From Nitrospirota bacterium (GTDB taxonomy: Bacteria > Nitrospirota > Nitrospiria > Nitrospirales > Nitrospiraceae): a DNA stretch of 45,764 nucleotides. Positions within the stretch are counted from its first letter, which is position 1, and every line of letters begins with the position of its first letter. The DNA is taken from assembly GCA_005877775.1 (NCBI GenBank), contig VBOJ01000075.1:1-45764 (forward strand), given 5' to 3'. The notes under the pieces are model-generated. The model was not told the DNA's origin, ran no database searches, and saw nothing but the letters and a program-made list of their open reading frames with translations. Positions 1 through 45,764 of the stretch are shown in pieces. The position numbers were made by a program, and so were the translations under genes.

Positions 1-366
1 GCCTTTGCAAGTGCGTTTCTGGTGTTATTGCTGGTGACGATGCTCGCGGTCCCGACGCTCCCAGCCAGACCTCGCCCTGATTTCACTGCGGCGCTGTTCG
101 CGATCACGGGCGTCGCGCTGTTCTCCGCCATCTTTGCTTATTTGATTCTCCAGCAGCGGAATCGCCATCGGATGGCCAAACAGGCCCTCATTGAGATCGA
201 ACGGGTCCTCGGGCTTTATGATGAAGGGCTTTACCAGGTGGGCAAGGCGCTCTATCCGGAGGACTGGCAGACAGCCTGGCTGGGCGATCGCAGCGTGGTC
301 GTCTATTTCACAGTCCTCGCCACGCTGACGGTGCTGGTCATCGCAGCCGTTTTGCTCAGACCGTGA
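1..366 (+). CDS. Membrane protein, 5' end cut by window
   Basis: The reading frame is open from the first base, so the gene starts upstream of the window; an internal GTG at 22 is not needed as a start. The visible 121 residues contain three hydrophobic stretches: one at the very beginning, one around FTAALFAITGVALFSAIFAY, and one at the C-terminus (VVVYFTVLATLTVLVIAAVL). Between the second and third lies a basic and acidic soluble loop of about 50 residues. I do not recognise the family. It ends with TGA at 364-366 inside a degenerate repeat that separates it from the converging FGE-like gene. The call as a real gene rests on length, membrane pattern and codon use; function unknown. Confidence 0.6.
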   Translation, partial: AFASAFLVLLLVTMLAVPTLPARPRPDFTAALFAITGVALFSAIFAYLILQQRNRHRMAKQALIEIERVLGLYDEGLYQVGKALYPEDWQTAWLGDRSVVVYFTVLATLTVLVIAAVLLRP

Positions 367-475
367 CAGGTAACGAGTGACGCGTAACAGTAACAAAAGT
401 AGCTAGACCTGACCTAACTGCTCGTCACCTGTCACCAATCACTTGTCACGCGTCACTGATCACTCGTCACGGTTT
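363..475. repeat. Degenerate GTGAC/GTAAC word repeat at a convergent junction
   Basis: The junction between two converging genes is built from variations of the words GTGAC, GTAAC and their complements, in both orientations (for example AGTGACGCGTAAC on the left, GTCACGCGTCACTGATCAC on the right). The arms can pair imperfectly, so it could act as a bidirectional terminator. It overlaps the last codons of both neighbouring genes. Similar repeats with other words occur at 1293-1314, 1996-2108 and 16594-16672. Confidence 0.6.
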
Positions 476-1292
476 TGGCGCAGCGGAAGCCGGTATAGCT
501 GTTGCGCGTGTTCGGCAGCAGCTTGAAGCGTCCATAGGTCAGCAGATACTTAGGCAGTTCTGACCAAGATCCGCCGCGAAGCACTTTGAACTGCCCCTGT
601 TCAGGCCCTGCTGGATTTCGCTCCGGGCTTCGCTCGTAATAGGCCCCGTCGTACCAGTCCTGAACCCACTCCCAGACATTGCCGGCCATGTCGTAGAGGC
701 CGAAGGGACTGAGGGCCTTGCCATAGTGCCCCACCGGCATCAGGACCTGGCTGTAACTAAACCGCGCCCCGACGGCGAAGTTCGCCAGATCAGCCGTCGG
801 CGTCTGATTGCCCCAGGGATACGCACGCTCATCGGTGCCTCTCGCTGCCTTTTCCCATTCGGCCTCTGTAGGTAAGCGCTTGCCCGCCCAGTGGCAATAG
901 GCATCCGCGTCTTCCCAGTTCACCCCGACGACCGGTCGTTCGCCGTGGAGGTCCAGCTTGACCGAGTCCCACAACCACGGTGGCATATGACCGGTGGCAG
1001 CCAAAAATCTGGCATACCGCCTGGTGGTCACTTCATACAGATCCATGGAGAAGACATCGAGCCAGACTTTGTGGCGTGGCCGCTCATCCTCCAGCCCGAT
1101 GGTCCCATCAACACCCATCCAGAATTCGCCCACGGGAATAACAGCCATCGGCGCGTCATCGCCTTTGCCGGCCTCACCGTCTTTTTTGGTGGGCTTGCGT
1201 AGTCGGTCGAGTTGGGCATCGGCTGGGAGAACCCAGGCAGAGAGGATCAGCAGGATGAGCATCGTCAGGAAGGCTGACCGACCGATCATCAT
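453..1292 (-). CDS. FGE/SUMF1-like (formylglycine-generating enzyme fold) exported protein
   Basis: The 279-residue product has an N-terminal signal sequence (MMIGRSAFLTMLILLILSAW, cleavage probably near ADA-Q) and then a full FGE-sulfatase domain: IPVGEFWMG, DERPRHKVWLDVF, YEVTTRRYARFL, PVVGVNWEDADAYCHWAGKR, LPTEAEWEKAARG, NVWEWVQDWYDG, VLRGGSW and the terminal GFRCAK. In true sulfatase-activating FGE two cysteines lie between the RGGSW and GFRCA motifs; here that segment has none, so formylglycine formation is unlikely and a binding or structural role is more probable. It follows the methyltransferase gene on the same strand by about 22 bp, and the spacer is a word repeat that reaches the start codon. 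No Shine-Dalgarno is obvious. Confidence 0.85.
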   Translation of the reverse strand: MMIGRSAFLTMLILLILSAWVLPADAQLDRLRKPTKKDGEAGKGDDAPMAVIPVGEFWMGVDGTIGLEDERPRHKVWLDVFSMDLYEVTTRRYARFLAATGHMPPWLWDSVKLDLHGERPVVGVNWEDADAYCHWAGKRLPTEAEWEKAARGTDERAYPWGNQTPTADLANFAVGARFSYSQVLMPVGHYGKALSPFGLYDMAGNVWEWVQDWYDGAYYERSPERNPAGPEQGQFKVLRGGSWSELPKYLLTYGRFKLLPNTRNSYTGFRCAKTVTSDQ

Positions 1293-1314
1293 TCATAATT
1301 CCGCATTCATCATG
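1293..1314. repeat. Short ATTCATNATT word repeat in operon spacer
   Basis: The spacer between the methyltransferase stop and the FGE-like start consists of repeated CATTCAT/AATTC words. It belongs to the same class of degenerate short-word repeats seen at several junctions here and leaves little room for a normal ribosome-binding site of the downstream gene. Confidence 0.4.
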
Positions 1315-1977
1315 TTAATAGATCCGGCCCCCCACTACCCAGTGACGATCATCCGGCACATCAATCAATAGGCGACTCAGATTCAGCTCGGCCAACTGCG
1401 ACGCCACTTCATCCTCCGTAAAAGCCGCCAGCAGGGAGTTATAGAAGTCTCGGCGAAGAATCGCTGGTTCATCTTTGGCATACTGGTCCACGATTGCTTG
1501 AGCCGCTTCCGACGACTCGGGTCGTAACAGATCCATGACCAGGACAAACGAACCGGGCTTGACCAACTTTTTGAGGTGGTACCAGAACTGGAGTGGATTG
1601 GGCAAGTGGTGAAGGAGGCTGTTGGAAATCCCGGCATCGGCCGGTTCAGGAAGGCTTAGGTTCTGAAAGCGTTCACACCGGAGTGCGATCCTGTCGCTCA
1701 GACAGGCGACCCGCACCGCATCATCGGCAAGTCGAATCATGGCCGGAGAGCCATCCACGCCCGTCACACGGCAGGCTGATAGCGAACGGGCAAGGCGGAT
1801 CGGAATATCCGCCGGACCGCAGCCCAGGTCGAGTACATGTCCCTCGGTCATGTCCGGATAGGACCGGCGGAAGAGCTCGACGAAGCCTTGATTCTCCTCT
1901 TCGAAATCAGCCTTGGCATAGGCCAGCGCCTGTTCGGGATCATCCATCAATTCTGGTTCAAGCACGCGAGGCATCAT
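1315..1977 (-). CDS. Class I SAM-dependent methyltransferase
   Basis: A Rossmann-type methyltransferase of about 220 residues. The SAM-binding motif I is VLDLGCGPADIPI (residues 48-60), followed by VTGVDGSPAMIRLA (motif II region with the acidic ribose-binding Asp), ISNSLLHHLPNP (motif IV area) and FVLVMDLLRP. The substrate cannot be told from the sequence. I place the start at the MMPRVLEPE methionines (1974-1977); the frame is open to an ATG at 1998, but that start lies in the word repeat at 1996-2108. Neither start has a clear ribosome-binding site. It is likely cotranscribed with the FGE-like gene downstream. Confidence 0.85.
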   Translation of the reverse strand: MMPRVLEPELMDDPEQALAYAKADFEEENQGFVELFRRSYPDMTEGHVLDLGCGPADIPIRLARSLSACRVTGVDGSPAMIRLADDAVRVACLSDRIALRCERFQNLSLPEPADAGISNSLLHHLPNPLQFWYHLKKLVKPGSFVLVMDLLRPESSEAAQAIVDQYAKDEPAILRRDFYNSLLAAFTEDEVASQLAELNLSRLLIDVPDDRHWVVGGRIY

Positions 1978-1995
1978 GTCAATAACACACAAGAG

Positions 1996-2108
1996 CATAT
2001 GGCTGATGGCAAATGGCGAAAGGAGGGAGTCAATGGTGAATGGCTAATGGTTAATTAACTTCATTCGGCTATTCCATAAACCATTAACCATCAGCCATCA
2101 ACCATAGA
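1996..2108. repeat. ATGGCTGATGG / ATGGTTAATGG word repeat with inverted halves
   Basis: The left half reads as ATGGCTGATGGC, AATGG and TGAATGGCTAATGG words on the plus strand; the right half carries the complement (ACCATTAACCATCAGCC), so the two halves can fold on each other. The right half overlaps the end of the MOSC gene and supplies its last codons and its stop codon. The same words reappear inside the helicase gene at 7399-7431. Confidence 0.6.
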
Positions 2109-2588
2109 CCTATCCTCCACCACTACAAGGTCTCCTTGCCGCACCATCCCTTCGGCCAGCACCCGTGCATAGAGCCGACTCCAGCCAGGGTGTCGCTTCT
2201 GGGAGATACGTGTGGAGTCTCCGTCAAGGAACCATCGGGCATTGTGTTCGCACGGGGCGGTATAGCTCACGATCTCCAATTGCACAGTCTCCCCAATGCG
2301 CAAGCGATCGCCCGGCTCGAGCGCAGCCCAGTCCACCCCGCCCAGGGTTAGGTTCTCTCCGCTGGAACCAGGTCTGATCGGGTGCCCTTCAGCTTGCAGT
2401 TTCTCAATCACCTCGAGAGAATAGAGGCAGACCGCACGGTCCGGTCCGCCGTGGATCTTAGGACTCCGTTGGCGATCCCCGCTGACTCCCTCCACGGTGA
2501 CGCGGGCCTCCGGCACTGGCAGTTTTGGCACCCCGCCGTTGGACACGCTGATCTGGTGCACATGGGGAAATGCACGATGTTCCATCAC
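2091..2588 (-). CDS. MOSC domain-containing protein
   Basis: A 165-residue stand-alone MOSC protein, similar in layout to YiiM-type proteins. Visible landmarks are VEGVSGDRQRSPKIHGGPDRAV near residues 32-53, the conserved GSSGENLTL (74-82), EPGDRLRIGE, and the conserved cysteine of SYTAPCEHNARW (C113). MOSC domains bind sulfur-carrying molybdenum cofactor or metal-sulfur species; the exact substrate is unknown. The C-terminal residues SMVDG and the stop codon come from the word repeat at 1996-2108, so the natural C-terminus may have been altered. It is divergent from the MutS-like gene, with only 27 bp between the start codons. Confidence 0.88.
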   Translation of the reverse strand: MMEHRAFPHVHQISVSNGGVPKLPVPEARVTVEGVSGDRQRSPKIHGGPDRAVCLYSLEVIEKLQAEGHPIRPGSSGENLTLGGVDWAALEPGDRLRIGETVQLEIVSYTAPCEHNARWFLDGDSTRISQKRHPGWSRLYARVLAEGMVRQGDLVVVEDRSMVDG

Positions 2589-2615
2589 AGTTGACGCCAG
2601 CGTGAGCGGAAAGGT

Positions 2616-4502
2616 ATGGTCAGCAAAGCCATGTCAGCCACTGACCAGCCCACACAACAGCGAACTAGAGAACAGACCCTGGAGCGGCTGATCGCTCGCG
2701 TTGATCGGCTGCTCGAAGGAGCTGGACGAACGAGCGCACGCTTCACGCGCTGGCGGCTCGCGATCTTCGTGGCCGGAGTGGTCTGCTCGGTCATCCCGTA
2801 CAAACTGCAGTGGTACCACCTTGGGAACGCGGCGATGGGCTCGTTCCTGGTCGTCTTCCTGACTGTGGCTCACTATCATAGCAGGCTGGAAACCCGGATG
2901 CACCGGCTTCGACTCTGGCGCGGCATCAAACACACTCACCTCGCCAGACTCAGGTTGTATTGGCATGCGATTCACACCGTCGCGACGCCATCCCCTGATT
3001 CCCATCCCTTCGCAACCGACCTCGATATTACCGGCCCACATTCCTTGTTCAGTCTGTTGAACACCACGGTCTCCTCGAACGGACGAGACCGACTGGCTGC
3101 CTGGTTGCTGAATCAGCCATCCAGCCAAACGAACTGGCCGACACACTGGCTGGCCCGTCAGCTGCTAGTCAAAGAGCTGGCATCACTGTCTCTCTTTCGC
3201 GACCGCCTGGTCCTTGAAGCGTCCTTGATCGGCGAGGTTGCGCTCGACGGGCACCGGATTCACGCCGCACTTCAGGCACCGCCCGGGTTTCCTGGTCTTG
3301 TGCCACTGCTCGCAATCGAGACGGTTCTGGCCGCCGGCACCTTGGTGCTGGCCCTGGCCTCTGCGCTGGTCGGCGTGCGTGGCTACTGGCCCCTCTCATT
3401 CGGCGCCTATGCGATCATCTACATGCTCATCTCCGGCCAAACCGCCCCAATCTTTGGTCGGGCACTCTCGCTGCATCATGAGCTGGAGAAACTGGGTGCC
3501 GTGTTCCGGTATCTTGAGCGCCGGTCTTACAACGTGACGCCTCAACTGGGGCGCCTTTGCGCGCCGCTGACCAGCGGCGCCAGACGGCCGTCGGAATACG
3601 TTCAGCGATTCTCGCGTGTCTGCCAGGCCTTGAGCGTTCGGGCACATCCGCTCGTTCACCTGGCAATCAACGCGGTCGGTCCGTGGGATCTCTGGTGGAT
3701 CTCTCGGTTCCAGAGACTGCACAAACAGGTGCTGCCGGATATCTCAACGTGGCTGGACAAGCTGGCAGAATTGGAAGCCGCTTCCGCTCTGGGCAATTTT
3801 GCCTATCTGAATCCGGCCTACTGCTGGCCCTCGCTACTCAGCCCGGCCGGGAACGGCCGGCCCGCGACCATTGTGGCGCAGGCGCTGGGTCACCCCTTGA
3901 TCCCAGCCGCCCAGCGAGTCACCAACGACCTGAAGCTCTGGAGCGTCGGCCGCATCCTGATCATCACCGGCTCCAACATGTCTGGCAAGAGCACCTTCTT
4001 GCGGACGGTCGGCATCAACACCTGCCTCGCGCAAGCCGGCGCCCCCGTCTGTGCGGCTTCCTTCGAATGGACCTGGGTCAGGATTTCCTGCTGCATCCGG
4101 GTGGATGATTCGCTTGAAGCAGGGCTCTCGTTCTTTTACGCAGAGGTGAAACGGCTGAAGCGGTTGTTGGATGAAGCCCGCGATCGCTCCGCGCCCCCGG
4201 TTCTGTTTCTGATCGACGAGATTTTCAAGGGGACCAACAACCGCGAACGGCTCATCGGAAGCAAGTCATTCGTCAAAGCTCTGGCCGGCAGCAACGGCTT
4301 CGGCCTCATCACGACGCATGATCTCGAGCTGGCCGAGCTGGAAAAGGAAATTCCTAATGGCGCCAACGCCCATTTTCGGGAGACGGTCGAGGCCAACGAG
4401 CTCCGGTTCGATTACCGGCTGCGTCCCGGTCCCTGCCCGACCACCAACGCCCTCCGCATCATGGCCCTGGAAGGGCTGCCGGTGCCTGAAGGGAAGGATT
4501 GA
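2616..4502 (+). CDS. Membrane-bound MutS-family ATPase
   Basis: A 628-residue protein with the MutS C-terminal ATPase: Walker A in IITGSNMSGKSTFLRTVG (about residues 448-465), Walker B in PVLFLIDEIFKGTNNRER and the downstream LITTHDLELAELE. A lever/clamp-like helical region with SLFSLLNTTVSSNGRDRLAAW precedes it. The mismatch-recognition N-terminal domains of MutS are absent; instead there are hydrophobic pairs near residues 48-90 and 230-280, predicting about four membrane segments. It is therefore not classical MutS or MutS2 (no Smr domain) but a membrane MutS-like group of unknown function. GTG/ATG choices: ATG 2616 has a weak AAAGG upstream; ATG 2631 is an alternative. Confidence 0.85.
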   Translation: MVSKAMSATDQPTQQRTREQTLERLIARVDRLLEGAGRTSARFTRWRLAIFVAGVVCSVIPYKLQWYHLGNAAMGSFLVVFLTVAHYHSRLETRMHRLRLWRGIKHTHLARLRLYWHAIHTVATPSPDSHPFATDLDITGPHSLFSLLNTTVSSNGRDRLAAWLLNQPSSQTNWPTHWLARQLLVKELASLSLFRDRLVLEASLIGEVALDGHRIHAALQAPPGFPGLVPLLAIETVLAAGTLVLALASALVGVRGYWPLSFGAYAIIYMLISGQTAPIFGRALSLHHELEKLGAVFRYLERRSYNVTPQLGRLCAPLTSGARRPSEYVQRFSRVCQALSVRAHPLVHLAINAVGPWDLWWISRFQRLHKQVLPDISTWLDKLAELEAASALGNFAYLNPAYCWPSLLSPAGNGRPATIVAQALGHPLIPAAQRVTNDLKLWSVGRILIITGSNMSGKSTFLRTVGINTCLAQAGAPVCAASFEWTWVRISCCIRVDDSLEAGLSFFYAEVKRLKRLLDEARDRSAPPVLFLIDEIFKGTNNRERLIGSKSFVKALAGSNGFGLITTHDLELAELEKEIPNGANAHFRETVEANELRFDYRLRPGPCPTTNALRIMALEGLPVPEGKD

Positions 4503-4793
4503 ACAGATCGGTAGAAGGCTTTCATGCAGTGTGAGGAGATGGCCGGCAAAGATATGCGAACGCAGGTGCTACGGTTCAAGCTGCTGGACTTCCATGCAAA
4601 TCGTTGCGCCGCGGAGAGTATAATCAAGTCCCGATCGTGGATCTGCCTCTGGCAGACCCGGAAGGAGATTCAGTGCGCGCAGTGAGGGACGGTCAGCCTC
4701 CCTCTAGAACGGGTACGATGGAACGATGGAAATGCGCAGTGGAGCCAACCCAGCCGTCCCTGCCATGTGAGGCGGAACCAACCCTTAGGCGAG
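4503..4793 (+). other. Gap between MutS-like gene and DUF4384 gene
   Basis: I see no convincing gene here. A 53-codon frame at 4524-4685 has no recognisable motif and no Shine-Dalgarno. A perfect TATAAT at 4618-4623 with a poor -35 (TGCAAA at 4595-4600, 17 bp spacer) could start a transcript with a leader of about 165 bases for the DUF4384 gene. Confidence 0.35.
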
Positions 4794-6383
4794 ATGATGC
4801 CTGAACGTGATCTTGAAAAACTGCTGCGCAGCTATACAGCCGGCAAGTTGCCAGAAGAGGAACGTCGTGCGCTCTTCGAAGCAGCATTGCACGACCCGAG
4901 GCTCTTTGCAGCCTTGGCCCGTGAACAGGCGCTGAAGAACCGGCCGGACGATCCGCGCCGCCGCCGCCAAATCTTGGAGTGGTTGAGGCGATCGAGTTCC
5001 TGGGCAGCCCAGCCCTGGTTGGAACGGACTCTGGATTGGCTCCGACGCCCTGCCAATTGGGCACTCTCAGGGAGCCTCGCGTCAGCCCTGGTTGCACTCA
5101 TCGCCCTCGGCCACCTGCTCCTTCAGGTTGGACCAACAACCCTCGAGCCCATGCTGACGGCTGACGCAGGACGCAGCGCTTCCCCTGGAGAGCCGCGTCG
5201 AACCGCACCAGTGAAACAAGCCTCTCCAAAGGCGAAGACCCTGCCGGCCCAGTCTACGGGTGGGCTCCAAGCGGAGAAGAAAGCGGGGAGCAGGAGTCAC
5301 CCTGCTGAGACCACTCAGGAGACTGCATCCAACGCACGGCTGGCCAAGATAACTCCGGACAAGGCACCCGTCTCTTCTCTCCCATCTCGGGAATCAGCAC
5401 CCGAAGCAGGCCCGAAATCGTCAACGCTCAATCCCGCCGGTCAGCCAACAGCACCTGCGGCGCCGTCCCCTCCTAAGGAAACACAGCAAAATCTCGCGAC
5501 CACTCCTCAACCGGCGAGCCCTGAGGCAACGCCTGCCGACCCAGAGGAAGAAGCAATGGTTCAGATTCCACCAGAACTGCTCCCACCCTTGAGCAAACAG
5601 AAGAGCACAATCCGTCCAGGGCGAGAACAGCGGAGGGCACGCGCCCTCTTCTACGCTCAAGCGGAACCAACCAGAACGGACCCAGGCAAGACTGCGGAAG
5701 AGCAGCAGGAGCGACCGCTGATCGCCCAAGCTCAGAAGGCAGAGACGGAAGGTACAGCCCAAGGATTGGGGTTGTCGGGCCAGGTCGAGTTGCCCAACCC
5801 AGTAAGGAACCAGCCGATCGGCCTCCGGTACAGCATCCTCAAGCAGGGGAAAGAGGGAGTTGAGACCGAAGCTGATCCCGCCGAGCGCTTCGAGGCCAGC
5901 GCGACACTGACGTTGACGGTCGAGGTCAATGCACCAGGATTTCTCTACGTCCTGAAGCGAGACCCAGCCAGGCTCTGGACCGTCTTGCACCCCACCACGG
6001 AGCAGAAAGAAGCCACGGCTGCGCCAAATCCGCGAGTGGAGACCCGAACCCGCCTGGAGTTCCCGCTCGCCGGCTCGATGACCGCCAAGGACCAGCCAGT
6101 CCGCACAGATGCTTTCATCCTCTACTCGCGCCAGGCCCAGCCGGACCTGAACAGCATCATCACCCTCATCACCGGGGACCCCAGCCAGGGTGGCTCGCGC
6201 GCGGCCCTCGTAGACGCCTTCATCCAGCGGGCGCGGCGCAATGCCGAACTGCAGCACTTCCTCGTTCAAAAAATGGATAGCACCAAGAAAGGCGCACCGA
6301 AAGAACGTGCCGTCTATGTGGTGGACCTGGCGCCCGATCCGAGCTCACCCGTGTTCGTGGAAATCACCGTCTCGCAGCAATAA
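4794..6383 (+). CDS. DUF4384 protein with anti-sigma-like N-terminus
   Basis: About 529 residues in three parts. The N-terminal 70 residues (LLRSYTAGKLPEEERRALFE, DPRLFAALAREQ) resemble the cytoplasmic heads of anti-sigma or fecR-like regulators. One membrane segment follows (ANWALSGSLASALVALIALG). The middle, about residues 120-300, is rich in Pro, Ala, Thr and charged residues and looks disordered. The C-terminal part, FEASATLTLTVEVNAPGFLY through FILYSRQAQPDLN, matches the DUF4384 pattern of a beta-rich domain, here probably outside the cytoplasm. No sigma factor gene lies next to it. I chose the ATG-ATG pair at 4794/4797 because it follows TTAGGCGAG; the frame is open further upstream. 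Confidence 0.72.
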   Translation: MMPERDLEKLLRSYTAGKLPEEERRALFEAALHDPRLFAALAREQALKNRPDDPRRRRQILEWLRRSSSWAAQPWLERTLDWLRRPANWALSGSLASALVALIALGHLLLQVGPTTLEPMLTADAGRSASPGEPRRTAPVKQASPKAKTLPAQSTGGLQAEKKAGSRSHPAETTQETASNARLAKITPDKAPVSSLPSRESAPEAGPKSSTLNPAGQPTAPAAPSPPKETQQNLATTPQPASPEATPADPEEEAMVQIPPELLPPLSKQKSTIRPGREQRRARALFYAQAEPTRTDPGKTAEEQQERPLIAQAQKAETEGTAQGLGLSGQVELPNPVRNQPIGLRYSILKQGKEGVETEADPAERFEASATLTLTVEVNAPGFLYVLKRDPARLWTVLHPTTEQKEATAAPNPRVETRTRLEFPLAGSMTAKDQPVRTDAFILYSRQAQPDLNSIITLITGDPSQGGSRAALVDAFIQRARRNAELQHFLVQKMDSTKKGAPKERAVYVVDLAPDPSSPVFVEITVSQQ

Positions 6384-6457
6384 CAGCACCTGTCTATCCC
6401 CAGAAGGGTGATGGTCTCAAGCTTTTCCCTGTTCAGGCGGGGGTCGTCACGATCTTG

Positions 6458-6466
6458 TGCTATAGT
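6458..6466 (+). promoter_or_regulatory. Extended -10 promoter for the DUF3015 gene
   Basis: TGCTATAGT fits the extended -10 pattern TGNTATAAT with no good -35. It lies about 55 bases upstream of the start codon, and the gene has a strong AAGGAGG at 6506-6512. Confidence 0.45.
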
Positions 6467-6519
6467 AAAGGGGTCATCCGCGAAGAAGCGAACGACCACT
6501 CAGACAAGGAGGGAACGCG

Positions 6520-6957
6520 ATGCGACACCCCATGCGAGCCGCGCTGCTTTTGCTCCTTATTCTACCCCTCACGCTTACCTTGTCATCCTGCACACTGAAG
6601 GCGACCCTCGACACCACGAGCGACGGCCTCACCAACTTCCTGTCGTCCACAACGCCTGGAGCTTGGTTCACGAGTGAGGGCCTCGTCAAAGACCAGCACA
6701 AAGTCACAGCGTTCACGACGCTGAATTTCCAGAACCTGAAGGAAGACATGGCACGAGGCCAGGGTGAGTATCTTACTTCCCTGGGGACACTGATCGGTGT
6801 ACCGGCGGATTATCAGGCCGAGTTCTCCGCACTTGCGCAGGCGAAATACCCGTACTTGGTCAGCTCAGACCGGACCACGCCGGGCGAGATGCTTGCCACC
6901 CTGTCCCGCGAGTTGTCGGCGAGTCCGATACTGAACAAGCTTAGCGTAAGGAACTAA
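6520..6957 (+). CDS. DUF3015-like lipoprotein
   Basis: A 145-residue predicted lipoprotein. The signal peptide ends in the lipobox LTLSSC, with the acylated cysteine at residue 24. The mature part contains the segment NLKEDMARGQGEYLTSLGTL followed by an alternating pattern that matches DUF3015 proteins, whose function is not known. The start is certain from the AAGGAGG six to eight bases upstream. The stop codon overlaps the stop of the convergent helicase gene by a few bases, so no terminator separates them. Confidence 0.8.
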   Translation: MRHPMRAALLLLLILPLTLTLSSCTLKATLDTTSDGLTNFLSSTTPGAWFTSEGLVKDQHKVTAFTTLNFQNLKEDMARGQGEYLTSLGTLIGVPADYQAEFSALAQAKYPYLVSSDRTTPGEMLATLSRELSASPILNKLSVRN

Positions 6958-9900
6958 CGACTGGCGCTGCGCTCCGCGAAGCTGATCGGTCTGTCGTCGG
7001 GTGGGCCGGAATCACGGACGATTCCGGTGCCGATCGGTATCCCGTCTCGGAAGACCACGTAGTTCGATGAGATGGCTGGGACGCGGGCGCCTGGCAAGAT
7101 CACTCCGACCAGGTTTAATGGATCGGCGCCTGAAATCTTAATGACCTGAGAGGCCCTCTCCCCGGCCTTTCTCTCTGCCCGCCGCAGCGCCCGCAGCGAC
7201 TCGACGGCTTCCGGCAGCGCGAACTGCTCTCCGGTGAAGCCGCTGATAAATCGCCCGCCTCGAATCTCGCTTCGCAACTCCAGACGCCGGTACTGGACCA
7301 AGAGATCCCGCCAGGCCAGATTCAGCGCCTCGCGTCCGAGTAGATCGCGGAACACCACGCCATACCGGCGGAGCAACTGACGGGCCACCGGCTCCGCAGA
7401 GCTAATGGCTAATGGCTGATGGCTAATGGCCGGACGCAGGAGTGACCAGCGGCCGACCGCATGGCGCGGCCGCCTCGTGCGTTCGCGTCCTTCAGCCCGC
7501 CGGCGACGAGGGTCCATGAGGGCTCGTAGATTGTCGAACCCATCTGCCGTCACGAGACCGGCCGCGACCAATTCCCAGAGCCCATCTTCGACCTCTGATT
7601 GAAGATGCCCGGTGCCCCTGACCACATCAGCAAAGAAGCTGGCGCCACGGTCGTGCAAGTATCGATGGAGGTCTTGGGCGATCGCCGACAGGCCGGACAA
7701 CGGGCCCATCCGCTGTTTCTGGGCTTCTTCTCCAAATGCCGCTAACAGCCAGTTCGCTTCCTCGCGAGGGAACAGACTGATCGGCGCGACGCTGGTCGGG
7801 ATGATTCGCTGCGGGCGTCGCCCCGGCTCAGATTCCGGTCCACCCACCAATCGAGGATGAGGCGTGAGCCGTCCCCAGCTCACCGCCCCGCTGAGACAGA
7901 GCCGGTCGAGCGATTCGGGTTCATACTTGGCCATCCTCGTTCGAAAAAGCTGTGGTTCCCATGCCGAGGCTGCTGCCTCAAAACCAGCCAGTTGGCGGAT
8001 GATTTCCAAGAGACCTGCCTCGCCGTGCAGTCGAGATCCGGACGAAACATGTTGCCATTGAAACAGAAACCGCATGAAGTCCGGTGCCGTGACCGGCTCG
8101 ATCTCGCGCCGGAGTGTGCCGATGGTGAGCCGATGAATGCGCGCGAGCAGCCGGCGGTCGCACCACTCTTGCGTCTTTGCGTCCGTAGCGTCCCTTGCGT
8201 CCATCGAGACAGCCGCCGTTGCCGGGCTTTGGCGGCCCGCCGAAGCAAGCGGAGGCGTGGACGCCACAGACGCTGCACGCGCGGCGTCGGGTCGGAAGCG
8301 GCCACGGAGGACTTGGCCCTGTGACTCAAGCTGCAGCAGAGCGGTGATGATGTCTTGGGTTGGAAGGTGCAGCCTATCGGCTAGCTCTTCAGCGGTGGTA
8401 GGACCGGTGCATTCCATCCAGCCTTGGACGATCGCGAGGATCGATGCTTCACGTTCCGGAACTGCGGCTGATGTGAACCCCTCCCGTCTAGGATTGAACT
8501 CGGCGTCAGGGAACAGGCCCCGGATGAGAGCCAGCCGTTCGGCCGCCACCCAGCCACGTATGCTGGACGTGAGGCGTGAGGAGTGAGGTGTGAGGATGGG
8601 TGTTTCCGATAGACCGATCTCAAGCACAGTCGCACGACCGGCCTGTGTCAACGCCGGCAGGTACGTGACCCAATCACTTCCCTGGCCTTCCGGTACCCAG
8701 GTGAGGGTGAGCAGGGCATCGTGCAACTCGTCTGCGTCTCGCACGACCGGCCAAGCCTCTTCCGCCACTTCGGCAATCGCGGCCTGATCCAGCGCACCGA
8801 TGTTGCCCGCCAGGTCCGGCGGCAGGCTTCGGCGCATCTCCACCGCTCGCGCGCGCCGTTCTTCCAGCGGCGCGTCATCCAGGTAGGCATAGGGATTGGC
8901 ATTCAGGATTTCATGACAGAAGGGCGACGGCATCGGTGTATCCACCGCGACGCACTGGACTGCTCCCTGCTCGATCCGTCTGAGCAGCGTTTCCAGCCCG
9001 TCCACATCCATGGCCTCTGTGAGGCAGTCGCGAATGGTTTCTTGGACTAGCGGATGATCAGGGGTGGCTAGATAGCCCGTTCCGCCTGGATGGTTGTCCT
9101 GGCACGCCGTCGCCGCAGGGAACACGGCGGCCAGCAGATCCTCCGCGCGCATGCGCTGGATCTGCGGGGGCACCCTTTGCCCATTGGCAAACCGGAGCAG
9201 GGCGAGCGCGCGCGTGGCGTTCCAGCGCCAACGGCTCATAAACATCGGTGCAGCCAGGATGGCCTGTGTCAGCACCTCACGCACGGTCTCTGACCGCACG
9301 AATCCGAAGACCGCATCGAGCGGGAAGCTGTGCCGCTCGCCCAAGGAGATGACGACTCCCTCGTCCGTCGCGGCAGCCTGCAGTTCGACATCGAACGTCG
9401 TACAAAATCGTTTTCTGAGCGCCAGCCCCAGCGCACGGTTGAGCCGCCCGCCGAACGGCGCGTGCAGGACCAGTTGCATCCCGCCGCCCTCGTCGAAGAA
9501 CCGTTCGGCAAAGATCGTCTGCTGAGTCGGCACTGCTCCCAAGACGGCGCGGCCAGCTGATACATAAGCCACAGTCTGCTCGGCCCCCCGCCGGTCCAGG
9601 CCGCACTCCGTTTGAAGCCACGTGAGGGGTGAGGCGTGAGGCGTGAGGTGAGAATCGGGGTTCAGGACTGCCTCCTTCGGAATAAGTCGATCCAAATCCG
9701 CCCGGAGAGAGGCCACTTCGGCAGAAAGCTCGGCTGTGCGGGATGGGGCTTCACCACGCCAGAAGGGAATAGTCGGCGGTGCGCCGTGGGCATCCTCCAC
9801 CCGGACCCTCCCGGTCTCCACGCCGCGAATCCGCCAGGACGAGTTGCCCAACAGAATGATATCTCCGGCCAGACTTTCCACCGCAAAGTCTTCATCCACT

Positions 9901-11582
9901 GAGCCGACGATCGTCCCCTCAGGCTCGGCAACCACGATATAATTGGCGGTGTCCGGGATCGCCCCTCCTGAGGTAATCGCCGCGAGGCGGGCTCCCCGTC
10001 TGGCGCGAATGCGCCTATTGATCCGATCGTGATGGAGATACGCATGGCCCCGACCACGGCTGGTGGCAATGCCGTCCGCCAGCATGCGGATGACCGCATC
10101 AAACTCCCGTCGTTCTAGGTCATGATAGGGATAGGCGCGCCGGCACAGGGCAAACAGTTCATCCTCTCGCCACTCCTGGGTGGCCGCTGCTGCCACGATC
10201 TGTTGGGCTAGGATGTCCAGTGGCGAGGATGGGACCTCGATGCGATCCAGGGTCCCGGCGCGGATCGCTCTGACCAGTGCTGCGCATTCGATCAGCTCAT
10301 CGCGGGTCGTGGCAAAGAGCCGGCCTTTCGGCAAGGCGCCCACCCAGTGACCAGACCGCCCGACCCGTTGCAGACAGACGGCAATCGCGCGGGGCGAGCC
10401 GATCTGGCAGACCAGATCCACCGTCCCCACGTCGATGCCGAGTTCCAAGGAGGCAGTCGCGACCACAACGCGTGTCTGTCCTCGTTTCAGCCGTTCCTCC
10501 GCCGACAGGCGGATCTGTCGGGACAGACTGCCGTGGTGGGCGGCCACTACCTGCCCCCCCAACTGTTGCAGCCGCTCGCCGAGATAATGGGCCACCCGTT
10601 CTGCCAGCCGTCTGGTATTGACGAAGACCAGGGTGGATCGGTGCTCGCGGACGAGGTCTGCCACCCGGTCATAGATGTCACTCCAAATCGCGTTCGTCGC
10701 CACCGCACCTAACTCATCCTTTGGCACCTCCACCGCCAAGTCCATCTTGCGGCGATGGCCGATGTCGATGATCTGACAGAGATCCGTGAGGCATGCCCGA
10801 CCTCCAGAGGCTTCCGCCTGCGGGCCGTAGCCTTTGGCGGAGAGCTCCGGCGGACGGGAGGGGTGACCCGCCTGCCGAAGCCCTGCGGCGGGCAGGGGCA
10901 TGAAGGCCGACTCCGGGACCGCTTCCCGATTTCCCACCAGGAATCGCGCGATGGTTTCGATCGGTCGTTGCGTGGCAGAGAGGCCGATGCGAACCGGTGT
11001 GGAGCCGGCCACTGCGTCAAGTCGCTCCAGCGACAGAGCCAAGTGCGCGCCGCGCTTGTTCGGTGCCACGGCGTGGATTTCATCCACGATCACGGTTCGC
11101 ACATCGCGTAGAATCTGGCGACTCTTCTCCGCCGTGAGCAACAGGTAGAGCGATTCCGGGGTCGTGATCAGAATATGAGGCGGGCGTCTGAGCATCTGCT
11201 GACGAGCCCACGCGGGCGTGTCGCCTGTACGGACCGTCACGCGGATCTCGGGCATCAGCCATCCGGCTGCCAGCGCCGCATTCGCGATCTCAGCGAGGGG
11301 CTGTTGCAGATTTTTCAGAACGTCGTTGCTAAGCGCCTTCAGCGGCGAGACGTAGACTACCTGAGTGCGGTCTTCCAGTTCGCCAGCGAGGGCGTGTTTG
11401 AAGAGGGAATCAATGCAGGAGAGAAAGGCGGCCAGCGTTTTCCCGGAGCCGGTTGGCGCGGCGATCAGGACATCCGTCCCGGACGCAATGGCGGGCCAAC
11501 TCTTGGCCTGCACGTCAGTGGGTGAGCCGAAGCGGCCACGGAACCACTCAGCAATGATCGGATGGAACTGTGAGAGGGACAT
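6954..11582 (-). CDS. lhr: Lhr-type ATP-dependent helicase with repeat-derived insertions
   Basis: A 1542-residue superfamily 2 helicase, close in length to long bacterial Lhr. Motifs in order: Q-like start, Walker A APTGSGKT (residues 42-49), VSPLKAL, TPESLYLLL, DEIH (167-170), SATQRP, FVNTRRLAERVAHYL, HHGSLSR, VVATASLELGIDVGTVDLV and QRVGRSGH. The Lhr-specific region with winged-helix and beta-barrel parts follows (EWCDRRLLARIHR, TAPDFMRFLFQWQH). Lhr unwinds DNA or RNA-DNA hybrids 3'-5' and is linked to DNA repair. At least five segments look foreign and match intergenic repeat types: about residues 222-264, 641-656, 993-1007, 1100-1139 and 1385-1395. All keep the frame. The family members I know lack these stretches, and they fall between conserved blocks, so the enzyme may still work. 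Confidence 0.92.
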   Translation of the reverse strand: MSLSQFHPIIAEWFRGRFGSPTDVQAKSWPAIASGTDVLIAAPTGSGKTLAAFLSCIDSLFKHALAGELEDRTQVVYVSPLKALSNDVLKNLQQPLAEIANAALAAGWLMPEIRVTVRTGDTPAWARQQMLRRPPHILITTPESLYLLLTAEKSRQILRDVRTVIVDEIHAVAPNKRGAHLALSLERLDAVAGSTPVRIGLSATQRPIETIARFLVGNREAVPESAFMPLPAAGLRQAGHPSRPPELSAKGYGPQAEASGGRACLTDLCQIIDIGHRRKMDLAVEVPKDELGAVATNAIWSDIYDRVADLVREHRSTLVFVNTRRLAERVAHYLGERLQQLGGQVVAAHHGSLSRQIRLSAEERLKRGQTRVVVATASLELGIDVGTVDLVCQIGSPRAIAVCLQRVGRSGHWVGALPKGRLFATTRDELIECAALVRAIRAGTLDRIEVPSSPLDILAQQIVAAAATQEWREDELFALCRRAYPYHDLERREFDAVIRMLADGIATSRGRGHAYLHHDRINRRIRARRGARLAAITSGGAIPDTANYIVVAEPEGTIVGSVDEDFAVESLAGDIILLGNSSWRIRGVETGRVRVEDAHGAPPTIPFWRGEAPSRTAELSAEVASLRADLDRLIPKEAVLNPDSHLTPHASPLTWLQTECGLDRRGAEQTVAYVSAGRAVLGAVPTQQTIFAERFFDEGGGMQLVLHAPFGGRLNRALGLALRKRFCTTFDVELQAAATDEGVVISLGERHSFPLDAVFGFVRSETVREVLTQAILAAPMFMSRWRWNATRALALLRFANGQRVPPQIQRMRAEDLLAAVFPAATACQDNHPGGTGYLATPDHPLVQETIRDCLTEAMDVDGLETLLRRIEQGAVQCVAVDTPMPSPFCHEILNANPYAYLDDAPLEERRARAVEMRRSLPPDLAGNIGALDQAAIAEVAEEAWPVVRDADELHDALLTLTWVPEGQGSDWVTYLPALTQAGRATVLEIGLSETPILTPHSSRLTSSIRGWVAAERLALIRGLFPDAEFNPRREGFTSAAVPEREASILAIVQGWMECTGPTTAEELADRLHLPTQDIITALLQLESQGQVLRGRFRPDAARAASVASTPPLASAGRQSPATAAVSMDARDATDAKTQEWCDRRLLARIHRLTIGTLRREIEPVTAPDFMRFLFQWQHVSSGSRLHGEAGLLEIIRQLAGFEAAASAWEPQLFRTRMAKYEPESLDRLCLSGAVSWGRLTPHPRLVGGPESEPGRRPQRIIPTSVAPISLFPREEANWLLAAFGEEAQKQRMGPLSGLSAIAQDLHRYLHDRGASFFADVVRGTGHLQSEVEDGLWELVAAGLVTADGFDNLRALMDPRRRRAEGRERTRRPRHAVGRWSLLRPAISHQPLAISSAEPVARQLLRRYGVVFRDLLGREALNLAWRDLLVQYRRLELRSEIRGGRFISGFTGEQFALPEAVESLRALRRAERKAGERASQVIKISGADPLNLVGVILPGARVPAISSNYVVFRDGIPIGTGIVRDSGPPDDRPISFAERSASR
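7399..7431. repeat. Word repeat inside lhr (insertion 5)
   Basis: Plus-strand words CTAATGG, CTGATGG and CTAATGG repeat in tandem, identical in style to the intergenic repeat at 1996-2108. On the coding strand they give AISHQPLAISS, which has no counterpart in the helicase family and sits between two conserved blocks. Confidence 0.6.
8160..8290. repeat. Repeat-derived segment inside lhr (insertion 4)
   Basis: The stretch has a run of GCGTC words at 8169-8203 followed by a GGCGGCCCGCCGAAGC-type module near 8230-8250. It encodes about 40 residues rich in Ala, Ser, Asp and Thr just before the conserved EWCDRRLLARIHR block. Family members go directly into this block, so this looks like an insertion. 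Confidence 0.5.
8565..8605. repeat. GTGAGG word repeat inside lhr (insertion 3)
   Basis: Plus-strand GTGAGGCGTGAGGAGTGAGG words, encoding ILTPHSSRLTSS on the helicase strand. Same word type as 9612-9660. Confidence 0.55.
9612..9660. repeat. GTGAGG word repeat inside lhr (insertion 2)
   Basis: GTGAGGGGTGAGGCGTGAGG words in tandem, encoding DSHLTPHASPLT. The peptide LTPHAS is typical of such repeats read in frame and is not part of the helicase fold. Confidence 0.55.
10795..10912. repeat. GC-rich repeat module inside lhr (insertion 1)
   Basis: Contains GCTTCCGCCTGCGGGCCGTAG, TTTGGCGGAG and GCCTGCCGAAGCC-type palindromic words, and encodes about 40 residues (including SAKGYGPQAEASGG) between helicase motif III and the conserved MDLAVEVP block. 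In relatives these two blocks are separated by only a short loop. Confidence 0.5.
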
Positions 11583-11647
11583 TCCACGCTCCCCTCAGTC
11601 GTCGATGGCCAAACAGAGTCAGGCGCGGCCACAAACCTCGCACACCT

Positions 11648-11770
11648 CGGGGTGGCTGGGATGATCCCTACTGCGGCCGTCATCACCCGTTGCATCAGGG
11701 AAGCAACGGGTACCCGGCACATTCCGATTGTGCGCGGTGCGGGAGCACGGGGATCGTCCCAGCCACCCCG
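11648..11770. repeat. Inverted-repeat element with internal hairpins
   Basis: A 123-bp element bounded by 21-bp arms (11648-11668 and 11750-11770) that match at 20 positions; the odd position is a T facing G, so a plus-strand RNA would pair fully with one wobble. Inside are a perfect 9-bp hairpin (11685-11693 with 11703-11711), a CCCG/CGGG stem at 11713-11743 with an inner GCACA/TGTGC stem, and an alternative GTGC-GGGA-GCAC hairpin at 11737-11748. A run of five T follows at 11779-11783. It lies between the CPBP gene end and the lhr start. It may be a miniature mobile element, a structured RNA or a terminator; no target duplication is visible. Confidence 0.6.
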
Positions 11771-11793
11771 TCAACCCCTTTTTCACCAGTCTG

Positions 11794-13239
11794 CTAGAAG
11801 CGGAGCAGCCAGATGACCGTGAGGCAGACCATGAGGTTGTTCAGCATATGGGCGACTATGCCGGGAATCAAGCTACCGGTCTTTTCGTAGGCCCATGCCC
11901 AAAGAAGCCCGCTCCAGAACACGCTGACAAACCCCACCATACCATAGCCATGAGCCATGGCAAAAATCATCCCGCTGATCAGGGCCGACGTACCCCATCC
12001 GAACTTTCGCCGAAGGGTGGCAAAGAGCAGCCCGCGAAAAACAATCTCTTCAAACACAGGAGCAAGACCCACATATTCCAGCAGACTCACCGCCAACACC
12101 GAACTGCTCCCCCAGACCAGGTCGCTGTCGAACCATTCGGTCCAGTGACTCGACAGGCTCAGGGCGTCAGTCGCGAGGCTCACCCCCCATTCACCCAGCA
12201 GTCCGACCGCGACCACGGCCGGAACGGCCAGTCCACACCGGACCCAGCCGGCCGACGACGGCCATAGGCCCAGGCCCCCTCCGAACCCCAGGCCGGTTGG
12301 TTTCAACAGATGGCGATAAGCCAACACGAGCAACGGCAAGTTGGTCACAGGCAGAGCCATGATCCTGAGTAGCGGGTTATCCATTTCAAGAAACAGTAAG
12401 CCGAGCGCCAGCACCGCGCCGATCGCTCCCCCACGAATCATCACCACCAGGCCAGTGCGTCCACGCCACAGAGGCGGGAGCGGAGCCTTCCCGACTTTCA
12501 GGGCGTCCAGTCTGCCACGCTGCCTCACTAGCACAACCAGCAGCACGAGGGCGCCACTCAGGATGAGCGGCAGCTCGACCGCGAGCAATTCGCGCGTTCG
12601 TCGGAGTAAGGGGGCTACGCGCGAGGCTGACGCCTGCTCGATGGACGCGAGGAGTGTACGATGGCCGGCCCGCATCGCCAAATTCATCGCGAGTCGGTCA
12701 TAAAACCAGCCGCCTGGAAGCAGCTCTGCCAGCTCGGCCTGCAGGGCCATCTCAATAGCAGGATCTGTCCTGGGCTCCAGATAGCCGGCTTGAATTAACC
12801 GGACGAAGGAGGGAAAGGGATCCTCACGACCTTCCCATTCTTTGATCCTTGCTCGAACCAGATCCAAGCGGCCGGCCTCCGCTTCCAGGACAGCGAGACG
12901 GAGCTGGACCAGGGGATCAGAGGAATAGGCAGCGAGTTCCTCGTACCAAGTAATGGCCTGCGCCAGTTCGTTGATCCCATTCCCCATTGTCACATCATAG
13001 AGTTGACGCTCCCAGGCTGGCGCGCGCGCGAAGGCTTCTTCCAAATCCATCATGCGGTCGACCATCAGAGCCAGCGCCCGCTCCGGCACCGGGACCCGCT
13101 CCAGACTGGGCACAGCGATCATGAGCCACCCGAACGCCAGGGCGGCGGCCAGCAGGACGAGCGCGGCGAGGACCGTCAAGACCGGCGAGAAACGGGGTTC
13201 GTGCGGATTGAAATCTGAAGAGAGGGACTCTTCCTGCAC
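11794..13239 (-). CDS. CPBP-family intramembrane metalloprotease
   Basis: About 481 residues. The C-terminal third carries the CPBP (Abi/CAAX protease) motifs: FEEIVFRGLLFATLRR with the EExxxR signature (around residues 396-402), FAMAH (about 427) and HMLNN (about 463), within several membrane helices. An N-terminal membrane segment (VLTVLAALVLLAAALAFGW), a helical soluble region with repeat-like helices and a central membrane block precede it. The substrate is unknown. The frame is open back to an ATG at 13464, but a promoter-like TGCTATACT on this strand at 13312-13320 lies inside that extension, and the GTG at 13239 has GAGGGAG ten bases upstream, so I prefer 13239. Confidence 0.82.
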   Translation of the reverse strand: MQEESLSSDFNPHEPRFSPVLTVLAALVLLAAALAFGWLMIAVPSLERVPVPERALALMVDRMMDLEEAFARAPAWERQLYDVTMGNGINELAQAITWYEELAAYSSDPLVQLRLAVLEAEAGRLDLVRARIKEWEGREDPFPSFVRLIQAGYLEPRTDPAIEMALQAELAELLPGGWFYDRLAMNLAMRAGHRTLLASIEQASASRVAPLLRRTRELLAVELPLILSGALVLLVVLVRQRGRLDALKVGKAPLPPLWRGRTGLVVMIRGGAIGAVLALGLLFLEMDNPLLRIMALPVTNLPLLVLAYRHLLKPTGLGFGGGLGLWPSSAGWVRCGLAVPAVVAVGLLGEWGVSLATDALSLSSHWTEWFDSDLVWGSSSVLAVSLLEYVGLAPVFEEIVFRGLLFATLRRKFGWGTSALISGMIFAMAHGYGMVGFVSVFWSGLLWAWAYEKTGSLIPGIVAHMLNNLMVCLTVIWLLRF

Positions 13240-13311
13240 CGCGCGCAGAGCTCCCTCGTTTGGGCTGGTGAGTGACTGGTTGGTGAACTCCCGGTTGTTC
13301 AAGCGGGCGGC

Positions 13312-13340
13312 AGTATAGCATGGCCTCCCCAACGGGTGAA
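13312..13340 (-). promoter_or_regulatory. Promoter for the CPBP protease gene
   Basis: On the minus strand TTCACC (13335-13340), a 17-bp spacer and TGC-TATACT (-10 at 13312-13317) form a good sigma-70-type promoter. It supports the GTG start at 13239 with a leader of about 65 bases. Confidence 0.5.
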
Positions 13341-13407
13341 ACCACGTTTGAGAGGTGCTCGGTTCCGCCCGAGCGTCCGGAGAGTGGCGGGAACAGAGGC
13401 AGTTCGG

Positions 13408-13413
13408 TATACT
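13408..13413 (+). promoter_or_regulatory. Possible -10 for the aminotransferase operon
   Basis: TATACT lies 75 bases upstream of the ATG, divergent from the CPBP promoter about 70 bp away. The -35 position is poor, so this is a weak call. Confidence 0.3.
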
Positions 13414-13487
13414 AGCCGCCACGACGGTCGGCTTGCAGGAAGGAGCCAACTGTCGATCCTCCAACTGGAAGAATCAGGCGCGGTAGC

Positions 13488-14717
13488 ATGGCAAATCCGA
13501 TCCTCGAATTTACGCCTCCGCCTCGGTTACTTCTGGGCCCCGGCCCCAGTATGGTCCATTCTCGCGTCCTCCGCGCAATGGCAACACCCTTACTCGGCCA
13601 TCTGGATCCAACGTTCCTGCAGCTCATGGACGATGTGCAACAGCTGCTGCGGAACGTGTTTCGCACCGCCAACCGCTTCACCATCGCAGTCTCCGGCACC
13701 GGCTCAGCAGGCATGGAGGCTGCGCTGGTGAACCTGATCGAGCCAGGTGATCCGGTGGTGGTGGGTGTCAACGGCCTATTTGGGGCCAGAATGGCCGCTA
13801 TCGTGGAACGATGCGGCGGTAAGCTGTTCCGAGTGGAGGCGCCCTGGGGCAAGATCATTGAGCCTGACAACATTCTGAAGACACTCAGCCAGTCCGGCCC
13901 AATGAAGATCGTCGCCCTCGTTCATGCGGAAACCTCCACCGGCGTATCTCAGCCGCTGGAAGAGATCGGTACCCTTTGCCGAGACCATGGTTGCCTCTTG
14001 GTCGTGGACACGGTCACGTCTTTGGGAGGCCTCCCGGTGGAAGTGGACGGCTGGGGGATCGACGCCTGCTACAGCGCTACCCAAAAGTGCCTGAGCTGCC
14101 CGCCTGGTCTGGCCCCGCTGACCCTGAGCGAGCGCGCGCTGACTGTGATCCGTAATCGCAAGACCCCCTGTCAAAGCTGGTATCTGGACCTGTCCCTGCT
14201 GGCGGATTATTGGACGGAGGGCAAGCGGGCCTACCATCACACTGCGCCGATCTCGATGCTCTACGCCCTTCGAGAAGCGTTGCGCCTCGTCGAAGAAGAA
14301 GGCCTCGCGGCACGCTTCGCTCGCCACAGGCTGAACAGCGCCGCGCTGATGGCCGGCCTAACTGCGCTTGGTCTGAGTCCGTTGGCTAGGAACGGGCCCC
14401 GACTGCCGAGCCTCAATTGCGTCACGTTGCCTGCTCACGTCCAAGACGCCCCGGTCAGGGCCTCGCTCCTCCAAGAGTTTGGCATTGAGATCGGCGGTGG
14501 TCTCGGTGCCCTCCAAGGCAAAGTCTGGCGTATTGGGTTGATGGGCGAGTCCTCCACGAGATCCAACGTGTTGACCCTGCTCAGCTCGTTGGAGAAGATC
14601 TTTCTCCGACGTGGATGGATCGCACGGGCCGGGATCGCCTTGGAAGCCGCATCGCAACTCTATCTCAGTCAGAGTCAGGGAACCCACACCGAAGCGCCGG
14701 CCCCAACGCACGCATGA
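13488..14717 (+). CDS. Class V aminotransferase (alanine/serine-glyoxylate type)
   Basis: A 409-residue PLP enzyme of fold type I. Landmarks: LLLGPGPSMVHSRVLRAMATPLLGHLDP (substrate-binding start of the AGT family), SGTGSAGMEAAL, HAETSTGVSQP, the PLP-contacting aspartate in VVDTVTSLGG (D174) and the Schiff-base lysine in SATQKCLSCPPGLAP (K200). The family transfers amino groups from alanine or serine to glyoxylate; which donor is used cannot be told. Length is normal, with a slightly longer C-terminal tail. It is first of three codirectional genes, 49 bp ahead of the DUF3365 gene, though their functions do not obviously belong to one pathway. Confidence 0.88.
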   Translation: MANPILEFTPPPRLLLGPGPSMVHSRVLRAMATPLLGHLDPTFLQLMDDVQQLLRNVFRTANRFTIAVSGTGSAGMEAALVNLIEPGDPVVVGVNGLFGARMAAIVERCGGKLFRVEAPWGKIIEPDNILKTLSQSGPMKIVALVHAETSTGVSQPLEEIGTLCRDHGCLLVVDTVTSLGGLPVEVDGWGIDACYSATQKCLSCPPGLAPLTLSERALTVIRNRKTPCQSWYLDLSLLADYWTEGKRAYHHTAPISMLYALREALRLVEEEGLAARFARHRLNSAALMAGLTALGLSPLARNGPRLPSLNCVTLPAHVQDAPVRASLLQEFGIEIGGGLGALQGKVWRIGLMGESSTRSNVLTLLSSLEKIFLRRGWIARAGIALEAASQLYLSQSQGTHTEAPAPTHA

Positions 14718-14766
14718 AGGCCTGCTCAGCAAGGGCCTCACTCCTCAAGAGAGGTTGATAATCGCC

Positions 14767-15363
14767 ATGACACGAACGTTGAACTGGGGAATCGTGTTCG
14801 TCTTCAGCGCTCTCATCGGCGCGCTGGGCTACTGGGGTCTCTCGCGGCTCATGGCGGAAGCGGATACCACGGCTAGGATCCCGGCGGAGACGGTCGCGGC
14901 TTATGTCCACGCGGTCATTGACGCCAACCGCACCGTCTACACGACGCACGTGGTGGACAAGATGCAGGAGAAACACATCGTGCCGGCCCTCGAACATTGG
15001 AAACAGGAAGCCGCGCTGCCCCTGCCGGCCCAATTCCTAATGGAAACAGGCAAGCTTGTCGGAGAGAAGGGAATGGGGATCAAGTACCGACTGGCAAGCC
15101 TCACGCCCATCTATGTCTGGAATGCACCGACGTCGGACTTCGAGCGAAAGGGACTTGAAGCTGTGAGCAAGAATCCGAGCCAGCCCTTTACCGGGTTCAT
15201 CCGCGAAGGGGGGAAACGGTTCTTCAAGGCCGTCTATGCCGACACCGCCGTCTCGCACACCTGCGTGGACTGTCACAATGCGCACGCCAACAGCCCCAGG
15301 CGGGACTATAAGCTGCATGACGTGATGGGCGGCATTATTATCACGCTCCCAGTCGGGCAGTAG
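14767..15363 (+). CDS. DUF3365/Tll0287-like c-type heme protein
   Basis: A 198-residue protein with an N-terminal membrane anchor or signal (residues 7-26), the DUF3365 segment (YVHAVIDANRTVYTTHVV, MGIKYRLASLTPIYVWNAP, GFIREGGKRFFKAVYADTA) and a heme c attachment motif CVDCH at 166-170. The N-terminal anchor places the heme outside the cytoplasm. Relatives are thought to be heme or redox sensors, or stand-alone cytochromes; no signalling domain is attached here. The ATG at 14767 is preferred over in-frame upstream starts that would overlap the aminotransferase gene. The next gene begins 26 bp downstream. Confidence 0.8.
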   Translation: MTRTLNWGIVFVFSALIGALGYWGLSRLMAEADTTARIPAETVAAYVHAVIDANRTVYTTHVVDKMQEKHIVPALEHWKQEAALPLPAQFLMETGKLVGEKGMGIKYRLASLTPIYVWNAPTSDFERKGLEAVSKNPSQPFTGFIREGGKRFFKAVYADTAVSHTCVDCHNAHANSPRRDYKLHDVMGGIIITLPVGQ

Positions 15364-15389
15364 GACCCCGTCCTGAGTGAGTGCACTCT

Positions 15390-16595
15390 ATGAAGCTGGC
15401 GATTCGGGATGCGCGAGTGCTTGACGGCCGAGGACAGGCGCGGGAGCAGGCGACGCTTCTGATCCAGGACGACCACATTGAGGCAATCGGCGATGACCGT
15501 CAGGTGAAGGTCCCACGCGGCACGAGGGAGATCCATGCCCGTGGGATGACCGTGCTTCCGGGATTGATTGATTGCCACGTCCACCTCTGTCTCGGCGGGG
15601 ACGCGGATGTGCTTCGCACGATCCGGGAGGAAGATCCCGCCCTCACGTTGCTCAAGGCCGCTCGGTTCGCGCGAACGACTCTCGAATCTGGCTTCACGAC
15701 GGTGCGCGACCTCGGGTTTCGCGATCACTCGATTTTTTCCCTCAGACAGGCCATTCAGGACGGCTTCCTGCCCGGTCCCCGTATTGTGGCGGCGGGGCTG
15801 GCCGTCTGCATGACCGGAGGCCATGCCCGCTTCATCGGTCGGGAAGCTGATGGTCCAGTGGAAGTGGTGGCGGCGGTTCGTGAGCAACTGGCGAGGGGAG
15901 CGGAGGTCATCAAGTTTATTGCGTCCGGAGGGGTGCTGACTCCAGGCACTTCACCGGACTCTCCGCAGATGACTCCTGAAGAACTGGAAGCCGGCATGGC
16001 CGAGGCCCGCAGAGCCGGACGTCGCGTCGCCGCTCATGCCCACGGCGCCGAGGGGATGAAGAACGCGATCAGGGCCGGCGCCCATTCGATCGAACACGCC
16101 ACGCTGATGGATGATGAGGCTGCAGCCTTGATGCGAGAGCAAGGGGTCTTCATGGTCCCGACGCTCTCGGCCCTCGCCACGACTGCCGATTGCGGGCTTC
16201 CCTGTGGCATTCCCGAGACGGCCGTGCTCAAGGCACGAACGATGCGGGCCCGGCACGAAGCCAGCTTCAAGAGGGCCCACCGAAGTGGTATCCCCATCGC
16301 GTTCGGGACCGATGCAGGCACCCCCTTCAACCATCACGGGGAGAATGCGCAGGAACTTGACCGAATGGTTGCTCTCGGCATGAGCCAGATGGAGGCCATC
16401 GTCGCAGCCACGGGCTCTGCCGCCAGATTGTTGGACATCGAGCACCTGGTGGGTACCATCGAGGTGGGCAAGCAAGCCGACCTGTTGATCGTTGACGGAA
16501 ACCCGCTCAAGAAGATCAGCCTCCTTCGAGATCGGGATCGCATCATGGGCGTGATGCAGGCCGGCCGGTTCGTCAGTGGGCCAATGGCTCACTGA
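15390..16595 (+). CDS. Amidohydrolase (imidazolonepropionase/prolidase-like)
   Basis: A 401-residue metal-dependent amidohydrolase. Metal ligands visible: HVH in LPGLIDCHVHLCLGG (63-65), a lysine in AEVIKFIASGG (K175) that is the usual carboxylated bridging lysine, H216/H218 in VAAHAHG, H236 in SIEHATLMDD and D308 in FGTDAGTPF. The C-terminal GTIEVGKQADLLIVDGNP closes the composite beta-sandwich. Such proteins include Xaa-Pro dipeptidases and other amide hydrolases, mostly with unknown natural substrate. The ATG at 15390 is preferred to a GTG nine bases earlier. It ends in a word repeat shared with the converging J-domain gene. Confidence 0.85.
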   Translation: MKLAIRDARVLDGRGQAREQATLLIQDDHIEAIGDDRQVKVPRGTREIHARGMTVLPGLIDCHVHLCLGGDADVLRTIREEDPALTLLKAARFARTTLESGFTTVRDLGFRDHSIFSLRQAIQDGFLPGPRIVAAGLAVCMTGGHARFIGREADGPVEVVAAVREQLARGAEVIKFIASGGVLTPGTSPDSPQMTPEELEAGMAEARRAGRRVAAHAHGAEGMKNAIRAGAHSIEHATLMDDEAAALMREQGVFMVPTLSALATTADCGLPCGIPETAVLKARTMRARHEASFKRAHRSGIPIAFGTDAGTPFNHHGENAQELDRMVALGMSQMEAIVAATGSAARLLDIEHLVGTIEVGKQADLLIVDGNPLKKISLLRDRDRIMGVMQAGRFVSGPMAH

Positions 16596-16672
16596 CGACG
16601 TTATTCGTGAACCGTTATTCGTTAATCCAAAGAGGCTTCTCACGGTTAACGTTTAACGAGTAACGTCATTCA
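16594..16672. repeat. GTTAACG/GTTATTCG word repeat at a convergent junction
   Basis: Left words ACGTTATTCGTGAACCGTT and right words GGTTAACGTTTAACGAG face each other with an imperfect palindrome between the amidohydrolase and J-domain genes. It touches both stop codons and may terminate transcription from both sides. Confidence 0.55.
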
Positions 16673-17311
16673 CCGTCTCACGTAGAACAGCTCCAGCGCG
16701 TCCCGGAACCCGGTCAGACGACCGCGCTGGAATGCCTCCTGCAGACGTCCCTTCACCTCCTCGATTTGATCTTCATCCTCCCTCAGGACCACACGCTGGG
16801 AGATCATCATCTGTAGCGCCACAGCCAGCAGTCGCTTGGTTCTGGCTACCATGTCGGGCGTTACAAATTCTGGCATGACCTGTGACGCACGCTCCCTGAC
16901 GATCGTCTCATGAAAGCTGTCATAGCCCTGCTGCTCAACCGTCCGTTCCCTGATGATCGCCAGCTCAGCCTTGACCCGATTCGCATCCTTCATCAGGATT
17001 GCGAAGATCTCCTTCCTCCCTTCATCATGCAGTTTACGCTCCATCTCCTCAACGATGACGGTGGGGTCGGGCGGTTCCTCGCTCGCCTCAAAGGCTCCAA
17101 AGCGCAAGCGTTCATACGTTTTTCGTGACTCCGGATCGCCGATGACTTCGTAGGCGGCGTTGATTTCACGGATCTTCGCCTCCGCTTCCTGGTTGCCGGG
17201 GTTCCGGTCCGGATGGTACTGAAAGGCCAGCTTCCGGTAGGCCCTCTTGATCTCTTCGTCAGAAGCATCTCTCGCAACACCGAGCGTCTCGTAGTAGTCG
17301 AGTCTGGCCAT
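16670..17311 (-). CDS. J-domain (DnaJ-like) protein
   Basis: 213 residues. The first 70 are a J-domain: [25 protein letters not shown], the HPD signature at 33-35, and [21 protein letters not shown]. The rest is helical and charged and lacks the Gly/Phe and zinc-finger regions of DnaJ, so it is a type III J-protein that would direct DnaK to a specific partner. The partner is unknown. A -10-like TATAGT sits only about a dozen bases upstream of the ATG, so the transcript would be almost leaderless. Confidence 0.85.
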
Positions 17312-17322
17312 CGCAGCGCGAA

Positions 17323-17351
17323 ACTATAGCATCGGGTGTCCGGACCCGCAA
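17323..17351 (-). promoter_or_regulatory. Promoter for the J-domain gene
   Basis: On the minus strand TTGCGG (17346-17351) and TGC-TATAGT (-10 at 17323-17328). Transcription would begin about five bases before the ATG, giving a nearly leaderless mRNA. Confidence 0.4.
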
Positions 17352-17403
17352 CACATCGGAATTTCCCCGATCGATGCGCACGCGCTCGTGTTTCCGTGTT
17401 GAC

Positions 17404-17432
17404 TTGACACAAGTTCGAAACCTGCTTAGCCT
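17404..17432 (+). promoter_or_regulatory. Promoter for the MFS gene
   Basis: A perfect TTGACA at 17404-17409, a 17-bp spacer and a weak -10 (TAGCCT at 17427-17432). The predicted transcript starts near 17439, just before ATG 17444 and ahead of ATG 17462. Confidence 0.4.
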
Positions 17433-17443
17433 GGCACGCCGTT

Positions 17444-18751
17444 ATGCCCGAGAACCACGTCATGAACCACACTTCCTGGCGCCACGGCGTCACGCGTTAT
17501 CAATGGCTCGTCCTGCTCGTCGCCTGGCTGGGATGGGTCTTCGATTCCATGGATGCAACGATCTACGCCATTGTCCTGCATCCAGCGTTGGAGGAGCTGC
17601 TCCGGACTTCCGTCGCGGACGGGCTGGTTAGCCATGAAGTCATCGGCTGGTACGGCGGATTGATCTTTTCGATTTTTCTCATCGGCTGGGCGGTGGGCGG
17701 CGTGCTGTTCGGCATCGTCGCCGACTACTTTGGGCGAACGAAGACCTTGATCATCACGATCCTCGTCTACTCCCTGTTTACGGGCCTCGCCGCGCTGTCA
17801 GACACATGGTGGCACTTGGCGATCTATCGGTTCGTGACTGCGCTGGGGATTGGCGGCGAATGGGCTGCCGGCGCGGTGATCGTGGCGGAAGTCTGGCCAG
17901 AAGAGAAGCGTGCGAAAGCCGCCGGCATTTTGCAGTCAGCCTGGGCCGCTGGCTTTTTCCTCGCTGCCGCAATCAACCTGCTCTTGCAGAGCTATAGCTG
18001 GCGGGTTCTGTTTCTAGTAGGCATCCTGCCGGCCTTCATGTCTCTCTTCATCTTTATGTGGGTGGAGGAACCAGATCGGTGGGTCAAGTCCCGCTCGCAA
18101 GAACTCCTCTCAGGCGCGGGACGGCGGGTGAAACTCCTGGACCTGTTCAAGGGAAATCTTCTGCGCCCTACGTTGGTCGGGTCATCGCTCGCCTTCGTGG
18201 CAGTCTTCGGACTCTGGGGCGCGACCAACTGGGTGCCGACACTGGTGCGGGAATTGCCGGACTTACAGGGGTTGGACCGGGCCGTACAGTCCACCTACGT
18301 GAGCTATGCGATCATGGCGCTCAATCTTGGGGCCCTCGTCGGCTACTTCTGTTTCGGCCCGATGGCTGATCGCTTCGGACGCCGTCCCATCTTCGCCGTG
18401 ATGTGCGCGGGAAGCCTCGTGATGTTGCCGATCACGTTTCTGACGCCCCCCGCTTATGCCGATGTCCTGCTGCTCCTGCCGGTGCTGGGCTTCTTTAACA
18501 ACGGCATCTTCAGCGGCTTTCCCATTTATCTGCCGGAACTCTATCCCACCAGCCTTCGCGCGACCGGTGCCGGGTTCTGCTTCAACGCTGGACGGATCCT
18601 GGCATCAACAGGCCCCTTCCTCACCGGATTTCTCGTGACATCCCTGGGCAGCTTTGGGCGAGCCGCCAGCGCCGTGGCACTGATCTACCTGGTCGGCCTG
18701 GCGATCCTGCCCTTCGCGCCCGAGACGAGGGGGCGGCCGCTGCCCGACTAG
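17444..18751 (+). CDS. MFS transporter (aromatic acid/sugar porter type)
   Basis: 435 residues, twelve predicted membrane helices. Hallmarks: FDSMDATIYAIV in helix 1, loop 2-3 motif FGIVADYFGRTKT, ALGIGGEWAAGAVIVAEVWPEEKRAKA in helix 4, and the repeat of the loop motif, GPMADRFGRRPIF, between helices 8 and 9. This is closest to metabolite:H+ symporters for organic acids; substrate not identifiable. The start could also be ATG 17462 (MNHTSWRHG); neither has a clear ribosome-binding site, and the likely transcription start is at about 17439. The stop codon overlaps the first base of the inverted-repeat element at 18751-18852. Confidence 0.85.
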   Translation: MPENHVMNHTSWRHGVTRYQWLVLLVAWLGWVFDSMDATIYAIVLHPALEELLRTSVADGLVSHEVIGWYGGLIFSIFLIGWAVGGVLFGIVADYFGRTKTLIITILVYSLFTGLAALSDTWWHLAIYRFVTALGIGGEWAAGAVIVAEVWPEEKRAKAAGILQSAWAAGFFLAAAINLLLQSYSWRVLFLVGILPAFMSLFIFMWVEEPDRWVKSRSQELLSGAGRRVKLLDLFKGNLLRPTLVGSSLAFVAVFGLWGATNWVPTLVRELPDLQGLDRAVQSTYVSYAIMALNLGALVGYFCFGPMADRFGRRPIFAVMCAGSLVMLPITFLTPPAYADVLLLLPVLGFFNNGIFSGFPIYLPELYPTSLRATGAGFCFNAGRILASTGPFLTGFLVTSLGSFGRAASAVALIYLVGLAILPFAPETRGRPLPD

Positions 18752-18852
18752 TGCCGTTCCAACTTGATGGGCATCATGACGACCGAGGCTCTGTGTCCAA
18801 GACCTTAGCCCATCCACAGCGCCACAGAGAGCTCGAAAAGTTGGAACGGCAC
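18751..18852. mobile_element. Miniature inverted-repeat element (MITE-like)
   Basis: Perfect 15-bp inverted termini, GTGCCGTTCCAACTT at 18751-18765 and its complement at 18838-18852, enclose about 72 bp that contain a nested CTCTGTG/CACAGAG pair (18789-18795 and 18823-18829). It lies exactly between two convergent stop codons (MFS and bactofilin). The 102-bp size, terminal repeats and position in a non-coding junction suit a MITE; a large terminator hairpin is the alternative. No clear target-site duplication is seen. Confidence 0.5.
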
Positions 18853-18860
18853 GAGCAGCC

Positions 18861-19325
18861 CTACATCCCTGATTCGGACTCTGCCAGGGTCAGCATCTTG
18901 CTCCGATGAGCCGTGAGGTCATGCACGTTCTCGATGGCTTGGGGCTCCTGGTCCGCCCATTGGCTGGGCCCCATGTCGCAGAGACCCTGAAAATGGGCGC
19001 CTTCTTCTATCGAGAACGACGGTGCATGAACCTCGCCGATCAGGACTCCGGATTTTAGGAGCTGCACCTTCTCGCTCGCGGTGATCGTGCCCTTGATCTT
19101 TCCATTACAAATCACGATGCCGGCGGTGATGATGCCCTTGATGACGGCATGTTCTGCGACCACGAGGGTACCCTTGGCGTGAATCTCACCTTCGAAGCGG
19201 CTATCGATGCGGACCGTGCCGTCGAAGGTCACCACGCCGTGGAAGGTGACGTCTCTGCCGAGGAAGGTGAAGTTCTCGCCTTCGCCTTGGCTGTCTGGTT
19301 TCTTGCTGTTGTGGTTCCACATCAT
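18861..19325 (-). CDS. Bactofilin (polymer-forming cytoskeletal protein)
   Basis: 154 residues with the bactofilin beta-helix: FLGRDVTFHGVVTFDGTVRIDSRFEG, GTLVVAEHAVIKGIITAG, CNGKIKGTITASEKVQLLKSG and VLIGEVHAPSFSIEEGAHFQG, in regular turns of about 17 residues, flanked by short polar tails. Bactofilins polymerise without nucleotides and organise cell-shape or polar structures, often near the membrane. The gene sits 15 bp downstream of the outer-membrane protein gene on the same strand, so the two are probably cotranscribed. Confidence 0.9.
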   Translation of the reverse strand: MMWNHNSKKPDSQGEGENFTFLGRDVTFHGVVTFDGTVRIDSRFEGEIHAKGTLVVAEHAVIKGIITAGIVICNGKIKGTITASEKVQLLKSGVLIGEVHAPSFSIEEGAHFQGLCDMGPSQWADQEPQAIENVHDLTAHRSKMLTLAESESGM

Positions 19326-19340
19326 GGTTTCCCCTGTGAG

Positions 19341-20003
19341 CTACTTGCCAGGAGGTGCAAAGTGGTACGTAATCCCTGTCATGAACGTATGCCCCATGTA
19401 GTCTCCGGTGATCCCGTTTTCCACAAAGCGGAAGGTCGCACGATCGTATTTGTACTCGCCAAACAGGGCCACTTCCTTTGTCAGGAACAGACGCGCGCCG
19501 CCGACCAGGTGAAGGCCGGGGCTCGTATCCGTGTCTTTCGCAAAGGCGCCTGTGGCCTTTGCAAAGTTCAATCCGAGCCCCATGCCAGCATAGGGCTGGA
19601 ACTTCTCGCCCGGATAGCGGCCCATGAGGCTGAAGGCCATAGTCGAGACTCGCGTCAGAGCCCCTGGAACGCCGGCTAGTCCCCCAGGAGTGAACTGAGC
19701 AACCTGGCCATTGAGATGCGGGGTAGTTGTGTAGAAGTCAGCCTCGACACCAAGCCATTTGTAGTGCTCAAAATAATGTCCTGCCTTCACTCCGTACGTA
19801 AAAGAGTTGTTCAGGTCAAAGTTGTTGCTCCTACCTGCTCCTGCGCGAACTCCGGTGCCAAAGACGCTGCTGAAGTCCTCTGGGATGGTGAAGCCAAGCT
19901 GGCCGCCGAGGTACGATTCGGCAGAGGCCAGCGAAGGCAGAAGGTGAATCACCCCGATCACGATCGCGAACAAGAATGAGGACACGTAACGGTCCTTTCG
20001 CAT
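19341..20003 (-). CDS. Outer-membrane beta-barrel protein
   Basis: 220 residues: signal peptide (FLFAIVIGVIHLLPSLASA, residues about 8-26) and an eight-strand OmpA/OmpW-like barrel, seen as alternating strands such as YLGGQLGFTIPEDF, FTYGVKAGHYFEHYKWLGVEAD, STMAFSLMGRYP, FQPYAGMGLGLNFAKA, LHLVGGARLFLTKEVALFGE and the terminal TFMTGITYHF. No enzyme or binding motif is seen. The start at 20003 is fixed by an excellent GGAGGTGACC just upstream; the frame is open further back but without a start signal. Bactofilin follows 15 bp downstream. Confidence 0.82.
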   Translation of the reverse strand: MRKDRYVSSFLFAIVIGVIHLLPSLASAESYLGGQLGFTIPEDFSSVFGTGVRAGAGRSNNFDLNNSFTYGVKAGHYFEHYKWLGVEADFYTTTPHLNGQVAQFTPGGLAGVPGALTRVSTMAFSLMGRYPGEKFQPYAGMGLGLNFAKATGAFAKDTDTSPGLHLVGGARLFLTKEVALFGEYKYDRATFRFVENGITGDYMGHTFMTGITYHFAPPGK

Positions 20004-20349
20004 GGTCACCTCCTCATAAGCAGCAGGATGCTGCTTGGGCATTGTGGGAGTATCTGACCCTGTGTTCGAGAACCCCTCGGGGAGGGATGCCCCACAGGAG
20101 GACGATGGGGCATCCACGTGGCGGGGCACAACCGCCGCGCTTCCCTCTAGGGTCTGGGATGAATGGTCATAGGTCAGGGCGGGGAATCGGGCACATACCT
20201 TCCGCCAGGTCAATATCGTGAGCAAAGGGGGTGCCGAATCGTGAGATCATCTATGTTCTTATTTTTATTAGATTTTTTTACGGAGTCCCATTGCTGAAAA
20301 TAGCGTGATGAAGGGAACAGCCTACACGGTTATTCCGGTATAGAGCTGA

Positions 20350-20705
20350 TCTCGCTGAATCTAAAGACATGCGATTGTATGGATTTTCCTATAGCAGGTG
20401 GTGAGAAGAAGCCGCATCCAATGACCGAACAGTTGCTGAGTGACCGATGGTCTGTCGGTATAGACCAACAAGGAGAACCGCGGTGATGGCGGCGATGGCA
20501 GCCGGATCCAGAGCCTCTCGTTCCACAAGATGGCCATGCCACTGGTTGTAAAAAATGTCTCGGTGCTGAACGACGAGACCGCGACGGGACGGAATGGGAA
20601 ACGTATCCTGTGTTGTCGAACGGAGTAAAGAAGGCGAGGCCTAGGCCTCCGTTGATCATGGCATCGAGACCCCCCTGTGAGCCGGTAGCAGAGAAAAGGT
20701 AGCGC
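20350..20705 (-). pseudogene. Relic of a DUF457/YdjM-like membrane metal-dependent hydrolase
   Basis: On the minus strand the segment near 20605-20680 reads LDAMINGGLGLAFFTPFDNT, typical of the YdjM/DUF457 family (usual form: [29 protein letters not shown]). The next conserved part appears in another frame at about 20530-20605 as RFPFRPVAVSSFSTETFF and MAILWNERLWIRLP. So a frameshift lies near 20600. The N-terminal half of the family is missing or unrecognisable. The gene is therefore dead or truncated. The neighbouring region to 20226 is A/T-rich and has nothing I recognise. Confidence 0.6.
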
Positions 20706-20738
20706 CCCCGCCTGCTATGGAAATCAGCCCTGTGGGCA

Positions 20739-20984
20739 TCATGAAAAGCCGTGGCCACGACGCGATGCCTTCGACGGCGGCAGAACAGCATACCCTGCCT
20801 TCTCTAAGGTTTTCCGCGATACTGTGGACCCTTGGGGGTGACCCGGTATGTCTTCGGTCAGATTCCACAATTCGAGTGGCTGGCGTAATCTGGCCTTGTT
20901 ATCTGCCAGATAACCCACGAAGATTGCCGGAGCTGGGGGGCGTTGAGATACCGTGGCAGTCTTCGTGGTTTTACCATTGTCCAT
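20739..20984 (-). CDS. Small hypothetical protein
   Basis: 81 codons beginning MDNGKTTKTATVSQRPPAPA, with an excellent ribosome-binding site AAGGAGGAGAGG seven bases before ATG 20984. The sequence FVGYLADNKARLRQPLELWNLTEDIPG looks like a folded or motif-bearing small protein; the last ten residues (RRGHGFS) run into the decayed zone and may be frameshifted. Family not recognised. It is listed because the start signal is strong, but it may be a remnant. Confidence 0.45.
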   Translation of the reverse strand: MDNGKTTKTATVSQRPPAPAIFVGYLADNKARLRQPLELWNLTEDIPGHPQGSTVSRKTLEKAGYAVLPPSKASRRGHGFS

Positions 20985-21075
20985 ATCCTCTCCTCCTTAG
21001 TCTCCATAGATCATCAGGATCTTGTTCCCTGGCCGATTCCAGCATCACGCTGAGTGTCGCCGCGAACCCAAGGTC

Positions 21076-21336
21076 TTAGACACATCCGGTTGCCTCTCCC
21101 ACAGCAACTTCACGCTTCTCTTTCATGAGGCCTCCCTGGTTTTCTCGACATTGATGATTAGCGTCCACGTTTAACACTCTGTACGGTCTTTCCTTGCACA
21201 GATACTGCACAGCCTCTTCAGCGTCTTCCCTCCTGGAGCAGTTGACGCAAGCGTAGAAATGGCCCACCAATCCTTCCAGCATGTCGATCACACGCTCCGG
21301 GAACATCATCCCCCGACACTTTTTGCACGTGCGCAT
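21076..21336 (-). CDS. Small zinc-ribbon protein
   Basis: 86 residues. Two CxxC pairs, MRTCKKCRGMMFPERV and YACVNCSRRED, form a predicted zinc ribbon; the first is only three residues from the start. The rest is polar. Such small zinc-ribbon proteins are often DNA or RNA associated, but no function can be named. The start is set by GCAGGAGGTCGAAG directly upstream of ATG 21336; the frame is open further upstream without a good signal. Confidence 0.6.
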   Translation of the reverse strand: MRTCKKCRGMMFPERVIDMLEGLVGHFYACVNCSRREDAEEAVQYLCKERPYRVLNVDANHQCRENQGGLMKEKREVAVGEATGCV

Positions 21337-21565
21337 CTTCGACCTCCTGCTGCAGATTGAGAAACGTGGGTTAGCAACCTGCGTCAACTGCCCAGTCATC
21401 TCGCTGATCATATTATTGAGCTTCAATCAGCGCCCCGACGGTAGGTGAGACGGCGGGCGGGAGGAATCAGGTGAATAGAGGAATCGATGAGGGATAAATA
21501 CCTGATGGCGATCCTTCTTCAAGCATCGTGGCAGATATTTTGGTAAAAGGCTTCCCCTCTCCTTG

Positions 21566-21631
21566 ATCAGGTGTTTCCTCCAAGTTCATTCGGGTGATTC
21601 CTTCCGTTGAATTGCGGTATTTGCCGGATTG
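21566..21631 (+). promoter_or_regulatory. Shared operator motif, copy A
   Basis: Three boxes in direct orientation: ATCAGGTGTTTCCTCC (21566), ATTCGGGTGATTCCTT (21588) and ATTGCGGTATTTGCCGGATTG (21611), spaced 22 and 23 bp. A -10-like TTAAAG lies about 19 bp past the last box, and TATACA follows at about 21674. The first gene downstream is 21727-22023. Confidence 0.55.
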
Positions 21632-21726
21632 TCCTTTCCCGACCAGTCACTTAAAGAGCTCGTAAGAGATTCTATACAAATGATCATCATGACTCATCAT
21701 GATGATGCGGGGAGGGAACCACCAAA

Positions 21727-22023
21727 ATGGAACAATCAACAAATGAAATCCTCTCACGCATCGAGTGGTGCCGGCTCCAGCGGAAGGGGGCGGTCACACG
21801 TGACGAAGAGGAGGGGTGGCAGGCGGAGGAAGCAGGGCTCATTGATGCCTTGCTCGGTAGGGATCGGACAGAAATGAGGAAAACGTCCCATCCCTCTTTG
21901 CTTGAGCGCTATAGACTTGGCCTACAGGATGGGCAAGTGCTCATGCGCTTTACTCCAGCGCTACAACCGGACGGCGTAAAATCTGAAACCACGGAAGGGC
22001 TCATCCAAGTCCCTTCCAGATAA
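21727..22023 (+). CDS. Hypothetical protein, possible regulated small protein
   Basis: 98 residues: MEQSTNEILSRIEWCRLQRKG followed by a charged, mainly helical body (EEEGWQAEEAGLIDALLGRD, LLERYRLGLQDGQVLMRF). No domain recognised. It is preceded by copy A of the shared operator, which is what makes it interesting, and GGGAGG is found about ten bases before the start. A possible terminator follows at 22022-22065. Confidence 0.5.
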   Translation: MEQSTNEILSRIEWCRLQRKGAVTRDEEEGWQAEEAGLIDALLGRDRTEMRKTSHPSLLERYRLGLQDGQVLMRFTPALQPDGVKSETTEGLIQVPSR

Positions 22024-22065
22024 CAGGCCGATCCGGCAGAGGTCCCGTGAGCCCCTCCGCCTGTT
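22022..22065 (+). terminator. Possible terminator after the 98-residue gene
   Basis: AACAGGC (22022-22028) can pair with GCCTGTT (22059-22065), with a GCAGAGG/CCTCCGC-like inner stem, and T-rich sequence follows. The run of T is short, so this is tentative. Confidence 0.3.
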
Positions 22066-22188
22066 CTTTCACTTAATAAAAAAGATGCATGGCGACGATG
22101 CTCTGGTGAGACCGCCTTTGGGTCGGTGGATGCATGCTGACGGCACAATCGCTACTCAGTCCCATTCTCTAGAGAGGTGGCGTGTAAT

Positions 22189-22608
22189 ATGGCAGCAACG
22201 TCTCCTGCAGCCCAAGAACGTCGGCGTAGCCAACGGATTCCGCTGTCAGTTCCACTATTCGTCACGAGCCTGGATCCCGCTTATGCATTCACCGGGAATG
22301 TACATGCCACCCAGGTGAGTGGCCACGGTTGTATGCTCCATGCTTTCCGTCCCTTCAAGCGCGGCACCAAGCTGCGCCTGGACATTGTTTCCCGCCACTA
22401 CAGTACCACCGCGCATGTTGTACACTCACATCCGACTGGAACGCCCGCTCCGAACTGGAAGGTCGCGCTGGAACTCGAAAAACCAGGAAATTTTTGGAGG
22501 CTTTCGGCCCCCCCACCAGACTGGCTCGGGACTTCGGAACAGCAGCGTAAGAGCGAGAGTCCGCGTTCCGGTTCCGTCAGTGACTCTGCTGGAGAGAACC
22601 AGTCGTGA
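22189..22608 (+). CDS. PilZ domain protein
   Basis: 139 residues. The N-terminal RRRSQRIPLSVPLFV carries the RxxxR part of the cyclic di-GMP-binding signature, and QVSGHGCML about 30 residues later is the xVSxxG part, with Q in place of the usual D/N. A beta-barrel core (GTKLRLDIVSRHYSTTAHVVHS, WKVALELEKP) follows, then a polar tail. It may bind cyclic di-GMP, though the altered second motif could weaken this. Start chosen at ATG 22189 with GAGAGGTGG eight bases upstream. It lies between the hypothetical gene and the stressosome operon, same strand. Confidence 0.75.
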   Translation: MAATSPAAQERRRSQRIPLSVPLFVTSLDPAYAFTGNVHATQVSGHGCMLHAFRPFKRGTKLRLDIVSRHYSTTAHVVHSHPTGTPAPNWKVALELEKPGNFWRLSAPPPDWLGTSEQQRKSESPRSGSVSDSAGENQS

Positions 22609-22649
22609 CTTGCTGATTCAGGTAAGTCCGCGCTTCATATCTCCTTAAA

Positions 22650-22693
22650 ATTCAGGTGTTTCCCCCTCTGACATTCGGGTGTATACCTGATTG
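22650..22693 (+). promoter_or_regulatory. Shared operator motif, copy B
   Basis: Two boxes: ATTCAGGTGTTTCCCC (22650) and ATTCGGGTGTATACCTGATTG (22673), 23 bp apart, clearly direct repeats of one another. The region lies upstream of the stressosome operon (rsbR start at 22979). Confidence 0.6.
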
Positions 22694-22757
22694 TTCCCCT
22701 CCGGCCTTTCCTCTACCTTTCCCTTAAGGTCTCTGACTGATCAGAAGCTAGTCCTCC

Positions 22758-22766
22758 TGCTACAAT
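22758..22766 (+). promoter_or_regulatory. Extended -10 upstream of rsbR
   Basis: TGCTACAAT, an extended -10, lies about 65 bases after copy B of the operator and would give a leader of about 205 bases for rsbR. Confidence 0.35.
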
Positions 22767-22978
22767 GGTTGTTGCGATCTCGCTGCTGCCCGCATACACT
22801 ACCTTTCGTCAGAGAAGGACGGGAAACCTTGCCGGTAATGATGGCCCACTCGGGAAGATGGGAGGGGGTCTCTTCAAGATTCGATCGAAAGCGGTCGTGA
22901 TCGCGGTTTCACGATCAATGTCCACAGGCGTATATAAACGTATATTATAGATGGCCCTTATGAAGGCAGGAGGCTCAC

Positions 22979-23914
22979 ATGGGTGACGAGAAAGCAAAGA
23001 GAAAAGAAGAAAGAGGTGGGACTGTCTCTCCTGCTAGGTTAGTGCCTCCTGCCGGTGACGAGTCTACCGGTCCCTTGTTGCGCGAGCTCGTCTCCCACCT
23101 GCGGAAAAACCGCACGCAACTCCGCGAGGAGTGGGCACGACGCATCACGGAGGCCAAGTTGCTTACGGCGATGACCAGAGAGGAAATCTTCGCCGAAGCC
23201 ACATCGGTCTATGACAACTACGTGGAGGTGCTGGAAACCGGCGCCGTTGAGGCGTTGCAAGCTTACGCCCGCAACCTCTCCGAACGCATCATCCCGAGGG
23301 GAGTGGAAACCGACGAGGTCGTGGGGATCGTGCTGCTCCTGCGCGACGTGCTCGCGCGCTCGCTCTTCGCAAAATACCAAACAGACTTCCAGCTCCTCAA
23401 CCGCATCCTCGACGCCTATGAGCCTGCAGCCAACCGCATCGCCAACACGGTGGCAGTGGGGTTCGTTCAGGAGCGCGAACGCATCATTCGCCAGCAACAA
23501 GAAGCCATTCGGGAACTCTCCACGCCTGTGCTCCAGGTCCGCGAGCGGTTGCTCATCCTGCCGATTATCGGCGTGATCGATCCCCATCGCGCCCGTCAGT
23601 TGACCGAACAACTGCTGCGGGGTATTCGGACCAACCGCGCCAAGGTTGTCGTGATTGACATCACCGGTGTGGCAGCCATGGACGCCACCGTGGCGAATCA
23701 CCTCGTTCAAACTGTGGAGGCGTCGCGGCTGTTGGGTGCGATCGTCATCGTCACCGGCCTGTCGCCTGAAATTGCTCAGACTCTGGTGACCATCGGTGTG
23801 GATCTAGGCAAGATGAATACGGTCGGAGACCTCCAGGGCGGCATCGAAGAAGCCGAACGGCTGTTAGGCTACAAGGTGGCCCTCATCAGCGAACCCATTC
23901 AACCAATCACCTAG
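22979..23914 (+). CDS. rsbR: RsbR-type stressosome sensor
   Basis: 311 residues: an N-terminal helical sensor domain of the RsbRD_N type (LLRELVSHLRKNRTQLREEW, MTREEIFAEATSVYDNYVEV, LLLRDVLARSLFAKYQTDFQLLNRI), then a STAS domain (about 188-300). The STAS part contains VVVIDITGVAAMDATVANHL and LSPEIAQTLVTIGVDLG; T229 and T268 match the two regulatory threonines of RsbR that are phosphorylated by RsbT. GGAGG lies ahead of the start. First gene of a six-gene operon, 13 bp before rsbS. Confidence 0.88.
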   Translation: MGDEKAKRKEERGGTVSPARLVPPAGDESTGPLLRELVSHLRKNRTQLREEWARRITEAKLLTAMTREEIFAEATSVYDNYVEVLETGAVEALQAYARNLSERIIPRGVETDEVVGIVLLLRDVLARSLFAKYQTDFQLLNRILDAYEPAANRIANTVAVGFVQERERIIRQQQEAIRELSTPVLQVRERLLILPIIGVIDPHRARQLTEQLLRGIRTNRAKVVVIDITGVAAMDATVANHLVQTVEASRLLGAIVIVTGLSPEIAQTLVTIGVDLGKMNTVGDLQGGIEEAERLLGYKVALISEPIQPIT

Positions 23915-23927
23915 GGAGTGCGCGATC

Positions 23928-24299
23928 GTGCAAGTTCCCATTCTCAAGCAAGGGCAATACCTGATCGCTTCCATCCAAGCCGCCCTCAGCGACCAAGACC
24001 TGGTGCAATTGCGGGACGCGTTAGCTGAGAAGGTCGGCAGGCTGCGTGCTCGGGGGGTCATCGTGGATGTCACGGTTCTAGACGTGATGGACTCGTTTGC
24101 CTCGCGCACCCTGCGCGATCTCGCCCATATGACCAGGTTACGTGGGGCGGAAACCGTGATCGTAGGGATCCAACCTGAGGTCGCGTTTTCGATGGTTCAG
24201 CTCGGGTTGACCCTGGAGGGAGTGGACACTGCCCTGGATTTGGAGGAAGGGCTCACTTTCCTGGACAAGAAAACCAAGAGAAGCACGTCCCGTGGCTAG
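23928..24299 (+). CDS. rsbS: RsbS-type stressosome scaffold/antagonist
   Basis: A 123-residue single STAS domain with a GTG start. The central DVTVLDVMDSFASRTLRDLA matches RsbS, and S56 in the DSF motif corresponds to the serine phosphorylated by RsbT. In known stressosomes RsbS and RsbR build the icosahedral complex that holds RsbT. The last eight bases overlap the rsbT start. Confidence 0.87.
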   Translation: MQVPILKQGQYLIASIQAALSDQDLVQLRDALAEKVGRLRARGVIVDVTVLDVMDSFASRTLRDLAHMTRLRGAETVIVGIQPEVAFSMVQLGLTLEGVDTALDLEEGLTFLDKKTKRSTSRG

Positions 24300-24693
24300 T
24301 GAAACGATTTTTTCTATCTATACGGATGTCGACATCGTGCTCGCACGACAGAAGGGGCGTGAGTTAGCCAGCGAACTGGGCTTTGCGCTGACTGATTCGA
24401 CCCTCATTGCCACCGCCATCTCGGAGCTCGCACGGAACATCGTCCTTTATGCCAAGCAGGGCGAAATCGTCATCAAGAACTCGCTCGTCGGCGACCGAGT
24501 GTGCATTGTCGTGGTGGCTCGAGACAAGGGACCTGGTATTGCCGACATTCCGCAGGCCATGCAGGATGGCTTCTCCACGTCCGGCGGTCTGGGTCTGGGC
24601 TTACCTGGAGTGAAACGCCTTGTGGATGAGTTTCACCTCGTCTCAGATGCGAACTCCGGAACGACCATCACCATCAAGAAGTGGAAACGATGA
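24292..24693 (+). CDS. rsbT: RsbT-type serine/threonine kinase (GHKL)
   Basis: 133 residues, HATPase of the anti-sigma kinase class. ATP-binding motifs: N box ATAISELARNIVLYA (E45, N49), DKGPGI (78-83) and GLGLGLPG (100-106). RsbT phosphorylates RsbS and RsbR and, once freed, binds and activates the N-terminal domain of its output protein. GTG start within rsbS; stop overlaps the next start (ATGA). Overlapping genes indicate translational coupling. Confidence 0.87.
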   Translation: MASETIFSIYTDVDIVLARQKGRELASELGFALTDSTLIATAISELARNIVLYAKQGEIVIKNSLVGDRVCIVVVARDKGPGIADIPQAMQDGFSTSGGLGLGLPGVKRLVDEFHLVSDANSGTTITIKKWKR

Positions 24694-25289
24694 ATTCGCA
24701 CCTCATCGAATGGGGAGTCGCCTGCTTGACGATGCCGGGGGAATCCCAATCGGGTGACCGGCACCTGGTCCAGCCCTACACTAACGGGGTGCTCGTGGCA
24801 GTGGTGGACGGGCTGGGACATGGCGCGCAGGCGGCTGCGGCCGCCGAACTCGCGGTCACCATCCTGAGCAAATACGCACACGAATCCGTGATCGCGCTAT
24901 GTAAACGCTGTCACGATGGCCTGCGTAAAACCCGTGGCGTGGTCATGAGCCTGGCGTCATTCAACGAGCGGGATCAAACCTTGACATGGATGGGGATCGG
25001 AAATGTGGAAGGCTTGGTTCTAAGCGTGGAAAGCTCTCCACGCCCGCGAGACGAGTATTTGTTCCTGCGCGGCGGCGTGGTCGGCGGCCACCTCCCATCG
25101 CTGAGCGCATCCTTCATGCCGGTGATGCGGGGTGATACGCTGATTTTCGTCACCGACGGTATCCGCAGCGGCTTTGCCAAGGGACTGTCCATGAGCGATC
25201 CGCCGAAGCTGATAGCCAACCGAGTCCTTGCCGACTATAGCAAGGGCTCGGACGACGCTCTCGTGCTCGTCGCGCGCTATTTAAAATAG
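24690..25289 (+). CDS. rsbX: RsbX-type PP2C/SpoIIE phosphatase
   Basis: 199 residues of the SpoIIE/PP2C fold: metal-binding aspartates in VAVVDGLGHGAQAAAAAE and FVTDGIRSGFA, and a terminal DDALVLVARY with the conserved Asp pair. RsbX removes phosphate from the stressosome proteins and resets the switch. The ATG at 24690 overlaps the rsbT stop as ATGA; an in-frame GTG nine bases before is less likely. Confidence 0.82.
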   Translation: MNSHLIEWGVACLTMPGESQSGDRHLVQPYTNGVLVAVVDGLGHGAQAAAAAELAVTILSKYAHESVIALCKRCHDGLRKTRGVVMSLASFNERDQTLTWMGIGNVEGLVLSVESSPRPRDEYLFLRGGVVGGHLPSLSASFMPVMRGDTLIFVTDGIRSGFAKGLSMSDPPKLIANRVLADYSKGSDDALVLVARYLK

Positions 25290-25296
25290 GTTCACC

Positions 25297-26235
25297 ATGC
25301 CGGAGACCATGGATAAGCTGGAGGACCAATATACGGCCGCGCTGCGGGACTCCATCCGGGGGGTGGGAGAACCCGCCTTGCAACAAGCGTACGAGTTGGG
25401 GCGCAGAGCGTTAGCCGAAGGGCTGGGTGTGCTGGACATGGCAACCATATATCACAAGGCCTTGGCAGCAGTGTTGTCTCGGGCCACGACGCCGGAAGAG
25501 AAGACACTGACGCTCCGAGCGGGGGCGAGCTTTTTTGTGGAAAGCCTGTCGCCGTTTGAAATGACCCACCGTGGGTTTCGAGAAACCAACACCACACTGC
25601 GTCGCCTGAATCAGACACTGGAGGAAGAATCCAAACGAATCGCCCATGCCCTTCATGATGAGGCAGGACAACTTCTCGCCTCGGTTCATCTCGCCTTGGA
25701 AGAGGTGGCCGGGAACCTGCCGCCCGCTAGGGAGCACCTCCAAAAAGTGAAGGGGCTACTCGACCAAATCGAGGGGCAGTTGAGGCGACTCTCACACGAA
25801 CTGCGCCCCACGATCCTTGACGATTTGGGACTGCTTCCTGCCCTCAAATTCCTGGCCGAGGGTGTCGCCGCCCGGACCGGACTCCTCATCACGGTGGAAG
25901 ACGAGTCTGCACTCTCACTCTCTCCTGTACTGGAGACCACTCTGTACCGGATCGTGCAGGAAGCGCTCACCAACGTGGCGAGACATGCCAAAGCGTCTCA
26001 GGTGGATGTCACCTTTCATCAAGACCTCCAGACGCTCCGGTGCTCCATCAGGGATAATGGCGTCGGCTTTGACGTGGCAGCCGTCTTGGCCAGGATCGGT
26101 GGACGAGGTCTCGGCTTGATCGGCATTCGGGAACGTCTGAACAGCTTAGGCGGCTCGCTTTCGATCATGTCCAAGCAGGGCCAAGGAACCGAGCTGGTGA
26201 TCACAATTCCTCACACAAACTCACGGGAGGCGTAA
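25297..26235 (+). CDS. Histidine kinase with RsbU-like N-terminal domain
   Basis: 312 residues. The first about 100 (LRDSIRGVGEPALQQAYELGRRALAE, IYHKALAAVL, EEKTLTLRAGASFFVESLSPFEMTHRGF) resemble the RsbT-binding N-terminal domain of RsbU. The rest is a NarL-type HisKA_3 kinase: SKRIAHALHDEAGQLLASVH with phospho-acceptor H120, N box EALTNVARHAKA, DNGVGFD and GRGLGLIGIRERLNSLGG. There is no membrane segment. So stress released via RsbT would reach a two-component system rather than a sigma-B cascade. This RsbU_N assignment is by eye. Next gene starts one base after the stop. Confidence 0.83.
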   Translation: MPETMDKLEDQYTAALRDSIRGVGEPALQQAYELGRRALAEGLGVLDMATIYHKALAAVLSRATTPEEKTLTLRAGASFFVESLSPFEMTHRGFRETNTTLRRLNQTLEEESKRIAHALHDEAGQLLASVHLALEEVAGNLPPAREHLQKVKGLLDQIEGQLRRLSHELRPTILDDLGLLPALKFLAEGVAARTGLLITVEDESALSLSPVLETTLYRIVQEALTNVARHAKASQVDVTFHQDLQTLRCSIRDNGVGFDVAAVLARIGGRGLGLIGIRERLNSLGGSLSIMSKQGQGTELVITIPHTNSREA

Positions 26236-26236
26236 G

Positions 26237-26869
26237 ATGTCGCTGCATATTCTGCTAGCCGACGATCATCTCATCGTCCGCCAAGGTCTCAAGGTCCTGT
26301 TAGAGCGGGAAGGATTTGACGTGGTTGGAGAAGCTTGCGACGGCCGTGAGGCGGTCCGGCTGGCCCAGGAGCTCTCCCCGGACATCGCCTTGCTCGACCT
26401 CACTATGCCCCTGTTGAATGGCGTAGATGCGGGACGAGCCATACTGCAGACCTCTCCCAAAACGAAAGTCGTCCTCTTAACCATGCACACCGAGAACCAT
26501 TATGTCCTAGACGCTCTTCGCGCCGGCATTAAGGGGTACGTCTTGAAGACCAAGGCGGCTGAGGAACTCGTCCAAGCCATCCAGGAGGTCTCGCTGGGGA
26601 AACTTTATTTGACTCCTGGAGTCTCTGAGGTGGTCGTTCAAGCGTACTTGGCCAAAACTGACCTGCCTCCAGAGCCCCTTAGCCTGAGAGAGCGGGAAGT
26701 TCTGCAACTCATTGCCGAGGGCAAGACCACCAAGGAGGTGGCTGTCGTTCTGGGGATCAGCGTGAAGACCGCGGAGTCTCACAGGACCAGAATGATGGAG
26801 AAACTGAACGTCCATGAAACGGCCAGCCTGGTCCGTTATGCCATCAAACGGGGCATCGTTCAACCTTAG
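26237..26869 (+). CDS. NarL/LuxR-type response regulator
   Basis: 210 residues. Receiver domain: D54 in IALLDLTMP as phospho-acceptor, T82 and K104 in place. C-terminal helix-turn-helix: LSLREREVLQLIAEGKTTKEVAVVLGISVKTAESHRTRMMEKL. It is coupled to the histidine kinase gene (one base between). It is the likely transcriptional output of the stressosome module. Whether it binds the operator motif found around here is not known. Confidence 0.9.
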   Translation: MSLHILLADDHLIVRQGLKVLLEREGFDVVGEACDGREAVRLAQELSPDIALLDLTMPLLNGVDAGRAILQTSPKTKVVLLTMHTENHYVLDALRAGIKGYVLKTKAAEELVQAIQEVSLGKLYLTPGVSEVVVQAYLAKTDLPPEPLSLREREVLQLIAEGKTTKEVAVVLGISVKTAESHRTRMMEKLNVHETASLVRYAIKRGIVQP

Positions 26870-26897
26870 CATCCGTTCCGGAACTCTTTCCATTCTC

Positions 26898-26942
26898 ATC
26901 TCAGGGATATTCTCCCCTCCCATTGAAGGATTTGCTCGATAG
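26898..26942 (+). promoter_or_regulatory. Shared operator motif, copy C
   Basis: Boxes ATCTCAGGGATATTCTCCCC (26898) and ATTGAAGGATTTGCTCGATAG (26922), 24 bp apart; TATCTG follows about 20 bp after. The second box and about 25 following bases are repeated at 27039 in copy D with strong identity, suggesting duplication. Confidence 0.55.
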
Positions 26943-26993
26943 CAGCTCAGGTCCTCTAGATTATCTGCTTTTGTTACTTAACCTCTTCTTAAC

Positions 26994-27059
26994 ACTCAGG
27001 AATATTTCCCCCTCTAATCAGTGATTTTCCTCCCCCCAATTGCGGGCTTTACCCGATAG
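26994..27059 (+). promoter_or_regulatory. Shared operator motif, copy D
   Basis: Three boxes: ACTCAGGAATATTTCCCC (26994), ATCAGTGATTTTCCTC (27017) and ATTGCGGGCTTTACCCGATAG (27039), spaced 22-23 bp. TATCAA follows about 20 bp after the last box, at a distance suited to a -10 element. It precedes the LuxR-type gene at 27123. Confidence 0.6.
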
Positions 27060-27122
27060 CAGCTCTCGTCCTTTTAGCTTATCAATTCACCGTAACCTAT
27101 GGAAGACTCCAGGGAGGTCAAC

Positions 27123-27827
27123 ATGGAAGACTATGTGGATGTGGATGATGTGGATAATGTTTCGTCCGACCACAAGGGCAGCATGGCGTCCCAGCACGCT
27201 GGACCCGGCATCATGTTGCTCACGGCCTCTATGCAACTGCTCTATAAGGATCGGCGGGCGTTGGAACTGTGCGAGCAAATCATTCGATGCCAGAACGGGA
27301 AACCTGCAAACGGGGTGCTCCCGCCAGCCGTTGCCTGTCTTGCTGATCAAATCCGGAAAATCCTCCAAGTCCGAACCGATCCGAAATACTGGGAACAGTT
27401 TCAAATCATGCACGCCGTGAAGACTTTCCATCGCCCCGTGCTCTTGTGCGGCAAGGGCTTGATTGATCTGAGCAACGGGGAGAAACGAATCCTCATCGTG
27501 ATGAACGAGATTGGAATCGGTGCATGGCAGGACAACGTCGTCGGCCAGGCGAAGGAGAAGTTTCGCCTGACCGCTCGCGAAACAATCGTCGTCCAACATC
27601 TCTTGAAAGGTTGGACCAACAAGGAAATCGCCAACGAAATGGGGCTGGCCTTACAGACAGTCAAGGAGCATTTCAAGCACATTTTGGAAAAAACCCGCAC
27701 CACCACGCGTACAGGGATCGTCATGCAGATCGTCAACTGTGGATTAGAGTATACCCCCCCAACTCCTTCACTAAATATGGGTATGCCTGCCATAGCCAGC
27801 AGACCTCTCGAGCTGGCATCGGCATGA
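27123..27827 (+). CDS. LuxR-type (GerE) transcriptional regulator with PAS-like N-terminus
   Basis: 234 residues. The C-terminal third is a helix-turn-helix of the LuxR class, FRLTARETIVVQHLLKGWTNKEIANEMGLALQTVKEHFKHIL. The N-terminal part (GIMLLTASMQLLYKDRRALEL, RPVLLCGKGLIDLSNGEKRILIVMNE) has a beta-alpha pattern like a PAS or similar sensor fold. There is no receiver aspartate. I prefer ATG 27123, with GGGAGGTC upstream, to ATG 27099, which has no ribosome-binding site. It lies after the two operator copies C and D. Confidence 0.75.
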   Translation: MEDYVDVDDVDNVSSDHKGSMASQHAGPGIMLLTASMQLLYKDRRALELCEQIIRCQNGKPANGVLPPAVACLADQIRKILQVRTDPKYWEQFQIMHAVKTFHRPVLLCGKGLIDLSNGEKRILIVMNEIGIGAWQDNVVGQAKEKFRLTARETIVVQHLLKGWTNKEIANEMGLALQTVKEHFKHILEKTRTTTRTGIVMQIVNCGLEYTPPTPSLNMGMPAIASRPLELASA

Positions 27828-27876
27828 TGGCCTTGGTGCAGAACAACACCTGAGGGCAGTTACGAAGGAGGTCATG

Positions 27877-28431
27877 ATGGAATCCACCTCGTTCTCGGTG
27901 CAGAACGAAACTCCTCGCACTCCTCATCCGCTTCCCCACTTTGGAGTGCGAGGCTTTGCCGACAGCAAGGCACCGCTCTCTTCCGACTACTTGTCAGATA
28001 GCTTTCACAATTTGATTGGACGGTACCGAGTTCGGGGCCAGTACGCCGAAATGGAGCCGCTGTGCCAACTCGCCCTTGAAATCCAAGAAAAAACCTTGGG
28101 ACCAGAGCACTTCGAGGTGGCGCTCACTCTCAACGATCTGGCAGAGGCGTACCATCTTCAGGGCAAGTACGCGAAGGCCGAGCTACTGTACAACCGCGCG
28201 CTGGTGATTTTGAAAAACACCTTGGGAAATGAGCATCCGAGGGTATCCACCACCCTTGGCAACCTAGCGAGGGTATTCGCCGTTCAGGGCCACTATACCC
28301 AGGCGGAGCAGTTCTATCTGTGCTCGCTTGCAATCCAAAAGAAGACGCTAGGACCAGACCATCCAGATGTGGCCCTTAATCTGAAGCATTTGGCTGACCT
28401 TTACCACAGGTGGAGTCTTACCACATTATGA
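27877..28431 (+). CDS. TPR (kinesin-light-chain type) repeat protein
   Basis: 184 residues with about 2.5-3 TPR units of 42 residues, each of the form ALEIQEKTLGPEHFEVALTL or LADLYHxxGxYxxAE. The last unit breaks off at LADLYHRWSLTTL; family members usually carry more units, so the 3' end may be lost by a rearrangement at the junction with the carbamoyltransferase relic. Start: AAGGAGG at 27865-27871 favours ATG 27877 (an adjacent ATG is at 27874). Protein-protein interaction role; partner unknown. Confidence 0.75.
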   Translation: MESTSFSVQNETPRTPHPLPHFGVRGFADSKAPLSSDYLSDSFHNLIGRYRVRGQYAEMEPLCQLALEIQEKTLGPEHFEVALTLNDLAEAYHLQGKYAKAELLYNRALVILKNTLGNEHPRVSTTLGNLARVFAVQGHYTQAEQFYLCSLAIQKKTLGPDHPDVALNLKHLADLYHRWSLTTL

Positions 28432-28700
28432 ACCACACGAAAGATAGATGAAGTAACCACCGCGTGCGGGCCACAGGCCACTCATCAGCCCCTCAGGCAT
28501 CAGCAAGTCTCAAACAGGGTAGTGATAAGGGCGCGACAGCCATCGCCTGCCTCCTCCTTAAAATTGTCGGGTCATATGGGCTCGATGCGGCGGTTTGAAC
28601 CGGAGACGAGCGGCGGCCGCGGCAGGGGCCCGAGGCCAAAAAGATAGCGCCGTACGAACCCAATGGGGGCGAAGAGTCCAGCCGGAATTGATCTGGCGAC

Positions 28701-28984
28701 TCATTGCCCCCTGGGAAAGCCGACAATGGGCTCCCCTCGCACGTTGAAGGAGGGGTAGAACGCGGAAGCGGCTTGGGATTCGTGGTGCTCGGCAAAGTTG
28801 AGGCGCAAACGCCAGATAAGTCTCCAGCAGCCACTCAAACTTGACGAGGGGTTTCTCATAGAACACGATGGCGCGGAGGGCCGGCACGGCGATGCCCCCC
28901 TAGCGCAGACAGTAGCGGATCGCCCGGTTCGGAAACCGCGGATCGTGCTTCTTGCGCGTAAACCGCTCTTCCTGGGCCGCCGAC
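28701..28984 (-). pseudogene. Carbamoyltransferase relic
   Basis: On the minus strand, from about 28984 downward, the frame reads AAQEERFTRKKHDPRFPNRA and IRYCLR, then a stop (TAG), then GGIAVPALRAIVFYEKPLVK and FEWLLETYLAFAPQL. Another frame gives AEHHESQAASAFYPS, the next conserved block. This is the N-terminal region of NodU/CmcH-like carbamoyltransferases. The stop, the frame change and the loss of most of the protein show it is dead. Its start is missing (the homologous part is cut near 28984). It lies directly downstream of the SGNH hydrolase gene, an arrangement expected in exopolysaccharide loci. The 28432-28700 stretch on either side holds nothing else that I recognise. Confidence 0.65.
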
Positions 28985-29004
28985 TAGAGAGAGGGGGTAA
29001 TGTC

Positions 29005-30120
29005 CTACCTCGTGGGGACGAGACCTTCCTGAAGGAGGTATTGTTCAATAGCTTCCGCCACAACCCTGTGACCGTGAGGAGAATAGTGAACATTATCCCA
29101 CGGGATGAATAGATCAGAGCCAGTGGCATAGGCCTGTTGCAACGGCTCCAGCACATCAAGGGTCCGAAGGCCAAGCTTCCTGGCGATTGAGCTGATTCGT
29201 TGTTGCATATGGATTGGCACATCCAAACGAGTGACTTGGGCTGAAAGAGGGAGAATGACAACAATGGGGACAAAACCATGAGTGTCAGCAAGAGCCTTGA
29301 ATTCTTCCAAGCTGTCGGCAACATCACGATACGCTTTTGCGAGATAGGGGCTTGAACGTCCCTCAAAAATCATCTCTTGATGGACCCAGTCGAACGTAGG
29401 CGATATTTTGTACCGTAGAATGTTCAACCGTTCTCGAAGGAACAGGAGCAGGGTGCTCCTCTTGAACGCTCTGAGATACTTCGAATTGGCATTGCCATCG
29501 GCATCGAGCAGCTCACCGCTCTGACTGGGTGGGAACGGAATGACTGGATTCGGTCTTATGTAAAGATCATTCCAATAAAAGGCGACCAGGACAATGTCAG
29601 GCTGAACGTGAAGTCCCTTTTCTCTAAGAAGATCGATCTCCTGCCATATCGAATATCCTCCGACAGCACCGTTCATGACACGGACTGAATCAGAGCGGCG
29701 CCCCAGCAATATTTCCAATTGATTCACGTAAGTATCGCCCACAGACACGCCTAGTCCGACAGCCATCGAATCGCCTAATGAGAGGAGCCGGAATTCTCCC
29801 ACTTTGTTCAATGGCACTTCCCGATGGTCCCGGAATCCCATTGAGTTGGTAACAAAAGGCTGATCAATTGTAAAAGCATGCTGGTTCGGTATGTGGTCAT
29901 AGATCCTTCTCGCATTTGATTCCACCAACATTTGAGGATGAATCACACGAAGGCCTGGTGGCAAAAAGAGCCTTGCCATGGCCTCGCCAATAACAAATAA
30001 CAGGACGAATTCAACGAGCAGGAGAGCGCTCATCTTGAATACGCCATTCTTTCTTCTTGACGAGCGGAAACGCATGACAATTTCTTGGCCTTGGCTCAAC
30101 TTCTCTGTTCCATTAAGCAT
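29005..30120 (-). CDS. Membrane-anchored SGNH/GDSL hydrolase
   Basis: 371 residues. An N-terminal membrane segment (SALLLVEFVLLFVIGEAMA, residues 31-49) precedes the SGNH fold: RLLSLGDSMA with catalytic S118, GAVGGYSI (block II glycine), YWNDLY (N184, block III) and IPWDNVHYSPHG (D342, H345). Such proteins often deacylate or acylate surface polysaccharides. It probably acts outside the membrane. Start 30120 chosen for AGGAG upstream; the frame is open to 30183. It is preceded by operator copy F and followed by a carbamoyltransferase relic. Confidence 0.83.
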   Translation of the reverse strand: MLNGTEKLSQGQEIVMRFRSSRRKNGVFKMSALLLVEFVLLFVIGEAMARLFLPPGLRVIHPQMLVESNARRIYDHIPNQHAFTIDQPFVTNSMGFRDHREVPLNKVGEFRLLSLGDSMAVGLGVSVGDTYVNQLEILLGRRSDSVRVMNGAVGGYSIWQEIDLLREKGLHVQPDIVLVAFYWNDLYIRPNPVIPFPPSQSGELLDADGNANSKYLRAFKRSTLLLFLRERLNILRYKISPTFDWVHQEMIFEGRSSPYLAKAYRDVADSLEEFKALADTHGFVPIVVILPLSAQVTRLDVPIHMQQRISSIARKLGLRTLDVLEPLQQAYATGSDLFIPWDNVHYSPHGHRVVAEAIEQYLLQEGLVPTR

Positions 30121-30212
30121 AGGTAGGCTCCTGTTTTCTGAAACTGAAGGTGCCGGCAGGGGAACGCCCACTGCCCCATTCAAGAAAGAATAGGCAATGA
30201 CTCAAAGAGGAA

Positions 30213-30257
30213 CGATCAGGCAAGTGCTTTCATGGATAGGGGGGAAACACCTGTCAT
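30213..30257 (-). promoter_or_regulatory. Shared operator motif, copy F
   Basis: On the minus strand ATGACAGGTGTTTCCCCCC starts at 30257 and ATGAAAGCACTTGCCTGATCG starts at 30233, 24 bp apart. TATTCT (30187-30192) follows about 20 bp after, then the SGNH start at 30120. Confidence 0.55.
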
Positions 30258-30409
30258 GCAAGATGGCGGTTTTTGTGAAGTTCATAGTTACTAACGGACC
30301 ATGGAGGCACTGAACATCCGTGACAGGGCCGATCACGTTCGCTATGCGACCCGCCAGTGACTTGATCAGTCTTCCAGCCTCGTGAACGCTTCAGAGATCC
30401 TGCTTCCGT

Positions 30410-30452
30410 ATCAGGGAATTTACACTCATGGATGCCGGAGTTTACCGGATAC
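30410..30452 (+). promoter_or_regulatory. Shared operator motif, copy E
   Basis: ATCAGGGAATTTACAC (30410) and ATGCCGGAGTTTACCGGATAC (30432) are spaced 22 bp. TAGACT follows about 20 bp after. It lies 253 bp upstream of the orphan response regulator start and divergent from copy F. The rest of 30184-30705 holds no gene I can support. Confidence 0.55.
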
Positions 30453-30705
30453 ACCCCCTCTAGGCCGCAACTTAGACTAACAAAAGAAAAGTATCCCTCT
30501 CGGCAGAAAAGTCGTTGGCATTCCGCTCTCCTGTTCAACGCCGAAGGCTATCCAACGCGGAGGGGAGACCAAGAATCTTTCTTTGCGCAGTCGAGACGAT
30601 GGCTGCGTCAGTCAGAAGCTCATCGCCTCAGACTGGGTCATCGCTACCACAATGGAGCAGAACGCTCCGTATTTACCCCTCGGTATGTTGACGGGGAAGA
30701 TCAAC

Positions 30706-31401
30706 ATGGCTCAGAAGATCCTGGTTGTAGAGGACATGGAGAGCGTGGTGGAAACGATGAGGGCTCTATTGGAACAGGAAGGTTTCCAGGTGGTGGTGGC
30801 CCGCAATGGGTTGGAAGGGTTACAAGCGGTGAACAAGGAGAGGCCAGACCTGCTTCTCCTCGACCTTATCCTTCCCGGTCTTGACGGACTGGAAGTCTGC
30901 CGGAGGCTCCGCCGAAATCCGGAAACAGCTCAACTCCCCATTCTCATGCTGAGTGGCAAGGCGGAAGAGACTGATAAAGTGGTCGGCCTTGAAGTTGGAG
31001 CCGATGACTATATCACCAAGCCCTTTAGCCCCAAGGAATTAATCGCCAGAGTAAAGAGCCACCTTCGACGATTTCAGTCAGCCTCGCCCTCAAACCTCCT
31101 GCGAGCGGGTGGGATTGAAATGGATCTGGATCGCTTCACGGTAACCATCAGGGGTGACCCGGTTTCGCTCACGGCAAAAGAATTCCAGCTCCTGAAAGCC
31201 CTGCTCGAAGCGGAGGGACGGGTTGCGAGTCGTGAGTTTTTATTCGAGACAGTCTGGGGCCATGATAGGAGGACCGAGGTCGACTCCCGGACAATCGACG
31301 TTCATATTCGCAGTCTCAGGAATAAGCTGAGTCCTGAAGGACGTCGCATCCATACGGTACGGAATGTCGGATACCGACTTGGGACAGTCCCAGATGAATA
31401 G
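30706..31401 (+). CDS. OmpR/PhoB-type response regulator, orphan
   Basis: 231 residues. Receiver: D53 in LLLLDLILPG, K105 in YITKPFS. Winged helix: LRAGGIEMDLDRFTVTIRG, LTAKEFQLLKALLEAEGRV, SREFLFETVWG, VDVHIRSLRNKL and HTVRNVGYRLG. No kinase gene is adjacent. The start at MAQKILVVEDM is chosen by homology; in-frame upstream ATGs lie in the leader and have no ribosome-binding site. A repeat with 22-bp spacing upstream is the pattern expected for operators of this family (11-bp half sites), so it may regulate itself and the other copies. Confidence 0.88.
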   Translation: MAQKILVVEDMESVVETMRALLEQEGFQVVVARNGLEGLQAVNKERPDLLLLDLILPGLDGLEVCRRLRRNPETAQLPILMLSGKAEETDKVVGLEVGADDYITKPFSPKELIARVKSHLRRFQSASPSNLLRAGGIEMDLDRFTVTIRGDPVSLTAKEFQLLKALLEAEGRVASREFLFETVWGHDRRTEVDSRTIDVHIRSLRNKLSPEGRRIHTVRNVGYRLGTVPDE

Positions 31402-31431
31402 GTGTGTATTTTTGTTCATGTCTAACAGAAG

Positions 31432-31461
31432 TTGACCCGCTTCTTTCCGCGTTCTTAGAAT
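31432..31461 (+). promoter_or_regulatory. Promoter upstream of the secreted-protein gene
   Basis: TTGACC (31432-31437), an 18-bp spacer and TAGAAT (31456-31461). A transcript would begin near 31468 and have a leader of about 230 bases. Confidence 0.45.
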
Positions 31462-31496
31462 GTTTTTACATGGATTTAACCTGCGTTTCCGTAAGC

Positions 31497-31634
31497 CCTC
31501 GTTTGTCGAGGATTGGTACAATCCATGCATGATGTTAGTCTGGGGAACCCCCTCCTTCCAGCATCAGGTCTCCTGACGGGGAATGGCGCGAAGCTTCGGC
31601 TTCAGTTGCTGACTCGCCGCCGAGCTTCAGTCAG
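31497..31634 (+). promoter_or_regulatory. Hairpin-rich leader of the secreted-protein gene
   Basis: Consecutive short hairpins: CCTCG/CGAGG (31497-31511), GGATTG/CAATCC (31510-31524, overlapping the first), TCAGG/CCTGA (31564-31576), GAAGC-TTCG-GCTTC (31590-31603, a stable UUCG tetraloop) and CTGACT/AGTCAG (31609-31614 with 31629-31634). No U-run follows any of them. Could be an mRNA-stabilising or regulatory leader. Confidence 0.45.
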
Positions 31635-31700
31635 AAGGTGAGGGGGGCTAGCACGGGTCAAGCAACAAGCCGCTAGAGGAGGCGAAGGAGGATCACTACG

Positions 31701-33128
31701 ATGTTGTCCTACGCTCGGTCGCTTGCAGGTTACCTCTGCCTTATTCTTGCCCTCTCCTGCATCGGCATTCTCGTGCGCAACGCGCCGGTCGTCGGACAGA
31801 CACCTCCTCTCCCCGGCGGGTTTATCGTCAAATCCTACGATCCCATCACTCGCCCCAGGCTGACCGCGTCCCAGATCCAATCGTTTGTTCCATCGACGCG
31901 CGGCAAATTCACCTTCCCGGCGCCCTATAATACGGAAGGAATCCGGCTCACCATTCCCAGCGACTGCGGCGGCGCGGATTGCGTCCGTTATGTTGGATAT
32001 TCCTACTGGCGCAATATCAACAATCACGTGGGCAGCAACACCATGTATATCTTCTTGGGCCTTAGTGCGGCCAACGGCGGACCGACCTTGTTTAGCTACG
32101 ACAAAGGTACTGATGTGGTAACTAAAGTCGGTCCACTGTTCGACGCAGGTACCAATGAAAGGTTGGAAAGTGGTGAGGGCTGGTATTTTAGTGCGACTCA
32201 ACCAACTAAACTATATTTGAGTCCCTATGCCAACCGATGGCAACTATGGCGTTATGACGTGATCACTCACGCGAATCAAGTCGTCTTCGATGTGGATAAC
32301 TGTGCTGCTTGTGGATCGACTGGTACCAGATCTATCCTTCAAGTTCACTCAAGCGATGATGACTCGGTCCATTCGTTCACTGTGATGGACCGAGCAGCCA
32401 CCGTCATGTTGGGATGCGGGGTATACAAAGAGCCTACCAGACAATTTACGTTCTTTCCAAGAGTGACTACGAGCTACAATGAATGCAATCTGGACAAGAG
32501 CGGCCGATGGTTATTGATCTTAGATGGCTCGCCCGGGCTGGACAATTTCATCCACGATTTACAAACCGGCTTAATGGCGGTGATATTGGACCCGGCCGGG
32601 TCGTTGGGCCACCTGGACATGGGCGACAGCTATGCGATCGGCGCTGACGGGTACAACCCACTGGCCAACGCCACTATCCTCATCCAGTTTCCGGTAGCCA
32701 GCGTCATTCGTCCAGTCGGTCCCGTGGTCCAATACAATCCTGATTGGAACACCTCTGTGGTTCAGCACATCTCCCACCAAAACAGGAAATCGGGCGTGGC
32801 CCCTCAGCAGCAGTACGCCTGTGGCAGCAACGCGGATAGTATCCCGAGCCGAGAGAATGAGATCATCTGTTTCCGTTTGGACAACTCCTATGATGCGTTG
32901 GTCGTCGCCCCGGTCATGACGAATATGAACGCCTCAGGGGGAATCGACGACTATGGGAAGGCGCCGAAAGGCAACCTGGATGTCACCGGCCAGTATTTTA
33001 TCTGGACCAGCAATATGGGCGGGAATCGGCTGGACGCCATCCTCGTGAAAGTACCGGCGCACCTGCTGGTCGGGGGACAGACCGATACCACACCGCCTGC
33101 AGCGCCGTCGAACCTGAGAGCGATGTAA
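31701..33128 (+). CDS. Secreted protein with beta-propeller-like repeats, ends at an FN3 linker
   Basis: 475 residues. Signal peptide in the first 33 (LCLILALSCIGILV, then VVGQ). The body has repeated strands with aromatic-rich turns (FSYDKGTDVVTKVGPLF, WQLWRYDVITHANQVVFDVD) and cysteine pairs DCGGADC and NCAACG. The C-terminus GGQTDTTPPAAPSNLRAM matches the start of a fibronectin type III domain linker (DTTPPAAPxNLxx) but the stop follows at once, so an FN3 domain may have been lost. GGAGG lies ahead of the start. Enzymatic function unknown. Confidence 0.7.
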   Translation: MLSYARSLAGYLCLILALSCIGILVRNAPVVGQTPPLPGGFIVKSYDPITRPRLTASQIQSFVPSTRGKFTFPAPYNTEGIRLTIPSDCGGADCVRYVGYSYWRNINNHVGSNTMYIFLGLSAANGGPTLFSYDKGTDVVTKVGPLFDAGTNERLESGEGWYFSATQPTKLYLSPYANRWQLWRYDVITHANQVVFDVDNCAACGSTGTRSILQVHSSDDDSVHSFTVMDRAATVMLGCGVYKEPTRQFTFFPRVTTSYNECNLDKSGRWLLILDGSPGLDNFIHDLQTGLMAVILDPAGSLGHLDMGDSYAIGADGYNPLANATILIQFPVASVIRPVGPVVQYNPDWNTSVVQHISHQNRKSGVAPQQQYACGSNADSIPSRENEIICFRLDNSYDALVVAPVMTNMNASGGIDDYGKAPKGNLDVTGQYFIWTSNMGGNRLDAILVKVPAHLLVGGQTDTTPPAAPSNLRAM

Positions 33129-33156
33129 GGGGCTCTGCTCCAACTGGTCGGCCCGC

Positions 33157-34356
33157 TCAGTGCTGGGGTACAGAACCCCTCCCGGACAGCAGCCGGCTCT
33201 GGTCCCGTTGGGAGGACGCGCCGTCCCATCGCACCGATTGACGTCCTGTGACGAATCGGAAGAATGCCACGATGCTGGCCCATTGGAAAAGGCAAATGAC
33301 ATAGGGGACCGATAGGAAGCGGAGCCGCTTGCTGGAATTACGGAGCAAGCAGCCGCCGAGCGCCGCCGCGTAGAACAAGAGCTGGCCTCCAAAGGTCCAG
33401 GTGTACAGGGGGCTGGTCACCGCAAGCAGATTGACCCCAAAGGCTGTGAGAAAAAATACTGGGCTGAGGAGCCGCAGGCCCTTATGGGAGAGGACCTGCA
33501 GCCACAGCCGGTTCTGGAATGGATTCAACAACCACGATTCGCGGGTAAGGAGTTGGAAGTTCCCCGCCATGGTCCGAACCTTCCGCGTGAACTCTTCTCC
33601 CGGCGTCGCCGCAACCCGGTCATAGGCATGGGCCCTTGACTCAAAGAGGACTCGATAGCCTCGCGAAACAATCCTCATCGGGATCAGGACATCGTCTATC
33701 AAGGTGTCACGCGGGATCGGTTCGAAGAGGTTCCGTCGAATCGCGTAGATCGCGCCGGTCATCCCGACGGTCGAGTCCACGCGGCTCTCGTGCCGTCGGA
33801 CGAATTTCTCATAGCGCCAATAGAATCCCACTCCTTGACCAGCCGACGTCCCTGCGACGTTGGGGGTTAGGATCAGCTCGCCACTGACAGCGCCCACCCG
33901 AGGATCGGCAAAGGAACTGACCAGCACACGCAACACATCTCGGTCGAACCGTTGCCGCGCATCGGCTAACACCACAATCTCGCCTTGAGCCTTGGGGATC
34001 ATCTCATCGAGCACAGCCGGCTTCCCCCGGCGCGTCCTGAACACTGCAATAGTTACCCCAGCCTGCCGGAAGGCTCGCGCACGCTCAACCGTGTCGTCAG
34101 TCGAACCGTCTGACGCGAGGATGACTTCGAGGAGCTCCTTCGGGTAATCCAGAGTGAGGAGATTCTCAAGCCGCTCCACAATCCTGCGACCTTCGTTATA
34201 GGCCACGACCAGCACGGTGACCTTGGGTTCAAGCCGTCCGGTGCATAGGGGCCGAGGACGAAGCTTGGCCCACAGCCAGATGAGGGCCGGATAGCCCAGA
34301 TAGGTGTACGCCAGGATGAGGATGGAGGTCCAAAACAGGAGGGTGAGGTCCGACAT
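33157..34356 (-). CDS. Family 2 glycosyltransferase, membrane
   Basis: 399 residues. GT2 landmarks: VAYNEGRRIVERLENL, ASDGSTDDT (D83, nucleotide-sugar binding), ADARQRF (D132), TLIDDVLIPMRI (D221/D222, catalytic base region) and FTRKVRTMAGNFQLL. One helix at the N-terminus and several at the C-terminus place it in the membrane. It should extend or start a surface polysaccharide; the sugar is unknown. Last gene of the minus-strand polysaccharide series. Confidence 0.85.
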   Translation of the reverse strand: MSDLTLLFWTSILILAYTYLGYPALIWLWAKLRPRPLCTGRLEPKVTVLVVAYNEGRRIVERLENLLTLDYPKELLEVILASDGSTDDTVERARAFRQAGVTIAVFRTRRGKPAVLDEMIPKAQGEIVVLADARQRFDRDVLRVLVSSFADPRVGAVSGELILTPNVAGTSAGQGVGFYWRYEKFVRRHESRVDSTVGMTGAIYAIRRNLFEPIPRDTLIDDVLIPMRIVSRGYRVLFESRAHAYDRVAATPGEEFTRKVRTMAGNFQLLTRESWLLNPFQNRLWLQVLSHKGLRLLSPVFFLTAFGVNLLAVTSPLYTWTFGGQLLFYAAALGGCLLRNSSKRLRFLSVPYVICLFQWASIVAFFRFVTGRQSVRWDGASSQRDQSRLLSGRGSVPQH

Positions 34357-34471
34357 GCTTGGTCTCCTGGAACGCTGAAAGGGAGAAAGTTTTGCTACCG
34401 AACGAGCGGACGGGGCGAGGGTTGGACCAGTCTTTGTTGCCGGTGAGGGATAACAAGTACCAACTTAGGAC

Positions 34472-35629
34472 TCATGATGCGGCAGCCAGACGCGCCTCGA
34501 TAATCGCCGAGACCTCCGCCACCCGTGCCCCCCACCCTTCCGCGCGCATGGCATCCACGCGGCGCCGGGCCATTGCTTCCGACCGCTCGCGAAGCGCCGC
34601 CTCGATACCTGCGAGGAAGGACCGCTCTCCCGCCGCCAGATGCACCAGCCCGTTATAGCGGGACACTTCAGGAAGCGGCGTCGAGACGACGGGCAGCCCG
34701 GCCGCAAGGTACTCCCGGAGCTTGAGCGGATTGGCCCGAACCGTGAGCTCGTTCATGCGGAACGGGATAATCCCGACATCGAAACCTCGGCAGTACCCCG
34801 GCAGCGTTGAATAAGACCTCTGCCCCAGCAGACGAACGTTCGGCAATCCCTGAAGGAGCCGGAGATCCGTCGTCGCTTTGCCGACGAGGACGAAGGACCA
34901 ATGCGGGCGCCGACAGGCCAACCATCGGATCAAACTCAGGTCGACCCAGTCGGCGAGCAACCCGAAGAAGCCGATCACCGGCTTCGGAAGTCCATGGAGT
35001 TCATCCGGCACGACGGTGGCAGGATCCATCGCGCGGGAAAAGTGCTCGACATCGACGCCATGCGAGACGAAGTGGGTATGCAAGTTAATTGAAGAACGCT
35101 CCTCACGCAGTTGTTCGGAAGAGGTCAGGACGAGATGAGCGCGGCGGATAAGGTCGCGCTCCATGCGGAGCAACGCATCGCGCGGCACGCCAGAGAACGC
35201 CGAATACTCGTCCACGCAATGGTAAATCACCAATCGTTCTCCAAGCCGTCCAACCAGCCTGTTCATGGTAGGTAGGAAGGTCCAAAGAAGCGGCCGCTCC
35301 AGCCCGTGCTGGCGGCACAGACGACGAAGCGAGACGGCCAGGAGCTTGGCGTTCAACCAATCCGCCGCCGCGACGCCAGGCAGCGGCAGCACCAACGGGT
35401 TCGTGACGTAGAGATTCTGCTCGACCTCCCGGCAGCCAGTGAGGCCGCGGTGCAGCTTGGAGAGGATGCGCCGAAGATCTGCGCGTGAGGCGGTGGGACG
35501 CCGCATCCCGATCGAGTTCACCCAGAGGACACGGTTCCGCTTCGCCAGCAGGCGCATGATGTGCGTCTTGCTAGTCGGGTCTCCTCCCCAGTCGTGCGCG
35601 AAGCAAATGATGGACAGGCCTTCGATCAT
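34472..35629 (-). CDS. Glycosyltransferase (GT4-like)
   Basis: About 385 residues from MIEGLSIICFAHDWGGDPTS. Rossmann-type segments: WTFLPTMNRLVGRLGERLVIYHCVDEY, LTSSEQLREER, HFVSHGVDVEHFSRA, KPVIGFFGLL, FVLVGKATTDL, LPNVRLLGQRSYSTLPGYCRG and ANPLKLREYLAAGLPVVSTPLPEV (the nucleotide-sugar contact region). The frame is open to 35761, and earlier methionines are possible; no ribosome-binding site decides. Donor and acceptor unknown. Confidence 0.8.
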   Translation of the reverse strand: MIEGLSIICFAHDWGGDPTSKTHIMRLLAKRNRVLWVNSIGMRRPTASRADLRRILSKLHRGLTGCREVEQNLYVTNPLVLPLPGVAAADWLNAKLLAVSLRRLCRQHGLERPLLWTFLPTMNRLVGRLGERLVIYHCVDEYSAFSGVPRDALLRMERDLIRRAHLVLTSSEQLREERSSINLHTHFVSHGVDVEHFSRAMDPATVVPDELHGLPKPVIGFFGLLADWVDLSLIRWLACRRPHWSFVLVGKATTDLRLLQGLPNVRLLGQRSYSTLPGYCRGFDVGIIPFRMNELTVRANPLKLREYLAAGLPVVSTPLPEVSRYNGLVHLAAGERSFLAGIEAALRERSEAMARRRVDAMRAEGWGARVAEVSAIIEARLAAAS

Positions 35630-35815
35630 CGGCAGAGAATCTCTATCCTGACTGTGCGGTAGAGTCATCTGGCCGACAGATCCCACCACTCCCGTTGCAT
35701 TCTGTGCTCGCATATGGATTGAAGAACCGGCCGGTGTTCCGGTTCTAACTGGATGAATCATTTTTCCGGCTGCGGGACGAGGGTGTTGTTGACGACGGTT
35801 TTCTTCGGCTCGTCA

Positions 35816-36631
35816 TCACGGAGAGGTTTGCCTGCCGACGTAGAACACAAGCGGAGCGACCCAACTCAGCTCCGGTGTGGCGACACCGTTCACCAGCCGT
35901 GTCCACGCTGTGCAACCCATGTTGCTTGCCCAGCAGAGCCACTGATGAATCCTGAGCCTGGCTCCAGATGGAACGCCTACCGCAGATGTCAGGAAGCCGT
36001 CGAAGAAGCCCACATACCCCCCTGCGATGGTTTGAAATCCCGCTGCTTCATGGACCCACCTAAGTTGCTTGGCGTTATAGATCACGTGCATCTCGAGCAG
36101 CTTGCGATCGGCCAGGCGCTGGAGCGCCCAGTTCACGCCTCGGAGATTCGGTACCATCGTCAGAATGCGCCCCTTCGGCCTGAGGTAATGAGCCAGGACG
36201 GCCAACCGTCTGGCTGCATCGTCAAAATGCTCGATCACACCCAACGAGTACACAAGATCGAATCTCCCGATGAGGTCCTCGTTTTGCTTGAGCTCGAACG
36301 CATCACGGCAGAGAATGTCTCCCTTGGCACCAGAGCCGGACAGGTTTGCCCGAGCCAGTTGTGCCGCCACCGGTTCAATGTCGATCCCGGCCGCGACGCA
36401 TCGTTCATGCCGAGCCAGATACGGGAGCCATGGCGAGCGTCCGCAACCCACTTCGAGCACGGCAGAACCAGCGGCTAGGTTTCCATACTTCTTGAACACT
36501 TCGATCAGTCTCCGGTCGCGCAGTCGCCGCAAATCCGGGAGGAGAGGCTGCTTGATCAATTCCTCTTCACTTTGCGTGTAATAGCCCCCACCTTCCTTCC
36601 ACAGCCAGTCGCTTGGACGTACTCCGTTCAT
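35816..36631 (-). CDS. Class I SAM-dependent methyltransferase
   Basis: 271 residues. Motif I AVLEVGCGRSPWLPYLA, followed by AAGIDIEPVAAQLARA, YSLGVIEHFDDAARRLAVLAHYLRPKGRILTMVPNL. The C-terminus is helical. In a polysaccharide locus it may methylate a sugar or lipid, which is inference. Start at ATG 36631, eight bases after AGGAGG; a GTG six bases upstream is too close to that site. Confidence 0.8.
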   Translation of the reverse strand: MNGVRPSDWLWKEGGGYYTQSEEELIKQPLLPDLRRLRDRRLIEVFKKYGNLAAGSAVLEVGCGRSPWLPYLARHERCVAAGIDIEPVAAQLARANLSGSGAKGDILCRDAFELKQNEDLIGRFDLVYSLGVIEHFDDAARRLAVLAHYLRPKGRILTMVPNLRGVNWALQRLADRKLLEMHVIYNAKQLRWVHEAAGFQTIAGGYVGFFDGFLTSAVGVPSGARLRIHQWLCWASNMGCTAWTRLVNGVATPELSWVAPLVFYVGRQTSP

Positions 36632-36700
36632 CGTCACATCCTCCTATCTCGCAGTACAGTGCTCGCTGCGGTAAATTCTTTCGGGGTGAGGCCCACGGCG

Positions 36701-37660
36701 TCAGCCGTAGTCCCGTGCCCCGCGCTGTCGCCGACATCCGCGAAGCAGCCAGGCCACGAGGCTCGTCAAGCCTGCTTTCACCCGATCGACATACTCCGAC
36801 TCCCCGGCTGGCCGAGGCGAGAGACCGCGCCGACGCAGGCGGCCGTTGAACAGGTGGGCGAACTCGACCCGCTCGCTCCGCCGTGTGCGGAAGGTGATCG
36901 ACAGCGAGATGGAGACGGCGGGGCCGTTGTACACCCAGTGCGGCACCCACGGATACAGGTAGACACCGTCGCCGGGCTGCATACGGAACGTGTTCGAGCG
37001 GGGAGGAATCTCCACCAGGTTGCGGTGCCCGCCGTTGTGGTACCGGTCAAGTTCTCGCCGCTCCCACTCGCGGTCCGGGAAGCGGCCGACGTGGATCTCC
37101 TTCAAGCCGCGAATCTGCAGAAGAAAGTTGTGCTCGGGGTCGAAGTGAACGGGCGTCACGGCCCGGGGCGCCGAGAGGAAGAGGAATGCCTCCCGGCGTC
37201 CCATGCCGCCCTCGCGCGCGGGGAGGAAGGGCACCGCCTCGTCGAGAATCGCGTCGAGCAGGCGCCGGTAGGCGGCGACCTGCTCGATGTTCCAGAGCAC
37301 CATCCAGCGCCCGTTTGTCTCAATGGTGCGCACGGTCTCGGAGGGGGGGCCTGAGAGATCGGGACATCCGTCGGGAACCAGCAGCGGCTGGTTGGCTTCA
37401 TGGCGCTCGACGGCACCCGAGGGCAAGGAATCGGCCAGCTCGGCGATCGCTTCCAGTGAGAGCAGCGGGTGGTCGGCAACGGTGTGACGGATGCCGAACT
37501 CCTGCCGCCCGAGGGCGTCGGTGCAGGTGCCCGGATCGAGCTCCAGCAGGCGGTCCGACGTATGGCTCACGGTGGAGGCGTTGGAGAAAGCCACAGCGCT
37601 AACACTCATACCGACTTGACTCCCTGTATTCGTTTCCATAAATTCCTCGAGTTCCTTCAT
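36701..37660 (-). CDS. Cupin-like JmjC-type protein
   Basis: 319 residues. HxD in PRAVTPVHFDPEHNFLLQIRG (H172, D174) and a distal H241 in YPWVPHWVYNGP make a two-His-one-Asp iron site as in Fe(II)/2-oxoglutarate hydroxylases. Other landmarks: GDGVYLYP and ITFRTRRSERV. The start (ATGA) overlaps the GNAT stop, so the pair is coupled. The target (sugar, lipid or protein) is unknown; its place in a polysaccharide operon suggests a modification step. Confidence 0.75.
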   Translation of the reverse strand: MKELEEFMETNTGSQVGMSVSAVAFSNASTVSHTSDRLLELDPGTCTDALGRQEFGIRHTVADHPLLSLEAIAELADSLPSGAVERHEANQPLLVPDGCPDLSGPPSETVRTIETNGRWMVLWNIEQVAAYRRLLDAILDEAVPFLPAREGGMGRREAFLFLSAPRAVTPVHFDPEHNFLLQIRGLKEIHVGRFPDREWERRELDRYHNGGHRNLVEIPPRSNTFRMQPGDGVYLYPWVPHWVYNGPAVSISLSITFRTRRSERVEFAHLFNGRLRRRGLSPRPAGESEYVDRVKAGLTSLVAWLLRGCRRQRGARDYG

Positions 37661-38784
37661 GTTCCGGCCTGTTTCCACGTACCGAAGAGCCCGAGCATGA
37701 GCTTGGCCGCCGGCCAGCCATAGGCGAGCGCGGCCCACAAAAATTTCCCGACGGGCGATGGTGAGAACGCTTCAAACCGCTTCCGCTCATCCACGGCGTC
37801 GGCCCAGCGTAGCTTATACGGCGCCGCGTCCCCGTGAAACTCGAGCCTCGACAGGCCCGTGGCGAAGCAGTGGGAGACGACGGCACGCATGAGCAGCTGA
37901 CCTGGGGAAAATCGCCGATAGGCCTGGTCATATCCGCCCTTCAGAAGGTGGCAAATCCCCCTTTCCTCCAGGGCGTAGAACATGGCCAGCGGACGCTGAT
38001 CGAGTCGCAGGAAGAATAGGCGGAGCATGTCTCGCGTGGCCGCCCAGCGGGCGACGTCGGTGTAGAAGCTTCGGGTTTCCGGGCGCGACTGGATCGCCGT
38101 GCCGCAGGTACCCTTCCAGCTGGATGCCTCGACGGCAAAGGCTTCCCTGAGCAACGCCTCCAGCCGCTCGCGCCCGCCGGCGATTTCCACGGAGACTTTC
38201 CCCTGCCTGCCGAGGCGCCGCCACGATTTATTCAAACCGGCGACCAGGTTCCTGCTCAGCCGCGACTCGTACTCGGTCATGTTCCCTTCGACGTCGAGAT
38301 AGGGCGAGCGCTGAAATGGGCGGACGACGACGCTGTACCCCGCCTTTTCGGCCGCCAGCCGACAGGCCGTCATGCTGGTGCCGAGGTGGTCCAGGGATGT
38401 GATGGATACGAGTCGAGGCTCTCCCGTGAAGAGCGTCCGCGCCAGCTCGGTCGCGGCATTCCAGTCCTCCGCAAGCAGGTCAGATATCGGCGTGTGGTAG
38501 TTCGTCACCGATCTCACGGCGCCGTATCGGCGAGCGACGGGCAGCACCGCTACCAGGCGCCCGTCCCTCTTCAGGGTGTGGATCTCCAGTTTGCCGACTC
38601 CGAAAGCGCGCCACCAGGCCGCGACCCACCCCGGACGAACATAGGGCGTCGCGCCCACTCGGCTCGCTAGCTCGTCCCACTCTTCTGCGAGTGGGTCGAT
38701 CGATAGGAAGGTTGACTGGTCCGGGATATCCGATAGCGGGGTATCTGGCTCCTTGAGATTAAGGTGGATGATCCCTGGTTGCAT
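37657..38784 (-). CDS. GNAT/FemAB-like acyltransferase (BioF2-like)
   Basis: 375 residues. The segment RNLVAGLNKSWRRLGRQGK and LLREAFAVEASSWKGTCGTAI through YDQAYRRFSPGQLLMRAVV matches the Acetyltransf_6 (BioF2-like) domain. In exopolysaccharide loci such proteins are common; whether it acts on amino acids or sugars is unknown. Coupled to the JmjC-type gene by a stop/start overlap. The start is at 38784, where the 38785-39150 gap begins. Confidence 0.75.
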   Translation of the reverse strand: MQPGIIHLNLKEPDTPLSDIPDQSTFLSIDPLAEEWDELASRVGATPYVRPGWVAAWWRAFGVGKLEIHTLKRDGRLVAVLPVARRYGAVRSVTNYHTPISDLLAEDWNAATELARTLFTGEPRLVSITSLDHLGTSMTACRLAAEKAGYSVVVRPFQRSPYLDVEGNMTEYESRLSRNLVAGLNKSWRRLGRQGKVSVEIAGGRERLEALLREAFAVEASSWKGTCGTAIQSRPETRSFYTDVARWAATRDMLRLFFLRLDQRPLAMFYALEERGICHLLKGGYDQAYRRFSPGQLLMRAVVSHCFATGLSRLEFHGDAAPYKLRWADAVDERKRFEAFSPSPVGKFLWAALAYGWPAAKLMLGLFGTWKQAGT

Positions 38785-39150
38785 GTAACGCCCCTTTCAG
38801 TAGGTGTTGATACTAGTTTTAGCTTCTTGATGATATTGGACAACAGTGAGTTGCAGATGGAAAATGTCCAATGCGCAAAGGACAGGCGAGTGTTACCAGG
38901 TATCCCTTTGGAAGTGGAACCTCGAAAACGACTGATTTTTTAAAAAGTCGGACGGTCACAAACGAGAAACGACCTGTCCAAAAATTAAGTGGGGCAGTAT
39001 TTGTAAGGCGAGTAAGCACACTCGTTCCTTTGGAAAAGCCCAGGCAGGACAATGGACCTCGAAATGCCCCTCCAGAGAACCACCTACCCAAAGCCGAGAA
39101 ACGGACCGCGAAGAGCAGGAATCACAGCTACCCACGCGGGAAATACGCGC
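38785..39150. other. Non-coding gap between GNAT and amidotransferase genes
   Basis: A 366-bp gap, less GC-rich than the flanks. It contains ATTGGACA/TGTCCAAT (38835-38842 with 38865-38872), a CGACT-AGTCG hairpin near 38930-38950 and CGAGT/ACTCG near 39010-39025. An open plus-strand frame over most of it has no protein character. It may hold a promoter for the GNAT gene, or be a relic of a mobile element. Confidence 0.35.
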
Positions 39151-41127
39151 TTAATGTCCCCGAAACGTCGCGACGTTCTCTAAGGAGCGGAGCCTGGTTA
39201 TCACATGGCCGGGCTGTGTAGCGGAGCAATGAATCGCAAGCGGGTCCTCGCCATCGAGGAAGATCCGCTGCCAGATTTCAAGGTTGATGAGGAGCCAGAG
39301 GCGGTCCCCATGCTCTCTGACGCCCGTGCGATGCGCCTCGGCCAGACGTCTGAGGAAAGTGGGTTGAAAGAGCCCTCGCTCAAGCGCCCGGGCTCCGAGG
39401 ACGAACTCCTGCACCACCGGCCAATATGGTCCCCGGAGCCATCTGCCCAACGGAACCGGGAAGCCCATTTTCCGCCGAGTCAGAATCTCGCGTGGCACCA
39501 GACCGCGTAATGAGTCTCGCAATACGGCTTTAGTTCGCCAACCGGTGAGCTTGACGTGGCCAGGCATGGCGGTCACCTGTTCGACCAGCTTATGATCCAG
39601 GAATGGGACCCGGCTTTCTATCGAGGCCGCCATACTCATCTGATCCTGCTTCATCAGTAGCTCGACCAGGTAGGTTTGGAGGTCGGCATGGCTCATCCGC
39701 TCCAGGACGTCCCCGGAGTGCTCTTCGTAACAGCGGAGCGCCGTCGCGTAGGAATCCCGTGCGGTAAGGATCCCCTTATCCGCCAACAGCTCCCGTTGGA
39801 GAGGCTCAGAGAAGACCGCGAAATTCTCATAGAACAGCTCCCGAGGACTCAGGGGCCTTGCCAGAAAGGTCCGGTCGGCGTAGCGACGGATCGCTCGAGG
39901 CAACATCGGGAGGCGACGGGCGATTTCGCTGCGTACGGCTGTCGGGACGAGGTTCCCATACACACGTCCCAGCTTATGGTTCCAGGCGGTCAACCGGTAG
40001 CGGTTGTAGCCGAGAAAGAGTTCGTCCGCTCCTTCTCCGGTTAGGACCACCTTCACATGCTCCCGCGCTAGGCGCGAGACGAAATACAGCGGGACGCTGG
40101 AATCAAACGCAATCGGTTCATCCTCATGCCAGACGAGGCGTGGCAGCGTCTTGAAGAATTCTTCGGGAGACACGACGACCTCCCTGTGCTCCGCTCCCAC
40201 CGCGCTTGCCGCCAGCCGGGCGTAGGGGAATTCATTCATGCCGGGCTCCGCGAAGCCGACGGAAAAGGTTCGAATCGAGTCCTTGACCAGAGGTGCCATC
40301 AGGGCTGCGAGTGCGCTCGAATCAAGACCGCCGGAAAGGAAGAGCCCCAGCGGGACATCACTCATGAGGTGGCTGTGGACCACCGCCTGCAGTCGACTCC
40401 GCAGCTCGTGAGGCCGTGAGTCGAGCCTCACCCTCGAATCGGCCACTGAGTCCGGTAGTTGCCAGTAGCGTCGCTCTCGGAATCCTTCAGCCATGGACCA
40501 CACGAGCGTCCTTCCTGGCAGCAGCTTCCGGACTCCGCGGAAAAAAGTTTCCTCGCCGGCGACGAAGCGGGTGGCGAGAAACTCGGGCAGGATGGCGTCG
40601 TTGAACTCGGCCCGGAACGAATCGGCTGCCAAGATGCCTTTGATCTCCGAGGCGAACAGGAGTTCGCGGTCGGTCAAGGCGTAATAGAGCGGTTTGATGC
40701 CCAAGCGGTCCCGGGCCAGGAGGAGCTGTCCTTGGGCCCTGTCCCAGATGGCGAAGGCAAACATCCCCTGGAGCCGCTCGACGCAGCGCTCTCCTTCTTC
40801 CTCATAGAGATGGAGGATCGTCTCGGTATCACTACGGGTGCGATAGCGGTGTCCTCTGGCCTCCAGTTCCCGTCTGATCTCGGCATGGTTGTAGATCTCG
40901 CCGTTGAAGACAATCCAGACGGTCCGATCCTCGTTTGTCATCGGCTGATGTCCACCAGCTACATCCACGATCGCCAGTCGCCGGTGACCTAATCCGACCG
41001 GCCCTTCACTCCATAGCCCTGCTCCGTCCGGTCCCCGATGAACCAGTATGTCGCGCATCCGCTTGAGCGGTGCGTTGTCAACCCGTTCGCGCGGATCCAG
41101 CTTGACGATTCCTACAATGGCGCACAT
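39151..41127 (-). CDS. asnB: Asparagine synthase-like amidotransferase
   Basis: 658 residues. N-terminal glutaminase with the catalytic Cys2 (MCAIVGIV), RGPDGAG and NGEIYNH; synthetase part with the PP-loop SGGLDSS (265-271), EGADELFLGYNRY and GEGADE-type ATP site. The family member found beside exosortase and polysaccharide loci is most likely (amidotransferase type of the EPS clusters), rather than housekeeping asparagine synthesis. The gene overlaps the heparinase stop by 16 bp; the two are coupled. Confidence 0.85.
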   Translation of the reverse strand: MCAIVGIVKLDPRERVDNAPLKRMRDILVHRGPDGAGLWSEGPVGLGHRRLAIVDVAGGHQPMTNEDRTVWIVFNGEIYNHAEIRRELEARGHRYRTRSDTETILHLYEEEGERCVERLQGMFAFAIWDRAQGQLLLARDRLGIKPLYYALTDRELLFASEIKGILAADSFRAEFNDAILPEFLATRFVAGEETFFRGVRKLLPGRTLVWSMAEGFRERRYWQLPDSVADSRVRLDSRPHELRSRLQAVVHSHLMSDVPLGLFLSGGLDSSALAALMAPLVKDSIRTFSVGFAEPGMNEFPYARLAASAVGAEHREVVVSPEEFFKTLPRLVWHEDEPIAFDSSVPLYFVSRLAREHVKVVLTGEGADELFLGYNRYRLTAWNHKLGRVYGNLVPTAVRSEIARRLPMLPRAIRRYADRTFLARPLSPRELFYENFAVFSEPLQRELLADKGILTARDSYATALRCYEEHSGDVLERMSHADLQTYLVELLMKQDQMSMAASIESRVPFLDHKLVEQVTAMPGHVKLTGWRTKAVLRDSLRGLVPREILTRRKMGFPVPLGRWLRGPYWPVVQEFVLGARALERGLFQPTFLRRLAEAHRTGVREHGDRLWLLINLEIWQRIFLDGEDPLAIHCSATQPGHVITRLRSLENVATFRGH

Positions 41128-43364
41128 AGTTCTTTGCTCTCATGTACGATGTCCTGCTCTCCGATTTCGATCGTGTCCTGCCAGTCCTCGAACACCAACT
41201 CCACCAGAACTGATCCTTCAGCGGCCCCGAGAGACACGACGGGCAGGCGCACACTTGCTTTCTTTGAGGGAAGGAGCAGGGTCACGACCCGAAGCGGCAG
41301 GCGTGCAACGGTTGAATAGGAGAGAAGCGGCGCTGGCCGGCGCTGGCCATAATCCGCGGAATACCATCCTTGGATTGGCGTCAGACCTCCTTCGTGGAGC
41401 GCTGCGCTCAACGGGATGGCCGCAAGCGTCCTCACCAGAAGTTCGTGATGCGGGCCACCATGCACTCTGGCCCAGCCTGTTTGGTCCAAGATGACGGGCA
41501 CCGGTAGGAACTGGAACAGGACCTCCACCAGATGTTCGGCTTGTCCTTCGAGATCGTCCACGACAATCCAGCCTCGCGGCTTCATGAAGACAACCCGGCG
41601 GCGGTGGACGACCGGATCAGGCAGACGGCAGTAGCCGTGATGCACCGCGTCCGCGAGATCGTAGGTGGCCGTGGAACGCCATCTCAGCAGGCGCGCCTGT
41701 GGCCGCGACTTCCAGGCGAAAGGGCCTTCCGGGGTTGCCTGGCTGACTCTGTCGATCATTACGGTGCTGTGAGCGGCGCTGCTCCGGAAGAACTCCCGCC
41801 AGTCGTGATGCGCCGCGTAGCCGGACATGCCGGGATCCACAATGCATGGCTCGCCGAACACTGAGCACTGAATGCTCAAGAGATCGGCATGCCCGTGGGC
41901 TCCGCTTATCGGGCAACCCAGCGGCCCCGCATCAAGAATCAAGTGGTGGGCATCCTCCTCCCATGTGCTTCGCATCACCACGTACCCTCCGTTTTGGAAC
42001 ACTCGCGAAGGGGATTCACTCGGTGGAGCCGGACTGAGCATTGCAAAGGTTCTTACCGCAGAAGGCCCTAAGAGCCACAGGGTTTCTGGTGCCAAACCTC
42101 CAGCAGCCCACGCATAGTCGGAGCGATGGAAGAGCGCGGCTGCGGTCGAAAAGATGCCGCGGCAATCGTCAGGAGTTCTGATGCTGAGCGGCATCAACCA
42201 CCCCCCGTCTGCATCCCCGATTTGTGGCATCGAGCCGTCGGGACGGCGGAGAGCCAAGAGCACATCGCACATGCGCTGGACCCGCTGGGGCAGCGACGGA
42301 GGGATAGGAATACCATTCCGTGCGGCCAGGATCAGGAAGTGGAGATAGATTTCGACGGTATAGCGCTGGTAGCAGGTGGACTGTTCAAAGTAAGTGCCAT
42401 CCGGCAGGATCTGTCGTTCGCTCTCCTCCAAGAGGATTTGGATCCCTTGCTCCCTCCATCGAGCTCCTTTGCGGAGGTCCGAGAAAATGATCCCTGCGTA
42501 CAAGAGTCCCAAGGCCTCACCGGTGAGGTGGGTGTTCGGAGACGAGTAGGAAGAAAGATACCGTTCGACATGCGACGCATGGATCCAAATCGCATTGAGC
42601 ATCACCTCAAACAACTCGGGAGCTAGCGTCTTGGCACCACGAAACATCGTGAGCGCCCAGCACCAGGAGATGAGGCGCAGAGCCACTTCCAGACTGCTGG
42701 CCCAGTTGATTCCCATGCCTGAAGGATTGGCCAGGAGCCAATCCCGCACATAGACGCTGAATCTCCACGTGTACCGCTCATCTCGAGTGAAGTGATAGGC
42801 CTGCCCCAAGTGGACGAGCCACTGGTGGCGGTTGAGTTCCCAGACCACCTTGCAATCTCCCACCAGCTCGGGAGCAGGCGGATCGAAATGGCTCCAATGG
42901 GCAAGGGGAGCCCTTCGGCCAGAGAGGGGATCAAGATGCCAGTCTACTGGATCACCGAAGCTGAGTGCCGGGTAACCTAAGAGGCAAAAGCGCCCCCGTC
43001 TGGCCTCCTCGGCAGCAGCCACGATGTGATCGAGGGTCTCACGGAAATACTCCCCGAGATACACGGGCGTTTCAGCGCACACCGTTCCCTCGAAGAACCG
43101 TGGAGCCACGGTTTCGCAGAACCAATCACGCGACCACAGGGCGACTCCGGTGAAGTCATGCTGCTGCAACCTCTTGTGCACGTGAGCCAAGATCGGGTCG
43201 CTCCCGGCCTCTATGAAGAGAGAGTCATGCGGGGCAACCTTGTGCCCCGCGATACTCGTTTGCTCCAGCCACTTGTAGAGTTCCTGTCGACTTCGACAAG
43301 CAAGTTCCATGGGCCTCATTCTGAACAGCCGTTGCATCCTCTGACGAAGCTCGCTGATTCTCAT
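41112..43364 (-). CDS. Heparinase II/III-family protein
   Basis: About 750 residues from MRISELRQRMQRLFR. N-terminal alpha-toroid (WHLDPLSGRRAPLAHWSHFD, ELNRHQWLVHLGQAYHFTRDERY, SSPNTHLTGEALGLLYAG) and C-terminal beta domain with SGAHGHADLLSIQCSVFGEP, DPGMSGYA and FRSSAAHSTVMIDRVSQA, the usual active-site area of polysaccharide lyases. It may trim the polysaccharide made by this locus or act as a lyase-like processing enzyme. The frame is open upstream to 43457, but MRISELRQR is a typical start of this family. Confidence 0.85.
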   Translation of the reverse strand: MRISELRQRMQRLFRMRPMELACRSRQELYKWLEQTSIAGHKVAPHDSLFIEAGSDPILAHVHKRLQQHDFTGVALWSRDWFCETVAPRFFEGTVCAETPVYLGEYFRETLDHIVAAAEEARRGRFCLLGYPALSFGDPVDWHLDPLSGRRAPLAHWSHFDPPAPELVGDCKVVWELNRHQWLVHLGQAYHFTRDERYTWRFSVYVRDWLLANPSGMGINWASSLEVALRLISWCWALTMFRGAKTLAPELFEVMLNAIWIHASHVERYLSSYSSPNTHLTGEALGLLYAGIIFSDLRKGARWREQGIQILLEESERQILPDGTYFEQSTCYQRYTVEIYLHFLILAARNGIPIPPSLPQRVQRMCDVLLALRRPDGSMPQIGDADGGWLMPLSIRTPDDCRGIFSTAAALFHRSDYAWAAGGLAPETLWLLGPSAVRTFAMLSPAPPSESPSRVFQNGGYVVMRSTWEEDAHHLILDAGPLGCPISGAHGHADLLSIQCSVFGEPCIVDPGMSGYAAHHDWREFFRSSAAHSTVMIDRVSQATPEGPFAWKSRPQARLLRWRSTATYDLADAVHHGYCRLPDPVVHRRRVVFMKPRGWIVVDDLEGQAEHLVEVLFQFLPVPVILDQTGWARVHGGPHHELLVRTLAAIPLSAALHEGGLTPIQGWYSADYGQRRPAPLLSYSTVARLPLRVVTLLLPSKKASVRLPVVSLGAAEGSVLVELVFEDWQDTIEIGEQDIVHESKELCAPL

Positions 43365-43528
43365 TCGGGCTGATCGGGCTTGATGTGTCAGATCTCTCCT
43401 CTCACGACGCCCTGACATCTGTCCGGCGAGAGTGTGTGGTCCCGATATCAGCGGCATGGCGCGAAGTTGGCACTCGCCTGGACCGAATCCGCTTTCGAAT
43501 CAGAGTCGGGTTCGTGCGGCCGCTGGCG

Positions 43529-43534
43529 ACTATA
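43529..43534 (-). promoter_or_regulatory. Possible -10 for the heparinase operon
   Basis: TATAGT on the minus strand about 165 bases before the heparinase start. The -35 at the expected place is poor, so the call is weak. Confidence 0.25.
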
Positions 43535-43573
43535 GAAGAGAGACATGGGCGATGAGTGGGATGAGTTCGCTCA

Positions 43574-44689
43574 TTAGCACTTGAGGATCGGCTGGCCGGA
43601 GACTTCGGAAACAGGGTCTCGGTGTCCAGCGTACAGGGCGCCCCACTTGTCCTTGACCCAAGCCCAGGTATGCTGGTTGACTTCCTCCTTGGCGCGATGG
43701 GCGAAGAGGCGGGCACGATCCGTATTCTCTAAAAGAAATGCGACCGCCTCGGCCAGCGCGAGCGGATCCCACGTGGGAACGATCAGACCGGTGACTCCAT
43801 CACGGACCATGTTGGGTAGGTCCCCCACACCAGTCGTCACCGCGGGGAGTCCTGAAGCGAAGGCTTCGAGCACCGAGACGGGCTGGTTGTCCACGACGGA
43901 GGAATTGACAAAGATGTCGGCTTCCTCGTACAGCTTCGGCATCGCCGACGGTTCGATCATGCCCACGAACCTTATGCCGTGCGTCCCGAGCGACGCAGCG
44001 AGCTGTCGCAGTTCATCATGCTGACTTCCCGAGCCGGCGATCGTGAGAGTCGCATCCTTGTACCGTGTCCTGAGCATCGTGAAGGCGATAATCGTGTTGC
44101 CCACTCCATAGTGGGGTTCCAAGTTCCTGGTGGACAGGAGGCGGGGGCGCAGTGGCGACCGCTCGCGATAGTGGAAGCTCGAGGTGTCCACTGTATTCTT
44201 GATCACGCGGACCTGATATCCATACCGGACAAAGACCTGCTTGAGGTACTCCGAAGGAACGACGATCTCGTCCACCATTCTCAACCAGGGATGAACCAGT
44301 TTCCCCCAACGTGCCAGATGATCCGCCGCTTCACCACTGTGATAGTTGAGGACCTCACGCTTCCCCAGGCACCGCGCGACCAGGATCGCGGGGACAGGCG
44401 CGAGCAGAAAAGACCAGTACGACGCCGAGAACACGTGCACCACATCCGCATGACGCAGCCGTAGGAGACTCGGGAGATAGAGCATCTCGTTCAGCAGAGT
44501 CCGGACATAGGGGAAGCGCCGGAGCCACCGAGTTCCCCGAGGAAACCGCGGGTTAGCGGGAATGAACCTCACCTCGTACCCCTCGCGTCGAAGCTTCGAC
44601 GCAAGGGTCGAGGCCTGAATTCCCTGTCCGCCCGGGCTGTCCAGACCTGGCGCGACTATCGCAATCTTCGGCAGCATCGGATGGTTCAT
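43574..44689 (-). CDS. Family 4 glycosyltransferase
   Basis: 371 residues. N-terminal glycine-rich loop PGLDSPGGQGIQASTLA; HVFSASYWSFLLAPVPAI; VLNYHSGEA; VVPSEYLKQVFVRYGYQVRVIKNTVDTSSF; GT4 C-terminal motif EADIFVNSSVVDNQPVSVLEAFASGLPAVTTGVGDL, containing the E-x7-E pair. Start ATG 44689 overlaps the epimerase stop as ATGA, so the pair is coupled. Sugar donor unknown. Confidence 0.87.
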   Translation of the reverse strand: MNHPMLPKIAIVAPGLDSPGGQGIQASTLASKLRREGYEVRFIPANPRFPRGTRWLRRFPYVRTLLNEMLYLPSLLRLRHADVVHVFSASYWSFLLAPVPAILVARCLGKREVLNYHSGEAADHLARWGKLVHPWLRMVDEIVVPSEYLKQVFVRYGYQVRVIKNTVDTSSFHYRERSPLRPRLLSTRNLEPHYGVGNTIIAFTMLRTRYKDATLTIAGSGSQHDELRQLAASLGTHGIRFVGMIEPSAMPKLYEEADIFVNSSVVDNQPVSVLEAFASGLPAVTTGVGDLPNMVRDGVTGLIVPTWDPLALAEAVAFLLENTDRARLFAHRAKEEVNQHTWAWVKDKWGALYAGHRDPVSEVSGQPILKC

Positions 44690-45639
44690 GCCGGGGTCGC
44701 CATCACCTCGGCCGTCCTGACCCATTCCACTGTCTGGGCCAGGCCGGTTTCCAAGCTGACGCCGGGCTCATATCCCAGGAAGGACTTCGCCCGGGAGATG
44801 CCGGCCAGTGAATGTTTGACATCACCCACCCTCGGTGCGTCGTACTGCGGGGGCGATCCGGCTCCGACGATCCGCCGGATCAAGGCGTGCAGATCGGCGA
44901 TCGTGACCCGCACGCCGGATCCGACATTGCAGATTTCGCCCTGGCAGGACTCCGTCTCACAGGCCAGCAGATTGGCCGCCACGCAGTCAGTCACATAGGT
45001 GAAGTCACGAGATTGCGCGCCGTCCCCGAAAATGGTCGCCGTCGTGTCTTTGAGGCAGTGCATGATGAAGCGCGGAATGACCGCGGCATAAGGAGAATCC
45101 TGGTCCTGTCTCGGACCGTACACGTTGAAGTAACGCAACGAGATGGTCGGCAAGCCATCTGCTCGAGCGAACACCCGGCAGAGCTGCTCGCCGGCCAACT
45201 TTGACACCGCATATGGAGAATGGGGATCAGGCGTCATGGTCTCAGTCTTCGGCAGGGTGGGCGGATCGCCGTACACCGATGAGGAAGAGGCGAACACGAA
45301 CCGCTTCACGCCCTCCTCCCGCGCCGCAATCAGGAGATTCAGGGTACCCTGAACGTTCACGGCGCTGGTACTGAGCGGGTCTGCCAGTGAACGGGGGACC
45401 GACGAGAGCGCGGCCTGGTGCAGAACAAACCGAACGCCCCTCATCGCTTTCCGGCAGGTGTCGAGGTCCCGGATATCGCCCGTCACGAATTCGATCGAAT
45501 CATTGACCCCCTCGAGATTCTTCAGTCGCCCGGTCGCCAGATTGTCCAGCACCCGGACCTGCTTGCGACGAGCCACGAGGGCATGGACGAGGTGCGAGCC
45601 GATAAAACCCGCCCCTCCTGTCACAAGGTGCATCGTCAT
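44686..45639 (-). CDS. NAD-dependent epimerase/dehydratase (SDR)
   Basis: 317 residues. TGGAGFIGS (7-15) is the NAD-binding glycine motif, with the usual D-x-x-D (TGDIRD) and the SDR catalytic pair Y143/K147 in SPYAVSKLAGEQ; SSSSVYGDPPTLP and RYFNVYGPRQD follow. It most resembles UDP-GlcNAc/GalNAc C4-epimerase-type enzymes that supply sugars for polysaccharides. The start at 45639 has AAAGGAG upstream. First gene of the series seen here; 45640-45764 holds no other gene. Confidence 0.87.
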   Translation of the reverse strand: MTMHLVTGGAGFIGSHLVHALVARRKQVRVLDNLATGRLKNLEGVNDSIEFVTGDIRDLDTCRKAMRGVRFVLHQAALSSVPRSLADPLSTSAVNVQGTLNLLIAAREEGVKRFVFASSSSVYGDPPTLPKTETMTPDPHSPYAVSKLAGEQLCRVFARADGLPTISLRYFNVYGPRQDQDSPYAAVIPRFIMHCLKDTTATIFGDGAQSRDFTYVTDCVAANLLACETESCQGEICNVGSGVRVTIADLHALIRRIVGAGSPPQYDAPRVGDVKHSLAGISRAKSFLGYEPGVSLETGLAQTVEWVRTAEVMATPA

Positions 45640-45764
45640 CTCCTTTCTGTTTTGGTTGTCGTGAGGCTTCCCACGACGCCCATCAAAGCCTCGACGTTGT
45701 TCGAGCGATTAACCCACGTCCATCCGAAGCGAAGGACTGGCCTGGTTTTTGGAGAAAGGTCCGC

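Follow-up and report, generated by a model that had tools for sequence, protein, structure and literature searches.

The stressosome operon and its neighbours

The window, that is the whole stretch of 45,764 nucleotides analysed here, belongs to a Nitrospirota genome from soil or sediment. It contains genes for RsbR, RsbS, RsbT, RsbX, a kinase and a response regulator in a single operon, as judged from Pfam matches and conserved synteny. The stressosome core, rsbR, rsbS and rsbT (22979-24693, plus strand; Pfam STAS and HATPase_c), is syntenic in relatives, and an RsbRD_N match in this region falls just under the Pfam cutoff. It is followed on the same strand by the gene of an rsbX-like PP2C phosphatase (24690-25289; SpoIIE), that of a histidine kinase (25297-26235; RsbU_N, HisKA_3 and HATPase_c) and that of a NarL/FixJ-type response regulator (26237-26869; Response_reg and GerE). 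The genes sigB, rsbV and rsbW are absent from the operon, the kinase and the NarL-type regulator coming after rsbX instead, and Pfam detects no sigma-factor gene within it. The RsbU_N domain of the kinase scores 27.9 bits, against a Pfam cutoff of 25.5, and is predicted to be the dock for RsbT, the docking itself being inferred. In the NarL-type regulator, the predicted phosphoacceptor D54 is invariant in 15 homologues. Its recognition helix is similar to those of many paralogues and therefore gives no indication of binding specificity.

Four neighbouring units are predicted targets of the element described below. These are hyp98 with a PilZ gene (21727-22608, plus strand; Pfam PilZ), paralogous units of which stand behind sites on two other contigs of the same genome (C228 and C128); an orphan LuxR-type gene followed by a TPR gene (27123-28431, plus strand; GerE); an SGNH/GDSL hydrolase gene (29005-30183, minus strand; Lipase_GDSL_2); and the gene of an orphan OmpR-type response regulator (30706-31401, plus strand; Response_reg and Trans_reg_C).

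A proposed composite operator with a 23-bp repeat

An earlier note, made from the sequence alone, had claimed six sites around these genes, with boxes in direct repeats 22 to 24 bp apart and a weak -10-like sequence 19 to 21 bp later. All six (A to F) are present at the places it gave, and they align without gaps over 39 bp; over 71 bp, the six and 26 sites from six genomes also align gaplessly. The spacing needs tightening, since the repeat unit of 13 bp, TCnGGnATTTnCC, recurs at an offset of exactly 23 bp, which outscores every other shift of the aligned sites (shifts of 10 to 12 bp score -1.65 to -1.79). The -10 box does exist, as a TAnnnT starting 22 bp past the terminal GAT in most sites. 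Both the 23-bp repeat and the 22-bp gap are still present across 71 sites, up to 23 of which are extended upstream by a third unit, at a distance of about 23 bp. Finally, the note had overlooked a seventh site, G.

Each site in the window is a 39-bp composite operator with two units 23 bp apart. Site A (21591-21629, plus strand; 33.4 bits when scored with a matrix of the five other sites) has a third unit beginning at 21567 and a -10 TAAAGA at 21652-21657, and is predicted to drive hyp98-PilZ. Divergent from it, site G (21466-21504, minus strand; -10 TACCGT at 21438-21443) lies upstream of a gene for a small CxxC...CxxC protein; it scores 29.8 bits with the six-site matrix, where the next best background is 12, and 30.7 bits in the genome scan. 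Site B (22653-22691, plus strand; 29.3 bits; -10 TACCTT at 22714-22719) lies upstream of the stressosome operon, a position matched in three related genomes (G001, G166 and G168) and also found before rsbR at two further loci (L237 and L291). Sites C and D form a tandem pair after narL and before the LuxR-type gene, and share a 55-nt repeat that is 76% identical. C, the upstream member (26902-26940, plus strand; 33.5 bits), has a poorer -10, TATCTG at 26962-26967, while D (27019-27057, plus strand; 32.9 bits) has an extra unit at 26996 and a -10 TATCAA at 27080-27085. The third unit of A and D lies 22-23 bp upstream. The position just after narL, as for D, is kept in G001, G166-168, G041, G044 and other phyla. 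Site E (30412-30450, plus strand; 25.8 bits; -10 TAGACT at 30473-30478) lies upstream of the OmpR-type regulator, and site F (30215-30253, minus strand; 28.2 bits; -10 TATTCT at 30187-30192) upstream of the hydrolase gene. The seven sites, near-identical, form one promoter type.

The C/T-rich stretches that separate the boxes suggest a trivial explanation, namely chance or poly-pyrimidine composition, and the earlier note had accepted that its motif would be refuted if the sites were related by such composition only. This possibility is all but excluded. The leave-one-out scores of the six sites range from 26 to 33 bits, whereas nothing in 2 Mb of first-order Markov sequence exceeds 18 bits, even with the pyrimidine-rich intergenic DNA as the model, and letter-shuffled copies reach 9 bits at most; permuted matrices also fail to reproduce the motif.

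Conservation is concentrated in three blocks over about 70 bp, the two boxes and TAnnnT, to which the optional third unit is added. The second unit is placed near -43, the upstream unit near -66 and the occasional third near -89. The conserved operator stops at the -35 position, the -35 sequence is poor and the -10 is left uncovered, and for these reasons the layout is that of an activator-dependent promoter. The proposal that an activator stands in for the -35 region is therefore favoured, activation itself being inferred. Could the same regulator act instead as a repressor, or as a dual regulator? The autoregulatory position before its own operon would be compatible with this, and sequence does not reveal the sign of control, but the layout just described speaks against it, and we consider this very unlikely. 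Equally improbable is a promoter for an alternative sigma factor (ECF or FliA-like), in which the boxes would be -35 and -10 elements. In its favour, the spacing is conserved, and ACCnGAT at the end of box 2 bears a loose resemblance to a FliA -10. However, an element of about 70 bp with three blocks, and a third unit in up to 23 of the 71 sites, is too long and modular for a sigma factor alone, and the window's operon contains no sigma-factor gene; the repeats upstream and the -10 at a fixed distance downstream led us to reject a FliA-like or ECF interpretation of box 2.

Both units contain a GG-N6-CC core dyad, which is extended to TCnGG-N6-CCnGA in box 2 only. In many sites box 2 reads TCnGGnA-TT-TnCCnGA, a 7-2-7 inverted arrangement, and pairing within the unit is partial, about 3 to 4 of the 7 pairs being kept on average. 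We also considered, and dropped, a hairpin or RNA element (CAGG...CCTG), since the positions pair inconsistently across sites.

Distribution in the order and in other phyla

A matrix scan of this genome and of other Nitrospirota was among the checks proposed by the earlier note, which would have been contradicted by hits at random positions or equally in coding regions. A rigid consensus pattern found no match in the genome of the window, so that a profile was required, and the genome-wide statements rest on profile searches. At E<1e-3, combining the searches R1, R2 and PWM, the seven window sites were recovered together with sites on C228, C270, C9, C148, C128 and C186. Beyond the window, the same genome thus has at least six sites; each lies upstream of a gene, and PilZ, regulator and FecR genes are over-represented among these genes. 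The matches are neither random nor coding.

Sites at E<1e-5 are carried by 11 of 236 genomes of the order. Orthologues of the NarL-type regulator, defined by 261 bits or more (paralogues score 202 or less), are present in 9 of these 11 (Fisher p = 7e-12, not corrected for relatedness). The two others are G003, a complete genome with one strong site, and G031, a 90% complete MAG with several sites in which no orthologue was found. In G044, which has the full operon, a weaker site immediately follows narL. Three genomes have a NarL-OmpR pair without an adjacent RsbU_N kinase or stressosome, and no recognisable site was found around their narL. In genus g27 the stressosome operon itself shows no clear site, and it is possible that many sites of this genus are controlled by a second NarL copy that neighbours polysaccharide genes.

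A matrix trained on Nitrospirota only was then applied to stressosome-kinase loci of other phyla, 604,615 bp in all. It detected 27 sites on the operon strand versus 2 on the other strand, and reversed or column-permuted matrices gave 0 to 1 sites in the same loci. The element adjoins RsbRSTX-kinase-NarL operons in Rokubacteria, Methylomirabilota, 'Deltaproteobacteria', Terriglobia and others, where it lies before rsbR, right after narL or directly before narL paralogues, as expected under autoregulation. Most Acidobacteria and Gammaproteobacteria with the operon had no recognisable site.

Which protein binds the element? NarL is the sole DNA-binding protein common to the site-bearing operons across phyla. 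The earlier note had named two candidates, this regulator and the orphan OmpR/PhoB-type regulator (30706-31401); the former is supported by distribution, binding being inferred, and the latter is disfavoured. In the OmpR hypothesis, the orphan regulator would bind the direct repeats and activate. Indeed, proteins of the OmpR family bind to direct repeats that lie upstream of the -10, the gene is preceded by site E, and orthologues adjoin narL in several genomes (directly following it in G034, G044, G080, G172 and G077). However, no orthologue (263 bits or more) was found in the motif-positive G001, G003, G041, G166, G167 and G168, orthologues exist in the motif-free G077, G080 and G172, and the motif-bearing operons of other phyla give only weak receiver-domain matches. 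Moreover, the half-site period of the OmpR family is usually 11 bp, and the repeat period here is 23 bp, not 11 bp. This hypothesis thus has very little to recommend it. The orphan LuxR-type protein (27123-27827), alone or with the NarL-type regulator, is a further candidate: sites C and D precede its gene, LuxR-type activators often bind near -42, and paralogues occur in G000, G001 and G003. Its family is nevertheless present in many motif-free genomes (such as G006, G013 and G022) and numerous in G028, a genome without any significant site, and no such gene was matched in the motif-bearing loci of other phyla, so that we hold this candidate to be most improbable.

Proposed mechanism and known systems

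Sequence shows that the element exists, what geometry it has, how it is distributed over the genome and across phyla, and that it co-occurs with the NarL-type regulator. Our main reading, to which we give a probability of about 0.8, is that the sites constitute the operator of a sigma70-type promoter that depends on an activator, the NarL/FixJ-type regulator 26237-26869. Binding, activation and signal flow through RsbT are inferred, there being no binding or expression data. Upon stress, the RsbR/RsbS stressosome would free RsbT, which would dock on the RsbU_N domain of the kinase, and the kinase would phosphorylate the NarL-type regulator. Dimers of the latter would bind the tandem 13-bp units 23 bp apart, near -43 (abutting -35), -66 and sometimes -89, and recruit RNA polymerase to a TAnnnT -10 with a poor -35. 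The regulator would activate its own operon via site B, and further the OmpR-type and LuxR-type regulators, PilZ genes and surface or secreted proteins. The partial dyad of each unit counts against a NarL dimer, for which a dyad is expected. Also against this reading are the sites of G003 and G031, the lack of a clear site at the operon in g27, and the Acidobacteria and Gammaproteobacteria in which the operon comes without a recognisable site.

A bolder reading, which we lean towards without much assurance, is that of a 'stressosome box', a general cross-phylum operator by which sigma-less stressosomes control a small regulon (their own operon, PilZ proteins, regulators and an exopolysaccharide antiterminator). 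On this reading the RsbRSTX-kinase-NarL operon and its operator-promoters seem to have been retained or transferred jointly among Nitrospirota, Methylomirabilota/Rokubacteria, Terriglobia and others. Stressosomes occur widely among bacteria that lack SigB, where their output genes have yet to be established. With an operator recognisable by sequence, the genes under such stressosomes can be listed directly in uncultured soil and sediment bacteria, and a compact in vitro test becomes possible that links promoter and response regulator to kinase and stressosome. Among the predicted targets are c-di-GMP effectors as well as polysaccharide and surface proteins, which suggests that the system controls, under stress, a surface or biofilm state.

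Operator and regulon appear to be undescribed, as the earlier note had supposed for the motif, and the literature searched contained no relevant paper joining Nitrospira and stressosome. As in the 7-2-7 operator of E. coli NarL, box 2 is a 7-2-7 inverted arrangement in many sites, but the heptamer is different, the dyad is only partly conserved and the 23-bp direct repeat is the stronger feature. BvgA of Bordetella, also of the NarL/FixJ family, binds as dimers spaced 22 bp apart along one face of the helix, and the most proximal dimer abuts -35 (PMC7250471). The promoters described here are similar in that a NarL-family regulator is proposed, the tandem spacing is about two turns and the proximal unit abuts -35; they differ in sequence, in the good conservation of every unit, in the period of 23 bp and in the stressosome-coupled kinase. 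Like the SigB regulon of Bacillus and Listeria, we propose here a stress regulon controlled by a stressosome, with RsbT acting via an RsbU_N domain, but its output would be a response regulator and an operator rather than a sigma factor, and the regulon is much smaller, at about 2 to 20 sites per genome. In Vibrio vulnificus, the RsbRSTX operon is followed by the two-component system VvD1-VvD2 in place of SigB (PMC9237108, PMC10014275), and the same arrangement without SigB is found here. No RsbU_N domain is detected in VvD1, whereas the Nitrospirota kinase has one. The output of the Vibrio system is thought to be c-di-GMP turnover, and no DNA target was found described in the literature searched; the Nitrospirota regulator, in contrast, carries a DNA-binding domain of the NarL type, and an operator can be defined for it.

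The putative operator and its promoter geometry

The earlier note had claimed a shared motif at six places, here sites A to F (A 21566-21631, B 22650-22693, C 26898-26942, D 26994-27059, E 30410-30452 and F 30213-30257, minus strand), and this claim held: all six align without gaps as a single 39-bp composite with 13 invariant columns. Scored with a matrix built from the other five, each site reached 26 to 33 bits, and all six came top of the window, both strands being scanned. The sole additional high scorer is a seventh site, G (21466-21504, minus strand), divergent from A. The rival explanation, that poly-pyrimidine composition alone relates the sites, fails because 2 Mb of Markov sequence, including a model from pyrimidine-rich intergenic DNA, gave 18 bits at most, and letter-shuffled sites no more than 9. 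Sites C and D are one promoter duplicated locally (55 nt, 76% identical).

A 71-bp alignment of 26 sites from six genomes contains zero gaps, with the layout TCAGGtATTTcCCCCC-N4-ATTCcGGgATTtACCnGATTG-N20-TAnnnT. The 13-bp unit TCnGGnATTTnCC repeats at exactly 23 bp, all other shifts scoring lower, and the -10 (TAnnnT) begins 22 bp past GAT. Since the first profile, source of most of the 26 sites, stopped short of the -10 region, this fixed position is an independent regularity. Up to 23 of 71 sites (all sources pooled), A and D in the window among them, have a third unit about 23 bp farther upstream. If a transcription start 7 nt downstream of the -10 is assumed, the unit centres fall near -43 and -66, with the third, if present, near -89. 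Box 2 also holds a partial dyad, TCnGG-N6-CCnGA, weaker than the direct repeat.

Candidate binders and predicted targets

Across the order, 236 genomes were scanned and 11 of them hold sites at E<1e-5: two from the same genus as the window, G003, G041, three from genus g10 and four from genus g27. The earlier note had proposed as binder either the orphan OmpR-type regulator (30706-31401) or the NarL-type regulator ending the stressosome operon (26237-26869); distribution disfavours the former and favours the latter. NarL-type orthologues form a distinct group (at least 261 bits, versus at most 202 for paralogues) present in 13 genomes, 9 of them motif-positive; 9 of the 11 motif-positive genomes thus carry one (Fisher p = 7e-12, uncorrected for relatedness, about five lineages). 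Of the four NarL-bearing genomes outside the 11, G044 carries the complete operon, with a weaker site directly after narL. Against NarL stand G003 and G031, where the motif occurs and no NarL-type orthologue was found. No orthologue of the OmpR-type candidate was found in six motif-positive genomes, and it is present in three motif-free ones; the LuxR-type family (window member 27123-27827) is widespread in genomes without the motif.

In the other three, G077, G080 and G172, no site was found near the NarL-OmpR gene pair, and neither stressosome nor RsbU_N kinase was found beside it; this arrangement (loci L220, L218 and L219, respectively) is possibly an ancestral or rewired form.

Genomes were scanned with sequence-only profiles, R1 (7 sites) and R2 (26 sites). 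The genome that holds the window (3.06 Mb in 309 contigs, 92% complete) gave, in the genome-wide scan proposed in the earlier note, 13 sites at E<1e-3, seven in the window and the others on contigs C228, C270, C9, C148, C128 and C186, upstream of genes wherever inspected. Predicted targets fall into recurring kinds: hyp98-PilZ pairs (window, C228, C128), other PilZ genes (C148, C186), FecR-like secreted proteins (C270, C9) and regulator genes.

The hyp98 family (21727-22023; loci L043, L057, L059, L197, L198), of about 100 aa and without a Pfam match, often has the motif upstream and PilZ downstream; the complete genome G003, lacking a NarL orthologue, has a single very strong site (L043:8328-8366) before a hyp98 gene. 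Sites in different genera are also followed by several small proteins with a zinc-ribbon-like CxxC...CxxC pattern, whose function is unknown (21076-21426, minus strand, in the window; L048; L050; L116:3396-3743).

Occurrence in other phyla

Searching with a kinase alignment (25297-26235 in the window) yielded 68 loci, most of which follow the order rsbR-rsbS-rsbT-rsbX-kinase-narL. By their deposited record titles they belong to Methylomirabilota, Rokubacteria, 'Deltaproteobacteria', Acidobacteria, Eisenbacteria, Gammaproteobacteria and other groups. A Nitrospirota-only matrix detects the same element in ten loci from other phyla: above 10 bits, the 604,615 bp of foreign stressosome-kinase loci scanned hold 27 sites on the operon strand versus 2 on the opposite one, and reversed or permuted matrices find 0-1. 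These sites lie before rsbR, after narL, or before narL paralogues and NusG/UpxY-like genes, and the consensus of 21 of them (>20 bits) is close to that of Nitrospirota, -10 included. Whole-genome scans gave 2-7 sites in each site-bearing foreign genome, many clustered at the operon locus, and zero to one in each of six control genomes with the kinase and no adjacent site. The operator is not universal, since many operon-bearing Acidobacteria and Gammaproteobacteria show no recognisable site.

Soil MAGs of several phyla commonly encode histidine kinases with N-terminal RsbU_N directly behind rsbRSTX (loci L232-L276); the kinases of G034, G042 and G044 have an insert of >100 residues between RsbU_N and HisKA_3. 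A second NarL copy, 64-66% identical and preceded by sites, occurs at L116:3275-11676 (G039:C188) and L211:2746-10874 (G042:C162), where a further site precedes a NusG-like gene with polysaccharide-export and Wzz-like genes; the motif there appears linked to exopolysaccharide.

Proposed mechanism and known systems

The operon encodes a stressosome core, a PP2C phosphatase, the RsbU_N-domain kinase and the NarL-type regulator. In Bacillus, RsbU_N binds RsbT (PMC9237108), so that RsbT, once released, should switch the kinase through this domain. We consider it likely that tandem NarL dimers then exert class II activation at the operator-promoters, the regulator's own operon included; that the regulator binds, that its control is positive and that RsbT provides the input are all inferences.

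For stressosome-linked two-component systems, the literature searched yielded neither a DNA target nor an operator or regulon, and the operator described here, its tie to the NarL-type regulator and its cross-phylum occurrence appear to be new. The kind of system, a stressosome with two-component output, is not: two-component systems behind stressosomes, some with RsbU_N domains, are already known (PMC9237108, PMC10014275). The proposed arrangement resembles that of BvgA, whose NarL-family dimers are placed in tandem and abut the -35 (PMC7250471), with a spacing of 22 bp as against 23 bp for the present unit.
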